From Rikenellaceae bacterium (GTDB lineage Bacteria; Bacteroidota; Bacteroidia; Bacteroidales; Rikenellaceae): DNA of 64,000 bases. Below, in pieces: positions 1-64,000 of this stretch (positions are counted from its first letter, which is position 1; every line of letters starts with the position of its first letter). The notes beneath the pieces were generated by a model. The model did no database searches. It saw only the letters and a program-made list of their open reading frames with translations, and was not told the DNA's origin. The stretch spans positions 1 to 64,000 of the forward strand of contig SUZQ01000002.1 in NCBI GenBank assembly GCA_015059875.1, written 5' to 3'. Both the position numbers and the translations under genes were made by a program.

Positions 1-2
1 GG

Positions 3-1181
3 TTGCAGTATGGAGTATTTACCCCTGTATTCAAGACTCACTGTACCAAAGATCGCATCATTGAGCGTCGTATTTGGCAGTTCCCTAACCATATGTTCGA
101 TATGCGTGCGGCAATGCACTTGCGTTATGCCCTTGTGCCTTACATCTACGCAGCTGCGCGTGAAACATTCGATACGGGAGTTTCGATGACTCGTCCAATG
201 TACTACTCGCACCCTGAGTACGATTTGGCATACACATCGAAAGATCAATTTATGTTTGGCGGCGATTTGCTCGTAGCACCTATTGTAACCCCTACTGACA
301 AGGTTACAGGCTTGGCGACTCGCAAGGTTTGGTTGCCAAAGGGTGAAAAATGGTTTAATATGGTTAGCGGCAAGTTGTATGAGGGTAGCGATAGTGAGGT
401 AGAGATTCACTGTGCGCTCTCCGAGAATCCATACTTTGCAAAGGCGGGTTCGATTATTCCGATGTATCCGAAGTCGGTGCGTAACTTGCAGCAGACTCTC
501 AACTCATATCTCTTGACATTTGTTCCTGGTGGCGATGGCGAGACCACAATCTACGAGGACGATGGAAAGTCGAAGGACTACTCTACTGCTTATGCTACAA
601 TAAAGGTATCGAAGCGTACCGAAGGCAATAAGGTTATTATTACTATCGCTCCACGCAAGGGTGGATTCGAGGGCGCAGTTGCAAAGAATATTTACGAGTT
701 GCGTTTGCCTGCAAACTATCCTCCAAAGAGTGTCCGTGTTGATGGTCGCGAGTTGAAGTACAGCCGCTTTGCAGAGATTGGCGAGTGGGGCTATGATGGT
801 TACACTCTCGCTCCGTATATCTTGGTTGGCGAGGTTGATAATGCAAAGGGCTGTATCGTTGAGATCGAGTTTGCAGAGGGCGATTTGGCTGCGCAAGATA
901 GACTCTATGGCATTCAAGGTATAGTAAATCGTTGCGTTGCATTGACCGCAGAGTTCAAGGAGGCGTATGCAATCCATTACGATCCATATCCGCTTCTTCC
1001 TGACTTCTATATGAATGTATCTCAGGCTCCTAACTTTATAATGGAGGCTCCGCAGAATATTCATGAGAATATTGAGAACTACCACAAGTCGCTTGCAGAG
1101 TGTCTTTCCGAGGTGGGTAAGATGGATAAGTTCTCAAACGAGTTCCGCGAACGAGTTAAGGCTCAACTTACAAAACAATAA
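3..1181 (+). CDS. Glycoside hydrolase family 31 (alpha-glucosidase/alpha-xylosidase), C-terminal part, 5' truncated by window
   Basis: [39 protein letters not shown]...[13 protein letters not shown] is typical of the GH31 catalytic domain C-terminal half. Confidence 0.85.
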
Positions 1182-1213
1182 AAAGAATCATAAACAAACT
1201 AATACTTAATACT

Positions 1214-2173
1214 ATGGAAATTGCAATTATCGTAGTCGTTGCGCTATTGTCACTTGTTGCGCTGTGGCTTGTATTCTACTTTATCCCTATGGGATTGTGG
1301 TTCTCGGCTTTGGTGTCGGGAGTGCATATCTCGCTTTTGCAGCTTGTACTGATGCGTTGGCGTAAGGTTCCACCTTCAACAATTGTCTCTTCAATGATTG
1401 AGGGTACGAAAGCTGGCTTGAAGCTCGATCCTAACGAGTTGGAGGCGCACTACCTTGCGGGAGGTAATGTGCAGAATGTGGTACATGCACTCGTTTCGGC
1501 GCAGAAGGCGAATATTATGCTCGACTTCAAGATGGCGACCGCTATTGATTTGGCTGGTCGTGATGTGTTCGAGGCTGTGCAGATGTCGGTAAATCCGAAG
1601 GTTATCAACACCCCTCCTGTTGCCGCTGTTGCTAAGGATGGTATTCAGCTTATTGCGAAGGCTCGTGTAACCGTTCGTGCTAACATCAAGCAGTTGGTCG
1701 GAGGAGCTGGCGAGGAGACCGTTTTGGCGCGTGTAGGTGAGGGTATCGTATCGTCGATTGGCTCGGCTGTAACACATAAGGTTGTGCTTGAAAATCCAGA
1801 CTTTATTTCGCGTGTAGTGTTGGAGAAGGGTTTGGATGCGGGTACAGCATTTGAGATTCTCTCGATTGATATTGCCGATATTGATGTTGGTAAGAACATC
1901 GGAGCGCAGTTGCAGATGGATCAGGCAGATGCCGACAAGAATATTGCGCAGGCAAAGGCTGAGGAGCGTCGTGCTATGGCGGTGGCTCTCGAGCAGGAGA
2001 TGTGCGCAAAGGCACAAGAGGCTCGCGCTCGCGTTATTGAAGCGGAGGCGGAAGTACCTCTTGCAATGGCAGAGGCGTTCCGTTCGGGCAATCTCGGAAT
2101 TATGGACTATTACAAGATGAAGAATGTGATGGCGGACACTGAGATGCGTGAATCAATCGCCAAGCAGAAGTAG
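1214..2173 (+). CDS. floA: Flotillin-like protein FloA (UPF0365 family)
   Basis: N-terminal [74 protein letters not shown]. Confidence 0.9.
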
Positions 2174-2195
2174 AATTTTAGGGGGAAGAGAGAAG

Positions 2196-2801
2196 ATGCT
2201 TAAAAATATAGTTTTTGACCTTGGAGGAGTTGTTGTGGCTCACAACGAGGAGAGCTTTGCTGAGAAACTCGGAGAGTTCTTTAGCTTTGTGTTTGGACCC
2301 GATATGCGATGTGTTCCATCGTTTTGGATGGACTACGATCTCGGAGTCAGAACAATAGACGAAACAGCCGCATCGGTGGCAGAATACCGCAAATGCAGCG
2401 TAGAGGAGGCAAAGCAGAATATGCTTTACGCCATTTCGTTGCAGGAGGAGGTTGAGCCTACCGTGCAACTGATAAAGGAGCTGAAGGAGCAGGGCTATAA
2501 ACTATATGTACTCTCAAATATGTCGAAGGAGTATATCGAATTTTTGCGTAAGTTGCCCGTGTTCGACTACTTCGACGATCAGGTTGTGTCGTGTGAGATA
2601 AATCTCGGAAAGCCCGATAAAAAGGTGTACGAGTATCTGCTCTCTCATTGCAATTTGGATGCGGCAGAGACTATATTTATTGATGATCGTTACGATAATG
2701 TTGAGGCTGCTGCCGAGTTGGGTATTACCCCGTTCCATTTCGATCGTCGCAATCCTAAAGAGGCATGCGAGGCGTTGCGCAAGGTTATATATAAGAAATA
2801 G
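2196..2801 (+). CDS. HAD-superfamily hydrolase (IA subfamily); start placed at ATG 2196 inside the longer ORF
   Basis: MLKNIVFDLGGVVV, LYVLSNMS, GKPDKKVYEYLL, FIDDRYDNVEAA. Confidence 0.85.
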   Translation: MLKNIVFDLGGVVVAHNEESFAEKLGEFFSFVFGPDMRCVPSFWMDYDLGVRTIDETAASVAEYRKCSVEEAKQNMLYAISLQEEVEPTVQLIKELKEQGYKLYVLSNMSKEYIEFLRKLPVFDYFDDQVVSCEINLGKPDKKVYEYLLSHCNLDAAETIFIDDRYDNVEAAAELGITPFHFDRRNPKEACEALRKVIYKK

Positions 2802-2816
2802 ATAGATAAGAAATAT

Positions 2817-5405
2817 ATGAAGAGAGGAGTTCTTTTGCTTGCTGTTGTGGTGTTGCCGTTTATGTTGTTGGCACAGAATTTCCGCAAAGAGGTGATATTG
2901 ACTGATGGTTGGCGTTTCTCGCATGAGAGCGACGCAATGAAAGCACAAGGTGATGCAATTGCAGCAGAGAGGTATAATGACTTGTCGTGGGAGGTTGTCC
3001 GTGTTCCTCACGATTGGGCAATCAAGGGCCCATTTGACGAGTCTATTGATAAGCAGTATAAGCCCGTTATCGAGGATGGTGCAACTGTTCCAACTTGGCG
3101 TACGGGCCGTACGGGAGCATTGCCTTTTATCGGCGCAGGTTGGTATCGTACAAAGTTTACCGTTCCGCAGGCGTGTGAGCGTGCTATTATCAACTTTGAC
3201 GGAGCAATGGCAGAGCCAGTGGTCTATGTTAATGGCCGCAAGGCGGGCGAGTGGAAACTCGGGTATGCTTCGTTTAATGTGGATGTAACGCCATACATCT
3301 ATCGCGATGGTCGTGAAAATACTCTTGCAGTTCGTTTGGAGATGCGCCCATTCTGTAGCCGCTGGTATCCTGGAGCAGGACTTTTCCGTCATGTAACACT
3401 TATCACTACACCGACTACTGCTATCGATTGTTGGGGCTTGAATATGAATACAATCTCTGTGAGTGATACGGGAGATGTAGCCGCCTCTTTTGAAGCAAAA
3501 GTAACAGGTTATGCAGGTAAGAAACTTATCGTTTGTTGGAAGGTTGCAGGTAAGGATTTTGAGCAGAGCGTTGATGGACAAGGTGTTGCTGTTGCCACAC
3601 AAAGCTTTTCGGATGTAACTCCGTGGTCGCCTGAAGAGCCAAAGCTCTACGATATGCAGGTTGATTTGCACTCGGTAGCGCCCGACGGCTCGCGTCGTAT
3701 AATTGATTCTAAAATCGTAAAGATTGGATTCCGTACCGTAAAGATTACTCCAGAGAGAGGCTTTGAGTTGAATGGTAAAGTACGCAAAATAAAGGGCGTT
3801 TGTCTGCATCACGATTTAGGAATGTTGGGTGCTGCGGCTAATAAGGCAGCTATGCGTCGTCAGCTTGAGTTGTTGAAGTCGATGGGCTGCGACGGTATTC
3901 GTACTTCGCATAATATCCCTTCGCAGTGGCAGATGGATTTGTGCGATGAACTCGGATTCTTGGTTATGGCGGAGAGTTTTGATGAGTGGCGTATACCAAA
4001 GGTTGAGAATGGATACAATCGCTTCTTCGATGCGTGGTACAAGCGCGATTTGAAGAACTTGGTTGATGCCAATAAACTACACCCTTCGATTGTGATGTGG
4101 AGTGTTGGAAACGAGGTGCGTGAGTTGTGGAAGCCTGGTAATGAGAAATCCGCTGGAGCTACCATTGCACGAATGTTGGTTGGCGAGTTGCATCGCTTAG
4201 ATCCATCACGCCCCGTAACAGCTGGAATAAACAGATCGCTCCTTGCTATAGAGTTGGGTGCAGCGCAAGTCTTTGATATTATGGGTGTAAACTACCACCT
4301 CTATCAATACGATGAGATATACGCGAAATCGGGACATGGTAATATTCTTGGCTCCGAAACGGCATCTACGGTGTCGTCGCGAGGTGTATATCACTTCCCT
4401 GTTATCGCGTTGGTGGCGCAGTCTGATACCGATAAAAAGACGCGAGGTGCAGTTGAGAAGAATATCCTGCATCGTGACTATCAAAATTCGAGCTACGATA
4501 CCGAGGTTGTGCCTTGGGGAAATCTCCCTGATTACGATTGGGCGCAGCAGGAGGACAAACCGTGGGTTATCGGCGAGTTTGTGTGGACAGGCTTCGACTA
4601 TTTGGGAGAGCCTTCACCATATAATAATGTATGGCCATCGCGCAGTAGCTATTTTGGTATAATCGACTTGGCTGGTCTGCCAAAGGATAGATATTATCTC
4701 TATCGTTCGCATTGGAACACTGCACAGCCTACAATACATCTTCTCCCGCATTGGAATTGGGAGGGACGCGAAGGTATGGTAACACCCGTATATTGTTACA
4801 CAAACTACCCTACTGCCGAACTCTTTATCAATGGTAAGAGTCAGGGTAAGCGTACAAAGACCAAGAACGGAGATATTCTTGATCGTTTCCGCCTGCGTTG
4901 GAACGATGTGGTTTACGAGCCAGGAGAGGTTAAGGTTGTCGTTTTTGATGAGAATGGCTTGAAGGTTGGCGAAAAGAGCGTTAAGACGGCTGGCAGACCT
5001 CACCATATTGAGTTGTGCGCTGATCGTGGTACGGGTAAGGAGGTGCGCAAGTATAGCGAGATGAGAGCCGATAAGTGCAATCCTTCGCAGTTCTCGTTGG
5101 GTGGATATCTGAAGGCAGATGGCGACGATATGGCATTTGTGACTGTCCGTGTAGTTGATAAGGATGGAAACCTCTGCCCTACCGCTTCGCATCAACTTAC
5201 AATGAAGGTTACGGGTAATGGAGCGTTCAAAGGTGTTTGCAATGGCGATCCGACATCGCTTGAGGTCTTTGTTAAACCTACGATGAAACTCTTTAATGGC
5301 GAGTTGGTTGTGGGTGTTCAGACCACAAAGCAGGCGGGCGAAATGGTGCTTAAAGTCTCTGGCAAGGGTGTCGGAGCTGCAACAATTACTCTGAAATCAA
5401 AATAG
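2817..5405 (+). CDS. Glycoside hydrolase family 2 (beta-galactosidase-like), secreted
   Basis: Signal peptide; WRFSHESD, VPHDWAI, GVCLHHDLGMLGAA, MAESFDEWR, SVGNEVRE, GEFVWTGFDYLGEPSPY. Confidence 0.9.
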   Translation: MKRGVLLLAVVVLPFMLLAQNFRKEVILTDGWRFSHESDAMKAQGDAIAAERYNDLSWEVVRVPHDWAIKGPFDESIDKQYKPVIEDGATVPTWRTGRTGALPFIGAGWYRTKFTVPQACERAIINFDGAMAEPVVYVNGRKAGEWKLGYASFNVDVTPYIYRDGRENTLAVRLEMRPFCSRWYPGAGLFRHVTLITTPTTAIDCWGLNMNTISVSDTGDVAASFEAKVTGYAGKKLIVCWKVAGKDFEQSVDGQGVAVATQSFSDVTPWSPEEPKLYDMQVDLHSVAPDGSRRIIDSKIVKIGFRTVKITPERGFELNGKVRKIKGVCLHHDLGMLGAAANKAAMRRQLELLKSMGCDGIRTSHNIPSQWQMDLCDELGFLVMAESFDEWRIPKVENGYNRFFDAWYKRDLKNLVDANKLHPSIVMWSVGNEVRELWKPGNEKSAGATIARMLVGELHRLDPSRPVTAGINRSLLAIELGAAQVFDIMGVNYHLYQYDEIYAKSGHGNILGSETASTVSSRGVYHFPVIALVAQSDTDKKTRGAVEKNILHRDYQNSSYDTEVVPWGNLPDYDWAQQEDKPWVIGEFVWTGFDYLGEPSPYNNVWPSRSSYFGIIDLAGLPKDRYYLYRSHWNTAQPTIHLLPHWNWEGREGMVTPVYCYTNYPTAELFINGKSQGKRTKTKNGDILDRFRLRWNDVVYEPGEVKVVVFDENGLKVGEKSVKTAGRPHHIELCADRGTGKEVRKYSEMRADKCNPSQFSLGGYLKADGDDMAFVTVRVVDKDGNLCPTASHQLTMKVTGNGAFKGVCNGDPTSLEVFVKPTMKLFNGELVVGVQTTKQAGEMVLKVSGKGVGAATITLKSK

Positions 5406-5429
5406 AAATAAGAAACGAAATATATAGAA

Positions 5430-6713
5430 ATGGAAGAGAACCTCGAGTTGGAGATGTTGCATCCTCACTATGATGTAGTTGTTATTGGTGGCGGTGCAGC
5501 AGGATTAATGGCGGCAGGAACGGCTGCGCGAGTGGGTAATAAGGTGTTGCTTCTCGAAAAGATGGAGAAGCCTGCGCGAAAGGTGCGTATTACGGGAAAG
5601 GGCCGTTGCAACCTTACGAATGCACGCCCTGCGGAGGAGTTTGCCGAGAATGTGCGAGCAAATGCCGAGTGGCTGCGTGTGGCTATGTCTGAGTTTACAA
5701 ATCGCGCAACGATGCGATTTTTCGAGCGTATGGGCGTGAAGCTCGTTACCGAGCGTGGCGAGCGTGTCTTTCCTGCAAGTGGAAAAGCTGCCGATATTGC
5801 TAATGCATTGGAGTTCTTCTGCCGCGATTATGAGGTGGATATTCAGTGCAATAGCCGAGTTACGGAGATTCTTGTTGCGGGAGGCAAGGTATATGGCATT
5901 AAGTATATGAATAAGCGCGGCTATGAGCGCAAAATAGAGGTCGAGAATGTGATTATTGCAACGGGTGGTGTCTCCTATCCTGCAACAGGCTCTACGGGAG
6001 ATGGCTATAGCTTTGCAGATCGTGTAGGTCATACAATTGAGTCGGTGCGACCTTCGCTTACTCCGCTTGTGTCGAATCATCCGCAGATTGAGTATATCAA
6101 GAATGTTTGGCTCAAAAATATCAACGCACGATTGTTTGTTGCGGGAGAGATGGTGCGCGAGGAGTTTGGCGAGATGTCATTCTCGGATAGAGGTATGGAG
6201 GGAGCTGTGATTCTCCGTTTGAGCCGCGATGCTGTGGATGCCCTGCTTGAGGAGAAGAGTGTAAAAATAGAACTCGACTTGAAACCAGCCTTGACCGAGG
6301 AGATCTTGCGCGAGCGAATCAAACGCGAGGTGGCAGAGATGCGCCCAGAGGATTTCTTTGCCGAGTTGGTGCGCCGATTGGTGCCAAAGCCACTTGTAGT
6401 GCCTATTTGCAAGGAGCTTGATGTCCATTCGCGCCTCTATATCTCGAAGGTGTCAGATAAGGAGTTTGAGCGACTTATCAAGGTGCTGAAGGGTTGGTCA
6501 TTCCCTATTTCAGACTATGCTCCATTCGAGTATGCTGTTGTTACTGCGGGCGGTGTAAGTTGCTCGGAGGTAAACGAATATACAATGGAGTCGTTGAAGA
6601 TTAAGGGTATGTACTTTGCTGGAGAGGTACTCGATGTTGATGCCAATACTGGAGGCTATAACCTGCAAATCGCCTTCTCAACGGGACATTTGGCGGGATT
6701 GCTAAAGAAATAG
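5430..6713 (+). CDS. NAD(P)/FAD-dependent oxidoreductase, HI0933/BaiN-like
   Basis: DVVVIGGGAAGLMAAGTAAR, GKGRCNLTN, ATGGVSYPATGSTGDGY, GEVLDVDANTGGYNLQ. Confidence 0.88.
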   Translation: MEENLELEMLHPHYDVVVIGGGAAGLMAAGTAARVGNKVLLLEKMEKPARKVRITGKGRCNLTNARPAEEFAENVRANAEWLRVAMSEFTNRATMRFFERMGVKLVTERGERVFPASGKAADIANALEFFCRDYEVDIQCNSRVTEILVAGGKVYGIKYMNKRGYERKIEVENVIIATGGVSYPATGSTGDGYSFADRVGHTIESVRPSLTPLVSNHPQIEYIKNVWLKNINARLFVAGEMVREEFGEMSFSDRGMEGAVILRLSRDAVDALLEEKSVKIELDLKPALTEEILRERIKREVAEMRPEDFFAELVRRLVPKPLVVPICKELDVHSRLYISKVSDKEFERLIKVLKGWSFPISDYAPFEYAVVTAGGVSCSEVNEYTMESLKIKGMYFAGEVLDVDANTGGYNLQIAFSTGHLAGLLKK

Positions 6714-6721
6714 TAGAGTTT

Positions 6722-7225
6722 ATGAAGATTAGAGGTCGAAATATAGGACGACGCTTGCAGTTGCTTGGCAATAACATAGCGCGCGCAAAGCACTATCATG
6801 GTTATGGTGTTCACTCTCCGTTTGTCTACTCGCTTATTCGTAAGGTCTTTATGAGTAAGACTCTGTTTGAAGATTCGGGAACGGCTCTATACGATTCGTT
6901 GCGTGCAAATGGTGTAGCGGAGCGACGAGCGCGACAACTGCACAACTTGTTGCCATTTACGGAGGGGCAGAGCTACTCTATCAATGATGTTGAGGGAGAT
7001 ATTTCGATACTTCTATCGGACTACCCTATCGAGCAGTTTCGTGAAGCTTACGAGGCTGCAAAGGAGCAGAGCCTGACACTTGTTGTGATGCAGCCCTATC
7101 TGAATCGCGAACGACAGAATGCGGTTAAGACTTTGATGACAGAGCATCTCTCGACTGTTGTTGATAATCGAGCCTATATTATCTTCTTTAACAACCATTT
7201 ACCAAAACAATACTACCGTTTATGA
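6722..7225 (+). CDS. Short protein resembling a truncated Bacteroidetes SAM-methyltransferase-like family
   Basis: N-terminal AKHYHGYGVHSPFVYSLIRKV and C-terminal VVDNRAYIIFFNNHLPKQYYRL resemble the two ends of that family; central SAM-binding part not seen. Confidence 0.5.
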   Translation: MKIRGRNIGRRLQLLGNNIARAKHYHGYGVHSPFVYSLIRKVFMSKTLFEDSGTALYDSLRANGVAERRARQLHNLLPFTEGQSYSINDVEGDISILLSDYPIEQFREAYEAAKEQSLTLVVMQPYLNRERQNAVKTLMTEHLSTVVDNRAYIIFFNNHLPKQYYRL

Positions 7226-7773
7226 AACTATATACGAAAGGCGGAGATAGAGGACGAACATCGCTAATTGGAGGCGAGCGTGTGTGCAAAACAGATGTGC
7301 GTGTTGAGGCGTACGGAACGGCAGATGAGTTGCAGGCAAATATCGCATATCTTGCGGATAGAATGTTGCGCGAGGAGTCGTTAGCGATATATGTTGAGGA
7401 TTGTCGTCGTGTATGTTCGCGATTGATGACAGTATGCTCACTGTTGGCGGCGGGCTGTAGTTGCGAGTACGAATTGCCAAAGATTTCGGAGGGCGATATC
7501 ACTTGGTTGGAGGGGCGCATCGATGCCTTACAGTCGGAGTTGAAACCCGTTGACTGTTTCACTATTCCGGGAGGTTGTGAACTATCGTCTTTGTGCCATA
7601 TATGCCGTACGGTGTGCCGTCGTGCCGAGCGTCGCGCTATCGAAGCTGCTGAGAATTACGAGGTTGAGAAGTTGCTTTTGGTATTCCTGAATCGCCTCTC
7701 CGATTATCTCTATGCGTTATGTCGTACTATTACGGAGCGACTTGATGCAGAGGAGGTTCTGTGGCGACCGTAG
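7222..7773 (+). CDS. Cob(I)yrinic acid a,c-diamide adenosyltransferase (PduO/MMAB type)
   Basis: MKLYTKGGDRGRTSLIGGERVCKTDVRVEAYGTADELQA; CRRAERRAI...FLNRLSDYLYALCR. Confidence 0.92.
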   Translation: MKLYTKGGDRGRTSLIGGERVCKTDVRVEAYGTADELQANIAYLADRMLREESLAIYVEDCRRVCSRLMTVCSLLAAGCSCEYELPKISEGDITWLEGRIDALQSELKPVDCFTIPGGCELSSLCHICRTVCRRAERRAIEAAENYEVEKLLLVFLNRLSDYLYALCRTITERLDAEEVLWRP

Positions 7774-7847
7774 TAGACTCTATATAAAAGATTGTCAATT
7801 ATTTGAATTTTTATAGCATACTGCTTGTATATTAGATTTTTTTTATA

Positions 7848-7857
7848 CTTTTGCACC
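7848..7857 (+). promoter_or_regulatory. Bacteroidetes-type -7 box (TAnnTTTG-like) upstream of DUF2795 gene
   Basis: tatacttttgca about 40 nt before ATG 7897. Confidence 0.5.
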
Positions 7858-7896
7858 CGCAAGAGAGCAAAACACTAACAATTAAAAGATATAACT

Positions 7897-8118
7897 ATGT
7901 ATTGGACACTTGAACTTGCATCTAAATTGGAGGATGCTCCATGGCCAGCAACAAAGGAGGAGTTGATTGATTATGCAACACGCTCTGGTGCGCCACTCGA
8001 AGTAATTGAGAATCTTCAGGAGATTGAGGATGATGGCGAGGCGTACGAGAGTATGGAGGAGATATGGCCTGACTACCCTTCGAAGGAGGATTTCTTCTTT
8101 AACGAGGAGGAGTATTAG
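7897..8118 (+). CDS. DUF2795-like small protein
   Basis: MYWTLELASKLEDAPWPATKEELIDYATRSGAPLEVIENLQEIEDDGEAYESMEEIWPDYP. Confidence 0.8.
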   Translation: MYWTLELASKLEDAPWPATKEELIDYATRSGAPLEVIENLQEIEDDGEAYESMEEIWPDYPSKEDFFFNEEEY

Positions 8119-8245
8119 TTTAATTGGCAATTACAAATTGTCAGTTGGCAGTGAAAGCGATTTTTTTAATCGCTTTTACTATTTTAATGATATTGTATAA
8201 TATTGTATAATAGGAGATTTACGGAATTTTAATTTTAATTTGCAA

Positions 8246-9424
8246 ATGGCTTACGCCCCATCACTTAAACCCAATACGCGCATTGATGTAGCCGATATTT
8301 TGCGAGGTATCGCTATTGGTGGCATTGTGCTGATACACTTTATCGAACAACTCAATTTTTATCAATTCCCCGAGGCGTCGAGTGAGTTTATGGCTCGATT
8401 TAACCAAAGCGTATGGGATACAACATTCTTCCTTCTTGCGGGCAAGATGTACGCTATCTTCTCGATGTTATTCGGTTTGAGCTTCTTTATTCAACATGAC
8501 AATCAGGCGCAACAGGGCCGGGATTTCCGCTTGCGTTTCTTGTGGCGTATGGTGTTGCTGTTCCTTTTCGGATTGTTCGACCTTCTGTTCTATAATGGCG
8601 ATATTCTCACCGTATATGCAGTATGTGGCGTCTTGGTAGTGCCATTTATCCGTGCGAGCAATAAGGGGCTGGTTGCAGCAACAATATTTTTTGCATTGCA
8701 GCCGATAGAGCTTACCTATATTATATTAGGACTTATAGACCCTGCGATACAGCCACTGAGCCTTGGTTCGGGTGCGCTGTTCAAGGCTATTATTCCGGCG
8801 CAGGCTGAGGGATCGTGGCTCGATGTGGCTATTGCGGGCATCCGTTATGGCTTCCTCGTGAATTTCACTTGGTCGATAGAGTTTGGCCGTATTATGCAGA
8901 CGATGTTCCTCTTCCTTTTGGGAATTTATATTGGTCGTCGCCGTTTGTTTTATAACGAGGGCAACAATTTGCAAATTTGGAAGCGAGTGCTTGTAATCTC
9001 GTTCTGTGCATCGGCAATCCTTGTACCTCTCTTCGAGGTGGTGCCCGATATGGTTGAGGTGCCATGTATCAAACAGAGTGTGAAGGTAATGCTCAAAATG
9101 TGGCGAAATCTTGCGCAGATGCTCTTCTATGTGTCTGGAGTTGTGTTGCTATACTATTGCACTTCGGCAAGCAAATTCCTTATTAAAATTGCCCCTTATG
9201 GCAAGATGAGCCTTACCAACTACCTCTCGCAGTCGATAATTGGTGGCTTCGTATTCTATAATTGGGGTCTTGGAATGTTTCGATATTCGGGCCATGCATC
9301 GAGCCTTCTTCTCGGTGCGCTCTGCGTGGCATTGCAGTATCTATTCTGCCGTTGGTGGCTCAAAAGCCACTCGCATGGACCGTTTGAGTCGTTGTGGCGC
9401 AAATTGACATGGATTAAGAAGTAA
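8246..9424 (+). CDS. DUF418-type integral membrane protein
   Basis: RIDVADILRGIAIGGIVLIHFIEQLNF...; multiple TM; C-terminal SLTNYLSQSIIGGFVFYNWGLGMF, KSHSHGPFESLWRKLTW. Confidence 0.85.
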   Translation: MAYAPSLKPNTRIDVADILRGIAIGGIVLIHFIEQLNFYQFPEASSEFMARFNQSVWDTTFFLLAGKMYAIFSMLFGLSFFIQHDNQAQQGRDFRLRFLWRMVLLFLFGLFDLLFYNGDILTVYAVCGVLVVPFIRASNKGLVAATIFFALQPIELTYIILGLIDPAIQPLSLGSGALFKAIIPAQAEGSWLDVAIAGIRYGFLVNFTWSIEFGRIMQTMFLFLLGIYIGRRRLFYNEGNNLQIWKRVLVISFCASAILVPLFEVVPDMVEVPCIKQSVKVMLKMWRNLAQMLFYVSGVVLLYYCTSASKFLIKIAPYGKMSLTNYLSQSIIGGFVFYNWGLGMFRYSGHASSLLLGALCVALQYLFCRWWLKSHSHGPFESLWRKLTWIKK

Positions 9425-9453
9425 AAAGAGCCGAGCAATGCTCGGCTCTTTTT
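9423..9453. terminator. Bidirectional intrinsic terminator between convergent genes
   Basis: AAAAAGAGCCGAGC-aat-GCTCGGCTCTTTTT. Confidence 0.85.
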
Positions 9454-9471
9454 ACTTATATTTCAGTTTGC

Positions 9472-10935
9472 CTACTCCTTCTTTACAGGATCACAAGTAA
9501 GTCCTACGCCGAGTTTTTTGAATATCTTTTGATCGACTTCGCTCAACATTACGGTTGAATGCACCTGACAACCATTCAACTTCGGAAGTTGGTCGAGAGC
9601 CTTGCGACAATTATCATCCGTGATGCTCAACATTGACAATGCTACCAAGACCTCGTCGGTATGCAGACGCGGATTGTTGCCGTGCAGAAGTCCGACCTTG
9701 GTCTTTTGTATTGGAGAAATCATCGTTTCAGGTATCAGTTTTACATCGTGCGGAATATTCGCTAAATACTTGGCTGCGTTGAGTATAAGGGCTGCGCTTG
9801 GGCCTAAAAGCGGGCTGGTACGAGCTGTGATAATTGTGCCATCTTGCAACTCGATAGCCGAGCAAGGCACGCCCTCTTGCTGTTTGCGCTCGTTAGCGGC
9901 TACGGTTGTCTTGCGATGTGCCGTAGTGAGCTTTGCCTGCTTCATAATAAGCGACAACTTGTTCACTTCACTCTCGTTATCGCCCTTTTGAGCAAGGTTG
10001 CAAAGTGCGTAGTAGTAGCGGCGAATAACCTCGTCGCGTGCCGCCTCGCAACACGCCTCATCATCGTCGAAACAGAAACCAATCATATTGACCCCCATAT
10101 CGGTAGGCGACTTGTAAGGGCTCTCGCCATATATCGCCTCAAAGAGGGTGTTAAGCACGGGGAAGATTTCAATATCACGGTTGTAGCTTGATGCAACTGT
10201 GCCGTAAGCCTCAAGGTGGAACGGATCAATCATATTGATATCGTTCAAATCGGCTGTTGCCGCCTCGTAGGCGATATTTACGGGGTGCTTGAGAGGCAGA
10301 TTCCACACGGGGAAGGTCTCAAACTTGGCGTATCCTGCTTTGATATTGCGCTTATTCTCGTGATAGAGCTGGCTCAAACATACAGCCATCTTACCGCTAC
10401 CAGGTCCTGGGGCTGTTACAAAGACGAGAGGACGCGAAGTCTCGACATAATCATTTTTGCCAAATCCCTCATCCGAGTCAATCAGGGCGACATTGTTGGG
10501 ATAACCCTCAATGGTGTAATGATAATAGACCTTGATACCAAGACGCTCAAGGCGTTTGCGGTAGGCATCGGCACTCGACTGTCCGTTGTAGTGCGTAATA
10601 ACCACGCCACTTACGCAGAGCCCTCTACTCTCAAATTCGCTTTTAAGACGCAATACATCCTCGTTGTAGGTGATGCCAAGATCTCCGCGCATCTTGTTCT
10701 TTTCGATATCTAATGCGCTGATTACAAGAATCATCTCCGCCTCATCCTTCAGCTGTAAGAGCATCTGCAACTTACTGTCGGGCTGAAATCCTGGTAAGAC
10801 GCGACTTGCGTGGTGATCATCAAATAATTTACCACCAAACTCCAAATAGAGTTTATCTCCAAACTGCTCGATACGCTTCTTAATCTGCTCCGATTGTATC
10901 CGCAGATACTTCTCGTTATCGAATCCCCTATTCAT
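9472..10935 (-). CDS. DUF1846 domain protein
   Basis: GFDNEKYLRIQSEQIKKRIEQFGDKLYLEFGGKLFDDHHASRVLPGFQPDSKLQML. Confidence 0.88.
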   Translation of the reverse strand: MNRGFDNEKYLRIQSEQIKKRIEQFGDKLYLEFGGKLFDDHHASRVLPGFQPDSKLQMLLQLKDEAEMILVISALDIEKNKMRGDLGITYNEDVLRLKSEFESRGLCVSGVVITHYNGQSSADAYRKRLERLGIKVYYHYTIEGYPNNVALIDSDEGFGKNDYVETSRPLVFVTAPGPGSGKMAVCLSQLYHENKRNIKAGYAKFETFPVWNLPLKHPVNIAYEAATADLNDINMIDPFHLEAYGTVASSYNRDIEIFPVLNTLFEAIYGESPYKSPTDMGVNMIGFCFDDDEACCEAARDEVIRRYYYALCNLAQKGDNESEVNKLSLIMKQAKLTTAHRKTTVAANERKQQEGVPCSAIELQDGTIITARTSPLLGPSAALILNAAKYLANIPHDVKLIPETMISPIQKTKVGLLHGNNPRLHTDEVLVALSMLSITDDNCRKALDQLPKLNGCQVHSTVMLSEVDQKIFKKLGVGLTCDPVKKE

Positions 10936-10941
10936 ACATCT

Positions 10942-11730
10942 CTAATTTACCGCTTGTTTCTCTCCATTCTCCTCAAGAGCCAATTTCAATGCAGCATTTA
11001 ACTTCTGAGGATCAATCTTCGATTTGACCTTGCCCCCCTTAACAATTGAGATGGCTCCAGTCTCCTCCGATACAACCAACACTACCGCATCGGTCATCTC
11101 GCTCACGCCTATTGCAGCGCGGTGGCGTGTACCGTAGCTCTTTGGTACATTGCTCTGAGTAACGGGCAAGATACACTTTGCAGCTACAATACGGTTATTG
11201 TCAATAACGACAGCACCATCGTGCAATGGTGCATTTTTGAAGAAGATATTTTTGATAAGCGACATCGTGATATTAGCATCGAGAGCAATACCTCCTTCGA
11301 TTATAAATTGCAAATCGTCTTTACGGCGGAATACGATGAGAGCTCCAATCTTCTCCTCACTCATATCCATACAGGCAGATACGATAGGCGAAGTGTCGGT
11401 GCTACTATGCTTGCGATTGAGCGAGAAGAAACGAGTTATGAAATCTAACTCCTTCTGTCGCATTCCAAGCGTAAAGAGGAATCGACGCAACTCTGGTTGA
11501 AAGATTACGAGCAGGGCAATAACGCCGACGCTGATAATCTGACCGAGTATGGTCGAGAGTAGTTCCATATTGAGGGCCTTTACTATAACCCAACCGAAAT
11601 AGACCATCACAATGCCCACCATTATGTAAGGGGCGTTTGTACCCTTCATTGCCTTGTAAACAATGAATAGCAACCCTGCAACAAGCAGAATATCAAGTAG
11701 GTCTATAAAAGTAAACGGAATAAAACCCAT
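10942..11730 (-). CDS. cdaA: Diadenylate cyclase (c-di-AMP synthase), CdaA type
   Basis: N-terminal TM helices; FFKNAPLHDGAVVIDNNRIVAAKCILPV...YGTRHRAAIGVSE (DGA and RHR motifs). Confidence 0.93.
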   Translation of the reverse strand: MGFIPFTFIDLLDILLVAGLLFIVYKAMKGTNAPYIMVGIVMVYFGWVIVKALNMELLSTILGQIISVGVIALLVIFQPELRRFLFTLGMRQKELDFITRFFSLNRKHSSTDTSPIVSACMDMSEEKIGALIVFRRKDDLQFIIEGGIALDANITMSLIKNIFFKNAPLHDGAVVIDNNRIVAAKCILPVTQSNVPKSYGTRHRAAIGVSEMTDAVVLVVSEETGAISIVKGGKVKSKIDPQKLNAALKLALEENGEKQAVN

Positions 11731-11772
11731 AATGGCTACTCTCTTTTTATTGATGTCGTTGTGTTGCCTCTT

Positions 11773-12360
11773 TTACTTCTTGCTCTGACTCTTCTCTGCC
11801 TTGTAAAGCTCGTTTACTTTAGCAAGAACCTGCTCGGTAATGTTGAGCGACTCGTCAGCATCCAAGAGTGCTGAAGCCTGCACGATCATCTTGTACTTTT
11901 TATCTGCGTTAATCTCCTGAACAGCACGCATCAAGAGATCATTCATACGATTCTGGAATACGATGCTCTCCTCCTCAAGCTCTTTGCCCTCTTTTTGTGC
12001 CGCACTCTGCATCGAAGCTGCGCGCTTCTGCAACTCCTGCTCCTTCTCCTGTGCGTTGCGAGTGGTAATCAACCCCTTCTGATACTTCTCTGCAAGCTGG
12101 TTGATCTCGTTCTGAAGGTTCTGCTCCTTCTTTGCCCACTTCTGCTGAGTCTTTTCTGTCTTGTCGCGGAGTGCAATACCCTCTGTCTTGAAAATCTCGC
12201 TCTCTGCCAAAACATAATCAACATTTACAAATGCCAAATCGCCCTCTACAGCAACAGCTTCGGTTGTTGCAGCGTTCTCTGCGTTCTCTGCGTTAGCTTT
12301 GTTCTCCTTGCAGCCAATCAACGCCAAGAATGCGAGCGCTGCGACAAAAAATCTTTTCAT
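11773..12360 (-). CDS. OmpH/Skp-like protein with a lipoprotein signal
   Basis: Lipobox LALIGC; coiled-coil EKTQQKWAKKEQNLQNEINQLAEKYQ; VQEINADKKYKMIVQASALLDADESLNIT. Confidence 0.75.
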   Translation of the reverse strand: MKRFFVAALAFLALIGCKENKANAENAENAATTEAVAVEGDLAFVNVDYVLAESEIFKTEGIALRDKTEKTQQKWAKKEQNLQNEINQLAEKYQKGLITTRNAQEKEQELQKRAASMQSAAQKEGKELEEESIVFQNRMNDLLMRAVQEINADKKYKMIVQASALLDADESLNITEQVLAKVNELYKAEKSQSKK

Positions 12361-12444
12361 AGTTCTATTTTTAATTTTACGGTTTTACACTATATCGCAC
12401 AAAGGTAGTAATTTTCTGCGAAAATCGTACAATGAACACCAAAA

Positions 12445-12474
12445 AAAAGTGCAGAATGTTGCTCTGCACTTTTT
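12445..12474 (-). terminator. Intrinsic terminator downstream of SGNH hydrolase gene
   Basis: AAAAAGTGCAGA-atgttgc-TCTGCACTTTTT. Confidence 0.75.
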
Positions 12475-12492
12475 GTCGATGTAGGGGTTGTA

Positions 12493-13581
12493 CTATTTGA
12501 TTTTGTACTTCTTCAAAATCTTTTTGACTTGCGGCATAATCTTGTTGAGCATACGCTCCACACCGAGGTCGTTCAAGTGTGTGCCATCGATAGTACCTTC
12601 ACTATCTTCCCCAGTGTAGAATCCTGGATTGATGAAGTATACATTTTTGAACTCCTTGCATATATTTTTCATAAGCTCCTCCGCTGCCGCGCGCTGGTCA
12701 TCGTTGCGCTTGCGGGCGACGAGGTCGAAGTTACCAGAGTCGCGCTTGACCGTTTGGAGGAAAATCATCGGCTTGTCGGGATGTGCGGCAACAATTTTCT
12801 TCACAAAGTTGTAAAGACGCTTCTCAATAATCTGCTTTGTCGAGTTGGAGAAGGTGTCGAAGAAGTAGGCGTCAGCCTCGGTTGCACAGACGATATTTGC
12901 GAAGTAGTCATCGAGCTTACACTTGCCACTGAGACCGATGTTTGGAGTCTCGGCATTGAGCATACGGCCTATACGAGCCACATAGCAGAGGCCTGGACGA
13001 GCTGCCGATGCACCGTGAGTAAGGCTTGAGCCTACGAAGAGAATCTTGTGTTTGAATGGCGATGGGATAGCCTCAATCTTTGCATTTTCGTCAATGCCGA
13101 TTTGTAACGATGTGACACTGTTGAACATAGGCAGATAGAGCATACACTCCTTGACGCCTTCCGCCATTCTTTTTACCATCACAAACGAGTGCTCCGTGCC
13201 TGAAGTATTGGGGCGCGCAACGCCTGCAAATATCCATTTGTTGCCCTCGCGGATGTAAAGATCCATTCCGCTGTGGAATATCGGGGACATATTTGCTCCC
13301 AACTTTTTAGTTTTGGTAGTCCACTTTGCGCTGATAGAACGGCTGTCTGTCTTGAATAAGATTGCCATACCCGTTGTTTGCGATAATCCGCCCTTAGCGG
13401 ATTTTGGAATACCGAACTCATTGACATCGATACGATTGAGAGGTAGTCCATCATTTTGAGCTTTGTTGATTACGGTAAGCGTTGTAGCATCTACATACTC
13501 GCGCTTTGGCGCAGCGAAGGCTGCTGAAGTGAAAAGAATTACTGCAACGATGAGTGTGCAAATTCGTTGAAAAGTTTTCAT
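12493..13581 (-). CDS. SGNH/GDSL-type hydrolase, secreted
   Basis: Signal peptide; HKILFVGSSLTHGASAARPG; FSNSTKQIIEKRL; DGTHLNDLGVERM. Confidence 0.8.
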   Translation of the reverse strand: MKTFQRICTLIVAVILFTSAAFAAPKREYVDATTLTVINKAQNDGLPLNRIDVNEFGIPKSAKGGLSQTTGMAILFKTDSRSISAKWTTKTKKLGANMSPIFHSGMDLYIREGNKWIFAGVARPNTSGTEHSFVMVKRMAEGVKECMLYLPMFNSVTSLQIGIDENAKIEAIPSPFKHKILFVGSSLTHGASAARPGLCYVARIGRMLNAETPNIGLSGKCKLDDYFANIVCATEADAYFFDTFSNSTKQIIEKRLYNFVKKIVAAHPDKPMIFLQTVKRDSGNFDLVARKRNDDQRAAAEELMKNICKEFKNVYFINPGFYTGEDSEGTIDGTHLNDLGVERMLNKIMPQVKKILKKYKIK

Positions 13582-13667
13582 AGTGATAATGTTAAATTTA
13601 TACTACAAAGTTAGTAAATAATTCGGAAATAGAGCGTTTTGTTGTGGAAATATTGGACTTGCTGCAT

Positions 13668-13775
13668 CGAAAACTTGTTTTCTATCGCAATCGCTACTCA
13701 AGCACGGAGATTTGCGCAAGCAAACAATAGCCGACCAAAGACAAGTCTGCCGAGACGCCACAAGCTGAACGAATC
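13668..13775. repeat. Copy 1 of a tRNA-adjacent interspersed repeat
   Basis: gaaaacttgttttc...aatcgctactcaagcacggagatttgcgcaagcaaacaatagccgaccaaagacaagtctgccgagacgccacaagctgaacgaat; near-identical to 30964-31072. Confidence 0.8.
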
Positions 13776-13792
13776 CAGTACTCTCCGCAAAA

Positions 13793-13820
13793 AAAAGAAG
13801 ACAACCAAAGTTGTCTTCAA
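13793..13820 (-). terminator. Intrinsic terminator following tRNA-Ser
   Basis: aagacaac-caaa-gttgtctt with A-run (T-run on minus strand). Confidence 0.75.
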
Positions 13821-13825
13821 ATCTT

Positions 13826-13914
13826 GCGGAGAGTACTGGATTCGAACCAGTGGATACCTTACGATATCGGCAGTTTAGCAAACTGCTGGTTTCAGCCACT
13901 CACCCAACTCTCCG
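13826..13914 (-). tRNA. tRNA-Ser (anticodon GCU)
   Basis: Minus-strand CGGAGAG...CAGTTTGCTAAACTG...GGTTCGAATCC...CTCTCCG; long variable arm. Confidence 0.9.
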
Positions 13915-13985
13915 TAGCTGTAATCCCTAAAAGCAGTGCAAAGATACTACATTTTCGCAATAATGCAAAATTTTATCGAAAAAAG

Positions 13986-14471
13986 TTACTTTTGAGTCCT
14001 AAATGTGAAGTATCTGCCCGCGACGAAACTATAAACGGCACACACGGCTGTAGTAAGAATTTTCGACGGTGTAGCCCATACGCCACACACCTCGACAAAG
14101 AATTTCATACAAGCGTAGTTTAGCAATATTGAGCCGACAATAGTGAGGGCGTACTTTGCGAGTTGTGGTAATGAAGATATCTCGGTTGCGTGGAATGCTA
14201 CATTGCGATTGAGCCAAAAACCCGTAAAGAAGGTGATTGGAAATACTACGCACAGGGCTGCTATATGTGGCGACATAACCACTATGCCGAGGTCGATAAA
14301 CCTCTTGCAAACAATATAGTGGTAGATTAAATAGTACCATATAGCATCGAGCAATGCCGTTATTCCTCCACACGCCAAATAACGAAAAACCTGCTGCGAG
14401 AATACTCTCCGCAGAGGTTTTATGTAGAATAGGTCTATCGCCTTGGTTATGTAATTCGCTAAACTACTCAC
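13986..14471 (-). CDS. GtrA-like membrane protein
   Basis: FRYLACGGITALLDAIWYYLIYHYIV...FPITFFTGFWLNRNVAF...KFFVEVCGVWATPSKILTTAVCAVYSFVAGRYFTF. Confidence 0.85.
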   Translation of the reverse strand: MSSLANYITKAIDLFYIKPLRRVFSQQVFRYLACGGITALLDAIWYYLIYHYIVCKRFIDLGIVVMSPHIAALCVVFPITFFTGFWLNRNVAFHATEISSLPQLAKYALTIVGSILLNYACMKFFVEVCGVWATPSKILTTAVCAVYSFVAGRYFTFRTQK

Positions 14472-14477
14472 TACTCA

Positions 14478-15392
14478 CTACTCTCTGGTATACACCCAAA
14501 CACTCTGAAAACTGTTGTGTTGGGATTTCCATGCCGAAACTTTGCGTCCACACTCCGAACGCGATGGTAACTCGCATAGGGCAACCATATATCGCTCGTC
14601 GTATTGGTATACATTAGCCTCAATCTCAGGGAATCGTTCTGCTAACCACGCCTTTGCATCTTGAGCATTTGCAAGCTCATTGTATACACCCCAAACAGCA
14701 TAGCTGCTGCCTTTGTGCATAGGAAGAATAGATGAATCTGCGATAGCCTCCACGCTCGACTCCGCAACAGGCTCATTGATAGGCTCTGCAACGGTAGGCT
14801 CTGTTGTGGCGATAGACTCCTCTGTAGCGACATCAACAGGTTGTGCTGTCGGCTCTGAAGGGAGTTCCTTGAATGCCTCCGATGCAGGTGCAATGCGCTC
14901 TTTTGCGAATAGATTATCGAACATATTATTGCTGTACATAACATATCCAGCTATTCCCAACGCAAAACCGATGCAGAGACCAGACATTATATATATAAAG
15001 TAGTTGCTGCGCGGATTGATCTTCTTTGTACCGCGCCCATTTGGATTTGCCATATTGTCAAATGTTTTATCGGTTTTAATACTACCCTTCTCTATTACAC
15101 ACACGCCGTTTATTGTCATCTTGTCGGCGCGCACGGATTGCTCCAGCCACTCGGCATAAATATCTTCAGCGCGCTCCTCCGATACGCTTGCCTTGTGCGA
15201 AATGAATACAACAATACTCTTACCGCGCTCCTCATTGGTCAGACACAGCTCCTGATATGGGAGTTGTAACGACTTTGCGGAGAGCAACTTTGCTGGTTGG
15301 CGACGCAAAATTAGCGTACCCACCTTTGGCAGATATACTTCGCTCTCATCGAGGAGTAGATTGGCAATGAGATTATCGATTTGCTGCTTCAT
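14478..15392 (-). CDS. HU-CCDC81-like N-terminus + TM + C-terminal SPOR-like domain protein
   Basis: MKQQIDNLIANLLLDESEVYLPKVGTLILRRQPAKL; TM; SSYAVWGVYNELANAQDAKAWLAERFPEIEANVYQYDERYMVAL. Confidence 0.7.
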   Translation of the reverse strand: MKQQIDNLIANLLLDESEVYLPKVGTLILRRQPAKLLSAKSLQLPYQELCLTNEERGKSIVVFISHKASVSEERAEDIYAEWLEQSVRADKMTINGVCVIEKGSIKTDKTFDNMANPNGRGTKKINPRSNYFIYIMSGLCIGFALGIAGYVMYSNNMFDNLFAKERIAPASEAFKELPSEPTAQPVDVATEESIATTEPTVAEPINEPVAESSVEAIADSSILPMHKGSSYAVWGVYNELANAQDAKAWLAERFPEIEANVYQYDERYMVALCELPSRSECGRKVSAWKSQHNSFQSVWVYTRE

Positions 15393-16276
15393 TACTTCTT
15401 GAAATGGTGCTTGTTCTTTGGTTGCTTAACCTTTGGGGTTACGGGAGCTGCTGCGGGTGCAACGCTCTTGTTGTTGCAGTACCAGCTCCAAATCATAAAG
15501 CATACGCCGATAATTATAAACGGAATTGAGAGCCACTGCCCCATATTGAGTGTCATACCCTGCTCGAATGCTACCTGGTCAATCTTTATAAACTCTATGA
15601 AGAATCGAGGTGTGAAGATACCTACAAGGGCTGCGCCAAAGATAAATCCCTCCCGTCTTTCAACCTTCGTGTAGCGATACAGTGCAAACAAAATGGCGAA
15701 GCAAGCGAGGTAACATATTGCTTCGTAGAGCTGTGTAGCGTGGCGTACAGGCACCATCTCCTCAGGCCAATTCGGATATAAGCGCATAAACTTGAAGCCC
15801 CAAGGCACAGTTGTTTCGTTGCCGATAATCTCCGAGTTGAAGAGATTTCCGAATCGAATCATCGCACCACTCAAAGGTGCAATAATGCCGAGTCGGTCAG
15901 CTGTCCACATTACCGATACCTTGCTTTTGCGCGATGAGAGCCAGATGCCAATCAAAATGCCGATTGTTGCTCCGTGACTCGCCAAGCCTCCATCGCGAAT
16001 ACCTGTTATAATCTTCCACGGCTCGCGCAGATACTCCATCGGCTCGTAAAAGAGGCAATGACCAAGACGCGCACCGATAATTGTTCCCAGTGCGATATAG
16101 AGGAATGCCGTATCCGATACGCTTTCGGGCTTGCCCTCACGCTTGCAGAAGTAGGAGAATAGCCACCCTCCGAACAAGAGTGCCGCCACCCAAGTCAGCG
16201 AGTACCAGCGAATTTCAAAACCGAAGATATTTACAAGTGTGGGATTAAAGTCCCAAACGACAGCCAACAACTCCAT
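15392..16276 (-). CDS. lgt: Prolipoprotein diacylglyceryl transferase
   Basis: GTIIGARLGHCLFYEP; GGLASHGATIGILIGIWL; MIRFGNLFNSEIIGNET; RHATQLYEAICYL. Confidence 0.95.
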   Translation of the reverse strand: MELLAVVWDFNPTLVNIFGFEIRWYSLTWVAALLFGGWLFSYFCKREGKPESVSDTAFLYIALGTIIGARLGHCLFYEPMEYLREPWKIITGIRDGGLASHGATIGILIGIWLSSRKSKVSVMWTADRLGIIAPLSGAMIRFGNLFNSEIIGNETTVPWGFKFMRLYPNWPEEMVPVRHATQLYEAICYLACFAILFALYRYTKVERREGFIFGAALVGIFTPRFFIEFIKIDQVAFEQGMTLNMGQWLSIPFIIIGVCFMIWSWYCNNKSVAPAAAPVTPKVKQPKNKHHFKK

Positions 16277-16282
16277 AATATA

Positions 16283-17329
16283 CTATAATTCAACCTTTTT
16301 CAAAGTAAATGTAAATGTCGAACCTACGCCAAGCTCACTGCGCACCGATACGCGCTCGCCGTGTCCTTCGATAATGTGCTTAACGATAGCCAAGCCAAGA
16401 CCTGTACCACCCTGCTCGCGCGAACGACCTGTGTCGGTGCGATAGAAACGCTCGAAAACGCGGGGAGCGTCGCCCTTGGCAATACCGATACCGTTATCCT
16501 CCACCTCAATCAAGATCTTGTCGAGCATATCGCGGAAGTCGAGTTTTATCATTCCGCCCTCCTTGCCGTAGCGTATAGCGTTGGTGATAAGGTTTTCGAG
16601 TACCTGACCGATATAGAACTTGTCAGCCGAAACCCAGAAACGCGATGGGAGATTCTGTGCGAACTTCACTGTGATTGTGATGTTCTTCTTAGCCGCCTCC
16701 ATTTCACACTGCTCGGCAATCTCCTTTGCGAGAGCTACGATATCAAAGGTCTCCGACTTCATCATCGACATATCGTTCTCAAGAGCCGAAATCGTATCGA
16801 GATCGCGGATGATATTTATCATTCGGTTTACGCTCTTCTCGGCGCGCTCAAGGTACTTGCGGTTGATGATTTCGTCGTCGATGCCGCCATCAAGAAGGGT
16901 TGATATGTAGCCTTGAATGTTGAAGATAGGAGTTTTTAACTCGTGGGCCACATTACCGAGATACTGCTTGCGGAACTTTTCGATATCCTTCAAGCGAGCA
17001 ATCTCCTTGTCGTTATCCTCTGCCCACGACGATAGCTCTTGCGAGATATTCTCCACGCGCTTATCCTTCAACTCGTCGAGCATTTCAGCTGTGTGAACAT
17101 CGCGCGAAAATACGGTCGAGTATATCGGGCGGAGCTTGTATGCCACATACTTTGTCATTATCCAAAGCGCGAAAAGTGACACGCCTACAAATGTTCCTAC
17201 GGTGGCAACAATCACCACCCACCACAACGATTTCAGGTCGAGTGTAGTCAAAGTTATAACCATTGCACATACACCTGCAACAGCTCCGATAAGCCACGAT
17301 CCCGCCTCTTTTGTCTTAATTCTCAACAT
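16283..17329 (-). CDS. PhoR-like sensor histidine kinase
   Basis: FLGNVAHELKTPIFNIQGYI (H box); ENLITNAIRYG; EVEDNGIGI; FERFYRTDTGRSREQGGTGLGLAIVKHI. Confidence 0.92.
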   Translation of the reverse strand: MLRIKTKEAGSWLIGAVAGVCAMVITLTTLDLKSLWWVVIVATVGTFVGVSLFALWIMTKYVAYKLRPIYSTVFSRDVHTAEMLDELKDKRVENISQELSSWAEDNDKEIARLKDIEKFRKQYLGNVAHELKTPIFNIQGYISTLLDGGIDDEIINRKYLERAEKSVNRMINIIRDLDTISALENDMSMMKSETFDIVALAKEIAEQCEMEAAKKNITITVKFAQNLPSRFWVSADKFYIGQVLENLITNAIRYGKEGGMIKLDFRDMLDKILIEVEDNGIGIAKGDAPRVFERFYRTDTGRSREQGGTGLGLAIVKHIIEGHGERVSVRSELGVGSTFTFTLKKVEL

Positions 17330-17451
17330 ATTCGGTTTTGTTTAAGGTTTTACACTTTCGTTATATTTTGCAAATATAACAAAAAAACGAAAATTTATAG
17401 TTAAGAGTTGAGAATTTTTGAAAAAAAAGTTGACGGCAGGCGTTGAATGAT

Positions 17452-17583
17452 GCCTATTAGCAATAAGGGCTATTAACGGCAAGTAACGGCCATTAATGGC
17501 TAGTAAAGAATTTATTTGCGTGCTATTGTCGCTCACCTTACTTGCCCTTACTACCCACTACTAGCCCTTACAAACCTTTAACA
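17452..17583. repeat. Inverted arms built from ~10-bp tandem units (copy 1)
   Basis: ggctattaac|ggcaagtaac|ggccattaat|ggctagtaa ... caccttactt|gcccttacta|cccactacta|gcccttacaa. Confidence 0.75.
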
Positions 17584-17605
17584 ATCGGCGCATTCAAAAA
17601 ACAAC

Positions 17606-17710
17606 CCTCCGTCATTCCGAGCGAGTGCAACAAGCGTGGGAAACTCCCACTTTATAATGAGAAATAGTAAAGAAGATTGCCGCGTCACTTCGTTCTTTGT
17701 AATGACGATT
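17606..17710. repeat. GTCATT...AATGAC palindromic interspersed repeat
   Basis: cgtcattccgagcgagtgcaacaagcgtgggaaactcc...agattgccgcgtcacttcgttctttgtaatgacg. Confidence 0.7.
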
Positions 17711-17725
17711 TATTATTTTTGAGAA

Positions 17726-17757
17726 GTTTTCCGCTTTCCGCTTTCAGTTTTCCGTTT
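17726..17757. repeat. TTTTCCG heptamer array, left arm flanking tRNA-Arg
   Basis: gttttccgctttccgctttcagttttccgttta. Confidence 0.8.
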
Positions 17758-17783
17758 ATTTTGTTACCTTTGCAAAATGGTTT

Positions 17784-17855
17784 GGCTCCGTAGTTTAATG
17801 GATAGAATTTAAGATTCCGGTTCTTACGATAGCGGTTCGAATCCGCTCGGAGTCA
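17784..17855 (+). tRNA. tRNA-Arg (anticodon CCG)
   Basis: GGCTCCGTAGTTTAATGGATAGAATTTAAGATTCCGGTTCTTACGATAGCGGTTCGAATCCGCTCGGAGTCA; promoter box tacctttg just upstream. Confidence 0.9.
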
Positions 17856-17861
17856 CTTACG

Positions 17862-17934
17862 AACGGAAAACGGAAAGCGGAAAACGGAAAACTAAAATAG
17901 CTAATGGCTAATGGCCAATGGCTAACGGCTAATA
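17862..17934. repeat. CGGAAAA heptamer array (right arm) followed by GGCTAAT heptamer array
   Basis: aacggaaaacggaaagcggaaaacggaaaact aaaatag ctaatggctaatggccaatggctaacggctaat. Confidence 0.85.
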
Positions 17935-17936
17935 AG

Positions 17937-18935
17937 ATGGATAGAAGAATCGAGAGCGATAGCGAGTTGGAGAGTCGCATTCGTCCGCAAGAGTTGGCAA
18001 ACTTCTCTGGTCAGGAGAAGATTGTCGAGAATTTGCGTGTCTTTATTAAGGCGGCATTGATGCGTGGCGACTCGCTCGACCATACCCTACTGCACGGCCC
18101 TCCGGGACTCGGTAAGACCACCTTGGCGAATATTATCGCCAACGAGATGGGTGCGCAGTTGAAGGTGACTTCGGGCCCCGTACTCGATAAACCGGGCGAC
18201 CTCGCAGGTCTTTTGACAAACCTTTCGGCAGGCGATGTACTCTTTATCGACGAGATTCACCGCCTCTCCCCTATTGTCGAGGAGTATCTCTATTCGGCAA
18301 TGGAGGATTTCAAGATCGATATCGTGCTGGATAAAGGCCCGTCGGCGCGCTCAATTCAGATTGAACTTGCGCCATTTACCCTTATCGGAGCAACCACTCG
18401 AAGTGGTCTTTTAACCTCGCCTTTGCGCGCGCGTTTCGGTATTCAGTGCCACTTGGAGTACTACGATTCGCAGGTGCTGAGCCGCATCGTGAAGCGTTCG
18501 GCTTCGATTTTGGGCGTTTCGATTGACGATGATGCTGCACTCGAAATTGCACTGCGCTCGCGCGGTACGCCTCGTATTGTAAACTCGTTGTTGCGCCGTG
18601 TGCGCGACTTTGCAATGGTTAAGGGCGAGGGTTGCATCGATTTGGAGATTACCCGAATGGCTTTGGAGGCTCTCAATATCGACTCGCGAGGCTTGGATAT
18701 GATGGATAATAAGATTCTCTCGACCATAATTGCCAAGTTTAATGGTGGCCCTGTCGGTCTGAATACCATTGCTACGGCAGTGAGCGAAGATGCGGGAACT
18801 ATCGAGGAGGTCTACGAGCCGTTCCTGATTAAGGAGGGATTCTTGAAGCGCACTCCGCGAGGTCGTGAGGTTACAGAGTTGGCTTACAGACATTTGGGTA
18901 TAACACAGCCCGAACGAGAAGGAGAGTTGTTTTAA
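17937..18935 (+). CDS. ruvB: Holliday junction branch migration helicase RuvB
   Basis: [49 protein letters not shown]; start at ATG 17937 ([11 protein letters not shown]). Confidence 0.96.
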
Positions 18936-18978
18936 TCAATATAATATTTAGTACTAAATTAAAAATTAAAAAAAAGCT

Positions 18979-20706
18979 ATGGCAAAGGTAGTTACTATTA
19001 TTGGATCGGGAATGATGGGCTCGGCTCTTGCATTTCCAGCAGCAGAGAATGGTCACGAGGTGCGCTTGGTAGGCTCGCCACTTGACAATGAGATTATTGA
19101 TGCGTGTATCGCTACAAACCGTCATCCAAAGTTTGATCGCGATTTCCCTGCAGGCGTAAAGTATTACAAGGTTTGCGACTGGAAGAAGGCTGTTGAGGGT
19201 TGCGACTTCGTAATCGGTGGCGTTTCGTCGTTCGGTGTGGATTGGTTTGGCGAGGAGATTCTTGCAAATCTCGATCCTGCAATTCCTGTTCTTTCGGTGA
19301 CAAAGGGTTTGATCAACCTTGAGGACGGTACTTTGATTTCGTACCCAGATTATTGGCGTAAGAACTTGCTCGCAAAGGGTATTGATCGCCATGTAAACGC
19401 AGTTGGAGGCCCTTGTACTTCGTATGAGTTGGTGTTCCACGATCAGACTGAGGTTGCTTTCTGCGGTGTTAATACCGCCGAGTTGAAGATGTTGAAGGAG
19501 ACGATGACAACTTCGTACTACCACATCTCGCTCACTAACGATGTTATCGGTTTGGAGAGTGCTGTGGCATTGAAAAATGCTTACGCTTTGTCGGTTGCAA
19601 TGACCGTAGGTTTGGTAAATCGTCATCATGGTGAGAATGCAGGTTTGCACTACAACTCGCAGGCTGGAGCATTCTATCAGGCTACTCGTGAGATGACTCA
19701 GTTGATGAAGATTCAGAACGGCTCGTTGGATGCACTCAATATCGGTATTGGCGATTTGTATGTAACCGTTTATGGTGGCCGTACTCGTAAGATTGGTATC
19801 TTGCTCGGCGAGGGTAAGACATACGAGGAGGCTATGGATATCTTGGCTGGTGTAACTCTTGAGTCGTTGGTTGTGGCTCGTCGTGTTGCGAAGGCTATCT
19901 ATCGCAAGGCTGAACTTGGTTTGGTGTCGTTGGCGGAGTTCCCAATGTTGTGCCACTCGTACGATGTTCTTGAGAATGGAAAGGATGCTGAGTTGCCTTG
20001 GGAGGCGTTTACATTCGACCATACAAAATGGTTGAAAATGACACAGTTGAAAGGACTTGTGTTTGATATGGATGGTACTCTGGTAGATAATCTGGAGTAC
20101 CATTTTATCTCTTTTGATGAGTATGCGCGTCGTAAGGGATTGACTCTTCTCGAACCAATGTCGCTGAAGTTAAACGGTATGCATAGCGACGATGTTTTTC
20201 GCACGATGTTGGGCGAGGAGCAGTGCAAAAAGTACTCGCTTGATGAGCTGAATCGCGGCAAGGAGGAGGTCTATCGCGAGATGTATCGCGGTCATATCGA
20301 ACCGCTTGCGGGTATTATGGAGTTACTGCGCGAAGCGAAAGAGCGAGGCGTGAAGTGTGCTATTGGCTCGTCGGGTTGTCGCGAGAATGTGGAGTTTATA
20401 ATTGAGGGTTTGGGTATCGCCGATTTGATTGATGTATCGATTAGCGGAAGCGATGTTACGCATGGTAAGCCGCACCCCGAAATCTTCGCTACGGCAATCG
20501 AACGAATGGGCTTGAAGCCAGAGGAGTGTATCGTGGTGGAGGATGCTGTAAATGGTATTTTGGCGGGTGTTGCAGCTGGCTGCAAGTGTCTTGCTATTAC
20601 CACAACCGCTACCGATGAGGCACTCGCAAATGCTGGTGCTGCAATGTGTGCAAAAGACTTTGCGGGTATCACGATAGATGGGCTAAACCAATTGCTTAAT
20701 TCATAG
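18979..20706 (+). CDS. Fusion: NAD(P)-dependent glycerol-3-phosphate dehydrogenase (GpsA-like) N-terminus + HAD phosphatase/phosphomutase C-terminus
   Basis: IIGSGMMGSALAFPAAENGHEVRLVG, GGPCTSYEL, ALKNAYALSVAM, GDLYVTVYGGRTRKIGILLGEGK; then LKGLVFDMDGTLVDNLEYHF, IGSSGCRENVEF, HGKPHPEIFATAIERMG, VVEDAVNGILAGVAAG. Confidence 0.88.
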   Translation: MAKVVTIIGSGMMGSALAFPAAENGHEVRLVGSPLDNEIIDACIATNRHPKFDRDFPAGVKYYKVCDWKKAVEGCDFVIGGVSSFGVDWFGEEILANLDPAIPVLSVTKGLINLEDGTLISYPDYWRKNLLAKGIDRHVNAVGGPCTSYELVFHDQTEVAFCGVNTAELKMLKETMTTSYYHISLTNDVIGLESAVALKNAYALSVAMTVGLVNRHHGENAGLHYNSQAGAFYQATREMTQLMKIQNGSLDALNIGIGDLYVTVYGGRTRKIGILLGEGKTYEEAMDILAGVTLESLVVARRVAKAIYRKAELGLVSLAEFPMLCHSYDVLENGKDAELPWEAFTFDHTKWLKMTQLKGLVFDMDGTLVDNLEYHFISFDEYARRKGLTLLEPMSLKLNGMHSDDVFRTMLGEEQCKKYSLDELNRGKEEVYREMYRGHIEPLAGIMELLREAKERGVKCAIGSSGCRENVEFIIEGLGIADLIDVSISGSDVTHGKPHPEIFATAIERMGLKPEECIVVEDAVNGILAGVAAGCKCLAITTTATDEALANAGAAMCAKDFAGITIDGLNQLLNS

Positions 20707-20723
20707 CGCATAAGTGTGGGATT

Positions 20724-22793
20724 ATGAGTAGATTAAAATTGTCAATTTTATTGCTGCTTGTGCTGTCGATTTTTGTCGGACATGCCTATGCGGCGTCGGC
20801 TGAAAAGTCGAAGAACAAGAAGTATAGCGTCGAGCAGTTTAACCGCGCTCCGCTGCACAAACGAGCCTATGCCGAGTTGCCTCTCGGCTCAATTCGTGCA
20901 GAGGGTTGGTTGTATGAGATGCTTGATCGTCAGCGCAAGGGCATGACAGGTCGTCTTGACGAACTCTACCCACAAGTTATGGGCAAGCGTAATGGCTGGC
21001 TCGGTGGCGATGGTGATGTGTGGGAGCGTGGCCCATATTGGATTGACGGTCTTTTGCCGTTGGCCTATATTCTCGACGATAAGAATTTGAAGGCGAAGGT
21101 ACAACCGTGGATTGAGTGGACATTGGCATCGCAAGATGCCGAGGGTTACTTTGGTCCTGTAAAGGATCTCCCTAGTGAGGAGGGCTTGCAGCGTGATAAA
21201 GCGCGCGATTGGTGGCCCAAGATGGTGATGCTTAAGGTACTTCAACAGTACTATTCGGCCACTGGCGACAAACGCGTAATAGATTGTATGACAAAGTATT
21301 TCCGCTATCAACTGAAGCAACTTCCAAGCAAGCCATTGAACCATTGGTCGTATTGGGGTAAGGAGCGTGGCGGAGACAACTTGTTGATGGTCTATTGGCT
21401 CTACAATATTACGGGCGATGAGTTCTTGCTCGAGTTGGGCGATTTGATTTATCGCCAGACAGTCGACTGGGCTTCGATTTTCGGAATGCGTAGTGATGAC
21501 CTCTACAGACAAAACTCTCGTCACACCGTAAATGTTGCTCACGGCTTCAAAACCCCTGCGGTCTACTATCAGCGTACGGGCGATAAGTCGTTGATTGAGG
21601 ATTTGCACCGAGGCGAAAAAACGATGAAATCTACTATCGGCTACCCTACTGGCTTGTGGGCTGGCGATGAGGCAATTCGATTCGGAGATCCCGCGCTCGG
21701 CTCGGAGCTTTGTACTGCGGTTGAGATGCTCTACTCATTGGAGAATATATTGCAGATTACGGGCGATTCGCATTGGGGCGATTACCTCGAGCGCGTGGCG
21801 TTCAATGTGTTGCCTACGCAGTCGGATGATAACTATATGGTGCGTCAGTACTATCAGCAGTTGAATCAAATTGAGGTGTCGCTCAATACGCGACAGTTCT
21901 CAACCGCCTATTCGGGTGCTGGTCAGCTCTATGGACTCTTGACTGGTTATCCTTGTTGCACATCGAATATGCACCAGGGTTGGCCTAAGTTTACGCAGAA
22001 TTTGTGGTACGCGACACCCGATGGTGGTCTTGCAGCGATGGTATATGCTCCATCGAGCGTAGAAGCCGAGGTGAATGGTTGTAAGGTGAAGATTGTTGAA
22101 CGCACGAACTATCCATTCGAGGAGAATATTGAGTTTGAAATCAAGGTTGCAGGTGCGAAATCGCGCTTGTTCCCATTGCATTTGCGTGTGCCTGCGTGGA
22201 GCAAGTCTACCATAGTGACCGTTAATGGTAAGGCACTGAATTGTGCGGTTGTTAATGGTGTAGTTGTATTGAATCGCGAGTGGAAGAGTGGCGATAAGGT
22301 CACAATCGCTTTCGAGGCAGATATTGAGGTTAGTCGCTGGTATGATGGTGGCGTTGCTGTGGAGCGAGGACCGCTTCTTTATGCATTGAAGATGAATGAG
22401 CGATGGGAACGTCATCAGTTCAATTCGGACAAATATCGTAAGATGGGTAAGGAATACTATGAGGTGCATTCGACAACCCCTTGGAATTGGGGATTTAATC
22501 GAGAGGATGTAAAAACGCAAAACCTCTCTAAAACATTTACATTTGAACGCAAAGGTGAGGTCTCGATCTATCCTTGGAATGTGGAATCTGCTCCGCTTGT
22601 GATTAAGGCTAAGGTGCACGAGATGACCAAGTGGAAACCTTATAACGGCTCGACAGGTCCAATCAACTTCCAAACCCGTAGCGGCTGGGGCGATGATATG
22701 GCATACGAAGAGAGCTTCGTGGAGTTGATACCTTACGGTTGTACAACCCTCAGACTTACACTATTCCCAGTGCGAAAACTACCTAAAAAATAA
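20724..22793 (+). CDS. Secreted GH127-like (DUF1680) beta-L-arabinofuranosidase family protein
   Basis: GPYWIDGLLPLAYILDD, MVYWLYNITGDEFLLELGDLIY, YPCCTSNMHQGWPKF, ERGPLLYALK. Confidence 0.85.
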   Translation: MSRLKLSILLLLVLSIFVGHAYAASAEKSKNKKYSVEQFNRAPLHKRAYAELPLGSIRAEGWLYEMLDRQRKGMTGRLDELYPQVMGKRNGWLGGDGDVWERGPYWIDGLLPLAYILDDKNLKAKVQPWIEWTLASQDAEGYFGPVKDLPSEEGLQRDKARDWWPKMVMLKVLQQYYSATGDKRVIDCMTKYFRYQLKQLPSKPLNHWSYWGKERGGDNLLMVYWLYNITGDEFLLELGDLIYRQTVDWASIFGMRSDDLYRQNSRHTVNVAHGFKTPAVYYQRTGDKSLIEDLHRGEKTMKSTIGYPTGLWAGDEAIRFGDPALGSELCTAVEMLYSLENILQITGDSHWGDYLERVAFNVLPTQSDDNYMVRQYYQQLNQIEVSLNTRQFSTAYSGAGQLYGLLTGYPCCTSNMHQGWPKFTQNLWYATPDGGLAAMVYAPSSVEAEVNGCKVKIVERTNYPFEENIEFEIKVAGAKSRLFPLHLRVPAWSKSTIVTVNGKALNCAVVNGVVVLNREWKSGDKVTIAFEADIEVSRWYDGGVAVERGPLLYALKMNERWERHQFNSDKYRKMGKEYYEVHSTTPWNWGFNREDVKTQNLSKTFTFERKGEVSIYPWNVESAPLVIKAKVHEMTKWKPYNGSTGPINFQTRSGWGDDMAYEESFVELIPYGCTTLRLTLFPVRKLPKK

Positions 22794-22818
22794 GTCCCAG
22801 ATTTGGGACTTATTTTTT
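22791..22818. terminator. Bidirectional intrinsic terminator
   Basis: AAGTCCCA-gat-TTGGGACTTATTTTTTTA between convergent genes. Confidence 0.8.
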
Positions 22819-24170
22819 TAGAAGCTATACTTGGCTAAGACATTTATGCGGTTGGCGTGTGCTTTTGTGCCATCCATATTCTTGCGACTACCGTAGAGAT
22901 ACTCGGCAGCCAAGACAAAGCGTGGCGTCAAGTTCCAAAATACATTTCCGAAGATATACTGTCCCTGCTTGTACATATCCTCGCTATATACGCCATTCTT
23001 CTTGCGCACGGTTACGGCCGAATAACCACCCGAAACAAATAGGTTTGGTAAGAGGTTTATCTGCGCCGCTGCCTGCCATCCGAACATCGGTGTTGTCTGC
23101 ACGCGAGTTGGATCGTCAGGGCGTGGAGTGAAGTCGAGTCCCGTACCCATCAAATCGTTGATATAACGCGAAATACCTTCTCCGTATATACCATTCATGA
23201 ATAACTCCAAATATTTGGTAATGTGGATGTTGCCACTGAACTGTACGCCCCATCCAAAGAGATCGTCCTCGCCATTGCGGGCGTTGTTGTAGAGGTACAT
23301 ATCGCGGAATACTGCCGATGCACGAATGTGGCTATCGCGGTTTTTGCCCCACGAATATTGCAGATATACAGGAAAGTCAGGCACGCGCTGCGGAATTGCC
23401 ATAAGTGTCTCGCCGTATGTTCCCGAAACGCTCGGCATCTCGGCTGCTGCTCCCACCTTCAAATGGTCTTTGAGGAACGAGTATTCGTAGCGAATCATCG
23501 TAGCAAATCGGAAATTGTAGGCGTTAGGCCCTTGGAAGTCAATTGTTGTAGGGGCGGCTGTAAGGTCGCAGAAGGTAGATACATCGCGACCAACTGTTAA
23601 ACCGAGCATCTGCACATATCCCGAACGGATACGCGGTGTATAGCTACCCGATGCTCCTCCGCGAAAGTCTAAATCCATAAAAATATGCACCTGACCGAGC
23701 TTCTTGGTGTTGGCGATACCTCGGATAAAGATTCGAGAGGTTGTCGCATCCATCCTAATCTCCTGCTTGTCCGCTGGCGTGAGCGACATAGGTACATTGT
23801 AAGGCACCATATCGATATTGTTTACAGTGCGGTCAAAGGAGTAGGCTGCGCGTAGGGCAATATCTCCACCAATAGCAAACGAGAAGGTGTTGCGCTTATC
23901 GGCAAAGATTGCAGAGGGGAGTGCAACCTGTTGCGTACCTTCGCGTGTGGCATTTTTGTGATCCTCGATAGCCGCCTTTACTGCAGCGTTTTTCATCGCA
24001 GTATCGCAGCAACCCTGATTTGGAGATTCGATAATATCCTTCTCACTCACAGAGATGATGTAGACCGTTGGCTCGGCGTTGCCGTGGTCATGACGCTCTG
24101 CTTTAAGGTGTTGCGCAGTGGCGGTCAATGAGAAAGCCACTGCTCCGATAATAAGTAAAACTCTTTTCAT
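22818..24170 (-). CDS. Outer-membrane porin-like protein (DcaP/phosphate-selective porin type)
   Basis: Signal peptide; beta-rich; SFAIGGDIALRAAYSFD, DLDFRGGASGSYTPRIRSGYVQMLGLTVGRDVSTFCD, terminal aromatic KYSF. Confidence 0.65.
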   Translation of the reverse strand: MKRVLLIIGAVAFSLTATAQHLKAERHDHGNAEPTVYIISVSEKDIIESPNQGCCDTAMKNAAVKAAIEDHKNATREGTQQVALPSAIFADKRNTFSFAIGGDIALRAAYSFDRTVNNIDMVPYNVPMSLTPADKQEIRMDATTSRIFIRGIANTKKLGQVHIFMDLDFRGGASGSYTPRIRSGYVQMLGLTVGRDVSTFCDLTAAPTTIDFQGPNAYNFRFATMIRYEYSFLKDHLKVGAAAEMPSVSGTYGETLMAIPQRVPDFPVYLQYSWGKNRDSHIRASAVFRDMYLYNNARNGEDDLFGWGVQFSGNIHITKYLELFMNGIYGEGISRYINDLMGTGLDFTPRPDDPTRVQTTPMFGWQAAAQINLLPNLFVSGGYSAVTVRKKNGVYSEDMYKQGQYIFGNVFWNLTPRFVLAAEYLYGSRKNMDGTKAHANRINVLAKYSF

Positions 24171-24219
24171 AGCTTTTTCTTTTTTAGTTACGCTCGGTTA
24201 GGGTGCAAACCTTGTGCCA

Positions 24220-24978
24220 CTATATCATCTCCTCTTCGCGTTCGTACTCCTTCTCTATCTCATCCCGCCAATGGAGCGCAGCGTGCGAGCCGTCGCAGTA
24301 GGGCTTGTTTGCCGACTCTCCACAACGACACAGCACCGAGCGATTGCGAATCTCGTAAGATGTTCCATCTTCGCGCGTAATGCGAATGCCGCCACGCACC
24401 CACAACCCTCCGCTGGCGTGTAGAGCATCATCCTCGATAAGTCCGAGACTTGGCTCATAGTGTCGCTCGAATGGGAGGTCAGAGCCATTTCCCCAAATCA
24501 TCAATCTACCACTCGGACACATCGAGGCTTGGCGTATCGCTTGTCGTCGTGCCGAGTCGTCAAAGGATGTTTCGGTTGCAGCCCACACTCCCCCTCCTGC
24601 ATCGCAAAAGCGGGCAAAGACGCAGTATTGTGGATTGTCGGTCAGCGTAAGCTCGTCGCCCGATGTTATTTCGACATCGTCGAGGAGGGCTTCGGGGCGA
24701 GCTGTGAGCTTAGGTTTCCACTTGTGCGAAAGGTGTGTGCCGTCGCAATATGGCTTGTTCTTGGATGCTCCGCACCGACAGAGCGATGTAGGCTCTTTCT
24801 CGGTGGAGAAGTGCTTTCCCTCCTCAAATGCCCAACTCTCGCCCATGTCATTGGGTACAATGTGTTGCGTAGCCAAAGGTGGTTGCCCGTAAACGAGATA
24901 GGGGCCTTTATCCGTAACGATGATTTTGTACTCAGGGGCCGCTGGAGTGCTCCCAGTTTCGATTTTTTGCTTTGCCAT
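24220..24978 (-). CDS. Protein with two CDGSH iron-sulfur motifs and Fer4_19-like region
   Basis: CRCGASKNKPYCDGTHLSHKW and CRCGESANKPYCDGSHAALHW; start taken at MAKQKIETG. Confidence 0.85.
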   Translation of the reverse strand: MAKQKIETGSTPAAPEYKIIVTDKGPYLVYGQPPLATQHIVPNDMGESWAFEEGKHFSTEKEPTSLCRCGASKNKPYCDGTHLSHKWKPKLTARPEALLDDVEITSGDELTLTDNPQYCVFARFCDAGGGVWAATETSFDDSARRQAIRQASMCPSGRLMIWGNGSDLPFERHYEPSLGLIEDDALHASGGLWVRGGIRITREDGTSYEIRNRSVLCRCGESANKPYCDGSHAALHWRDEIEKEYEREEEMI

Positions 24979-25098
24979 AGTAATAAATTCTATTGTTTCT
25001 CGTTTCTTTGCAGGGCAATAATTGTTCCCAAACGAGAGATATAAATTTGTAATTGCCAACTTTTTTGTATATTTGCAGATTGTAAAGAAGTTCAGAAT

Positions 25099-26571
25099 AT
25101 GAAAAGCGTGAAATTTTTACTTTTGGCGTTGGTGTCGTTGGTGGCATTCGCCTCTTGCAATAAGGATGAAAGTGCAACTTTGGCGTTGGATCGCACCTCG
25201 CTCTATTTTGAGTCGTGGAGCGATGCACCGCAGACAATATCCTATGTCCCTACGAATGCTACATCAGTGGCTATAAGTAGCTATAGCGATGGTTGGAACG
25301 CTTCGGTAAATGCGGGTACGAGAACAATTACAGTGTGGCCTGTAGGTGCTACTGAGGAGGGAATGACTAACGACGATCTTCCGAAGGAGGGTTCGGTGGT
25401 TGTGAATGCTTTGAATAAAGAGGGCGAGTCCACAAGCTACTTTATATATGTCTATGTTACGCAAACAAAGGCTCTTGATGCGGAGGGTGCAGCGAATTGC
25501 TATGTAGTTACAGCGCCATCGGTTAGCTACACTTTTGATGCGATGCATCGCCCTGACGGAGAGGAGTTGGGGACTACACGCATTGAGTTGTTATGGCAGA
25601 GCAATCCAGAGGTTGTGAAGAATGTAGATATTATGGATGGTAAGGCGATATTCTACATCAAGGCGTCGAGCAATGATGCTACTCGAGTTGAGAATACTAA
25701 CGCAGTGATTGCTGCCTATAATGCTTCGGGAAAGGTTGTTTGGAGCTGGCATTTGTGGATTGTGAACGACAATCCATTCATGGCTGTCGATACCTACTCT
25801 AACGGCAAGACCTTTATGCGATATAATCTTGGAGCATTTACCAATGCAGGAGGATCAACCGAGGAGAAGAGTATTCTGGACTCCTACGGAATGTACTATC
25901 AGTGGGGAAGAAAAGATCCGTTCCCACGCCCACTCTACTTCGATGCTACGGGAGCTTACGACGAGGATCGTTACAATGAGAACGGAACTTATATAAAGGA
26001 GAACTTTGTGGAGAGAACTGCTGCAAATGGAACTCTCGACTACACGATTGAGCATCCGATGTACTACATTCTCAATAGCGAGCATAGCGAGTATAATGGA
26101 GATAGCGGTAGTGGCGTAGGAGATTGGCTGGTAAATAGCGATAACACTCTGTGGAGTGATGCAAAAAAGAGTCTTTACGATCCGTGTCCTCGTGGTTGGC
26201 GAGTGCCTACGGCGGAGGATTTGTCGGTGCTATATCTCTCCGATGCAGAGGATAATACCCCACTCGAAACGGCTCGCAAGCAGTTTGGTTGGAATCTCTC
26301 GGATGGTACATCGTCGTACTTCTGGTCGGCATGTGGTCGTCGTCGTTACAATGATGGTAAGGTCGAGAATATGAATCATAAGGATGATGTCTATCCTGTT
26401 CAGCCACAGCCGTGGGAGGGTTACTATTGGACTTCGACAGCCTCGGCAGAGGGTGGCGCAGTTGCTCTCTATTTCGACCTGACAACATCGCGCACGATAA
26501 ATAAATTTGTTACTGCATCGAATAGATTTAGAGCTAACGGATTCCAAGTCCGCTGCGTGAAAGAGCAGTAA
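25099..26571 (+). CDS. Lipoprotein with C-terminal CLec-like (FISUMP/DUF1566-type) domain
   Basis: Lipobox VAFASC; DPCPRGWRVPTAEDL...YYWTSTASAEGGAVALYF...FRANGFQVRCVKE. Confidence 0.7.
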   Translation: MKSVKFLLLALVSLVAFASCNKDESATLALDRTSLYFESWSDAPQTISYVPTNATSVAISSYSDGWNASVNAGTRTITVWPVGATEEGMTNDDLPKEGSVVVNALNKEGESTSYFIYVYVTQTKALDAEGAANCYVVTAPSVSYTFDAMHRPDGEELGTTRIELLWQSNPEVVKNVDIMDGKAIFYIKASSNDATRVENTNAVIAAYNASGKVVWSWHLWIVNDNPFMAVDTYSNGKTFMRYNLGAFTNAGGSTEEKSILDSYGMYYQWGRKDPFPRPLYFDATGAYDEDRYNENGTYIKENFVERTAANGTLDYTIEHPMYYILNSEHSEYNGDSGSGVGDWLVNSDNTLWSDAKKSLYDPCPRGWRVPTAEDLSVLYLSDAEDNTPLETARKQFGWNLSDGTSSYFWSACGRRRYNDGKVENMNHKDDVYPVQPQPWEGYYWTSTASAEGGAVALYFDLTTSRTINKFVTASNRFRANGFQVRCVKEQ

Positions 26572-26576
26572 GAAAG

Positions 26577-26600
26577 AGCAACCTTCGGGTTGCTTTTTTT
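26577..26600 (+). terminator. Intrinsic terminator
   Basis: AGCAACC-ttcg-GGTTGCTTTTTTTT. Confidence 0.85.
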
Positions 26601-26609
26601 TTGCTTTGC

Positions 26610-26800
26610 GAACTCCGAGCGTGGTCAAGGCGCGGCGATTCTGGGGATACTAGGGATACTAGGGGTTCTAGGGTGCGCGGACAGTAAATTGAGAATTGAG
26701 AATTGAGAATTGAGGATTGAGGATTGAGGATTGAGGATTGAGGATTAACTACTCACTACTCACTACTCACTACTCACTACTCTCTACTCACTGCTCTCGT
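26610..26800. repeat. Composite STR element (linker + CTAGGGATA/GTT 9-mers + AATTGAG heptamers + ACTACTC heptamers)
   Basis: gaactccgagcgtggtcaaggcgcggcgattctggggatactagggatactaggggttctagggtgcgcggacagtaaattgagaattgag...attgaggattgagg...actactcactactcac. Confidence 0.9.
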
Positions 26801-26857
26801 CTGATATTTGGCACTAACATTGCTCCTGCGATACATATATAAATTAAATGTATCGCT

Positions 26858-28069
26858 ATGAAAATATCTACTGGAAAGGGCGAAATTACCATTTTTGCGC
26901 TGTTGGCAATATGGTCGGTGTCGGCTGTAACATCGCTGCCAGGTTTGGCTATCTCCCCTATTTTGGAGGATTTGAGCCGAATTTTTCCATCTGCATCGCA
27001 ACTCGAAATACAAATGCTCACATCGTTGCCGTCGTTGCTGATTATTCCTTTTGTGCTTTTGTCGGGATGGCTCTCGGTGCGAGGTGGAGAGTCGTTGCGA
27101 CTGCTTGCCGTAGGTTTGGCAATATTCTTTGCAAGTGGCTTGGCGTGCATCTTCGCAAAGGATATTCGTCTGCTCATTGTTGCAAGTTGTATTATGGGCG
27201 CAGGTGCGGGAATTGCAGTTCCATACTCGACAGGACTTGTTGTGCGATACTTTACGGGCGATGCGCGAGTGCAACAACTCGGTATCAGCTCTGCCGTGAA
27301 TAACCTCTCGTTGGTACTGGCTACGGCTGTGGTAGGTTGGATTGCGACACGCGACTGGCATCTTGCTTTTACGGTCTATCTCCTGCCTGCGGTGTCGCTT
27401 GTTATGTTGCTTGCTCTGCGCGGAGTAAAGTCTGCCCCAGAGCCAAAAGAGAGCGACCAGCTGCGACAATCGAAGATTCAGTGGGGGCGACTTGCAGGAC
27501 TCTCGGTGTTGTACTTCATCATCACTTTTACGACGCTGGTAATTACCTTTTATCTATCGTTTCTGCTTGAAAAATATCACTTTCCGCAGGAGCTATCAAG
27601 CGTTATGATATCGCTCTTCTTTCTCGCGATAATGTTGCCCGGTTTAATATTAAATCTCATCATTAGTCGTGTGCGCTCGATGACCATCTTTGTGTCGCTC
27701 TGCTTGATTGTGGTAGGTCTGTTGCTCGTGGGAACTGTTCCCGATGTTCCGTTGATGACGCTGGGAGTGGTGCTTACGGGTGTGGGATACGGAGTTTTGC
27801 AGCCGATAATCTACGATAAAACGGCTATCATTGCGCCGCCCGAAACGGCCACAAAGGCTCTCTCGGTGGTTATGACAGTCAATTATGTTGCGGTGGTAGT
27901 ATGTCCGTTTGTGGTAGACTTTGCAGAGCGTCTGTTCCGCCAAAAAGAGGAGTCTTTTCCCTTTGTGGCGAGTGCTGTGCTGGTGGCAATGGTGGCTTTT
28001 TTGTCGCTGCTGATGCGAAAAAGTTTCGTTTTAGGGCTCGACGACTCCTATTATAGTAGCAAGAAATAG
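26858..28069 (+). CDS. MFS transporter, cyanate/NimT-like (CynX family)
   Basis: 12-TM pattern; LLAIWSVSAVTSLPGLAISPILEDL, MGAGAGIAVPYSTGLVVRYF, VLTGVGYGVLQPIIYDKTA. Confidence 0.75.
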   Translation: MKISTGKGEITIFALLAIWSVSAVTSLPGLAISPILEDLSRIFPSASQLEIQMLTSLPSLLIIPFVLLSGWLSVRGGESLRLLAVGLAIFFASGLACIFAKDIRLLIVASCIMGAGAGIAVPYSTGLVVRYFTGDARVQQLGISSAVNNLSLVLATAVVGWIATRDWHLAFTVYLLPAVSLVMLLALRGVKSAPEPKESDQLRQSKIQWGRLAGLSVLYFIITFTTLVITFYLSFLLEKYHFPQELSSVMISLFFLAIMLPGLILNLIISRVRSMTIFVSLCLIVVGLLLVGTVPDVPLMTLGVVLTGVGYGVLQPIIYDKTAIIAPPETATKALSVVMTVNYVAVVVCPFVVDFAERLFRQKEESFPFVASAVLVAMVAFLSLLMRKSFVLGLDDSYYSSKK

Positions 28070-28092
28070 AAAAAATTGCTATCTTTGTCGTT

Positions 28093-29085
28093 GTGAAGAG
28101 TACTATTCAGATATTTTCGGAACTCGGAGAACGACTTGCAGCGTTTGGCTCTGACGAGGTGTCGCGCTCGATTGTGGCGCGTGCAGTGGCGGAGAATGAG
28201 TGGTTTTCGGTGGACGATATTCGCTACGCCGTAGAGGCTCTGCGCAGTGAGATGCTCGATGGCGATAAGGTGGCAAAGTGGCTTGCTTGCTACCCTGCAG
28301 CCGCTAATGGCGAGGCGAAGCGCGTAGCTATTATTATGGCGGGAAATATCCCGTTAGTGGGCTTTTTTGACCTGATGTGTGTCATCGCAAATGGAGATAT
28401 TCCTTGCGTTAAGCCGTCGAGTAAAGATCGTGTTTTCGAGGGGTATATCGAGCAGCTGTTGCGCGAAATTGAGCCAGCATTGCGAATTGAACAGTACCTC
28501 GAAGGCGGGGAGTATGACGCGGTAATTGCAACGGGTGGAGATAGTGCAAATCTCTACTTCCGCACCGCATTTGCCGATGTTCCGTGCCTTTTGAGAGGTA
28601 GCCGTCACTCGGTTGCAGTGTTGTCGGGAAAGGAGAAAAAGAGCGATATTGAGCTGTTGGCTGATGATGTTTTTCTCCATGCGGGGCTTGGTTGCCGTAG
28701 CGTCTCGCTGATATTTGTGCCAAGGGGCTATAAACTTGCATTGCCAGTGCGCAAAATGTGTCGCGCCTATCATAATAACTATCTGCAATGCAGAGCATTG
28801 CTTACGATGCAAGGGGTAAAGTTTGTTGATATGGGCGAGGCTGTACTTGTTCCATCTGCTGCGGAGTTTCCGCGATTCTTGAGTCAGATAAATGTTGTCG
28901 AGTACAAGGATATAGATGAGGTGCGCGAGTGGCTTACGGCAAATGATGCGACTTTGCAGTGTGTTGTGAGCCAGCTTGATGGCATTCATTCGCGTGTAGT
29001 GCCGATAGGAATGGCGCAACGACCAACACTCTACGACTATGCTGACGAGTGTGATATTATGCAGTTTTTAACCTCCGTTGGGTAA
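28093..29085 (+). CDS. Acyl-CoA reductase (LuxC-like); GTG start
   Basis: VAIIMAGNIPLVGFFDLMCVIANGDIPCVKPSSKD, AVIATGGDSANLYFRTAF, LLRGSRHSVAVLSG, HAGLGCRSVSLIFVP. Confidence 0.82.
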   Translation: MKSTIQIFSELGERLAAFGSDEVSRSIVARAVAENEWFSVDDIRYAVEALRSEMLDGDKVAKWLACYPAAANGEAKRVAIIMAGNIPLVGFFDLMCVIANGDIPCVKPSSKDRVFEGYIEQLLREIEPALRIEQYLEGGEYDAVIATGGDSANLYFRTAFADVPCLLRGSRHSVAVLSGKEKKSDIELLADDVFLHAGLGCRSVSLIFVPRGYKLALPVRKMCRAYHNNYLQCRALLTMQGVKFVDMGEAVLVPSAAEFPRFLSQINVVEYKDIDEVREWLTANDATLQCVVSQLDGIHSRVVPIGMAQRPTLYDYADECDIMQFLTSVG

Positions 29086-29143
29086 TATTTTTGAAAATTT
29101 ATGCTATCTTTGCATCAGGAAATACCAATAAAACTATAAAATT

Positions 29144-29629
29144 ATGAAGAAGATTCTTTTGATGTTAGTTGCCGTATTGGCGTTTGTTACAGTATCGGCT
29201 CAACCTCCACACGGAGGCCCACAAGGCGGTCAGCAGGGCGGTCAGCGCAATGCGAGAATGATTGAGATGTTGCAGAAGCAACTCAATATGAGCCCTGAGC
29301 AGGCGAAGAAGTTTGCTCCTGTCTATCAGGCTTATCAGCGCGAGATTCGCAATGTGCGCAAAGAGACAAAGATGGTTGTAGATTCATACAAGAATGACGA
29401 GATGACCGTGAAGGTTGCCAAGAAGATTATGATGGCGCAGCTCAATGGCGACAAGGCGATTATTCAGGTTAAGAAGGAGTATATCCGCGTGTTTGTGGAG
29501 CATTTGAACCCTGAGCAGTTGTCGAAAATTTTTACTATCGGTCAAGGCCCTCGTCGTCCTCGCGGTGGACAGCCGGGAAGTGGCCCTCGCCCACAAGGAC
29601 CTCGTCCTGAGGGTGGCGCACTACGATAG
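29144..29629 (+). CDS. Small secreted protein, Spy/DUF4890-like, with Gly/Pro/Gln-rich ends
   Basis: Signal peptide; QPPHGGPQGGQQGGQRN; LNMSPEQAKKFAPVYQAYQREIRNVRKE. Confidence 0.7.
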   Translation: MKKILLMLVAVLAFVTVSAQPPHGGPQGGQQGGQRNARMIEMLQKQLNMSPEQAKKFAPVYQAYQREIRNVRKETKMVVDSYKNDEMTVKVAKKIMMAQLNGDKAIIQVKKEYIRVFVEHLNPEQLSKIFTIGQGPRRPRGGQPGSGPRPQGPRPEGGALR

Positions 29630-29650
29630 AGAATATACCATAACGAAAAG

Positions 29651-29681
29651 AGAAAAGCAACCTGTTTTAGGTTGCTTTTCT
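29651..29681. terminator. Bidirectional intrinsic terminator
   Basis: AGAAAAGCAACC-tgtttta-GGTTGCTTTTCT. Confidence 0.8.
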
Positions 29682-29688
29682 GTTCTTA

Positions 29689-30729
29689 TTATATAAGTGA
29701 GATTCCGTTTTCGCGACACTCGCGGCGCATCTCGTCGGGCCAGATACTCGATTGGGTTTCGCCGATATGGGCTTTGTGTAGCAGAATCATACACAGGCGG
29801 CTCTGCCCGATACCGCCACCAATGGTCTGAGGAAGCGAGCCTTCGAGCAGGCGACGGTGGAAGTAGAGGCTCTTGCGCTCCTCTTTGTGGTGTTCGGCAA
29901 GTTGTCGTTCTAACGCCTCCTTGTCTACACGGATGCCCATTGACGATAGCTCTATTGCGCGGTTGAGTATCGGATACCAAATGAGGAGGTCGCCATTGAG
30001 TCCAGCCAAGCCCGACTCCTCGGAGATTGTCGAGTAGTCGTCGTAGTCGGCTGCTCTGCCGTCGTGTCGCTCGCCATTGCTCAATACAGAGCCGATACCT
30101 ATGATAAATACCGCTCCAAACTCTTTGCAGATGGCATCCTCGCGCTCCTTTGGGGTGAGTTTGGGGTATCTATTTAGTAGCTCCTCAGAGTGAATGAATG
30201 TAACCTTCTCAGGTAGAAACGGCTCAATTTGAGGGAATGTTTCGCAGATGTGATACTCGGTGCGAAGAATTGCGTTATATATCTGTTGCACAGTATTTTT
30301 GAGGTACTCTACCGTGCGCTCTTTGTGGCTCATTACACGCTCCCAATCCCACTGATCGACATACAACGAGTGGAGATTGTCCAACTCCTCGTCGGCACGA
30401 ATAGCGTTCATATCGGTGATGATGCCGTAGCCGCACTTTACCTCGTAGTCGGCAAGTGTTACGCGCTTCCATTTCGCAAGGGAGTGTACCACCTCTGCCT
30501 CTGCACCTCCCATATCCGAGATTGGGAAGGTTACGGGATGCTCAGTGCCACTCAAATCGTCGTTCATTCCAAGACCTTTTAGAACGAATAGCGGCGCAGT
30601 AACACGACGCAAGCGCAACTCCGTAGATAGGCTTGCCAAGAAGAAGTCTTTGATAACTTTGATAGCTATTTCGGTCTGTTGCAGTGTGAGTGCAGCCGTG
30701 TAGTTCTTGGGTATAATAAGTTTGCTCAT
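29689..30729 (-). CDS. asnA: Aspartate-ammonia ligase (ammonia-dependent asparagine synthetase)
   Basis: LIIPKNYTAALTLQQTEIAIKVIKDFF, DLSGTEHPVTFPI, VDQWDWERVM, TIGGGIGQSRLCMILLHKAHIGE. Confidence 0.95.
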   Translation of the reverse strand: MSKLIIPKNYTAALTLQQTEIAIKVIKDFFLASLSTELRLRRVTAPLFVLKGLGMNDDLSGTEHPVTFPISDMGGAEAEVVHSLAKWKRVTLADYEVKCGYGIITDMNAIRADEELDNLHSLYVDQWDWERVMSHKERTVEYLKNTVQQIYNAILRTEYHICETFPQIEPFLPEKVTFIHSEELLNRYPKLTPKEREDAICKEFGAVFIIGIGSVLSNGERHDGRAADYDDYSTISEESGLAGLNGDLLIWYPILNRAIELSSMGIRVDKEALERQLAEHHKEERKSLYFHRRLLEGSLPQTIGGGIGQSRLCMILLHKAHIGETQSSIWPDEMRRECRENGISLI

Positions 30730-30828
30730 AACTCTACTCTTTACCTAACAATTCACAAAGATAGTAAAAAAATACACAGTTACAAAGTTGTATGGTTGCT
30801 GATAGAGTGACTTTTTTTCAAATATAAT

Positions 30829-31072
30829 CGCTACTCAAGTACAAAGATTGCCACCAGCACATTCATTTACCATTTGGCAACGGATTCGAACGGCGGCAGC
30901 AGTCGAGAGCAGACCGAAGAGAGGCTATTGCAATCGAAGATTGTCGGGATTGAGGAGTGATGTGCGAAAACTTGTTTTCAGGCACAATCGCTACTCAAGC
31001 ACGGAGATTTGCGCAAGCAAACAATAGCCGACCAAGATTAGTCTGCCGAGGCGCCACAAGCTGAACGAATTT
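30829..31072. repeat. Copy 2 of tRNA-adjacent interspersed repeat (extended form)
   Basis: aacggattcgaacggcggcagcag...ttgcaatcgaagattgtcgggattgaggagtgatgtgcgaaaacttgttttcaggcacaatcgctactcaagcacggag... Confidence 0.8.
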
Positions 31073-31084
31073 GGCAACGAACAC

Positions 31085-31112
31085 AAAAAAAGACGACTCA
31101 AAAAGTCGTCTT
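31085..31112 (-). terminator. Intrinsic terminator following tRNA-Val
   Basis: aagacgact-caaaa-agtcgtctt. Confidence 0.75.
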
Positions 31113-31119
31113 AATTTTG

Positions 31120-31194
31120 TGGGAGTTGACGGATTCGAACCGCCGACCCTCTGCTTGTAAGGCAGATGCTCTAAACCAGCTGAGCTAAACTCCC
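31120..31194 (-). tRNA. tRNA-Val (anticodon UAC)
   Basis: Minus strand GGGAGTTTAGCTCAGCTGGTTTAGAGCATCTGCCTTACAAGCAGAGGGTCGGCGGTTCGAATCCGTCAACTCCCA. Confidence 0.93.
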
Positions 31195-31335
31195 TTTTCA
31201 AAAATGGCTTGGGACTGCTGATTCGCTATCTTCAAAGTTTGTTGCTATCCACTTCAACACCTTTTACTCGACTACCTTCAACTCTCGTTTTTGGTTTGCC
31301 GTAATCGAATCTCTTTTGCAACCCTCGCGCAATTG

Positions 31336-31409
31336 CGCCTGAACAAGGACTTGAACCTAGGACCCCATGATTAACAGTCATGTGCTCTAACCAACTGAGC
31401 TATTCAGGC
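31336..31409 (-). tRNA. tRNA-Asn (anticodon GUU)
   Basis: Minus strand GCCTGAATAGCTCAGTTGGTTAGAGCACATGACTGTTAATCATGGGGTCCTAGGTTCAAGTCCTTGTTCAGGCG. Confidence 0.93.
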
Positions 31410-31525
31410 ATTTTTTAGAACCTTGCAATGCGGTTGTTTCCGTTTTGCGAGTGCAAATATATGGCAAATTTTTTTATCTTGCAAAACTTTTGCACAAAAA
31501 AATTAAAAAAATTATCTTTGCACCA

Positions 31526-32599
31526 ATGAAACTGATGCTTAAAATATTCGTTACTCTTTTGTTTACAGCGTTTTATGGCGTTGTAGAGGCGAAAATTATT
31601 TTTGATACTTTTTTTTATGATTTTGGCGAAATAGCCGAAGATGGTGGCGCAGTGGAGCATATTTTCACTCTGCGCAACACCTCGGCCGAGCCTGTTGTGA
31701 TTGTCGCGGTGCGCTCGTCTTGCGGTTGCACAAAGGCGGAGTTCTCGCGAAAGCCTATTATGCCCGATAGTACTGCTACTATAAAAGTTGTATTTAATCC
31801 GTTGAATTACCCTGGTGCATTTGCCCGCAAGGTGACGGTTTTTACTGCGGATGGGCCATTAAAAGAGCAACTACTCGTCAAGGGAACGGTAATTCCGCGT
31901 AAGAAAACGGTCGAGGAGCGATATCCGCTTGTGATGGGCGGGGGCGTGCGAGCTGCTGCGAATGCCCACTCGTTTGGCTATGTCGAGCATGGAAAGGTGG
32001 CGTTATCCTCATTCGAGATATACAACAGCTCTGCGCGTGAGGTTTCGCTTGCTGTTGATAATCCCTATTCAGAGTTGGAGTTTATCTCTCCCGCAAAGCT
32101 CGCTGCGGGCGAGGAGGCGGTGATTAATTTTAGCTGTCTGTTGCCCGAAAATAGCGAGTTGTATGGCTCGCTTGCCTACTCGGTCAATCTGCTTGTAGAT
32201 GGGCAAAAATCGCAATACCCGTTTATTATAAACGGACTCGCGATAGATTCTCGCGATATAAATGCAAATAATCGTGCGCAGATGATTGTTCTTTCCGAAA
32301 ATTTTATTAAATTTGGCGCTGTAAAGCGTACTAATGAAAAGTTGGTGCGTCGGCTGACAGTTAGCAATGACGGAAACGAGCCGCTTGTGATACGCAAATT
32401 GGAGCTTGATTGTGACGGTTGCAGAGCGAGATTGAGTGGCGAGATGACGATTGCTGCGGGCGACAACAGAGTTGTGGAGGTGGAGATTAACCCCTCGCGT
32501 CTGCCGTTCGGAGCTGTGGTCGAGAGGTTGCGAATTGTGAGCAACGATCCAAAGATGCCTGTCTACACAATCCGAGTATCGGCAATTGTTGAGAGGTAG
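31526..32599 (+). CDS. DUF1573 domain protein, secreted
   Basis: YDFGEIAEDGGAVEHIFTLRNTSAEPVVIVAVRSSCGCTKAEFSRKPIMPDSTATIKVVFNP. Confidence 0.88.
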   Translation: MKLMLKIFVTLLFTAFYGVVEAKIIFDTFFYDFGEIAEDGGAVEHIFTLRNTSAEPVVIVAVRSSCGCTKAEFSRKPIMPDSTATIKVVFNPLNYPGAFARKVTVFTADGPLKEQLLVKGTVIPRKKTVEERYPLVMGGGVRAAANAHSFGYVEHGKVALSSFEIYNSSAREVSLAVDNPYSELEFISPAKLAAGEEAVINFSCLLPENSELYGSLAYSVNLLVDGQKSQYPFIINGLAIDSRDINANNRAQMIVLSENFIKFGAVKRTNEKLVRRLTVSNDGNEPLVIRKLELDCDGCRARLSGEMTIAAGDNRVVEVEINPSRLPFGAVVERLRIVSNDPKMPVYTIRVSAIVER

Positions 32600-32620
32600 A
32601 GTAAATAGAAGAAGAGAACA

Positions 32621-33502
32621 ATGTTCGAGATAGTAGAGAGAAGAGAACTTGCGGAGAATATATACTTGACTCGTGTCAAGGCACCGCGCATTGCTCGTTC
32701 GGCACAGCCAGGACAATTTGTCATCGTGCGTGCTGATGAGCGAGGAGAACGCACTCCGCTGACTATTGCAGACTACGATGCCGAGGAGGGAACGGTGACG
32801 CTTGTGACGCAGGCGTTGGGTGTATCGACTCGCAAGATTGTAGCAAAGGGTGAGGGAGATTCTCTTGCCGATATCGCTGGGCCTCTTGGTCGCCCTTCAG
32901 ATTTTGTGAAGGAGGATGTCGAGGAGTTGCGCAAGCGTAAGTTTATATTTATAGGTGGTGGCGTAGGTGCTGCACCCGTATATCCACAAGTCAAGTGGCT
33001 CGCAGAGCGTGGCGTGGAGGTGGATGTTATCGTTGGTGCAAAGACTAAGGATCTGCTCATTTATGCCGAGGAGATGCGCAAGGTTGCGACAAATCTCTAC
33101 ATCGCTACGGATGATGGCTCGGAGGGCTTTCACGGATTGGTCACTACCCTACTCGAAAAACTCGTGAACGAGGGCAAAGAGTACGACTGCTGCGTGGCTA
33201 TTGGCCCGATGATTATGATGAAGTTTGTGACGCTCACGGCAAAGAAGTTCAATCTGCCGTGCATCGTATCACTCAACGCCTTGATGGTGGATGGTACGGG
33301 AATGTGCGGAGCGTGTCGTGTGACCATTGCGGGCAAGACAAAGTTCACTTGCGTGGATGGGCCTGAGTTCAACGCCTACGATGTAGATTTCGACGAGGCG
33401 ATGCGTCGTCAGGGTATGTACCGCACGCAGGAGCAGCGAGCTGTGGCTATTCAGCACGAGCGTGAGGCGGGCCACAAATGTAATATTGGTTTGGATAAGT
33501 AG
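32621..33502 (+). CDS. Sulfide/dihydroorotate dehydrogenase-like FAD/NAD-binding subunit (NfnA/SudB type)
   Basis: IVERRELAENIYLTRVKAPRIARSAQPGQFVIVRADERGERTPLTIAD; IGPMIMMKFV; DGTGMCGACRVTIAGKTKFTCVDGPEF. Confidence 0.9.
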   Translation: MFEIVERRELAENIYLTRVKAPRIARSAQPGQFVIVRADERGERTPLTIADYDAEEGTVTLVTQALGVSTRKIVAKGEGDSLADIAGPLGRPSDFVKEDVEELRKRKFIFIGGGVGAAPVYPQVKWLAERGVEVDVIVGAKTKDLLIYAEEMRKVATNLYIATDDGSEGFHGLVTTLLEKLVNEGKEYDCCVAIGPMIMMKFVTLTAKKFNLPCIVSLNALMVDGTGMCGACRVTIAGKTKFTCVDGPEFNAYDVDFDEAMRRQGMYRTQEQRAVAIQHEREAGHKCNIGLDK

Positions 33503-33505
33503 ATT

Positions 33506-34906
33506 ATGGCGAATAAGATACCTCGCGTGGCGGTACGCGAGCAGGATGCAAAGGTTCGAGCAACAAACTTCGAGGAGGTCTGCTACGGCTATAGTAAGGA
33601 GGAGGCGATGTTGGAGGCTACGCGATGCCTCGACTGCAAGAATCCGCGTTGTGTGGCAGCTTGCCCCGTAGGCATTCAAATACCGCGATTTATCGAACGA
33701 TTGCGCGAAGGCGACACAAAGGGTGCTGCGGAGGTTATATCGGTAGATTCGTCGCTGCCAAGCATCTGTGGTCGCGTTTGTCCGCAGGAGACGCAGTGCG
33801 AGGGCTCGTGCATTCTCGGCATTAAGGGCGAGCCAGTGGCTATTGGTAAGCTTGAGCGTTTTGTGGGCGATTGGCAGTTGGAGAATGGTCGTTCGAAACA
33901 TAATATTGAGAAGAATGGTCATAAGGTGGCTATCGTGGGTAGCGGTCCTGCGGGCTTGGCTTGCGCAAGCGACCTCGCAAAGATGGGCTACGAGGTGACT
34001 ATATTCGAGGCTCTGCACGAAGCAGGTGGCGTTTTGGTATATGGTATTCCAGAGTTCCGTCTGCCGAAGGAGCGAGTTGTAAAGCGCGAGATTGAGAGCG
34101 TTAAGGAGCTTGGCGTTACGATTGAGACCGATGTTGTAGTTGGTCGCACCATCACGGTGGATGCGCTGCTCGATGAGGAGGGCTACGATGCTGTATTTAT
34201 CGGCTCAGGTGCTGGTCTACCACGATTTATGGGTATCGAGGGCGAGAACTTGAATGGCGTATTGTCAGCAAATGAGTTCCTTACACGCGCAAACTTGATG
34301 CACGCCTACGACGAGGCGTACGATACACCTATTTATGTAGGTAGAAAGGTTGTAGTCGTGGGTGGTGGAAATGTTGCGATGGACGCAGTGCGTACGGCAA
34401 AGCGTTTGGGTGCAGAGGCGACCATAGTATATCGCCGTAGCGAAAAGGAGTTGCCTGCGCGCGTAGAAGAGGTACACCACGCCAAGGAGGAGGGCATAGA
34501 GTTTAAGATGCTTACCAACCCTACCGCCGTATTGGGCGATGAGATGGGCTGGGTACGCGCTATAAACTGTGTGCAGATGGAGCTGGGCGAGCCAGATGAG
34601 AGTGGTCGTCGCTCTCCACAGGTGGTTGAAGGCTCGGATTTCGAGATTGAGTGCGATGTTGTTGTTATGGCACTCGGAACATCTCCAAATCCGCTTATCG
34701 CCTCGACTACCAATTCACTCGAAACTTCGCGTCGCGGTTGCATCGTGGCTGACGAGTGGGGACGAACTTCGCGTAAAGGCGTCTTTGCAGGAGGTGATAC
34801 CGTTACGGGTGCTGCAACAGTGATTTTGGCTATGGGTGCAGGACGCAAGGCTGCAACGGCTATTGATAGCTATGTGCGTGGAGTTGAGATAAATAGTGAG
34901 GAATAA
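33506..34906 (+). CDS. Glutamate synthase small-subunit-like / NfnB-type NADPH oxidoreductase
   Basis: CLDCKNPRCVAACPVGIQIPRFI, CGRVCPQETQCEGSC, AIVGSGPAGLACASDLAKMGYEVTIFEA, VVGGGNVAMDAVRTAKRLG. Confidence 0.92.
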   Translation: MANKIPRVAVREQDAKVRATNFEEVCYGYSKEEAMLEATRCLDCKNPRCVAACPVGIQIPRFIERLREGDTKGAAEVISVDSSLPSICGRVCPQETQCEGSCILGIKGEPVAIGKLERFVGDWQLENGRSKHNIEKNGHKVAIVGSGPAGLACASDLAKMGYEVTIFEALHEAGGVLVYGIPEFRLPKERVVKREIESVKELGVTIETDVVVGRTITVDALLDEEGYDAVFIGSGAGLPRFMGIEGENLNGVLSANEFLTRANLMHAYDEAYDTPIYVGRKVVVVGGGNVAMDAVRTAKRLGAEATIVYRRSEKELPARVEEVHHAKEEGIEFKMLTNPTAVLGDEMGWVRAINCVQMELGEPDESGRRSPQVVEGSDFEIECDVVVMALGTSPNPLIASTTNSLETSRRGCIVADEWGRTSRKGVFAGGDTVTGAATVILAMGAGRKAATAIDSYVRGVEINSEE

Positions 34907-34940
34907 ATAATATTACTAATCAATAAAACTAAACAAAATT

Positions 34941-35522
34941 ATGAGAAAATTTACTTCAGTATTGAGCCTCGTAGCATTGGTTGCATCGGCTCTGTTTGTA
35001 TCGTGCGCAAAGGAGAAAACTCCTGATTTGGTGCCAGCATTCCCAGCGAATAAGCCTGCATCGTACGCCCCTAATAAGAGTGGCGAGTATGTATGGACAT
35101 TCGATTCGGCTTACTCTTACACTAATGCGCGTGGTGGAGGTTTCCGTGTGAATGTAAACAATAAGTCGATTTTGGACTATGTTATTGCTCCAAATGCAGA
35201 TTGGACTGTAGAGGTTGTAGGCGAGGGCAGCAAGTATCTTGAGGTTCGCTACGGATACGGATACAACGAGGACAACTACACTTACGGTAGCAGCGTAAGC
35301 GGTCCGCGAGGTGCAAATACAATCGGTTTCCGCACCACATCTGCGGCGCGTGAGACAGAGGTTGTTTGCGTTGTTGAGATGATTATGTGTGGCGAGAGAA
35401 TGCCTATCGCAACTTTGACACTTGCATCACAAGCAAGTGCAGAGCAGCCAGAGGAGCCTGAGCAGCCAGAGGATCCAGAGCAACCTGAGGAGCCTGAGGA
35501 TCCAGAGAATCCAGAGGCGTAA
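34941..35522 (+). CDS. Lipoprotein with Glu/Pro-rich low-complexity C-terminus
   Basis: Lipobox ALFVSC; tail EQPEEPEQPEDPEQPEEPEDPENPEA. Confidence 0.75.
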   Translation: MRKFTSVLSLVALVASALFVSCAKEKTPDLVPAFPANKPASYAPNKSGEYVWTFDSAYSYTNARGGGFRVNVNNKSILDYVIAPNADWTVEVVGEGSKYLEVRYGYGYNEDNYTYGSSVSGPRGANTIGFRTTSAARETEVVCVVEMIMCGERMPIATLTLASQASAEQPEEPEQPEDPEQPEEPEDPENPEA

Positions 35523-35544
35523 TAGTTGCATTTGATGTAGCTAC

Positions 35545-35574
35545 AACCGCATTCCGAAAGGGATGCGGTTTTTT
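35545..35574 (+). terminator. Intrinsic terminator
   Basis: AACCGCATTCC-gaaa-GGGATGCGGTTTTTT. Confidence 0.85.
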
Positions 35575-35580
35575 GCTTTG

Positions 35581-35995
35581 TGGACTCCGACGGTGGTCAC
35601 GGCGCGGGTGATTCTAGGGGTTCTAGGGGTACTGGGGGTTATAGGGTGCGCGGACAGCAAATTGACAATTGAGAATTGAGAATTGAGAATTGTCAACTCG
35701 GCTATTAGCCATTAGCCATTGGCTTTTTTTTGTTTTCCGAACTCTGAAGGTGGTCAAGGCGCAGACGAGTTTAAGGAGTTTAAGGAGTTTAAGGAGTTTA
35801 AGGAGTGCGCTGAAAGTTTTTCAGTTATCAGTTTTCCGTTTTCCGTTTTCCGTTTTCCGTTCTCCGTTTTCCGCTTTCCGTTTTCCGCTTTCCGTTTTCC
35901 GTTTTCCGTTTTCCGCTTTCCGTTTTCCGTTTTCCGTTTTTCTCGCCTATCGTCTAAAAAACTACTCACTACTCACTACTCTCTACTCTCTAAAA
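35581..35995. repeat. Composite STR mosaic (9-mer, AATTGAG, ATTAGCC, AAGGAGTTT, TTTTCCG and ACTACTC arrays with linkers)
   Basis: Direct reading; TTTTCCG block alone runs ~35830-35940. Confidence 0.92.
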
Positions 35996-35998
35996 AAA

Positions 35999-36026
35999 AG
36001 ACAACCGAAAACGGTTGTCTTTTTTC
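35999..36026 (-). terminator. Intrinsic terminator for guaA
   Basis: AAGACAACCG-aaaa-CGGTTGTCTT flanked by A and T runs. Confidence 0.8.
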
Positions 36027-36043
36027 TTGTGCGGACTACTCTA

Positions 36044-37351
36044 CTACTCCCACTCGATAGTTGCGTTTGGTTTTGGAGAGAGGTCGTAACATACGCGGTT
36101 TACATTTGGCACCTCCTTCAAGATGCGGTCGGTAATCTTGCCGAGGATAGCCCAATCGATATGCTCGATGGTTGCGGTCATCGCATCCACAGTATTCACA
36201 GCACGAATGATTACAGGCCAATCGTACGAACGAGCGTTGTTGCGTACACCTACCGACTTAAAGTCAGGAACGATGGTGAAATACTGCCATACGCTCTTAT
36301 CCAAACCCGCCTTTGCGAACTCCTCACGCAAGATAGCATCAGACTCACGAACTGCCTCCAAGCGGTCGCGAGTGATTGCACCAAGGCAACGAACACCCAA
36401 GCCTGGGCCTGGGAATGGCTGACGATAGACCATCTCGTAAGGCAAGCCCAACTCAACACCACAAGCGCGAACTTCATCCTTGAAGAGCTGCTTCAATGGC
36501 TCTACCAACTCGAACTGCAAATCCTCAGGCAGACCACCTACATTGTGGTGCGACTTAACCATCTTGGCGGTCTTAGTACCACTCTCTACGATGTCAGGAT
36601 AGATTGTTCCCTGACCGAGGAAGTCGATACCCTCCAACTTGCGGGCCTCCTCCTCGAATACGCGAATGAACTCGCCACCGATAATTTTACGCTTCTTCTC
36701 AGGGTCCTCTACGCCCTCCAACTTTGTCAAGAAACGCTCCGTAGCATCAACATATACAAGATTTGCGCTGAGCTGATTGCGGAATACCTCCACAACATCC
36801 TCCGACTCGCCCTTGCGCATCAAACCGTGATTTACATGCACACATACGAGGTTATCGCCGATAGCCTTCAGCAACAAAGCTGCAACAACCGATGAATCAA
36901 CGCCACCCGACAATGCAAGCAACACCTTCTTGTCGCCTACCTGCTGGCGAATAAGCTCCACTTGGTCGGCTACGAAGTTTGTCATATTCCAATTAGCCTC
37001 AGCCTTGCAAGTGTCAAATACAAAGCCCTTTACAGCCTCCTTGATGGCTTCGAGGTCGTCTGTGAACTGTGGCAACTTTGTGCTGCAAAGTGCCTTCTCC
37101 CAACCTGCTGCCATAACAGGGAATCCTGCCTCGTAAATCTCTGGGAGAACATCAATCTCTACCCCATCGATTACGCAGTTAGGGCCTCCGTTGATAATTA
37201 CACCCTTAACATTTGGCAACGCCTGCAACTCCTTTGCAGTGATGTCGTGTGGGTAAATCTCGCTATATACGCCCAGCGCACGAATTGCTCGGGCAACCAC
37301 TGTGTTCTCGTGACTTCCTAAGTCCAAGATTACAATCATATCCTGCTTCAT
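36044..37351 (-). CDS. guaA: GMP synthase with intact ATP-pyrophosphatase domain and degenerate/shortened N-terminal GATase-like region
   Basis: LLALSGGVDSSVVAALL, GTIYPDIVES, HHNVGGLPEDLQFELVEPLKQLFKDEVR, RQPFPGPGLGVRCLG, DLSPKPNATIEWE. Confidence 0.92.
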   Translation of the reverse strand: MKQDMIVILDLGSHENTVVARAIRALGVYSEIYPHDITAKELQALPNVKGVIINGGPNCVIDGVEIDVLPEIYEAGFPVMAAGWEKALCSTKLPQFTDDLEAIKEAVKGFVFDTCKAEANWNMTNFVADQVELIRQQVGDKKVLLALSGGVDSSVVAALLLKAIGDNLVCVHVNHGLMRKGESEDVVEVFRNQLSANLVYVDATERFLTKLEGVEDPEKKRKIIGGEFIRVFEEEARKLEGIDFLGQGTIYPDIVESGTKTAKMVKSHHNVGGLPEDLQFELVEPLKQLFKDEVRACGVELGLPYEMVYRQPFPGPGLGVRCLGAITRDRLEAVRESDAILREEFAKAGLDKSVWQYFTIVPDFKSVGVRNNARSYDWPVIIRAVNTVDAMTATIEHIDWAILGKITDRILKEVPNVNRVCYDLSPKPNATIEWE

Positions 37352-37371
37352 AAAAACTTTGTTTTTTGCTA

Positions 37372-37463
37372 TTAGCTTTTAGCTTTTAGCCATTAGCTTT
37401 TTTGTTAATAATATCTTTAATCTTTTTAAGCCAATGGCTAATGGCCAATGGCTAATGGCTTTT
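37372..37463. repeat. ATTAGCC/GGCTAAT heptamer inverted arms between guaA and guaB
   Basis: gctattagcttttagcttttagccattagcttttttg...aagccaatggctaatggccaatggctaatggctttttt. Confidence 0.85.
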
Positions 37464-37464
37464 T

Positions 37465-38934
37465 TTATTCGCCTCGCGAATAGTTTGGTGTTTCGCGTGT
37501 GATGGTGATGTCGTGTGGGTGGTTCTCCACTACGGCTGCCGAGGTGATGCGTACGAAACGAGCCTGCTGCAACTCCTCGATATTACGCGCTCCGCAGTAG
37601 CCCATACCTGCGCGAATACCGCCAACCAACTGATATACAGTCTCTGCCAACGAGCCCTTGAATGGTACGCGACCTACGATTCCCTCAGGAACGAGCTTCA
37701 TAGCGTTAGCCTCGCCATCTTGGAAGTAGCGGTCCTTAGAACCCGCCTTCATAGCGTCGATAGAGCCCATTCCACGATAGGTCTTGAACTTACGACCGTT
37801 GTAGATGATTGTTTCGCCTGGTGACTCCTCCGTGCCCGCAAACATCGAGCCGCACATCACACAAGTGCCACCTGCCGACAACGCCTTCACGATATCGCCC
37901 GAATAGCGCAAACCTCCATCGGCAATAACGCCAACATCGCTGCCTTTCGCAGCCTTTGCGCAGTCGAAAATTGCTGTGAGCTGTGGAACACCCACACCCG
38001 CAATAATACGGGTAGTACAGATAGAGCCAGGGCCGATACCCACCTTGATGCCGTCTGCTCCGTTGTCGATAAGATACTTCGCAGCCTCGGCTGTGGCGAT
38101 GTTTCCAACCACTACATCGAGCTTTGGATAGACCTCCTTAATCTTCTTCAAAAGCGTCACAACGCCCCTTGAGTGACCGTGTGCCGAGTCGAGAACTACG
38201 GCATCAACGCTCTCGGCTACGAGTGCTGCTACGCGCTCCATTGCATCGGGAGTGATGCCGATACCTGCCGCTACACGAAGGCGACCTTTTGCATCCTTAC
38301 AAGCGTTTGGATGATCCTGAGCCTTTGTCAAGTCCTTGTATGTGATAAGTCCTACGAGGAGTCCCTCCTTGTCCACTACGGGCAACTTCTCAATCTTGTT
38401 CGAGAGCAATACTTCAGCAACATCGGTATTCTCACCCTCGGTGATTGTAACCAAGTTCTGCGAGGTCATAACCTCGTCAATCTTGCGCGACATATCCTTC
38501 TGGAAACGGAGGTCGCGGTTGGTTACGATGCCGACAAGCTTGCGATTCTCATCCACTACAGGGATGCCGCCAATCTTGTTCTCGCGCATCATATCGAGCG
38601 CATCGCCTACGGTGTTCTCGCGTGCAATGGTCACGGGATCGTCAATCATTCCGTTCTCGGCACGCTTCACGCGACGCACCTGCGCAGCTTGCTCAGCTAT
38701 AGACATATTCTTGTGAATCACACCAATACCGCCCTCGCGAGCAATGGCAATCGCCATTGGAGCTTCGGTTACGGTATCCATCGCAGCCGATACGATAGGG
38801 ATGTTGAGCGTGATGTTTCGCGAGAATCGGCTCTTGGTGCTAACCTCGCGTGGGAGAACCTCCGAGTATGCTGGCATAAGCAGCACATCGTCAAAGGTTA
38901 AACCCTCCTGATAAACTCTTTCGTCAAGGAACAT
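37465..38934 (-). CDS. guaB: Inosine-5'-monophosphate dehydrogenase with CBS domains
   Basis: [69 protein letters not shown]. Confidence 0.97.
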
Positions 38935-38979
38935 AATTACCTATATTTATATTATTATTAATTTGTTTTCAAAAACAAG

Positions 38980-39125
38980 AAGCGGAATGCATACGCACTC
39001 CGCCCCGTAACTCTTTATCTTTCAGCACCGCACACTGCGTACGCTCCCACTCTTTGGAACTCCGAAATTTGCGGAGTTTTGCGCTTGCCTATGTTGTGCA
39101 GAATATACATTTGCTCAAACTTTGG
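38980..39125 (-). promoter_or_regulatory. Putative structured 5' leader of guaB with promoter box and terminator-like hairpin
   Basis: Minus strand: TATCTTTG box near 39130; AACTCCG-caaattt-CGGAGTT; GCGGAGTGC-gtat-GCATTCCGC followed by ttcttgttttt. Confidence 0.5.
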
Positions 39126-39143
39126 GCAAAGATAGGATAAAAA

Positions 39144-39172
39144 ATGCAAAATGCAAAATGCAAGATGCAAAT
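39144..39172. repeat. ATGCAAA heptamer array
   Basis: aaatgcaaaatgcaaaatgcaagatgcaaat. Confidence 0.8.
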
Positions 39173-39221
39173 TTTTTCGGTTTTTTGGTTTTCGGGGTAA
39201 CTTAAGGTGCGCTTTAGAGGA

Positions 39222-39620
39222 GAGAGGAGAGAGGAGTGAGTAGAGAGTAGTTTTTTAGACGATAGGCGAGAGAAACGGAAAACGGAAAACGGAAAACGGA
39301 AAACGGAAAACGGAGAACGGAGAACGGAAAACGGAAAGCGGAAAACTTTCAGCGCCTCCTTAAACTCCTTAAACTCCTTAAACTCCTTAAAAAAATTGCG
39401 CCGTGATGACGCTCGGAGTTCGGAAAACGGAAAACCTTTCCGCGCTCCCTAGAACCCCCAGTACCCCTAGAATCCCTAAAATCGCTGCGCCGTGACAAGG
39501 GTGGGAGTCCTCCATTACACATTACACCATTACACGGGTGCGCCCCCCTGTAATGGTGTAATGGTGTAATGGTGTAATGCGCGTAATGCCTGTAATGGTG
39601 TAATCACTGTAATGTGTAAT
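39222..39620. repeat. Composite STR mosaic, reverse orientation
   Basis: gagtagagagtag-ttttttagacgataggcgaga-(cggaaaa)n-(ttaaactcc)n-...gcgccgtgatgacgctcggagttc...-ctagaacccccagtacccctagaatccc-...gcgccgtgacaagggtgggagtcctcc-(attacacc)n. Confidence 0.92.
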
Positions 39621-39697
39621 TACCACTCCCCTACCAGTCCAAAGATAGAGAAACCGCACCCTCCGATGTGGAGCGCGTGGCTGTTATATATATATAA

Positions 39698-39802
39698 GGT
39701 AATAGTTACTTAATCAATACCGACGAGAAGCAGCGTGGAGTGTGGCAGAGCTTTGCGCACTTGGTACTCAATGGCGATGCGCCACCAATGCCTGCGAAGT
39801 AG
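39698..39802 (+). pseudogene. Possible C-terminal gene remnant
   Basis: GNSYLINTDEKQRGVWQSFAHLVLNGDAPPMPAK* preceded by an in-frame stop. Confidence 0.3.
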
Positions 39803-39843
39803 GTGTTTGTAGTTATATTTCCAGTATAAAATTCTCAATCCAA

Positions 39844-40006
39844 TTGGGAATTATATACTTTAATGTTGTAAAATCACTCGTCATTGCGAGGCTTGGCACA
39901 AGCCGTGGCAATCTCCTACATGCCCCAAAACAAGGAGATTCCCACAGTCGCTATGCTCCTTCGGAATGACGATTTGTTATACACGCCTAAAGTATATAAT
40001 TCCCAA
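39844..40006. mobile_element. MITE-like element with 19-bp perfect terminal inverted repeats enclosing a GTCATT...AATGAC palindrome
   Basis: TTGGGAATTATATACTTTA ... TAAAGTATATAATTCCCAA. Confidence 0.55.
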
Positions 40007-40164
40007 ATACAACAAGGGAGATTCTCACGGCTTCTACGAAGCCTCAGAATGACGATTTATTATAAATCACAACAATAACTATATAATTCCGATCCAATTT
40101 GCATCTGGTAGTAGTCGCCGTACGCATCCAAATAGGATGTTAAAGTAATTAACGGCCTACTCGC

Positions 40165-40636
40165 CATTACACCATTACACCATTACACCATTACAGGGGG
40201 GCGTACCCGTGTAATGGTGTAATATGTAATGGAGGACTCTGAGCGTCATCAAGGCGCAGGCGATTATAGGGGTTCTAGGGAGCGCGGAGAGTAAATTGAG
40301 AATTGAGAATTGAGAATTGAGAATTGAGAATTATCAATTCGGCTATTAGCCATTGGCCATTAGCCATTAGCTTTTTTTTGTTTTCCGAACTACTATCCTT
40401 GTCACGGCGCGGCGATTCTAGGGGTTCTAGGGATACTAGGGGTTCTAGGGAGCGCGGGAGGGTTTTCCGTTTTCCGAACTCCGAGCGTCATCACGGCGCA
40501 ATTTTTTTAAGGAGTTTAAGGAGTTTAAGGAGTTTAAGGAGTGCGCTGAAAGTTTTCCGCTTTCCGTTTTCCGTTTTCCGTTTCTCTCGCCTATCGTCTA
40601 AAAACTACTCACTACTCACTACTCACTACTCACTAA
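40165..40636. repeat. Composite STR mosaic, forward orientation (mirror of 39222-39620)
   Basis: (attacacc)n-...gaggactctgagcgtcatcaaggcgc...-(ctaggggtt)n-...-(aattgag)n-(attagcc)n-...-(aaggagttt)n-...-(ttttccg)n-tctctcgcctatcgtctaaaaa-(ctactca)n. Confidence 0.92.
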
Positions 40637-40716
40637 GAAAAAAGAGCGCTGTTTTACGCTACAATAAAATGTTAATAAATCTGCCATAAGGTCTTTTTTT
40701 TATAATAAAAAAAGAG

Positions 40717-40724
40717 TATCTTTG
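40717..40724 (+). promoter_or_regulatory. Bacteroidetes -7 box TATCTTTG upstream of mini-ORF
   Basis: tatctttg, 4 nt before ATG 40729. Confidence 0.65.
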
Positions 40725-40728
40725 CGCT

Positions 40729-40821
40729 ATGTTTTTGCAGTGTGTACATATCGCCAATGGTTGTGTGCAGCAGCGTCGAAAGTCGCAGCAGCAGATGTCG
40801 GGCGAGAGCGTGTGCAGATGA
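40729..40821 (+). CDS. Putative 30-aa leader peptide / small protein upstream of pur cluster
   Basis: ATG...TGA encodes MFLQCVHIANGCVQQRRKSQQQMSGESVCR; bounded by a promoter box and an intrinsic terminator. Confidence 0.5.
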   Translation: MFLQCVHIANGCVQQRRKSQQQMSGESVCR

Positions 40822-40857
40822 AAAGGCCACTACAAGGGATTGTAGCGGCCTTTTTGC
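40821..40857 (+). terminator. Intrinsic terminator / possible attenuator upstream of purE
   Basis: AAAAGGCCaCTACAA-ggga-TTGTAGcGGCCTTTTT. Confidence 0.8.
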
Positions 40858-41009
40858 TTTTCAACTGAAAAGCAAAGTATTGACATTACCCCCTAAATCC
40901 CCCATTGGAAATGTGGGACTTGTCGCAGAAACGAATTTCTGCTCCGAGTGCAGACAAGGAGGCAATACGGGATAGAGGGTTGCTGAATGGCAAAAATATA
41001 AATTGTCAT

Positions 41010-41066
41010 TAAATGCCATTAAGTGTGCATAGCGAACGAATGCCATTAAATGCCATTAAATGCCAT
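41010..41066. repeat. ATGCCATTAA 10-bp tandem repeat upstream of purE
   Basis: gaatgccattaaatgccattaaatgccatttt plus an upstream degenerate unit. Confidence 0.75.
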
Positions 41067-41135
41067 TTTGGTAAGTGCAGCAAAGAGCAACAACATAAAG
41101 GATAACGAATAACAAAACAATAAACTATTTACATT

Positions 41136-41615
41136 ATGAAGGTAGCAGTGGTTATGGGCTCGACAAGCGACTGGGATGTTATGAAGGCTGCTTGTGAAAC
41201 CCTTGAGGAGTTGGGAATCGAGTACGAGAAGCGTGTAATCAGCGCACACCGTACTCCAGATTTGATGTATGAGTTTGCCAAGTCGGCACGCGAGCGTGGC
41301 ATTGGTGCAATCATCGCGGGAGCAGGTGGTGCAGCGCATGTTGCAGGTGTTACGGCGGCGATGACTACAGTGCCTGTTATCGGAGTGCCTATCAAGACAT
41401 CGGCTCTCGGTGGATTGGATTCGTTGCTCTCGATTGTGCAGATGCCAGGTGGTATACCAGTAGCAACCACCGCAATCAATGGTGCAAAGAATGCAGCCCT
41501 TATCGCTGCGCAGATTTTCGCCCTCACAGACAAGGCTGTCGAGGAGAAGTTGCTCGCCTTCCGCGCAAAGCAAACAGCTACAGTTCTTGCAGCGGAGCTT
41601 CCAAATCTGAATTAA
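41136..41615 (+). CDS. purE: N5-carboxyaminoimidazole ribonucleotide mutase
   Basis: [53 protein letters not shown]. Confidence 0.96.
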
Positions 41616-41616
41616 G

Positions 41617-41671
41617 AATTAAAAATTAAGAGTTAGCTAATGGCTAATGGCCAATGGCTAATAGCTAAAAG
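41617..41671. repeat. Heptamer STR (AATTAAG-like + GGCTAAT) between purE and purL
   Basis: attaagaattaaaaattaagagttagctaatggctaatggccaatggctaatagct. Confidence 0.8.
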
Positions 41672-41674
41672 AGT

Positions 41675-44600
41675 ATGAAAAATCACAGAATATTTGTCGA
41701 GAAGTACGCTCGCTTTCAGGTCGAGGCTGAGTCGCTCCGCAAGGAGTTGAATGAGAATTTGTCGCTCGCCATTGAGGAGTTGCGCGTACTCAATGTTTAC
41801 GATTTGTTCGGATTCAGCGACGAGCTTGTTGAGCGTTGTCGCTACTCCGTATTTGGTGAGATTGTTACCGACCTCGTTTCGGACGAGTGCGACTACGAGG
41901 GCAAAAAGTTCCTCGCTATCGAGTACCTGCCTGGTCAGTTCGACCAGCGCGCATCTTCGGCTGTAGATTGCGTTCACTTGTTGGAGCCTACGGCAGAGGT
42001 TAAGATTCGCTCGTCACGCCTCTACATCTTCGACGATGGCGTAAGCGAGGAGCAGATGGCGAAGATTCGTCACTACCTTATCAATGCCGTAGAGTCGCGC
42101 GAGAAGAATTTAACTATTTTGTCAGACTCCGAGCAGGCTGATATCAAGCCTGTACCCGTATTGGAGGGCTTTACCGATATGGGCGAGGAGGAGTTGGAGC
42201 CCTACTGCAAGGCGAATGGCTTGGCGATGAATGCCGACGACTTGCGATGTGTTGTGGAGTACTTCCGCAGCGAGCAGCGTAACCCTACACAGACTGAGTT
42301 GCGAATCCTCGACACCTACTGGAGTGACCACTGCCGTCACACCACCTTCACTACCGAGATTGAGGAGGTTAAGATTGACGAGTCGTTTATGCGAGCTGAG
42401 TTCGAGGAGGCTCTCTCGGAGTTCGGAATGATGCGCAAGGAGCTTGGTCGTGAGCAGAAGTCGTTGTGCTTGATGGAGCTTGCGACGATTGGTGCGCGTT
42501 ACCTTCGCAAGATAGGAAAACTCGACGATATGGAGGTTAGCGAGGAGAACAACGCTTGCTCTATCTTCGTGGATGTTGATATCGAGGGACAGAGCGAGAA
42601 GTGGCTCTTGCAGTTCAAGAACGAAACCCACAACCACCCTACCGAGATTGAGCCTTTCGGAGGAGCATCGACCTGCTTGGGAGGTGCTATTCGAGATCCA
42701 CTGTCGGGACGCGCTTATGTATATCAGGCAATGCGCGTAACGGGTGCGGGCGATATATATAAAGGTATAGACGAAACCCTTGAGGGCAAGTTGCCTCAGC
42801 GTATCATTTCGCGCAAGGCAGCTGCGGGCTATTCGAGCTATGGTAATCAGATAGGCTTGGCAACAACCCATGTGCGCGAGATATACCACGACGACTATGT
42901 GGCAAAGCGTTTGGAGGTGGGCGCAGTTGTCGGAGCTGTTAAGGCTTCGGATGTTCGCCGCGAGAGCCCTGCACCTGGCGATGTAGTTCTCCTCTTGGGA
43001 GGTCGTACGGGTCGTGACGGTATCGGTGGAGCAACTGGCTCGTCGAAGCAGCACACCACCGCTTCGTTGGAGGAGTGTGGCTCGGAGGTGCAGAAGGGAA
43101 ATGCCCCTGAGGAGCGCAAAATTCAGCACCTGTTCCGTCGTGGCGATGTAACGCGCCTGATTAAGAAGTCGAATGACTTTGGCGCAGGAGGTGTTTCGGT
43201 GGCGATTGGAGAGTTGACAGATGGATTGGATATCTACCTCGACAGAGTACCAGTAAAGTATAACGGATTGAACGCTACCGAGTTGGCTATTTCGGAGTCG
43301 CAGGAGCGTATGTCCGTAGTTGTCGAGAAAAAGGATGTAGAGGCTATGATAGCCCTCTGCCGTGAGGAGAATGTCGAGGTTACGCATGTGGCGGATGTTA
43401 CCGACACGCAGCGTATGCGTATGTTCTACAAGGGCGAGAAGGTTGCCGACCTGAAGCGTGAGTTTATCGACTCGGCAGGTGCAAAGCACTACACGAAGAT
43501 TACTCTCGGAGCAGTTTGCGAGTGCAACCCATTCCACAGAGAGGTTGCAGGCGCAACACTTCGCGAGAAGATGATAAATAATTTGCAGGATAAGAATGTT
43601 GTGTCGCAGCGAGGCTTGTGCGAGATGTTCGACTCGACTATCGGTCGCTCAACAGTGTTGATGCCATTCGGAGGTAAGACGCAGCGCACCGAGACACAGG
43701 TGTCGATGCAGACCTTGCCAGTACGCTACGGCAAGACCTCTACGGCGAGTGTTATGGCGTTTGGTTTCAACCCATATATCTCGGCTTGGTCGCCATATCA
43801 CGGTGCTGAGTACGCCGTAGTGGAGGCTTGTGCAAAGGTTGTCGCTTCGGGAGCATCGTACGAGAAGATGCGATTCTCTTATCAGGAGTACTTCGAGCGT
43901 ATGAGCGATGCTCGTTCGTGGGGCAAACCTATGTCGGCACTGCTCGGAACTATCCGTATGCAGAAGGAGTTTGGTCTGCCTTCAATTGGCGGTAAGGACT
44001 CGATGAGTGGAACATTCCAGAATATCAATGTGCCACCAACCTTGATAGCATTCGGTATCACAACACTCGATGCTCGCAAGGCTATAAGCCCTGAGTTTAA
44101 GACTTTGGGCAAATTCCTCTACCTCGTTAAGCATACTCCAAATGCGAACTATACACCAAATACCGAGGAGTTGAAGGCTAACTTCGCCTTTGTGACCGAG
44201 GAGATTGCAAAGGGTAATGTTGTTGCAGCCTACGCAATCGGCTTCGGTGGTGTGGCAGAGGCTGTTGCCAAGATGTCGTTCGGAAACGAGATTGGCGCGA
44301 AACTCACTTGTGACGAGGCTACCCTATTCGACTACTCGTATGGTTCGATTCTCGTTCAGACGGTTGAGCCGCTTGCATTCGAGAGTGCTGTTTTAGTGGG
44401 ACATACCACCGAAGAGAAGAGCATTGAGGTCTTGGGTGAGCAGTTCTCGTTGGAGGAGCTATACAAAGCAAATAGCGAGCGATTCGAGAAGGTCTACCCC
44501 GCAAAGGGCAAGTCGGGCGAGAAGTGCCGCGAGAGCAACTACACCGCCACTGCACCGCAATATAAGGGCGAGAAGGTTGAGAAGGTGCAGGTATATTTCC

Positions 44601-45379
44601 CTGTATTCCCTGGTACAAACTGCGACTACGATACAGCTCGTGCATTCGAGCGTGAGGGGGCAGAAACCCATATCGGAGTGTTCCGCAACCTTACTGCGGA
44701 GGATGTTCTGCACTCTATTGACGCAATGGCTGCGGCAATTGACAAGTGCCATATCCTCGTTTTGAGTGGAGGATTCTCGCTTGGAGATGAGCCTGATGGT
44801 AGCGGTAAGTTTATCGCAAGCGTACTCAATAACGCAACCGTAACAAAGGCTGTTCACGCCTTGATTGATCGCGGAGGATTGATTCTCGGTATCTGCAACG
44901 GATTCCAGGCTTTGGTTAAGTCGGGCTTGTTGCCATACGGTCGCTTGGGTATGATGACGAAGGAGTCGCCTACACTGTTCCACAACGATATTCATCGCCA
45001 TATCTCGCAGATTGTTTCGACTCGTGTCGGAACAACCGCATCGCCTTGGTTGTCATCGTTTGAGGTTGGCGACCTGCACTCTATCGCAGTGAGCCACGGC
45101 GAGGGTAAGTTTGTCGTGAGCGAGGAGATGGCAGAGGAGTTGTTTGCAAATGGTCAGGTGGCATTCCAGTATGCCGATATGGAGGGTAATGCTACTACCG
45201 ATGCACCACACAACCCTAACGGCTCGTCTTATGGTATCGAGGGAATCATCTCGCGCAACGGTCAGATTCTCGGCAAGATGGGACACACGGAGCGTTACGA
45301 TGACTGCCTGTTCAAGAATATCGCAGGCGAGAAGCGTCAGAATATATTTGCAAACGCAGTAGCGTACTTTAAAAACTGA
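41675..45379 (+). CDS. purL: Phosphoribosylformylglycinamidine synthase (large single-chain form)
   Basis: SDHCRHTTF, ETHNHPTEIEPFGGASTCLGGAIRD, SIGGKDSMSGTF, FPGTNCDYDTARAFEREGAETHI, GGFSLGDEPDGSGKF, GICNGFQALVKSGLLPYG. Confidence 0.97.
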   Translation: MKNHRIFVEKYARFQVEAESLRKELNENLSLAIEELRVLNVYDLFGFSDELVERCRYSVFGEIVTDLVSDECDYEGKKFLAIEYLPGQFDQRASSAVDCVHLLEPTAEVKIRSSRLYIFDDGVSEEQMAKIRHYLINAVESREKNLTILSDSEQADIKPVPVLEGFTDMGEEELEPYCKANGLAMNADDLRCVVEYFRSEQRNPTQTELRILDTYWSDHCRHTTFTTEIEEVKIDESFMRAEFEEALSEFGMMRKELGREQKSLCLMELATIGARYLRKIGKLDDMEVSEENNACSIFVDVDIEGQSEKWLLQFKNETHNHPTEIEPFGGASTCLGGAIRDPLSGRAYVYQAMRVTGAGDIYKGIDETLEGKLPQRIISRKAAAGYSSYGNQIGLATTHVREIYHDDYVAKRLEVGAVVGAVKASDVRRESPAPGDVVLLLGGRTGRDGIGGATGSSKQHTTASLEECGSEVQKGNAPEERKIQHLFRRGDVTRLIKKSNDFGAGGVSVAIGELTDGLDIYLDRVPVKYNGLNATELAISESQERMSVVVEKKDVEAMIALCREENVEVTHVADVTDTQRMRMFYKGEKVADLKREFIDSAGAKHYTKITLGAVCECNPFHREVAGATLREKMINNLQDKNVVSQRGLCEMFDSTIGRSTVLMPFGGKTQRTETQVSMQTLPVRYGKTSTASVMAFGFNPYISAWSPYHGAEYAVVEACAKVVASGASYEKMRFSYQEYFERMSDARSWGKPMSALLGTIRMQKEFGLPSIGGKDSMSGTFQNINVPPTLIAFGITTLDARKAISPEFKTLGKFLYLVKHTPNANYTPNTEELKANFAFVTEEIAKGNVVAAYAIGFGGVAEAVAKMSFGNEIGAKLTCDEATLFDYSYGSILVQTVEPLAFESAVLVGHTTEEKSIEVLGEQFSLEELYKANSERFEKVYPAKGKSGEKCRESNYTATAPQYKGEKVEKVQVYFPVFPGTNCDYDTARAFEREGAETHIGVFRNLTAEDVLHSIDAMAAAIDKCHILVLSGGFSLGDEPDGSGKFIASVLNNATVTKAVHALIDRGGLILGICNGFQALVKSGLLPYGRLGMMTKESPTLFHNDIHRHISQIVSTRVGTTASPWLSSFEVGDLHSIAVSHGEGKFVVSEEMAEELFANGQVAFQYADMEGNATTDAPHNPNGSSYGIEGIISRNGQILGKMGHTERYDDCLFKNIAGEKRQNIFANAVAYFKN

Positions 45380-45473
45380 AAACTGAAAACGGAGAACTGA
45401 AAACTGAATTATAGGAAAAGGGTTTAGCGGAAAATAGAAGTTTTCCGTTTTCCGCTTTCCGTTTTCCGCTAAA
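45376..45473. repeat. GAAAACT/CGGAAAA-type heptamer inverted arms between purL and purF
   Basis: aaactgaaaactgaaaacggagaactgaaaactg...agttttccgttttccgctttccgttttccgct. Confidence 0.85.
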
Positions 45474-45483
45474 AATATTTTTT

Positions 45484-46854
45484 ATGAGTGTTTTAGCAGT
45501 TTATAATGTTGAGCATGCCTCGTCGTTAGTCTACTATGGTCTGCATTCGATGCAGCATCGCGGACAGGAGGGCTGTGGAATGGTTAGTGTAGGTGAGGAT
45601 GGCATTATGCATCGTCATCGCGGATATGGACTCGTGCAGGAGGTCTTTAACGAAACACAACTTCAGAAGTTAGAGGGAACGATGTGCTTGGGACATGTTC
45701 TCTATACCACCGCAAATGGTCGTAGCATCGATAATATCGAGCCGTTGTCGTTTCTTCACAATACAGGCTCGTTTGCGATTGCGCACAATGGTAATATCGT
45801 AAATGCCAAGCAGATACGCGACTACTTGGAGGGTAATGGAAGCCTCTTCCACTCGAATACAAATGCCGAGTTGTTGGCGCATCTTATCAAGAAGGAGGCT
45901 GACGAGCCACGCATCTTTACGATTATGGAGGCGTTGGACTTCTTGGAGGGTTCGTTTGCCTTTGTGATTATGACGCAGAATCGACTCTATGCCTGCCGCG
46001 ATAAGTATGGCATTCGCCCATTGGCGATTGGCAAGTTGGGCAATGGCTATGTTGTATCGAGCGAAACTTGTGCTTTCGATGTTATGGGTGCAACTTTCTT
46101 GCGCGATGTTGAGCCAGGCGAGATTGTAACTATTGATGATAAGGGTTTGCGTAGTCGCAAGTATGCTCTGAATTGTGAGCATAATATGTGTGCTATGGAG
46201 TATATCTACTTTGCTCGTCCCGATAGCGATATCGATGGCTGCAATGTACACGCCTTCCGTAAGGAGTCAGGTCGTCGTCTGTGGCGCGAAGCACCTTGTG
46301 AGGCTGATATCGTAGTCGGAGTACCCGACTCTTCGTTGTCGGCCGCTATGGGATATGCCGAGGAGAGTGGTATCCCATACGAAATGGGACTTATCAAGAA
46401 TAAGTATATTGGTCGTACCTTCATCCAGCCATCGCAGGCATTACGCGAGAAGGGCGTGAAGATGAAGCTGTCGGCTATTCGTTCGATTGTAGAGGGTAAG
46501 CGTATTGCGCTGATTGATGACTCGATAGTTCGCGGAACAACCTCAAAACGCATCGTAACAATGCTTCGCGAAGCTGGTGCTACTGAGGTGCATGTGCGAA
46601 TTGTTAGCCCTACGATGACGCATCCGTGCTGCTATGGTGTGGATACAACCACGCTCGACGAGCTGATTAGTGCAAAGCATAGCGTCGAGGAGACTTGTAA
46701 GATTATTGGTGCAGACTCGTTGGCATTTATGTCTGTGGAGGAGTGTTTGGCTTCGTCGAACGGCAAGTGCAAGAAGATGTGCTTCGCCTGCTTCGATGGC
46801 AAGTACCCTACCCCTATGACACACGATATTTCGGAAATTAACAAGAAAAAATAG
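45484..46854 (+). CDS. purF: Amidophosphoribosyltransferase family protein
   Basis: [61 protein letters not shown]. Confidence 0.93.
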
Positions 46855-46862
46855 ATACGATT

Positions 46863-47888
46863 ATGGCAGTAAATTACGAGAAAGCAGGTGTGAATCTTGA
46901 GGCAGGTTACGAGGTTGTACGCCGAATCAAACAGCATGTGGCATCGACCAATCGCTTGGGTACGATGGGTAATATCGGAGCATTCGGTGGAATGTTCGAC
47001 CTTGCAGCTCTCAATGTCAAAGAGCCTGTATTGGTTAGTGGAACCGATGGCGTAGGTACAAAGTTGAAGTTGGCGTTCGCAATGGATAAGCACGACACTA
47101 TAGGTATCGATGCTGTTGCTATGTGCGTGAACGATGTCTTGGCACAGGGCGCAGAGCCTTTGTTTTTCCTCGACTATGTAGCACTCGGTCACAATATCCC
47201 TGCAAAGGTTGAGGCTATCGTAGCAGGCGTTGCTGAGGGTTGCCGTCAGGCTGGTTGCGCATTGATTGGAGGCGAGACTGCCGAGATGCCTGGAATGTAC
47301 GAGGATGGCGAGTACGATATCGCAGGCTTCACTTGCGGTGTTGTTGAGAAGTCGCAACTTATTGATGGTTCGAAGGTTAAGGTTGGCGATGTGTTAATTG
47401 GTATCGCTTCGAGTGGAGTTCACTCTAATGGTTTCTCGCTTGTTCGTAAAGTGTTGGCAGACAACAACCTCGATTTGAACGCAAAGTATGAGGAGTTGGG
47501 TGATCGCACTTTGGGTGAGGCGTTACTCTGCCCTACTCGCATCTATGTAAAGCAGGTATTGGAGGTTGTTCGCAATTGCGATGTTCACGGTATCTGCCAC
47601 ATCACGGGTGGAGGTTTCGACGAGAATATTCCACGCATCCTGCACGATGGTCAGGGCTTGCATATCAACGAGGGCTCGTGGGAGATTTTGGGCGTCTTTA
47701 AGTTGCTCGAAAAGTATGGCAATATCCCTCACCGCGAGATGTTCAACATCTTCAATATGGGTGTAGGAATGGTTATCGCACTCGACGAGAGCGAGGCTCA
47801 GAAGGCACTCGACATTTTGGCTGCCGCAGGCGAGAAGGCTTCGATTATTGGTCGCGTAACCGACACCGAAGGCGTAGTAATTGAATAA
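46863..47888 (+). CDS. purM: Phosphoribosylformylglycinamidine cyclo-ligase
   Basis: [74 protein letters not shown]. Confidence 0.96.
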
Positions 47889-47889
47889 T

Positions 47890-48000
47890 TAGTAGAGAGT
47901 AGAGAGTAGAGAGTAGTGAGTAGTTAAAATAATTCTCAATTCTCAATTCTCAATTCTCAATTTAGCCAATGGCTAATGGCTAATGGCTAATGGCTAACAG
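47890..48000. repeat. Three adjacent heptamer arrays (AGAGTAG, ATTCTCA, GGCTAAT) between purM and purH
   Basis: agtagagagtagagagtagagagtagtgagtag-ttaaaata-attctcaattctcaattctcaattctcaattt-agccaatggctaatggctaatggctaatggctaac. Confidence 0.92.
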
Positions 48001-48026
48001 CAAGAATAATAATAAAAGGTATAGAT

Positions 48027-49556
48027 ATGAGAGCATTGGTAAGTGTAAGCGACAAGACGGGCTTGGTTGAGTTTGTCAGCGGTCTGCAGTCGCTCGGCTG
48101 GGAGATTATCGCAACGGGCGGTACTCAGCGTTTGTTGGAGGATAACGGAGTTAAGACTATCGGCATCAGCGAGGTTACGGGCTTCCCAGAGATTTGCGAT
48201 GGTCGTGTTAAGACTCTGCACCCAAAGGTACATGGAGGTTTGTTGGCTCGTCGCGATTTGGAGAGCCACTTGCAGGCTTTGCGCGAGAATGGTATCGAGT
48301 TTATCGATATGGTCTGCGTAAATCTCTACCCTTTCCGTCAGACTATCGCCAAGGAGGGCGTAGAGATGGCTGAGGCTATCGAGAATATCGATATTGGCGG
48401 CCCTTCGATGTTGCGTTCGGCAGCAAAGAACTACAAGGATGTGACAGTAGTTTGCGACCCTGCGGACTATGCACAGATTCTCGATGAGATTAAGACAGAG
48501 GGTAATACTAAAGTTGAGACTCGTTTGCAACTCTCGGCAAAGGCTTATACCCACACGGCACAATACGATGCTTGCATCGCAACCTATATGCGTAAGCAGG
48601 CAGGCTTGTCGGAGAAGTTGTTCTTGGAGTTCGACGAGCAGCAGTCGTTGCGCTATGGTGAGAATCCTCACCAGTCGGCTAAGTTCTATCGCGATAATTC
48701 GACCACTCACTTCTCGTTGGCGTATGCCGAGCAGTTGAATGGTAAGGAGCTTTCGTACAACAATATTCAGGATGCAAATGCTGCCCTCAATATCGTGCGT
48801 GAGTTCGAAGAGCCGTTCTGCGTGGCATTGAAGCACATGAACCCTTGCGGTGCAGCTATCGGCAAGGATGCTATGGAGGCTTGGACACGCGCTTACGAGG
48901 CAGATACTAAGAGTATCTTCGGCGGTATCGTAGCTCTCAATCGCGAGGTTACCGCAGAGGTAGCACTTGGAATGAAGCCAATCTTCTTGGAGATTGTTAT
49001 GGCTCCATCGTTTACCGATGAGGCTCTCGAAATCCTCTGCGCAAAGAAGAATCTGCGCGTGTTGAAGGTTGATATGACTCGCACAGATGATGTTCAGAAT
49101 CAGTATATCAGCGTAAATGGCGGTCTGCTTGTTCAGCACCTCGACACTACTACAAAGGAGGTTGTGGCGGATATGTGTGTAACAGAGGCAAAGCCGACAG
49201 AGGAGCAATTGACCGATATGAATTTCGGCTGGCGTATCGTTAAGCATGTTAAGTCGAACGCTATCGCAGTTGTGAAGAATGGCGCAACTTTGGGCGTTGG
49301 TGCTGGTCAGATGAACCGTGTAGGCTCTGCCGAGATTGCCCTCAAACAGGCACAGGCAGCAGGTCACACCGAGGGACTTGTACTCGCATCTGACGGCTTC
49401 CTTCCGTTTGATGATACCGTAGCTTTCGCTGCCGAGTATGGCGTTACAGCTATCGTTCAGCCTGGTGGCTCTGTTCGTGACGAGGATTCGATTAAGAAGG
49501 CGAACGAACTCGGTATCACAATGTTGTTTACCGGCATGCGCCACTTCAAACATTAG
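48027..49556 (+). CDS. purH: Bifunctional AICAR transformylase/IMP cyclohydrolase
   Basis: ALVSVSDKTGLVEFV, GGTQRLLEDNGV, LRYGENPHQSAKFYR, AFKHMNPCG-like LKHMNPCGAAIG, FLPFDDTVAFAAEYG. Confidence 0.97.
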   Translation: MRALVSVSDKTGLVEFVSGLQSLGWEIIATGGTQRLLEDNGVKTIGISEVTGFPEICDGRVKTLHPKVHGGLLARRDLESHLQALRENGIEFIDMVCVNLYPFRQTIAKEGVEMAEAIENIDIGGPSMLRSAAKNYKDVTVVCDPADYAQILDEIKTEGNTKVETRLQLSAKAYTHTAQYDACIATYMRKQAGLSEKLFLEFDEQQSLRYGENPHQSAKFYRDNSTTHFSLAYAEQLNGKELSYNNIQDANAALNIVREFEEPFCVALKHMNPCGAAIGKDAMEAWTRAYEADTKSIFGGIVALNREVTAEVALGMKPIFLEIVMAPSFTDEALEILCAKKNLRVLKVDMTRTDDVQNQYISVNGGLLVQHLDTTTKEVVADMCVTEAKPTEEQLTDMNFGWRIVKHVKSNAIAVVKNGATLGVGAGQMNRVGSAEIALKQAQAAGHTEGLVLASDGFLPFDDTVAFAAEYGVTAIVQPGGSVRDEDSIKKANELGITMLFTGMRHFKH

Positions 49557-49575
49557 TGGAATGCCACTAATGTTT
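49548..49575 (+). other. Perfect 12-bp hairpin overlapping the purH stop codon
   Basis: AAACATTAGTGG-aatg-CCACTAATGTTT; stop TAG lies in the 5' arm. Confidence 0.8.
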
Positions 49576-49672
49576 AATTGATAATTGACAATTGAAAATT
49601 GATAATTATCAAAATATATTATCAAAAATACCTATAATTGTCAATTGTCAACTATCAATTGTCAATTAAAAA
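49576..49672. repeat. AATTGAY heptamer inverted arms between purH and purD
   Basis: aattgataattgacaattgaaaattgataatt...aattgtcaattgtcaactatcaattgtcaatt. Confidence 0.88.
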
Positions 49673-49683
49673 ACAGAGTTTTT

Positions 49684-50931
49684 ATGAGAGTTTTAGTCGT
49701 TGGTTCGGGAGGTCGTGAGCATGCTATTGTCGATGCTCTGTTCCGTTCGCCGAGCGTAGATAAGATATATTGCGCACCAGGAAATGCGGGCATTGCCCAG
49801 CAAGCTGAGTGTGTAGCAATTAAGGATACCGAGGTCGAGAGGTTGAAGGCGTTTGTTAAGGAGAATGCCATAGACCTGACCGTAGTAGGCCCTGAGGCAG
49901 CTTTGGCGGTTGGTATTGCAGATGAGTTCCGCAAGGAGGGGCTAAAAATCTTCGGTCACACGAAGTCGGCTGCGCGCATCGAAACCTCGAAGGAGTTTGC
50001 TAAGGAGTTGATGGCGAAGTACGATATTCCGACAGCGGGATATAAGGCGTTCGACAACTACGACGAGGCGGTAGCCTATGTCGAGGCTCGCCCACTCCCT
50101 GCCGTACTGAAATATGACGGCTTGGCAGCAGGTAAGGGCGTAGTTATTGCCGAAACGATGGATGAGGCTCGCGAGGCGTTGCGTGATATGTTGCTCGATG
50201 ACCGCTTTGGCAAAGGCCGTGTCGTTGTGGAGGACTATCTCGAAGGCCCAGAGTTCTCGTTAATGTGCTTTGTCGAGGGCGAGAATGTCTACCCTATGCC
50301 TGTGGCACAAGACCATAAGCGCGCCTACGATGGCGATAAAGGCCCTAATACGGGCGGTATGGGTGCATATACCTCGTTGCCATTTATCACCGCAGATGAC
50401 CTCGAATTTGCAATGGAGCGCGTGATGCGACCTACGGCAAAGGCGATGGTTGCAGAGGGTTGTCCACTCACGGGAGTTCTCTATGGCGGTTTGATGAAAA
50501 CGGCTGATGGAGTGAAAGTTATCGAGTTCAATGCCCGCTTTGGCGATCCTGAGACAGAGGTCGTTCTGCCGTTGATTGATAGCGATATCGCAAATGTTTT
50601 CGAGGCTGTAGCTACGGGCGTAGTGCCTGCACCTATTGCGTGGAGCAAGGAGGTCACACTCGGTATTGTTCTCGCATCGAAGGGTTATCCGGGTGACTAC
50701 GCAAAGGGCTACCCTATTCGTGGCACCGAGAAGGTTGATGGCACGGTATTCCACATGGGTACAGCCGTTAAAGATGGCGAGTTGGTAACTGCTGGTGGTC
50801 GCGTCTTGTTTGTTGTGGCAAAGGGTGCAACCCTTGCCGATGCGCACCGCAAGGCTAACGAGGAGGTTTCAAAAATTGAGTGCGAGAACCTTTTCCATCG
50901 TACAGATATTGGTCATAAGGCATTTAAGTAG
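49684..50931 (+). CDS. purD: Phosphoribosylamine-glycine ligase
   Basis: RVLVVGSGGREHAI, VVGPEAALAVGIADEF, KYDGLAAGKGVVIAET, NTGGMGAYT, EFNARFGDPETEVVLP. Confidence 0.97.
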   Translation: MRVLVVGSGGREHAIVDALFRSPSVDKIYCAPGNAGIAQQAECVAIKDTEVERLKAFVKENAIDLTVVGPEAALAVGIADEFRKEGLKIFGHTKSAARIETSKEFAKELMAKYDIPTAGYKAFDNYDEAVAYVEARPLPAVLKYDGLAAGKGVVIAETMDEAREALRDMLLDDRFGKGRVVVEDYLEGPEFSLMCFVEGENVYPMPVAQDHKRAYDGDKGPNTGGMGAYTSLPFITADDLEFAMERVMRPTAKAMVAEGCPLTGVLYGGLMKTADGVKVIEFNARFGDPETEVVLPLIDSDIANVFEAVATGVVPAPIAWSKEVTLGIVLASKGYPGDYAKGYPIRGTEKVDGTVFHMGTAVKDGELVTAGGRVLFVVAKGATLADAHRKANEEVSKIECENLFHRTDIGHKAFK

Positions 50932-50938
50932 TTGAATT

Positions 50939-51796
50939 ATGGGACAAATCATTGACGGAAAGCAGCTGTCGTTGCGCTTGAAGGGCGAGATGGCAGAGGA
51001 GGTTAAGGCTTTGGAGATGAAGTATGGTCGTGTACCTTCGTTGGCGGTAATCTTGGTGGGCGAAAACCCTGCAAGTCAGTCGTATGTGCGTGGCAAAATT
51101 AAGGCTGCAGAGGAGGTTGGTATCCGCAGTGAACTTATCACAATGCCTGCCGACACCACCGAGGAGGCTCTCTTGGCGGAGATTGACCGACTGAATGCCG
51201 ATGCGCTGACCGATGGTGTGCTGGTGCAGTTGCCGCTGCCAAAGCATATTGACGAGGAGCGCGTTATTGACGCCATTGCACTCGAAAAAGATGTTGATGG
51301 CTTCCACCCTGCCAATGTTGCAAATCTCTGGCTCGGAAAGCCTTGTATCGTGCCTTGCACACCAAAGGGCGTTATGCAGATGATTGCCGAGTGCGGTTTC
51401 GAGATTGCAGGCAAAAAGGCTGTTGTTGTAGGTCGTAGCAACATCGTAGGCAAGCCGATGGTTAAGTTGCTGCTCGATGCCAATGCAACGGTCACTATCG
51501 CTCACTCGCGCACAAAGGATTTGGGCGCAGTGTGCCGCGAGGCGGATATTCTGGTGGCAGCCGTAGGTCGCAAGCACCTTATCACTGCTGATATGATTAA
51601 ACCAGGAGCTATTGTGATAGATGTGGGTGTGAATCGCGATCCTGAGACGGGCAAATTGTGTGGCGATGTCGATACTGCCGCAGCACAAGAGGTCGCATCG
51701 TTCATCACCCCAGTTCCAGGTGGCGTTGGCCCGATGACTATTACGATGTTGATGAAAAATACGATAGAATGTTATCTGAATAGGATTGTTAAATAA
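50939..51796 (+). CDS. folD: Methylenetetrahydrofolate dehydrogenase/cyclohydrolase
   Basis: [64 protein letters not shown]. Confidence 0.97.
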
Positions 51797-51925
51797 AATC
51801 GTTCTGATTGACTCTTTTTGCACGAATCTGCGGTCGCTGAAATGCTCACATACGCCAAAGTATGCTCCGCTTTCATCGCCTTGCTTCGCACAAAAATAGT
51901 TCAATCATTTACGATTTTAGGGATT
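51797..51925. repeat. ~125-bp imperfect palindrome between folD and purB
   Basis: aaaatcgttctgattgactctttttgcacgaa...catacgccaaagtatg...ttcgcacaaaaatagttcaatcatttacgatttt. Confidence 0.7.
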
Positions 51926-51973
51926 TGAAATAGAAGTTAAACCGAATTATTAAATAACTAAATATAACTAACT

Positions 51974-53269
51974 ATGATTGAAAGATATAGCAGAAAGGTT
52001 ATGCGTGATGTTTGGACCGAGCAGAACAAATTTAGCGCATACCTCAAAGTTGAGATTCTCGCTTCGGAGGCGTGGAGTAAGTTGGGCGTAGTACCAGCTG
52101 AAGATGTTGAGAAGTTGTGGGCGAAGGCATCGTTCTCGATTGACCGTATCAAGGAGATTGAGGAGCAGACTCGCCACGATGTTGTGGCATTCACCCGTGC
52201 CGTATCGGAAACCCTCGGTGAGGAGCGCAAGTGGGTACACTACGGCTTGACCTCTACCGATGTTGTAGATACTGCAAACGGCTATCTGCTCCGTCAGGCA
52301 AACGAAATCCTCGAAAAGGATCTGGAGGCATTCTTGGCTGTTTTGAAGCGTCGTGCTTTGGAGTTCCGCAACACACCTTGCATCGGTCGAACTCACGGTA
52401 TCCACGCCGATATCACCTGCTTCGGCTTGAAGTGGGCGTTGTGGTACGAGGAGATGAAGCGCAATATCGAGCGTTTTCGCACTGCTGCGCGTGGCGTAGA
52501 GGTCGGAAAGATGAGTGGTGCTGTGGGCAACTTCGCAAATATCCCGCCTATGATTCAGGACTATGTTTGCGAGAAGTTGGGTATCGACAGTGCAAATGTT
52601 TCGACACAGGTTATTCAGCGTGACCGCCACGCCTACTATATTGCTACTTTGGCAGTTATCGCATCTTCGTTGGAGCAGATGGCTCTCGAAGTTCGCAACT
52701 TGCAGCGTACCGAGGTGCATGAGGTCGAGGAGGCTTTCGGCAAGGGACAGAAGGGTTCGAGCGCAATGCCTCACAAGCGTAACCCAATCTCGTCGGAGAA
52801 TATCTGCGGCTGCGCTCGTGTGATGCGTGGCTATATGGCTACTGCTTGCGAGAATGTCGCTTTGTGGCACGAGCGCGATATCTCGCACTCGGCAACCGAG
52901 CGTATTATCTTGCCAGATGCTACCGAGTTGCTCGACTATATGCTCAACCGCTTTATGGGTATCTTGGACAACCTCGTAGTCTTTGAGGATGTGATGATGG
53001 AGAATATCTATCGCACTCGTAAGGTAATCTTTGCACAGCGCGTTATGAACGCCTTGATTGACAAGGGCTTCTCGCGTGAGGAGGCTTACGACACCGTGCA
53101 GCCTGTGGCTATGCGTGCAATGGCTGAGCGTGCCGACTATCAGGAGTTGCTTGCTGAGAACGAGAAGGTTATGTCGAAGCTCACTCGCGAGGAGTTGGAC
53201 TCGTGCTTCACATTGGAGTACTACCTCAAGAATGTAGACTATATCTTCCAGCGTGCAGGAATCTTGTAA
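51974..53269 (+). CDS. purB: Adenylosuccinate lyase
   Basis: [59 protein letters not shown]. Confidence 0.96.
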
Positions 53270-53273
53270 ATTA

Positions 53274-53322
53274 GACGAAAGACTAAAGACGAGAGACGAG
53301 AGCTTTTTTCTCGTCTCTTTTT
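53274..53322 (+). terminator. Intrinsic terminator after purB, built on AGACGAR heptamer repeats
   Basis: agacgaaagactaaagacgagagacgagagcttttttctcgtctcttttttg. Confidence 0.8.
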
Positions 53323-53361
53323 TGTGCAATTTTTGCAGGAAATCAAAAATAAATTTCTACT

Positions 53362-53621
53362 TTTGTAGTCGAATTGCGGAATACGCAGTTTATTAGATGG
53401 CATTTAGGCTATTGCGTTACTGAAAAACGACCAATTTATTAAGTAAACAGGCAATAGGCACAACTAAATGCTCACGCTGTTTTGGCGTGGGTTGTGCTTA
53501 TGTTTACGGGTGCTTGGTCGTACCTTCAGTATTGAGCATGATTCACGCTTCTCGTTTTTAGTTAAGCGGTTGTCATCTGACGGCAATGGAATTTTATTGT
53601 TTAACTAAAAACTTATTTATT
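53362..53621 (+). ncRNA. Candidate structured 5' UTR with pseudoknot potential
   Basis: Promoter-like TACTTTTG near 53359; nested helices TACTGAA/TTCAGTA, ACGACC/GGTCGT, GTAAAC/GTTTAC, GCACAAC/GTTGTGC, CACGC/GCGTG, plus crossing CTATTGC/GCAATAG. Confidence 0.55.
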
Positions 53622-54095
53622 ATGAAGACAAAATTTATTCTTTTGGTTGCGCTTTTTGCGCTATTTTCAACAACCGTATCTGCTCAATTTTACAACCGCA
53701 AGAAGGTTGCTATTACAGAGGTTGTGGACAAGAGTGGCGATGTTGCGCCTGGCACAAAGACCTTTATCCGTAGTGCATTGACCGATGCAATTACCAATTC
53801 AGATGGCTACGAGGGTTATGCTTCAATCAGCTTTCTTTCGCTTGAAATGAACTTTGACAAGACTGGAAATATCTCTTCGGCATCGCTTACCTATGTTAAG
53901 AAGCAGTTGATGGAGTATATTCTTGTGTCGGAGGTTACGCCATTGGACAAAAAGACCGTATTATTGAGCGCACGCATTGTAAATACATCTAATGGCAAAA
54001 TCGTAGCATCATCTTCGGTACGCACCTATGCAGATATTGACTACTTACGCTCGGCTTGTAACAATCTCGCTTATAAATTGGTGGGTGCAATCTAA
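53622..54095 (+). CDS. Secreted CsgG/LpoB-like protein
   Basis: Signal peptide MKTKFILLVALFALFSTTVSAQ; KKVAITEVVDKSGDVAPGTKTFIRSALTDAITNSDGYEGY; LMEYILVSEV. Confidence 0.55.
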   Translation: MKTKFILLVALFALFSTTVSAQFYNRKKVAITEVVDKSGDVAPGTKTFIRSALTDAITNSDGYEGYASISFLSLEMNFDKTGNISSASLTYVKKQLMEYILVSEVTPLDKKTVLLSARIVNTSNGKIVASSSVRTYADIDYLRSACNNLAYKLVGAI

Positions 54096-54107
54096 TCTAT
54101 TCGCGTA

Positions 54108-55103
54108 ATGAAACTGAAAATATCTATTTTACTGCTCTTGTGTGTAGCGGCGTTCGGTAATGGCTCCGCTACGGCACAGGAGTTTGCAATATTTGCTAAG
54201 CAGAAAGTCGTTGTTGCCGATATTCGCGATATGAATGACCGTCATTTGAGCGATGGTGTAAAGCAGTGTATCCGTCAGGGCATTATAGATGCTTGCACTA
54301 AATCAAGCGACTATGAGGTATATGAGATAAATATAGAGGATGTAAAAAAACAACTCACTGCAAGTGGGCAGAAAGTAAGTTTCTCAACTATCTGCAATGC
54401 GATAGGCAAAAGGGCTGACTATATTATATTTACAAATGTTAAGTTGAGTTCCTCGGAGGTTGGTGCGCAAAATATAACTATCTACATCAGCTCCTCGCTC
54501 TACCGTATTGCAACAGGCTCGGAGATGAAGACAAGGTTTGCAGAGGCTGAACAGACTTCGTCGTCTATATTGTTGGCGACATCTAAATTGATTTCAGAAC
54601 TGCTCGGCATAAATGTATCTGCTCAAACTCAACCCTCGCAGGGAACACGCTCTTCGACATCGTATCAGCAATCGCAATATTATCAGCCTGAATACTCTCA
54701 ATCTGTACAGCCAGTAGGAAAGATGTATAAGGTAGGAGATGTGTACGATATCAATGGCAAGCAGGGTGTTATTTTTGTTGTAACACCTGATGGCAAGCAC
54801 GGAAAAATGGTTAGTATAAACCAAACCAAATCAAATTGGTCAAGTGCCAAATATTGGTGTAGCAGTCTTGGTAATGGTTGGCGATTGCCTACAAAAGAAG
54901 AACTACTTGCGATATATAGAAATAAAGGAGTTTTAAACGCGGTACTTGCTGCGATGGGTGATGAAATTCCATATTCATGGCATTGGTCGTCATCAGATCA
55001 TTCTAACTCAGATTGTGCGTGGTATGTCATTATGGACAATGGTCGCACCGACTACACCAGTAAGTACACCGACATCTATGTACGCGCCGTGTCCACTTTT
55101 TAA
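54108..55103 (+). CDS. Secreted CsgG/LpoB-like N-terminus + C-terminal CLec-fold (DUF1566/FISUMP-like) domain; candidate DGR variable protein
   Basis: KQKVVVADIRDMNDRHLSDGVKQCIRQGIIDACTKSSDYEVYEI; NGWRLPTKEELLAIY...WHWSSSDHSNSDCAWYVIMDNGRTDYTSKYTDIYVRAVSTF. Confidence 0.65.
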   Translation: MKLKISILLLLCVAAFGNGSATAQEFAIFAKQKVVVADIRDMNDRHLSDGVKQCIRQGIIDACTKSSDYEVYEINIEDVKKQLTASGQKVSFSTICNAIGKRADYIIFTNVKLSSSEVGAQNITIYISSSLYRIATGSEMKTRFAEAEQTSSSILLATSKLISELLGINVSAQTQPSQGTRSSTSYQQSQYYQPEYSQSVQPVGKMYKVGDVYDINGKQGVIFVVTPDGKHGKMVSINQTKSNWSSAKYWCSSLGNGWRLPTKEELLAIYRNKGVLNAVLAAMGDEIPYSWHWSSSDHSNSDCAWYVIMDNGRTDYTSKYTDIYVRAVSTF

Positions 55104-55133
55104 GAATTAGACTTTTGGCTTTATGGCTCTTCA

Positions 55134-55170
55134 CCCTCCGCAGAAAACCTGCGGAGGGCTTGTTTTTTGC
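55134..55170 (+). terminator. GC-rich hairpin with T-run downstream of CLec gene
   Basis: CCCTCCGCAG-aaaac-CTGCGGAGGG-cttgtttttt. Confidence 0.8.
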
Positions 55171-55183
55171 TGACAAGATCATA

Positions 55184-55279
55184 GGGGCTGTTAAGGGCGG
55201 TTAGAGGTTGTTAAGGGTAGTTAGTATATCGGCATTTACGCTAATAGCCGCTAACAGCCTCTAATTACCGCTAATAACC
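55184..55279. repeat. Inverted arms built from 10-bp tandem units (copy 2)
   Basis: ggctgttaag|ggcggttaga|ggttgttaag|ggtagttagt ... ctaatagccg|ctaacagcct|ctaattaccg|ctaataacca. Confidence 0.8.
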
Positions 55280-55368
55280 ACTATAAAATGAAAAACTCTC
55301 GTCTTTTTTTATTATCTTTGCAAAGATAATAAGAGGATAAACCAATATTAACCAAAATAACTGATATC

Positions 55369-57000
55369 ATGAAGAGAATTTTTACGCTATTTGTTGCGTT
55401 GGCAACAGTGTGTGTGGTAATGGCTGCCGAGTGCGTTATAGTGCCACGACCTGCATCGTTTGAGCCGCAAAAAGGCAAGGTAACACTTACTTCGAAGAGT
55501 GTTGTGTATGTGGCAGATAAGTCGCTTGTGCGCCCTGCTACAATGTTCTGCTCGAATGTTGCATCCGAGAAGGGTTTGCAGTTGTCTGTTGTTGAAAAGC
55601 ACCCAAAGGGCAAGGGCGTTATCGCTCTCTCGATTGACAAGTCGCTTGGCGAGGAGGAGTATCTGCTCGATGTAACCAAGCAGGGCGTCGTAATCAAGGG
55701 CGGTAGCGAGAAGGCTGTATTCTACGGCTTGCAGAGCCTTCGTCAGGTAGTTTTCCACTCGAAGGGCAATGCAAAGAAGGTGTCGGTTGAGTGTATGACC
55801 GTAAAGGATAAGCCGCACTTCGGCTATCGTGGAGGTATGCTCGATGTTTGTCGCCACTTCTTTAGCGTGGATGAGGTTAAGAAGTATATCGACATTCTTG
55901 CTCTGCACAAAGTAAATCGTTTCCACTGGCATTTGACCGAGGATCAAGGTTGGCGTATTGAGATTAAGAAGTATCCAGAGCTGACAAAAATCGGCTCGGT
56001 GCGTAAGGAGACTGCAACCTATACCACAAACCCAAAGAATGGTCGTACCATGATTAGTGGTTACGATGGTAAGCCGCATGGCGGATTCTTTACACAAGAT
56101 GAGGTGCGTGAGATTGTTCGTTATGCAACAGAGCGTTATATCGATGTTATTCCAGAGATTGATATGCCGGGACATATGGTGGCTGCTTTGGCTACATATC
56201 CGGAGCTTGGTTGCACAAAGGGCCCTTACGAGGTGCGCAAGACTTGGGGTATCGCGAAAGATATTTTGTGTGCCGGTCGTGAGTCAACATTTGAATTTGT
56301 CGAGGGAGTGTTGGAGGAGGTTTTGGCTCTCTTCCCATCAAAGTATATCCATATCGGTGGCGATGAGGCTCCAAAGCACCGTTGGAAGGTGTGCCCTGAT
56401 TGCCAGAAGCGTATCCAGGAGGAGGGCTTGAAGGATGAGCATGAGTTGCAGAGCTACTTTATGAAGCGTGTCGAGAAGTTCTTGGCAAAGCATGGTCGTA
56501 GCATTATCGGTTGGGATGAAATTCTCGAAGGTGGTGTTTCGAAGACCGCAACCGTAATGGCTTGGCGTGGAGCGAAGCGTGGTATCTTGGCTGCGAAGAT
56601 GGGAAATAAAGTTATTATGACTCCGTATCACTATTGTTACCTTGACTATGCACAGACTTCGAATCGTGTGGCTAATGGCGAGCCTATCAGTGGCGGTAGA
56701 AATGGTAAGCGTCCACTTACGCTCCGCAAGGCTTACTCGTTCGATCCATACGACCAATTGAACGAGCAGGAGCGCAAGGTTATTCTTGGAGTGCAGGGCA
56801 ATATGTGGACCGAGTATGTCGCTACATTCGACCATCTTCAGCAGATGATTTTGCCTCGTACGGCTGCTATTGCTGAGGTGGGTTGGTCGTATGGCAATCA
56901 GAATTACGATGACTTTGCACGCCGTATGCATCTGTTGCGTAAGTTGTACGACAAGTGTGGCTACAAATATGCACCATACTTCTTCAACGGAATTGAGTAA
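55369..57000 (+). CDS. Beta-N-acetylhexosaminidase, GH20, secreted
   Basis: FGYRGGMLDVCRHFFSVDEVKKYIDILALHKVNRFHWHLTEDQGWRIEIKKYP; IHIGGDEAPKHRW; MAWRGAKRG. Confidence 0.95.
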   Translation: MKRIFTLFVALATVCVVMAAECVIVPRPASFEPQKGKVTLTSKSVVYVADKSLVRPATMFCSNVASEKGLQLSVVEKHPKGKGVIALSIDKSLGEEEYLLDVTKQGVVIKGGSEKAVFYGLQSLRQVVFHSKGNAKKVSVECMTVKDKPHFGYRGGMLDVCRHFFSVDEVKKYIDILALHKVNRFHWHLTEDQGWRIEIKKYPELTKIGSVRKETATYTTNPKNGRTMISGYDGKPHGGFFTQDEVREIVRYATERYIDVIPEIDMPGHMVAALATYPELGCTKGPYEVRKTWGIAKDILCAGRESTFEFVEGVLEEVLALFPSKYIHIGGDEAPKHRWKVCPDCQKRIQEEGLKDEHELQSYFMKRVEKFLAKHGRSIIGWDEILEGGVSKTATVMAWRGAKRGILAAKMGNKVIMTPYHYCYLDYAQTSNRVANGEPISGGRNGKRPLTLRKAYSFDPYDQLNEQERKVILGVQGNMWTEYVATFDHLQQMILPRTAAIAEVGWSYGNQNYDDFARRMHLLRKLYDKCGYKYAPYFFNGIE

Positions 57001-57003
57001 GGA

Positions 57004-57894
57004 GTGAAGATTTCATCACATACAATGCGCACAATCGCTATGCCTCTCGGTATGGTGATTGGCGCGTTGTTGTGTTATCCAATTTCGGCATTCGACGAAT
57101 GGAGTGGAGGCATTTCTACTCCATTCTTTATCTTTTCCATGCTCTTTTGTACCTTCTGTCGCGTGAATGTTCGCGATATGAAACCCTCGTGGCTGCATCT
57201 GTGGCTAATGGTGGCGCAGATTGTGGGTACGGTGGCGATATATTACTTGTTGCGCCCATTTGGCGATACGGTGGCGCAAGGAGGTATGATTTGCGCACTT
57301 GCTCCTATGGCAATGGGTGCAGTTGTAATTGCGGGAATGCTCGGTGCAAATATTGCAACAATGGCAACACATAGCCTCGTTTGTAATATTGTAATAGCAT
57401 TTATTGCTCCGCCTTTGCTCTCGGTATGGGGCGATGGCTCGTGTACCGTAATGGAGATTCTGGCGCGTGTAGCACCTCTGCTGATAGCTCCATTTGTGGT
57501 GGCGCAGTTGTGTCGTTGGGCAACGCCAAAAGTTGCGGGGTGGATTGGCTCACACGCTCTTATCTCGTTCTATTTGTGGCTATTGTCGCTTATTGTTATT
57601 ATGGGCAAAACGACAAAGTTTATAATAGACAACTGCACGGAGCATCTAACTACAGAGATTGTATTGGCTGTGGTGGCACTGATTGTTTGCCTTGCTCAGT
57701 TTGGAATTGGTCGCTATCTCGGACGACGCTATGGCGACGAAGCTGCGGGAGGACAAGCCCTCGGACAGAAGAATACGGTGATGGCGATATGGTTAGCGCA
57801 GTCGTTTCTTAATCCGTTGTCATGCGTAGCTCCTACTGCTTATATAGTGTGGCAAAATCTTGTTAATTCTTACCAAATATATAAACATCAATAA
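57004..57894 (+). CDS. Bile acid:sodium symporter (BASS)-like transporter
   Basis: Multi-TM; FFIFSMLFCTFCRVNVRDMKPSWLHLW; ALAPMAMGAVVIAGMLGANIATMATHSLVCN; TVMAIWLAQSFLNPLS. Confidence 0.65.
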   Translation: MKISSHTMRTIAMPLGMVIGALLCYPISAFDEWSGGISTPFFIFSMLFCTFCRVNVRDMKPSWLHLWLMVAQIVGTVAIYYLLRPFGDTVAQGGMICALAPMAMGAVVIAGMLGANIATMATHSLVCNIVIAFIAPPLLSVWGDGSCTVMEILARVAPLLIAPFVVAQLCRWATPKVAGWIGSHALISFYLWLLSLIVIMGKTTKFIIDNCTEHLTTEIVLAVVALIVCLAQFGIGRYLGRRYGDEAAGGQALGQKNTVMAIWLAQSFLNPLSCVAPTAYIVWQNLVNSYQIYKHQ

Positions 57895-58916
57895 TGAAGA
57901 TTGGCGATATAGAGTTTCGCAAGGAGCCGCTGTTTCTTGCCCCGATGGAGGATGTTACCGATCCCTCGTTTCGCTACATTTGTAAGCGTTTCGGTGCGGA
58001 TATGGTAACCACTGAGTTTATCTCGTCGGATGGTCTTATTCGCGATGCCTGGAAGTCGCGTGCAAAGTTGAATATCAACGATTTCGAGCGACCTGTGGCG
58101 ATTCAGATCTATGGTAATCAGATTGAGCCGATGGTTGAAGCTGCGCGTATTGCCGAGTCTGCAAACCCCGATATTGTGGATATAAACTTCGGTTGCCCGA
58201 TGAAGAAGATAGCGGGGCGCGGCGCAGGCTCAGGAATGATGCGCGATGTGCCGTTGATGGTCGAGATGACGCGACAGATTGTCGAAGCAGTGAAAAAGCC
58301 CGTTACGGTAAAGACTCGCCTCGGTTGGGATGACGATTCAAAAAATATTGAGGAGATAGCACTGCGCTTGCAGGATGTGGGTATCGCTGCGCTGACAATT
58401 CACGGACGCACACGATGCCAGCTCTACAAGGGCGAGGCGGATTGGACTCTGATTGGTAAAGTCAAGAATAATCCGCTGATTAAGATTCCGATTATCGGCA
58501 ATGGCGATGTTGATTCGGGCGAGAAGGCCCGCGAGATGTTCGACCGCTATGGTGTTGATGCTGTGATGATTGGCAGGGCAACCTATGGACGACCTTGGAT
58601 ATTTCGAGAGGTGCGCCACTTCCTCGATACGGGTGAGGTGCTGCCTCAGCCAAGCGTTGTGGAGCGCGTAGCGATAGCGAAGGAGCATCTGGCAAAATCA
58701 ATCGAAGTCAAGGGCGAACGAGTAGGCGTTTTAGAGATGCGACGCCACTTGTCGAACTACTTTAAGGGGTTGCCAAACTTTAAGGATACGCGAATGCGGT
58801 TGGTTACCGAGAATGACCCAGATGTGCTATTTTCTACAATTGACTCGATAGCGGAGCGATGGGGCGATTTCGATACAGCAGGCTGTGTTCCTCCCCCACT
58901 CTCGCACGATATATGA
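57894..58916 (+). CDS. dusB: tRNA-dihydrouridine synthase
   Basis: LFLAPMEDVTDPSFRYICKRFGADMVTTEFISSDGL; DINFGCPMKKIAGRGAGSGMM; TIHGRTRCQLYKGEADW; IGRATYGRPWIF. Confidence 0.93.
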   Translation: MKIGDIEFRKEPLFLAPMEDVTDPSFRYICKRFGADMVTTEFISSDGLIRDAWKSRAKLNINDFERPVAIQIYGNQIEPMVEAARIAESANPDIVDINFGCPMKKIAGRGAGSGMMRDVPLMVEMTRQIVEAVKKPVTVKTRLGWDDDSKNIEEIALRLQDVGIAALTIHGRTRCQLYKGEADWTLIGKVKNNPLIKIPIIGNGDVDSGEKAREMFDRYGVDAVMIGRATYGRPWIFREVRHFLDTGEVLPQPSVVERVAIAKEHLAKSIEVKGERVGVLEMRRHLSNYFKGLPNFKDTRMRLVTENDPDVLFSTIDSIAERWGDFDTAGCVPPPLSHDI

Positions 58917-58994
58917 GAAGCCGTATAACTTCTCGTAAATGGTAAAAATGAAAAAATAAAAAAAGCTAATGGCTAAAAGCCAAAATATATTTGT

Positions 58995-59507
58995 ATGATA
59001 CTTAAATTTAGAATGTTGAGCGACGAGAATGATAACTTTGTTCGCGACTTTGAGGTTGATCCGATGATGAAGTTGTCCGAGTTTCACGACTTTATTATTC
59101 GTTCTATCGGATATGACGATTGTATGGCGTCGTTCTTTACGGCTGACGAGGAGTGGCAGCGTTGCCGCGAATTTACGCTGATGGATATGGGCGACACGGG
59201 TTACGAGGGCGAGGATGCGCCACTGCCAATGTCGCAGACCTCGTTGGCGGAGATTATCGTTGCCGACTATACCCGACTCATCTATCTCTTCGATATGTTT
59301 GCCGAGCGTGCCTTCTATATCGAGTTGGTAGGCTCAGCGGAGCCTAATCAGGCTCTCGAATACCCTCGCGTAGCTTTCGAGAATGCTCCAGTCCCTGACC
59401 AATATGATCCCGATGCTGTGGATTCGAATGCGGGCTCTATCTTCGAGGAGATGATGGACGATTTCGGGGGATTTGACGGCGATAGCGATGGCGATGATGA
59501 GTGGTAG
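58995..59507 (+). CDS. pRiA4b ORF-3-like (IS1096 TnpR-like) protein
   Basis: LKFRMLSDENDNFVRDFEVDPMMKLSEFHDFIIRSIGYDDCMASFFTADEEW; acidic C-terminus. Confidence 0.75.
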   Translation: MILKFRMLSDENDNFVRDFEVDPMMKLSEFHDFIIRSIGYDDCMASFFTADEEWQRCREFTLMDMGDTGYEGEDAPLPMSQTSLAEIIVADYTRLIYLFDMFAERAFYIELVGSAEPNQALEYPRVAFENAPVPDQYDPDAVDSNAGSIFEEMMDDFGGFDGDSDGDDEW

Positions 59508-60399
59508 AAAACGACTTGTTGTTATTGTTGGTGCGACAGGCTCAGGAAAGACAGATTTGAGTATTGCCGTAGCCGAACATTTTGGCGCACCGATTATATC
59601 GACCGACTCGCGTCAGTTCTATCGTGGTATGGCGATAGGTACGGCGCAGCCTTCACTCGAGCAGATGGCGCGTGTGGAGCATCACTTGGTCGATTGCCTT
59701 GATGTGAGCGAGGAGTTCAACTGCGGAGCGTATGAGCGTGTTGCCTTAGAGCGACTTGCGGAGCTATTCGAGAGATATGATACGGTAGTTGCAGTGGGTG
59801 GTTCTGGTCTGTATATCAAGGCTTTGTGTGAGGGAATGGACGATTTGCCAGATGCCGAGCCTGCATTGCGCGAGGAGTTGCTACGAAGGCTCGAAACGGA
59901 GGGCTTGGAGTCGCTTGTGGAGCAGTTGCGAGAGTTGGATGAGGTCTATTATAATGAGGTTGATAGATGTAATCCGCAACGAGTTCTGCGAGCTGTGGAG
60001 GTGTGTCTGACGACGGGACAACCATACTCCTCACTGCGCAAGGGGGGCGCTAAAAAGCGAGATTTTGAGATTGTGAAGGTCGGCATTGACTACCCTCGTG
60101 AGGAGTTGTATGACCGCATAAATCGCCGTGTAGATATGATGATGGAGGCGGGTTTAGAGGCAGAGGCGAGGGCAATGCTACCCCACCGCCACCTGAATGC
60201 CTTGCAGACGGTTGGGTTTAGCGAGATGTTTGACTATTTCGATGGTACGATAACGCGAGAGGAGGCTATCGAATTGATAAAACGCAACTCTCGCCGCTAC
60301 GCCAAACGGCAGATGACTTGGTTTAGACGCGATAAGGAGATTCAGTGGTTTTCAAAACCAAAGCCCGAAGAGGTTATAGAATATCTCGAAACAAAATAG
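59494..60399 (+). CDS. miaA: tRNA dimethylallyltransferase
   Basis: LVVIVGATGSGKTDLSIAVAEHFGAPIISTDSRQFYRGMAIGTAQP; VGGSGLYIKAL; NPQRVLRAVEV; KRNSRRYAKRQMTWFRRD. Confidence 0.96.
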   Translation: MMSGRKRLVVIVGATGSGKTDLSIAVAEHFGAPIISTDSRQFYRGMAIGTAQPSLEQMARVEHHLVDCLDVSEEFNCGAYERVALERLAELFERYDTVVAVGGSGLYIKALCEGMDDLPDAEPALREELLRRLETEGLESLVEQLRELDEVYYNEVDRCNPQRVLRAVEVCLTTGQPYSSLRKGGAKKRDFEIVKVGIDYPREELYDRINRRVDMMMEAGLEAEARAMLPHRHLNALQTVGFSEMFDYFDGTITREEAIELIKRNSRRYAKRQMTWFRRDKEIQWFSKPKPEEVIEYLETK

Positions 60400-60423
60400 G
60401 CTCGGCAAACTGCCGAGCCTATT
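60395..60423. terminator. Bidirectional intrinsic terminator
   Basis: AATAGGCTCGGCA-aac-TGCCGAGCCTATT. Confidence 0.8.
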
Positions 60424-60429
60424 TATTTG

Positions 60430-61977
60430 CTATTTCAATTCGTATTCCATTGTCTGCACCTTGCCGCGCTTATCCTTATAGGTGATGCGGTATTTGCCCC
60501 TGAAACCACGGAACTTGACTTTGCCGTTATCGTCAGCCTTAACCGTCAGGTTGGTCTTCCACTCGTGGTTAATAAGTTGGTCGAGAGCGTAGTACGAAGG
60601 CTTTGGCTGCATATCGCGAGTGAACAAGCCAGATACGGTAGGCTCCTTCTTTGCACCGCAACCATCAACCACATTCCACCAAGTGATACCAATCATCTTC
60701 TCCTGCGAGAACCACAAACGATAGAGCTGCTGGGTGATGATACCCTGAATCATCAAGCCACGCTCATCCTGCGAAGGTGCAGTGATTGTAATCTCGCTCA
60801 AATGGAGAGGAAGACCTGTCTGGTTTGCATAGCCGATATATTCGCGTACCTGTGATGGAGTTTGAACCTTCCAACCATCAGCAATACCCTGACAGAGTGC
60901 CAAATCGAATAGGTGCATCTGCAAACCCATAACATCGATTTTGCAACCACGCTCCAATAGGCGGTTTGTCTGCTCGGTATAGGTTGGCCTTTTGTAATAA
61001 TCATTAATATTGAGCGCAACATTACTTGGGAAGTACTTCTCCGCCCACTTAAGCGACTTGTATGGATAGTCGCCATTCATAACACCATAGCGACTGCGTG
61101 CAATTGCGTGATTCTCAGGGATAAGGTCGCTTTTCATATCCTCTGCGCTCTCATTTACAACATCGTAGCTGTGAAGGCGACCCTTGTAGTGCTCGGCAAT
61201 CTGCTTGATGCGATTTTCGAGAGCTGTGTCCAGATTTTTGACAAAGGTCGAGAATGCGGCTGCGCTCTCGTCGAAAGACATATATTTCCACTCCTTCGAG
61301 ATAACATCTTTGCTGGCCCAGCGATTTGGCTCGTTAGGGAAGTAACGCTGGAACGAAGCACGCTCCTCCTCCGACATCAGATTCTTGTACCAATAAGGCA
61401 TCTGCCACTTGCGATTGCCCCATACAAGCACATGACCGTGCATACGAATACCCTTCTGCTCGCAGAACTCCACAATCTGATCTGTCGAAGGACGACGCCA
61501 ATGCAACTCTGCGTGTGGATCTTTGCAGTTGTTCCAAAACTCCTCGGTGTCGCGATACTCTGTCGCAAAGCGAGGTTTGCCCTGCTCCAACTCAAACTCC
61601 TTCCAATAGAAAGGTACAGTTGCACGATTAAACAAAGTGCCGTAGAGCTCCTTGTAACGGTCATTGTACTCCTTCTTGCCCAACTGGTTGAAGTTGAAGA
61701 TGTGTGCACCAAAGATAAACTCGTGCGAAATTTGCTCAATCTTCACATCGCGCTTGCGACCGATGTTCGGGAGGACGACCTCGCCATCAGCCTTACGATA
61801 CTTCTCGATGTCGGCATCGATACGAGCCATCTCTTCCTCATTCCAAATTTTCCAATACGCCTCGCTCATATAGCCCTTTGTATCCTCGGCTTGCGAGCGT
61901 GGAAATGTCGGAGCTTGCGCCTGTGCAGTTACACCAATCATAAGTGCGGTAACTGCTAGTAACAAAGTTCTTTTCAT
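60430..61977 (-). CDS. GH10 endo-1,4-beta-xylanase-like, signal-peptide secreted
   Basis: FIFGAHIFNFNQLG; GHVLVWGNRKWQ; LHSYDVVNESAED; LPLHLSEITIT; GITWWNVVDG. Confidence 0.92.
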   Translation of the reverse strand: MKRTLLLAVTALMIGVTAQAQAPTFPRSQAEDTKGYMSEAYWKIWNEEEMARIDADIEKYRKADGEVVLPNIGRKRDVKIEQISHEFIFGAHIFNFNQLGKKEYNDRYKELYGTLFNRATVPFYWKEFELEQGKPRFATEYRDTEEFWNNCKDPHAELHWRRPSTDQIVEFCEQKGIRMHGHVLVWGNRKWQMPYWYKNLMSEEERASFQRYFPNEPNRWASKDVISKEWKYMSFDESAAAFSTFVKNLDTALENRIKQIAEHYKGRLHSYDVVNESAEDMKSDLIPENHAIARSRYGVMNGDYPYKSLKWAEKYFPSNVALNINDYYKRPTYTEQTNRLLERGCKIDVMGLQMHLFDLALCQGIADGWKVQTPSQVREYIGYANQTGLPLHLSEITITAPSQDERGLMIQGIITQQLYRLWFSQEKMIGITWWNVVDGCGAKKEPTVSGLFTRDMQPKPSYYALDQLINHEWKTNLTVKADDNGKVKFRGFRGKYRITYKDKRGKVQTMEYELK

Positions 61978-62009
61978 ACTCTATTTTAGGTTATATGTAG
62001 TGTAATTGC

Positions 62010-63581
62010 TTATTTTTTCAACTCGTAGATAGCCTCGCGCTTCTCTCCCTTGCTGTCGGTCCAAGTGATGCGATACTTACCTGTAAAGCCACGCCATGCG
62101 ATATTGCCCTCACCGTCAGGAGTAAGGTTTTCGTTTGTACGCCACTCCTTGTGTATGAGGTTGTAGAGCGCGTGATATGCCAACTTTGGCTTCATATCGC
62201 GTGTGAACAATCCCGAAATCGTAGGCTCGCCCTTGTATCCGCAATCATCAACCAAGTTCCACCATGTAATAGCGGTCATATTTGGGTAACTGAACCACAA
62301 ACGGTAGAGGTTTACTGCTATGATGGATTGAATCATCTCGCCGCGATAGTCGGAGTTTGGCGAGGTGATAGTAATCTCGCTCATACACATTGGCAGATTG
62401 GTCTCGGCAAGTTTATCCAGCACATAGTATGCTCTTTGTGGGCTCCAGATATCTTTGCCTTGCGCTACGAGTTCGGCATTACGATATTTGCGCATAAGGT
62501 GTATTTGAATACCTATCATATCGATTTTTGCACCACGCTCCAAGAGTGTCTTAATCTCATCGCTGTAAATATCGGCATTTTCGTATTTCGAATCCGATTG
62601 AGTCTCGTTGATGTTGAGCAGTGCATTGCCTTTATTCAACTTTTCGGCAAGGTCAAATGAACGATATACATAATCGCCCGGCATCAAGCCGTAACGATAG
62701 GCCTTACATAGTTTTGAACCTGGAATTAATGTCTTTTCGCGGTGATCCGTGTAACTCTCGTTTACAACATCCCAACTATCCACACGGCCATCATACTGCT
62801 TCATAATCTCCTCCATGTTGCCGAATACTCGTTTGCTAAGCAATTTTGTGTATTCGGGAACAATAGCGGCAATCTCATCGCTTGACATACGCTCATAAGC
62901 GGGGTGATTCTTCTCTTTGCCATCTCTGTTAAGGCGGAATTTATCGAGGCTGTCGAGAGCTGCCAACTCGTGCGCAGGAACATCATCGCGCAACCAGTCG
63001 GGAGATTGAATAGACATGTGTCCCCAAACAAGTGGGTGTCCATGAACTGTTACATCATGCTCCTCGCACCACTTGATAACTGGCTCGGTAGGAGGGCGAC
63101 GCCAATGTGGCTGCATGTGCGGCTCTTTGCAATTGCTCCACCACTCTTCGCTATCACACTCCTCGGCATAGAATCGCTTTTTGCCCTGCTCTAATTCGAG
63201 CTCTTTCCAATAGAATGCCACTGTGGCGCGGTTGAAGAGCGTACCGAAGAGGTTTTTGTAGATGTCGTTGTACTCCTTCTTGCCTAATTGATCCCAATTG
63301 AATGAACTTGCTCCGAAGCCGAAGTCTGAAGATATCTGCTCGACAGTAACCTTTGTGTCGGGAGCGATATCTCCAACTGTAAATTGAGCATCGGCCTTAC
63401 GATTCTTCTCGATGTCGGCGTCGATTTTGGCTTGCGCCTCAGGAGTCCAATAAGACCAATACTTGTCGGACATAATCTTCTCTGTATCCTCAGCAGCTGT
63501 GCGAGGAAATTTGTACTCTTTCTCCTGCTGGCATGCAGTCAAGCTTGCCAATAGCAGAATTGCACTCAAAATGTACCTCAT
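62010..63581 (-). CDS. GH10 endo-1,4-beta-xylanase-like, lipoprotein
   Basis: Lipobox LLASLTAC; FGFGASSFNWDQLG; GHPLVWGHMSIQ; VDSWDVVNES; LPMCMSEITIT; AITWWNLVDD. Confidence 0.92.
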   Translation of the reverse strand: MRYILSAILLLASLTACQQEKEYKFPRTAAEDTEKIMSDKYWSYWTPEAQAKIDADIEKNRKADAQFTVGDIAPDTKVTVEQISSDFGFGASSFNWDQLGKKEYNDIYKNLFGTLFNRATVAFYWKELELEQGKKRFYAEECDSEEWWSNCKEPHMQPHWRRPPTEPVIKWCEEHDVTVHGHPLVWGHMSIQSPDWLRDDVPAHELAALDSLDKFRLNRDGKEKNHPAYERMSSDEIAAIVPEYTKLLSKRVFGNMEEIMKQYDGRVDSWDVVNESYTDHREKTLIPGSKLCKAYRYGLMPGDYVYRSFDLAEKLNKGNALLNINETQSDSKYENADIYSDEIKTLLERGAKIDMIGIQIHLMRKYRNAELVAQGKDIWSPQRAYYVLDKLAETNLPMCMSEITITSPNSDYRGEMIQSIIAVNLYRLWFSYPNMTAITWWNLVDDCGYKGEPTISGLFTRDMKPKLAYHALYNLIHKEWRTNENLTPDGEGNIAWRGFTGKYRITWTDSKGEKREAIYELKK

Positions 63582-63708
63582 AATAAATATTGTTTTGTGT
63601 TTTATAGACTTTCTTAACTACAAAGTTAAGAATTTTATTTGTATAATGATATTATCATTGTGGAATATCTTAAAATTTTAGCACTCTACATTCATTGACA
63701 ACTTTGCC

Positions 63709-63966
63709 ACACCGCCCCCGACTGACTGATTTCCGCGAACAATCAACAACTCAATCAACTTCTATTGGGAATCGAACGGTCGCCGCAGTTGAGAGGTAAC
63801 CGCAGCGAGATTGTTGCAATCGTAGATTGTCGTGGTTGTGAAATGATGTGTGAAAACTTGTTTTCAGACACAATCGTTTAGCAAACACGAGTATCTGCGC
63901 AAGCAGACAACAATCGAGCAAAGACAAGTTACCCGAAATGCCACCGACTGACTGATTTCTGCGAAT
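63709..63966. repeat. Copy 3 of the tRNA-adjacent interspersed repeat
   Basis: gggaatcgaacggtcgccgcagttgagag...ttgcaatcgtagattgtcgtggttg...gatgtgtgaaaacttgttttcagacacaatcg...caagcagacaacaatcgagcaaagacaagtt. Confidence 0.7.
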
Positions 63967-64000
63967 GGGTACTTAAAAAAGAGTCCGCTATCGATAAATA

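Follow-up and report, generated by a model that had tools for sequence, protein, structure and literature searches.

The window analysed here is a stretch of 64,000 nucleotides from a Rikenellaceae contig, and one of its genes (54108–55103) raises a double question: is its 3' end the variable region (VR) of a diversity-generating retroelement (DGR), and if so, what rewrites it? An initial annotation, made from the sequence letters, had read it as such a region and, with neither a reverse transcriptase (RT) nor a template repeat (TR) in the window, as a remote target. The same lack extends to the rest of the assembly (G000; 2.07 Mb, 85 contigs, 85% complete), in which, window included, we found no RVT_1 domain and no DGR RT, no second copy of the VR, no TR-type 3' end and no TR core pattern. 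A self-contained DGR, either in the window or elsewhere in the assembly, was thus rejected, RT and TR both being absent, and the site was classed as a DGR target and not as a complete DGR. Three Lcl_C paralogs of the same genome were considered as additional VRs and set aside: C44 ends in VRAVSKF but has 16 non-adenine mismatches to the template described below, and C1 and C25 do not match it. The window site is the only one in G000 that carries the TR imprint.

The target gene and its template

The features of the locus are collected in Table 1; the ORF and its C-terminus are as first described. The Lcl_C assignment, which agrees with the DUF1566/C-type-lectin fold proposed initially, is based on a Pfam score of 47.1 bits (cut-off 34.9, E 3.4e-12) over residues 238–328 of 331, and the VR lies within this domain, at the 3' end of the gene. 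DUF1566 is reported to be the commonest Pfam domain among DGR targets (PMC6642488). The whole protein, modelled with AlphaFold from its single sequence, reached a pLDDT of 33, too low to be of use; a low-confidence model matched the C-terminal domain of Legionella Lcl as well as C-type lectins, the fold match being weak because the model is poor. By inspection, the N-terminus resembles a secretion signal, and the N-terminal domain is paralogous to the upstream protein (BLASTP E 5e-5), whose FlgO-like label was also given by inspection, its resemblance to FlgO being weak (E 0.0017) and below the cut-off. The window protein, with its FlgO-like N-terminus that looks secreted, is not a fusion of an effector (TIR or kinase) to a C-type-lectin sensor, and it had no match among the PADLOC families.

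Table 1. Features of the target locus and its flanks (window positions).
Feature	Position	Strand	Description
Upstream neighbour	53586..54095	+	FlgO-like, secreted; paralog of the target protein's N-terminal domain
Target gene	54108..55103	+	331-aa protein; C-terminal Lcl_C domain carries the VR
Lcl_C domain	54819..55091	+	DUF1566, C-type-lectin-like, residues 238-328; Pfam PF07603
Proposed rewritten tract of the DGR VR	55017..55082	+	TR codons 2-23 (A W N V N M N N G N T N N N N K N N N N Y V)
VR 3' end, IMH-like	55083..55100	+	CGC GCC GTG TCC ACT TTT; silent sites unhomogenised
Noncoding motif	55106..55114	+	ATTAGACTT; common downstream of most VRs, consensus ATTTAGGCTT; the TR lacks it
GC-rich hairpin	55134..55158	+	10-bp stem, 5-nt loop (CCCTCCGCAG AAAAC CTGCGGAGGG), 31 nt past the stop

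A pattern search for Asn-rich templates returned the sequence TGTGCGTGGAATGTCAATATGAACAATGGCAACACCAACAACAACAATAAGAACAACAACAACTATGTGCGTGCCGTCTCCGAATTTCAG in two genomes, G128 and G157, in both cases just upstream of a DGR RT, and a DNA search added G162 as a third carrier. Three sister species thus share this TR, with a DGR RT following it each time. Its protein sequence, CAWNVNMNNGNTNNNNKNNNNYVRAVSEF, is nearly the one that had been guessed (W N V N x N N G N x N N N N K N N N N Y V R). The search of the genome suggested at the outset thus failed in the 85%-complete G000 and succeeded, for RT and TR alike, in G128, G157 and G162. The initial annotation had counted a genome without RT and TR against a VR; G000 is such a genome, but this is outweighed by the template in sister species and by some 80 sibling VRs.

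The window VR (TGTGCGTGGTATGTCATTATGGACAATGGTCGCACCGACTACACCAGTAAGTACACCGACATCTATGTACGCGCCGTGTCC) aligns with the TR without gaps and differs from it at 13 of 31 adenines and at 4 of 50 other bases (Fisher p 5e-4), all four non-adenine changes being silent. When the rewritten tract is taken alone, 13/31 adenines and 2/35 non-adenines are changed. Twelve Asn codons are changed, as had been listed, and the varied codons are indeed all NNY; the template, though, holds 13 such codons, N311 being left unchanged. The third bases of these codons are the same as in the TR in 13 of 13 cases (TTCTCCCCTCCCC in both), an agreement whose chance is about 6e-6 given NNY codons and the T:C ratio of the gene. 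Among about 128,000 positions on the two strands of the window, the runner-up has 23 non-adenine mismatches. The third-position C richness reported earlier was borne out: 12 of codons 308–328 end in C (12/21, compared with 15% in codons 1–300), and 17 of the 21 end in a pyrimidine (49% in the first 300 codons). Among 21-codon windows across 11 neighbouring genes, only 1.6% reached the level of this stretch for pyrimidine and only 0.5% for C. The extent first given to the VR had to be redrawn, as the rewritten tract followed by an IMH-like 3' stretch. Within the tract, two silent changes (GGT and GTA) are private to the window, meaning that the exact template copy for this VR has not been seen. 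Altogether, these data make it almost certain that the 3' end of the gene is a DGR VR that departs from the sister TR nearly only at adenines.

A family of variable regions and its putative 3' signals

We then looked at the genus as a whole, represented by Alistipes sp. and Rikenellaceae MAGs that are mostly of ruminant origin. VR 3' ends of the window type numbered 111, spread over 37 of the 180 genomes; this tally includes a few from related local DGRs (e.g. G006:C31, G118:C47). There was one in G000, against 7 in G114, 9 in G104, 11 in G045 and 13 in G056 (SIG174, 98% complete). From a scan of the fetched loci, 79 VRs of the window's template were retained, and these preserve 978 of their 1027 AAY third bases (95%). 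The silent third bases flanking the tract behave differently, since they differ in 75% of cases at codon 1, 78% at codon 24, 32% at codon 25 and 53% at codon 26. This jump in silent divergence delimits the homogenised tract, which is followed by an unconverted 3' end. A second TR haplotype, in which the third bases of codons 8 and 9 are swapped, accounts for 12 of the 79.

When VRs of one genome are compared in pairs, some 56% of adenine sites and usually 3–7% of the others differ, with higher non-adenine values in G114 (10%), G162 (13%) and G163 (19%, including one diverged VR). In G056, for instance, 1148 of 2046 adenine sites differ compared with 117 of 2310 others, and in G104 the figures are 260/465 and 15/525. 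Even where two genes share about 91% identity in their upstream DNA, 17/31 adenine sites differ between them, and 0/35 others. In eight genomes without a matching RT, the core shows zero non-adenine departures from the prophage TR. Over all VRs, adenines outside AAY codons (in AAG, ATG, ACC and TAT) are changed in about 5% of cases compared with about 54% inside, which suggests either strong selection or a context effect of the RT.

The proteins that carry these VRs are either short and secreted or fused to TIR (PF13676, TIR_2), protein kinase (PF00069; Ser/Thr) or PEGA domains, those with TIR_2 or Pkinase joining an effector domain to a variable C-type-lectin sensor. Large Ser/Thr-kinase-Lcl_C and TIR-Lcl_C families, each ending in a VR, were seen in G056 (L181–L183, L372–L379) and G104 (L174–L177).

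At the 3' end, the TR reads ..TCCGAATTT and the VRs read ..TCC(G/A)CTTTT. In the window, this stretch behaves as would be expected of an unconverted homing or priming region (IMH) by analogy with Bordetella phage BPP-1 (PMC3240598). A noncoding ATTTAGGCTT-like motif follows in 58 of the 79 VRs, mostly at one distance, where shuffled sequences lead to an expectation of 0.6. The GC-rich 10-bp hairpin that had been placed about 30 nt after the stop was recovered with a DNA fold z of −4.2 and a run of T after it. It is a candidate retrohoming hairpin or cruciform and also scores as a terminator, as noted initially. Hairpins of at least 7 bp lie downstream of 43 of the 79 VRs. The layout of VR, IMH-like end and candidate hairpin resembles that of BPP-1, in which moving the IMH together with the hairpin was enough to redirect homing to a heterologous gene (PMC3240598); BPP-1, however, has a single target in cis, and its hairpin loop is GRNA where the window has AAAAC. 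A Rfam search gave no relevant match. Some internal VRs of tandem-domain proteins lack both downstream motif and hairpin, which weighs against the reading preferred below; such tandem-Lcl_C proteins (L178, L311, L320, L306, L332, L323) nevertheless vary at the template adenines. Further downstream in the window, the gap before a hexosaminidase-like gene contains purine-rich repeats of 10-bp periodicity (GTTAAGGGCG, 55182–55332) and a perfect 12-bp palindrome (55309–55332).

The prophage DGR and the possible source of the reverse transcriptase

Only three genomes of the genus had the matching RT (95–100% identity). In G157 the gene order is VR protein, avd, TR and RT, adjoining phage baseplate genes; the DGR of that prophage is complete, none of RT, Avd, TR and VR being absent. 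G162 carries a phage transposase (PHROG 310), an AAA ATPase and a Mom-like gene, and its RT contig continues into genes for a sigma-70 factor, a PDZ protease and mannitol dehydrogenase; the G128 contig continues into a TonB receptor gene. Host and phage genes together on the RT contigs indicate an integrated, Mu-like prophage of the hankyphage kind. The prophage's own VRs lie in a tail gene and in an early gene; the latter (L173:2421-3242) is upstream of the transposase and shows the haplotype with swapped third bases. Two G162 contigs (G162:C42/C63, the end of L172 and the start of L171) both break within the TR and have differing 5' halves (CAWNVNMNNGNT.. and NSWNLNWNNGNL..), meaning that the prophage template exists in alleles or in two copies.

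A strict pattern for the exact TR had no match in IMG/VR. A degenerate pattern returned 21 contigs, mostly of other TR families, with one match (L232/L272) whose TR encodes an identical protein sequence and whose RT shows 82% identity. For phage RTs in INPHARED, identity was at most 49%.

How could the window VR have been written? By analogy with known DGRs, the TR RNA would be copied by the error-prone RT with Avd, with misincorporation opposite adenines, and the cDNA would replace the matching stretch, the last ~80 bases of 54108–55103. Through misincorporation at adenines, the Asn (AAY) codons of the template would become NNY codons of random sequence within the lectin-like face that binds the ligand. 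RT and TR would act in trans from a mobile Mu-like prophage, itself gained and lost over time, while host genes would retain the landing site, namely the IMH-like end, the conserved downstream motif and usually a hairpin. The products would be receptor-like proteins with a diversified ligand-binding tip, secreted here and fused to TIR or Ser/Thr kinase domains elsewhere.

From the sequence comparisons, the window VR was very probably written in trans by a DGR of the prophage-type family, and with its 13/13 third bases it looks recent. That the prophage specifically supplied the RT is a reading we favour with moderate confidence. No DGR RT at all was found in 31 of the 37 VR-bearing genomes, nine of which are at least 90% complete, including G056 with its 13 VRs, and the chance that random incompleteness explains the absence in these nine is about 3e-12. 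The driver thus looks mobile, although MAG bins often lose mobile elements, which makes the absence of RT weaker evidence than completeness suggests. Host VRs of the family were seen alongside the matching prophage in G162 alone, and its TIR-fused VRs have 5–14 non-adenine mismatches; in none of the genomes did the prophage coincide with host VRs of recent rewriting.

The older state of the host VRs in G162 gives real weight, for any single site and the window's too, to the alternative that a DGR once acted and was then lost, leaving a frozen, ordinary Lcl_C gene. We consider this unlikely, if a serious contender. The missing RT in G000 and the two private silent changes in the tract are in its favour, and Treponema denticola offers a precedent, with multiple dispersed targets and isolates that retain targets after losing the RT and TR of their core DGRs, read as remnants (PMC4891356). 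In that case, however, the remnants of a lost core DGR belong to one species, whereas here the template identity is held across many species and the RT is on a prophage. Silent third bases are 95% kept in the tract and differ by 32–78% just outside it, eight species bear the imprint of one template without drift, and the window keeps all its third bases; together, the kept silent sites and drift-free imprint point to recent rewriting in most of the family.

It is quite unlikely that the window species has a dedicated chromosomal DGR hidden in the unassembled ~15% of the MAG, with 54108–55103 as an ordinary remote target within one genome. The incompleteness of G000 leaves room for it, and remote targets driven by a genome's own RT have been described for cyanobacteria and for Thiohalocapsa (PMC7517822, PMC10907252), but the many RT-free VR-bearing genomes, the nine well-assembled ones above all, argue against it, as does the fact that the matching RT occurs only in a prophage context. 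An ordinary Lcl_C/FISUMP protein resembling the template by chance or codon bias has practically no probability left: W-x-V-x-M-x-x-G-x-T...K....YVRAV is indeed the family consensus and paralog C44 has a similar end with no TR match, but the T/C pattern at the third bases is exact, DNA identity is confined to non-adenine sites, the adenine rule holds in about 79 VRs, whether compared inside one genome or across several, and the TR in three sister genomes refutes this reading.

Relation to known systems and to other DGRs of the genus

Trans-acting diversification by a prophage-type DGR, the reading we prefer for the window, has partial counterparts. Hankyphage-type Mu-like Bacteroides prophages are likewise transposable, reside in gut Bacteroidales and combine RT, Avd and TR with a VR in the tail fibre, and their DGR was shown to be active in lysogens; their reported target, however, is the phage's own tail fibre (PMC12135933), whereas here the TR imprint is also found in dozens of host genes, mostly in phage-free genomes. 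The remote variable proteins of cyanobacteria (PMC7517822) are dispersed C-type-lectin paralogs with 3' VRs far from the RT, many fused to Ser/Thr kinase or to TIR-like domains, but they belong to another phylum and their genomes contain both RT and TR, whereas here these are usually absent and found in prophages, and the domain here is of the Lcl_C type. The antigen-sensor candidates of Thiohalocapsa and other multicellular bacteria (PMC10907252) also join VR sensors to TIR, kinase or NTPase effectors, and their targets in trans were likewise recognised from a perfect non-adenine match to a distant TR. There, TR and RT share the genome and variation is proven metagenomically, whereas the window case crosses genomes and is known from sequence comparison alone.

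In the literature covered, which excludes preprints and most subscription journals, we found no paper showing a prophage DGR acting on host chromosomal genes. DGR surveys seek the VR beside the RT, and remote targets would, by their own account, escape the approach of Roux et al. (PMC8144416); in this genus, targets far outnumber RTs and lie mostly in RT-free genomes. We put forward, only tentatively, a split and shared adaptive repertoire in which receptor genes of the host, encoding fusions to kinase, TIR, PEGA or secreted-lectin parts and keeping standardised landing sites, would be diversified by a DGR that is not the host's own but borrowed from a Mu-like prophage circulating between species. 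Such a genus makes testable the idea of a phage that supplies somatic-like hypermutation to host receptor genes, and it links the kinase and TIR lectin sensors of gut Bacteroidales to the antigen-sensor idea from multicellular bacteria.

One window-type VR, with 2 non-adenine mismatches, was found in a genome labelled Bacteroidaceae (L305, Bacteroidaceae bacterium RGIG333), hinting at transfer beyond the genus or at mislabelling. The genus is rich in DGRs, several RT-bearing loci having TR/VR pairs with adenine-only mismatches, and at several of the RT loci the VRs end in VRAVSA(F/L) where the TR has VRAVSEF. Other DGR lineages of the genus (L085–L090, L078–L088) have FISUMP-like VRs that end in VRPVQE or VRCVRE, with repeated TR-like open frames near the RT.
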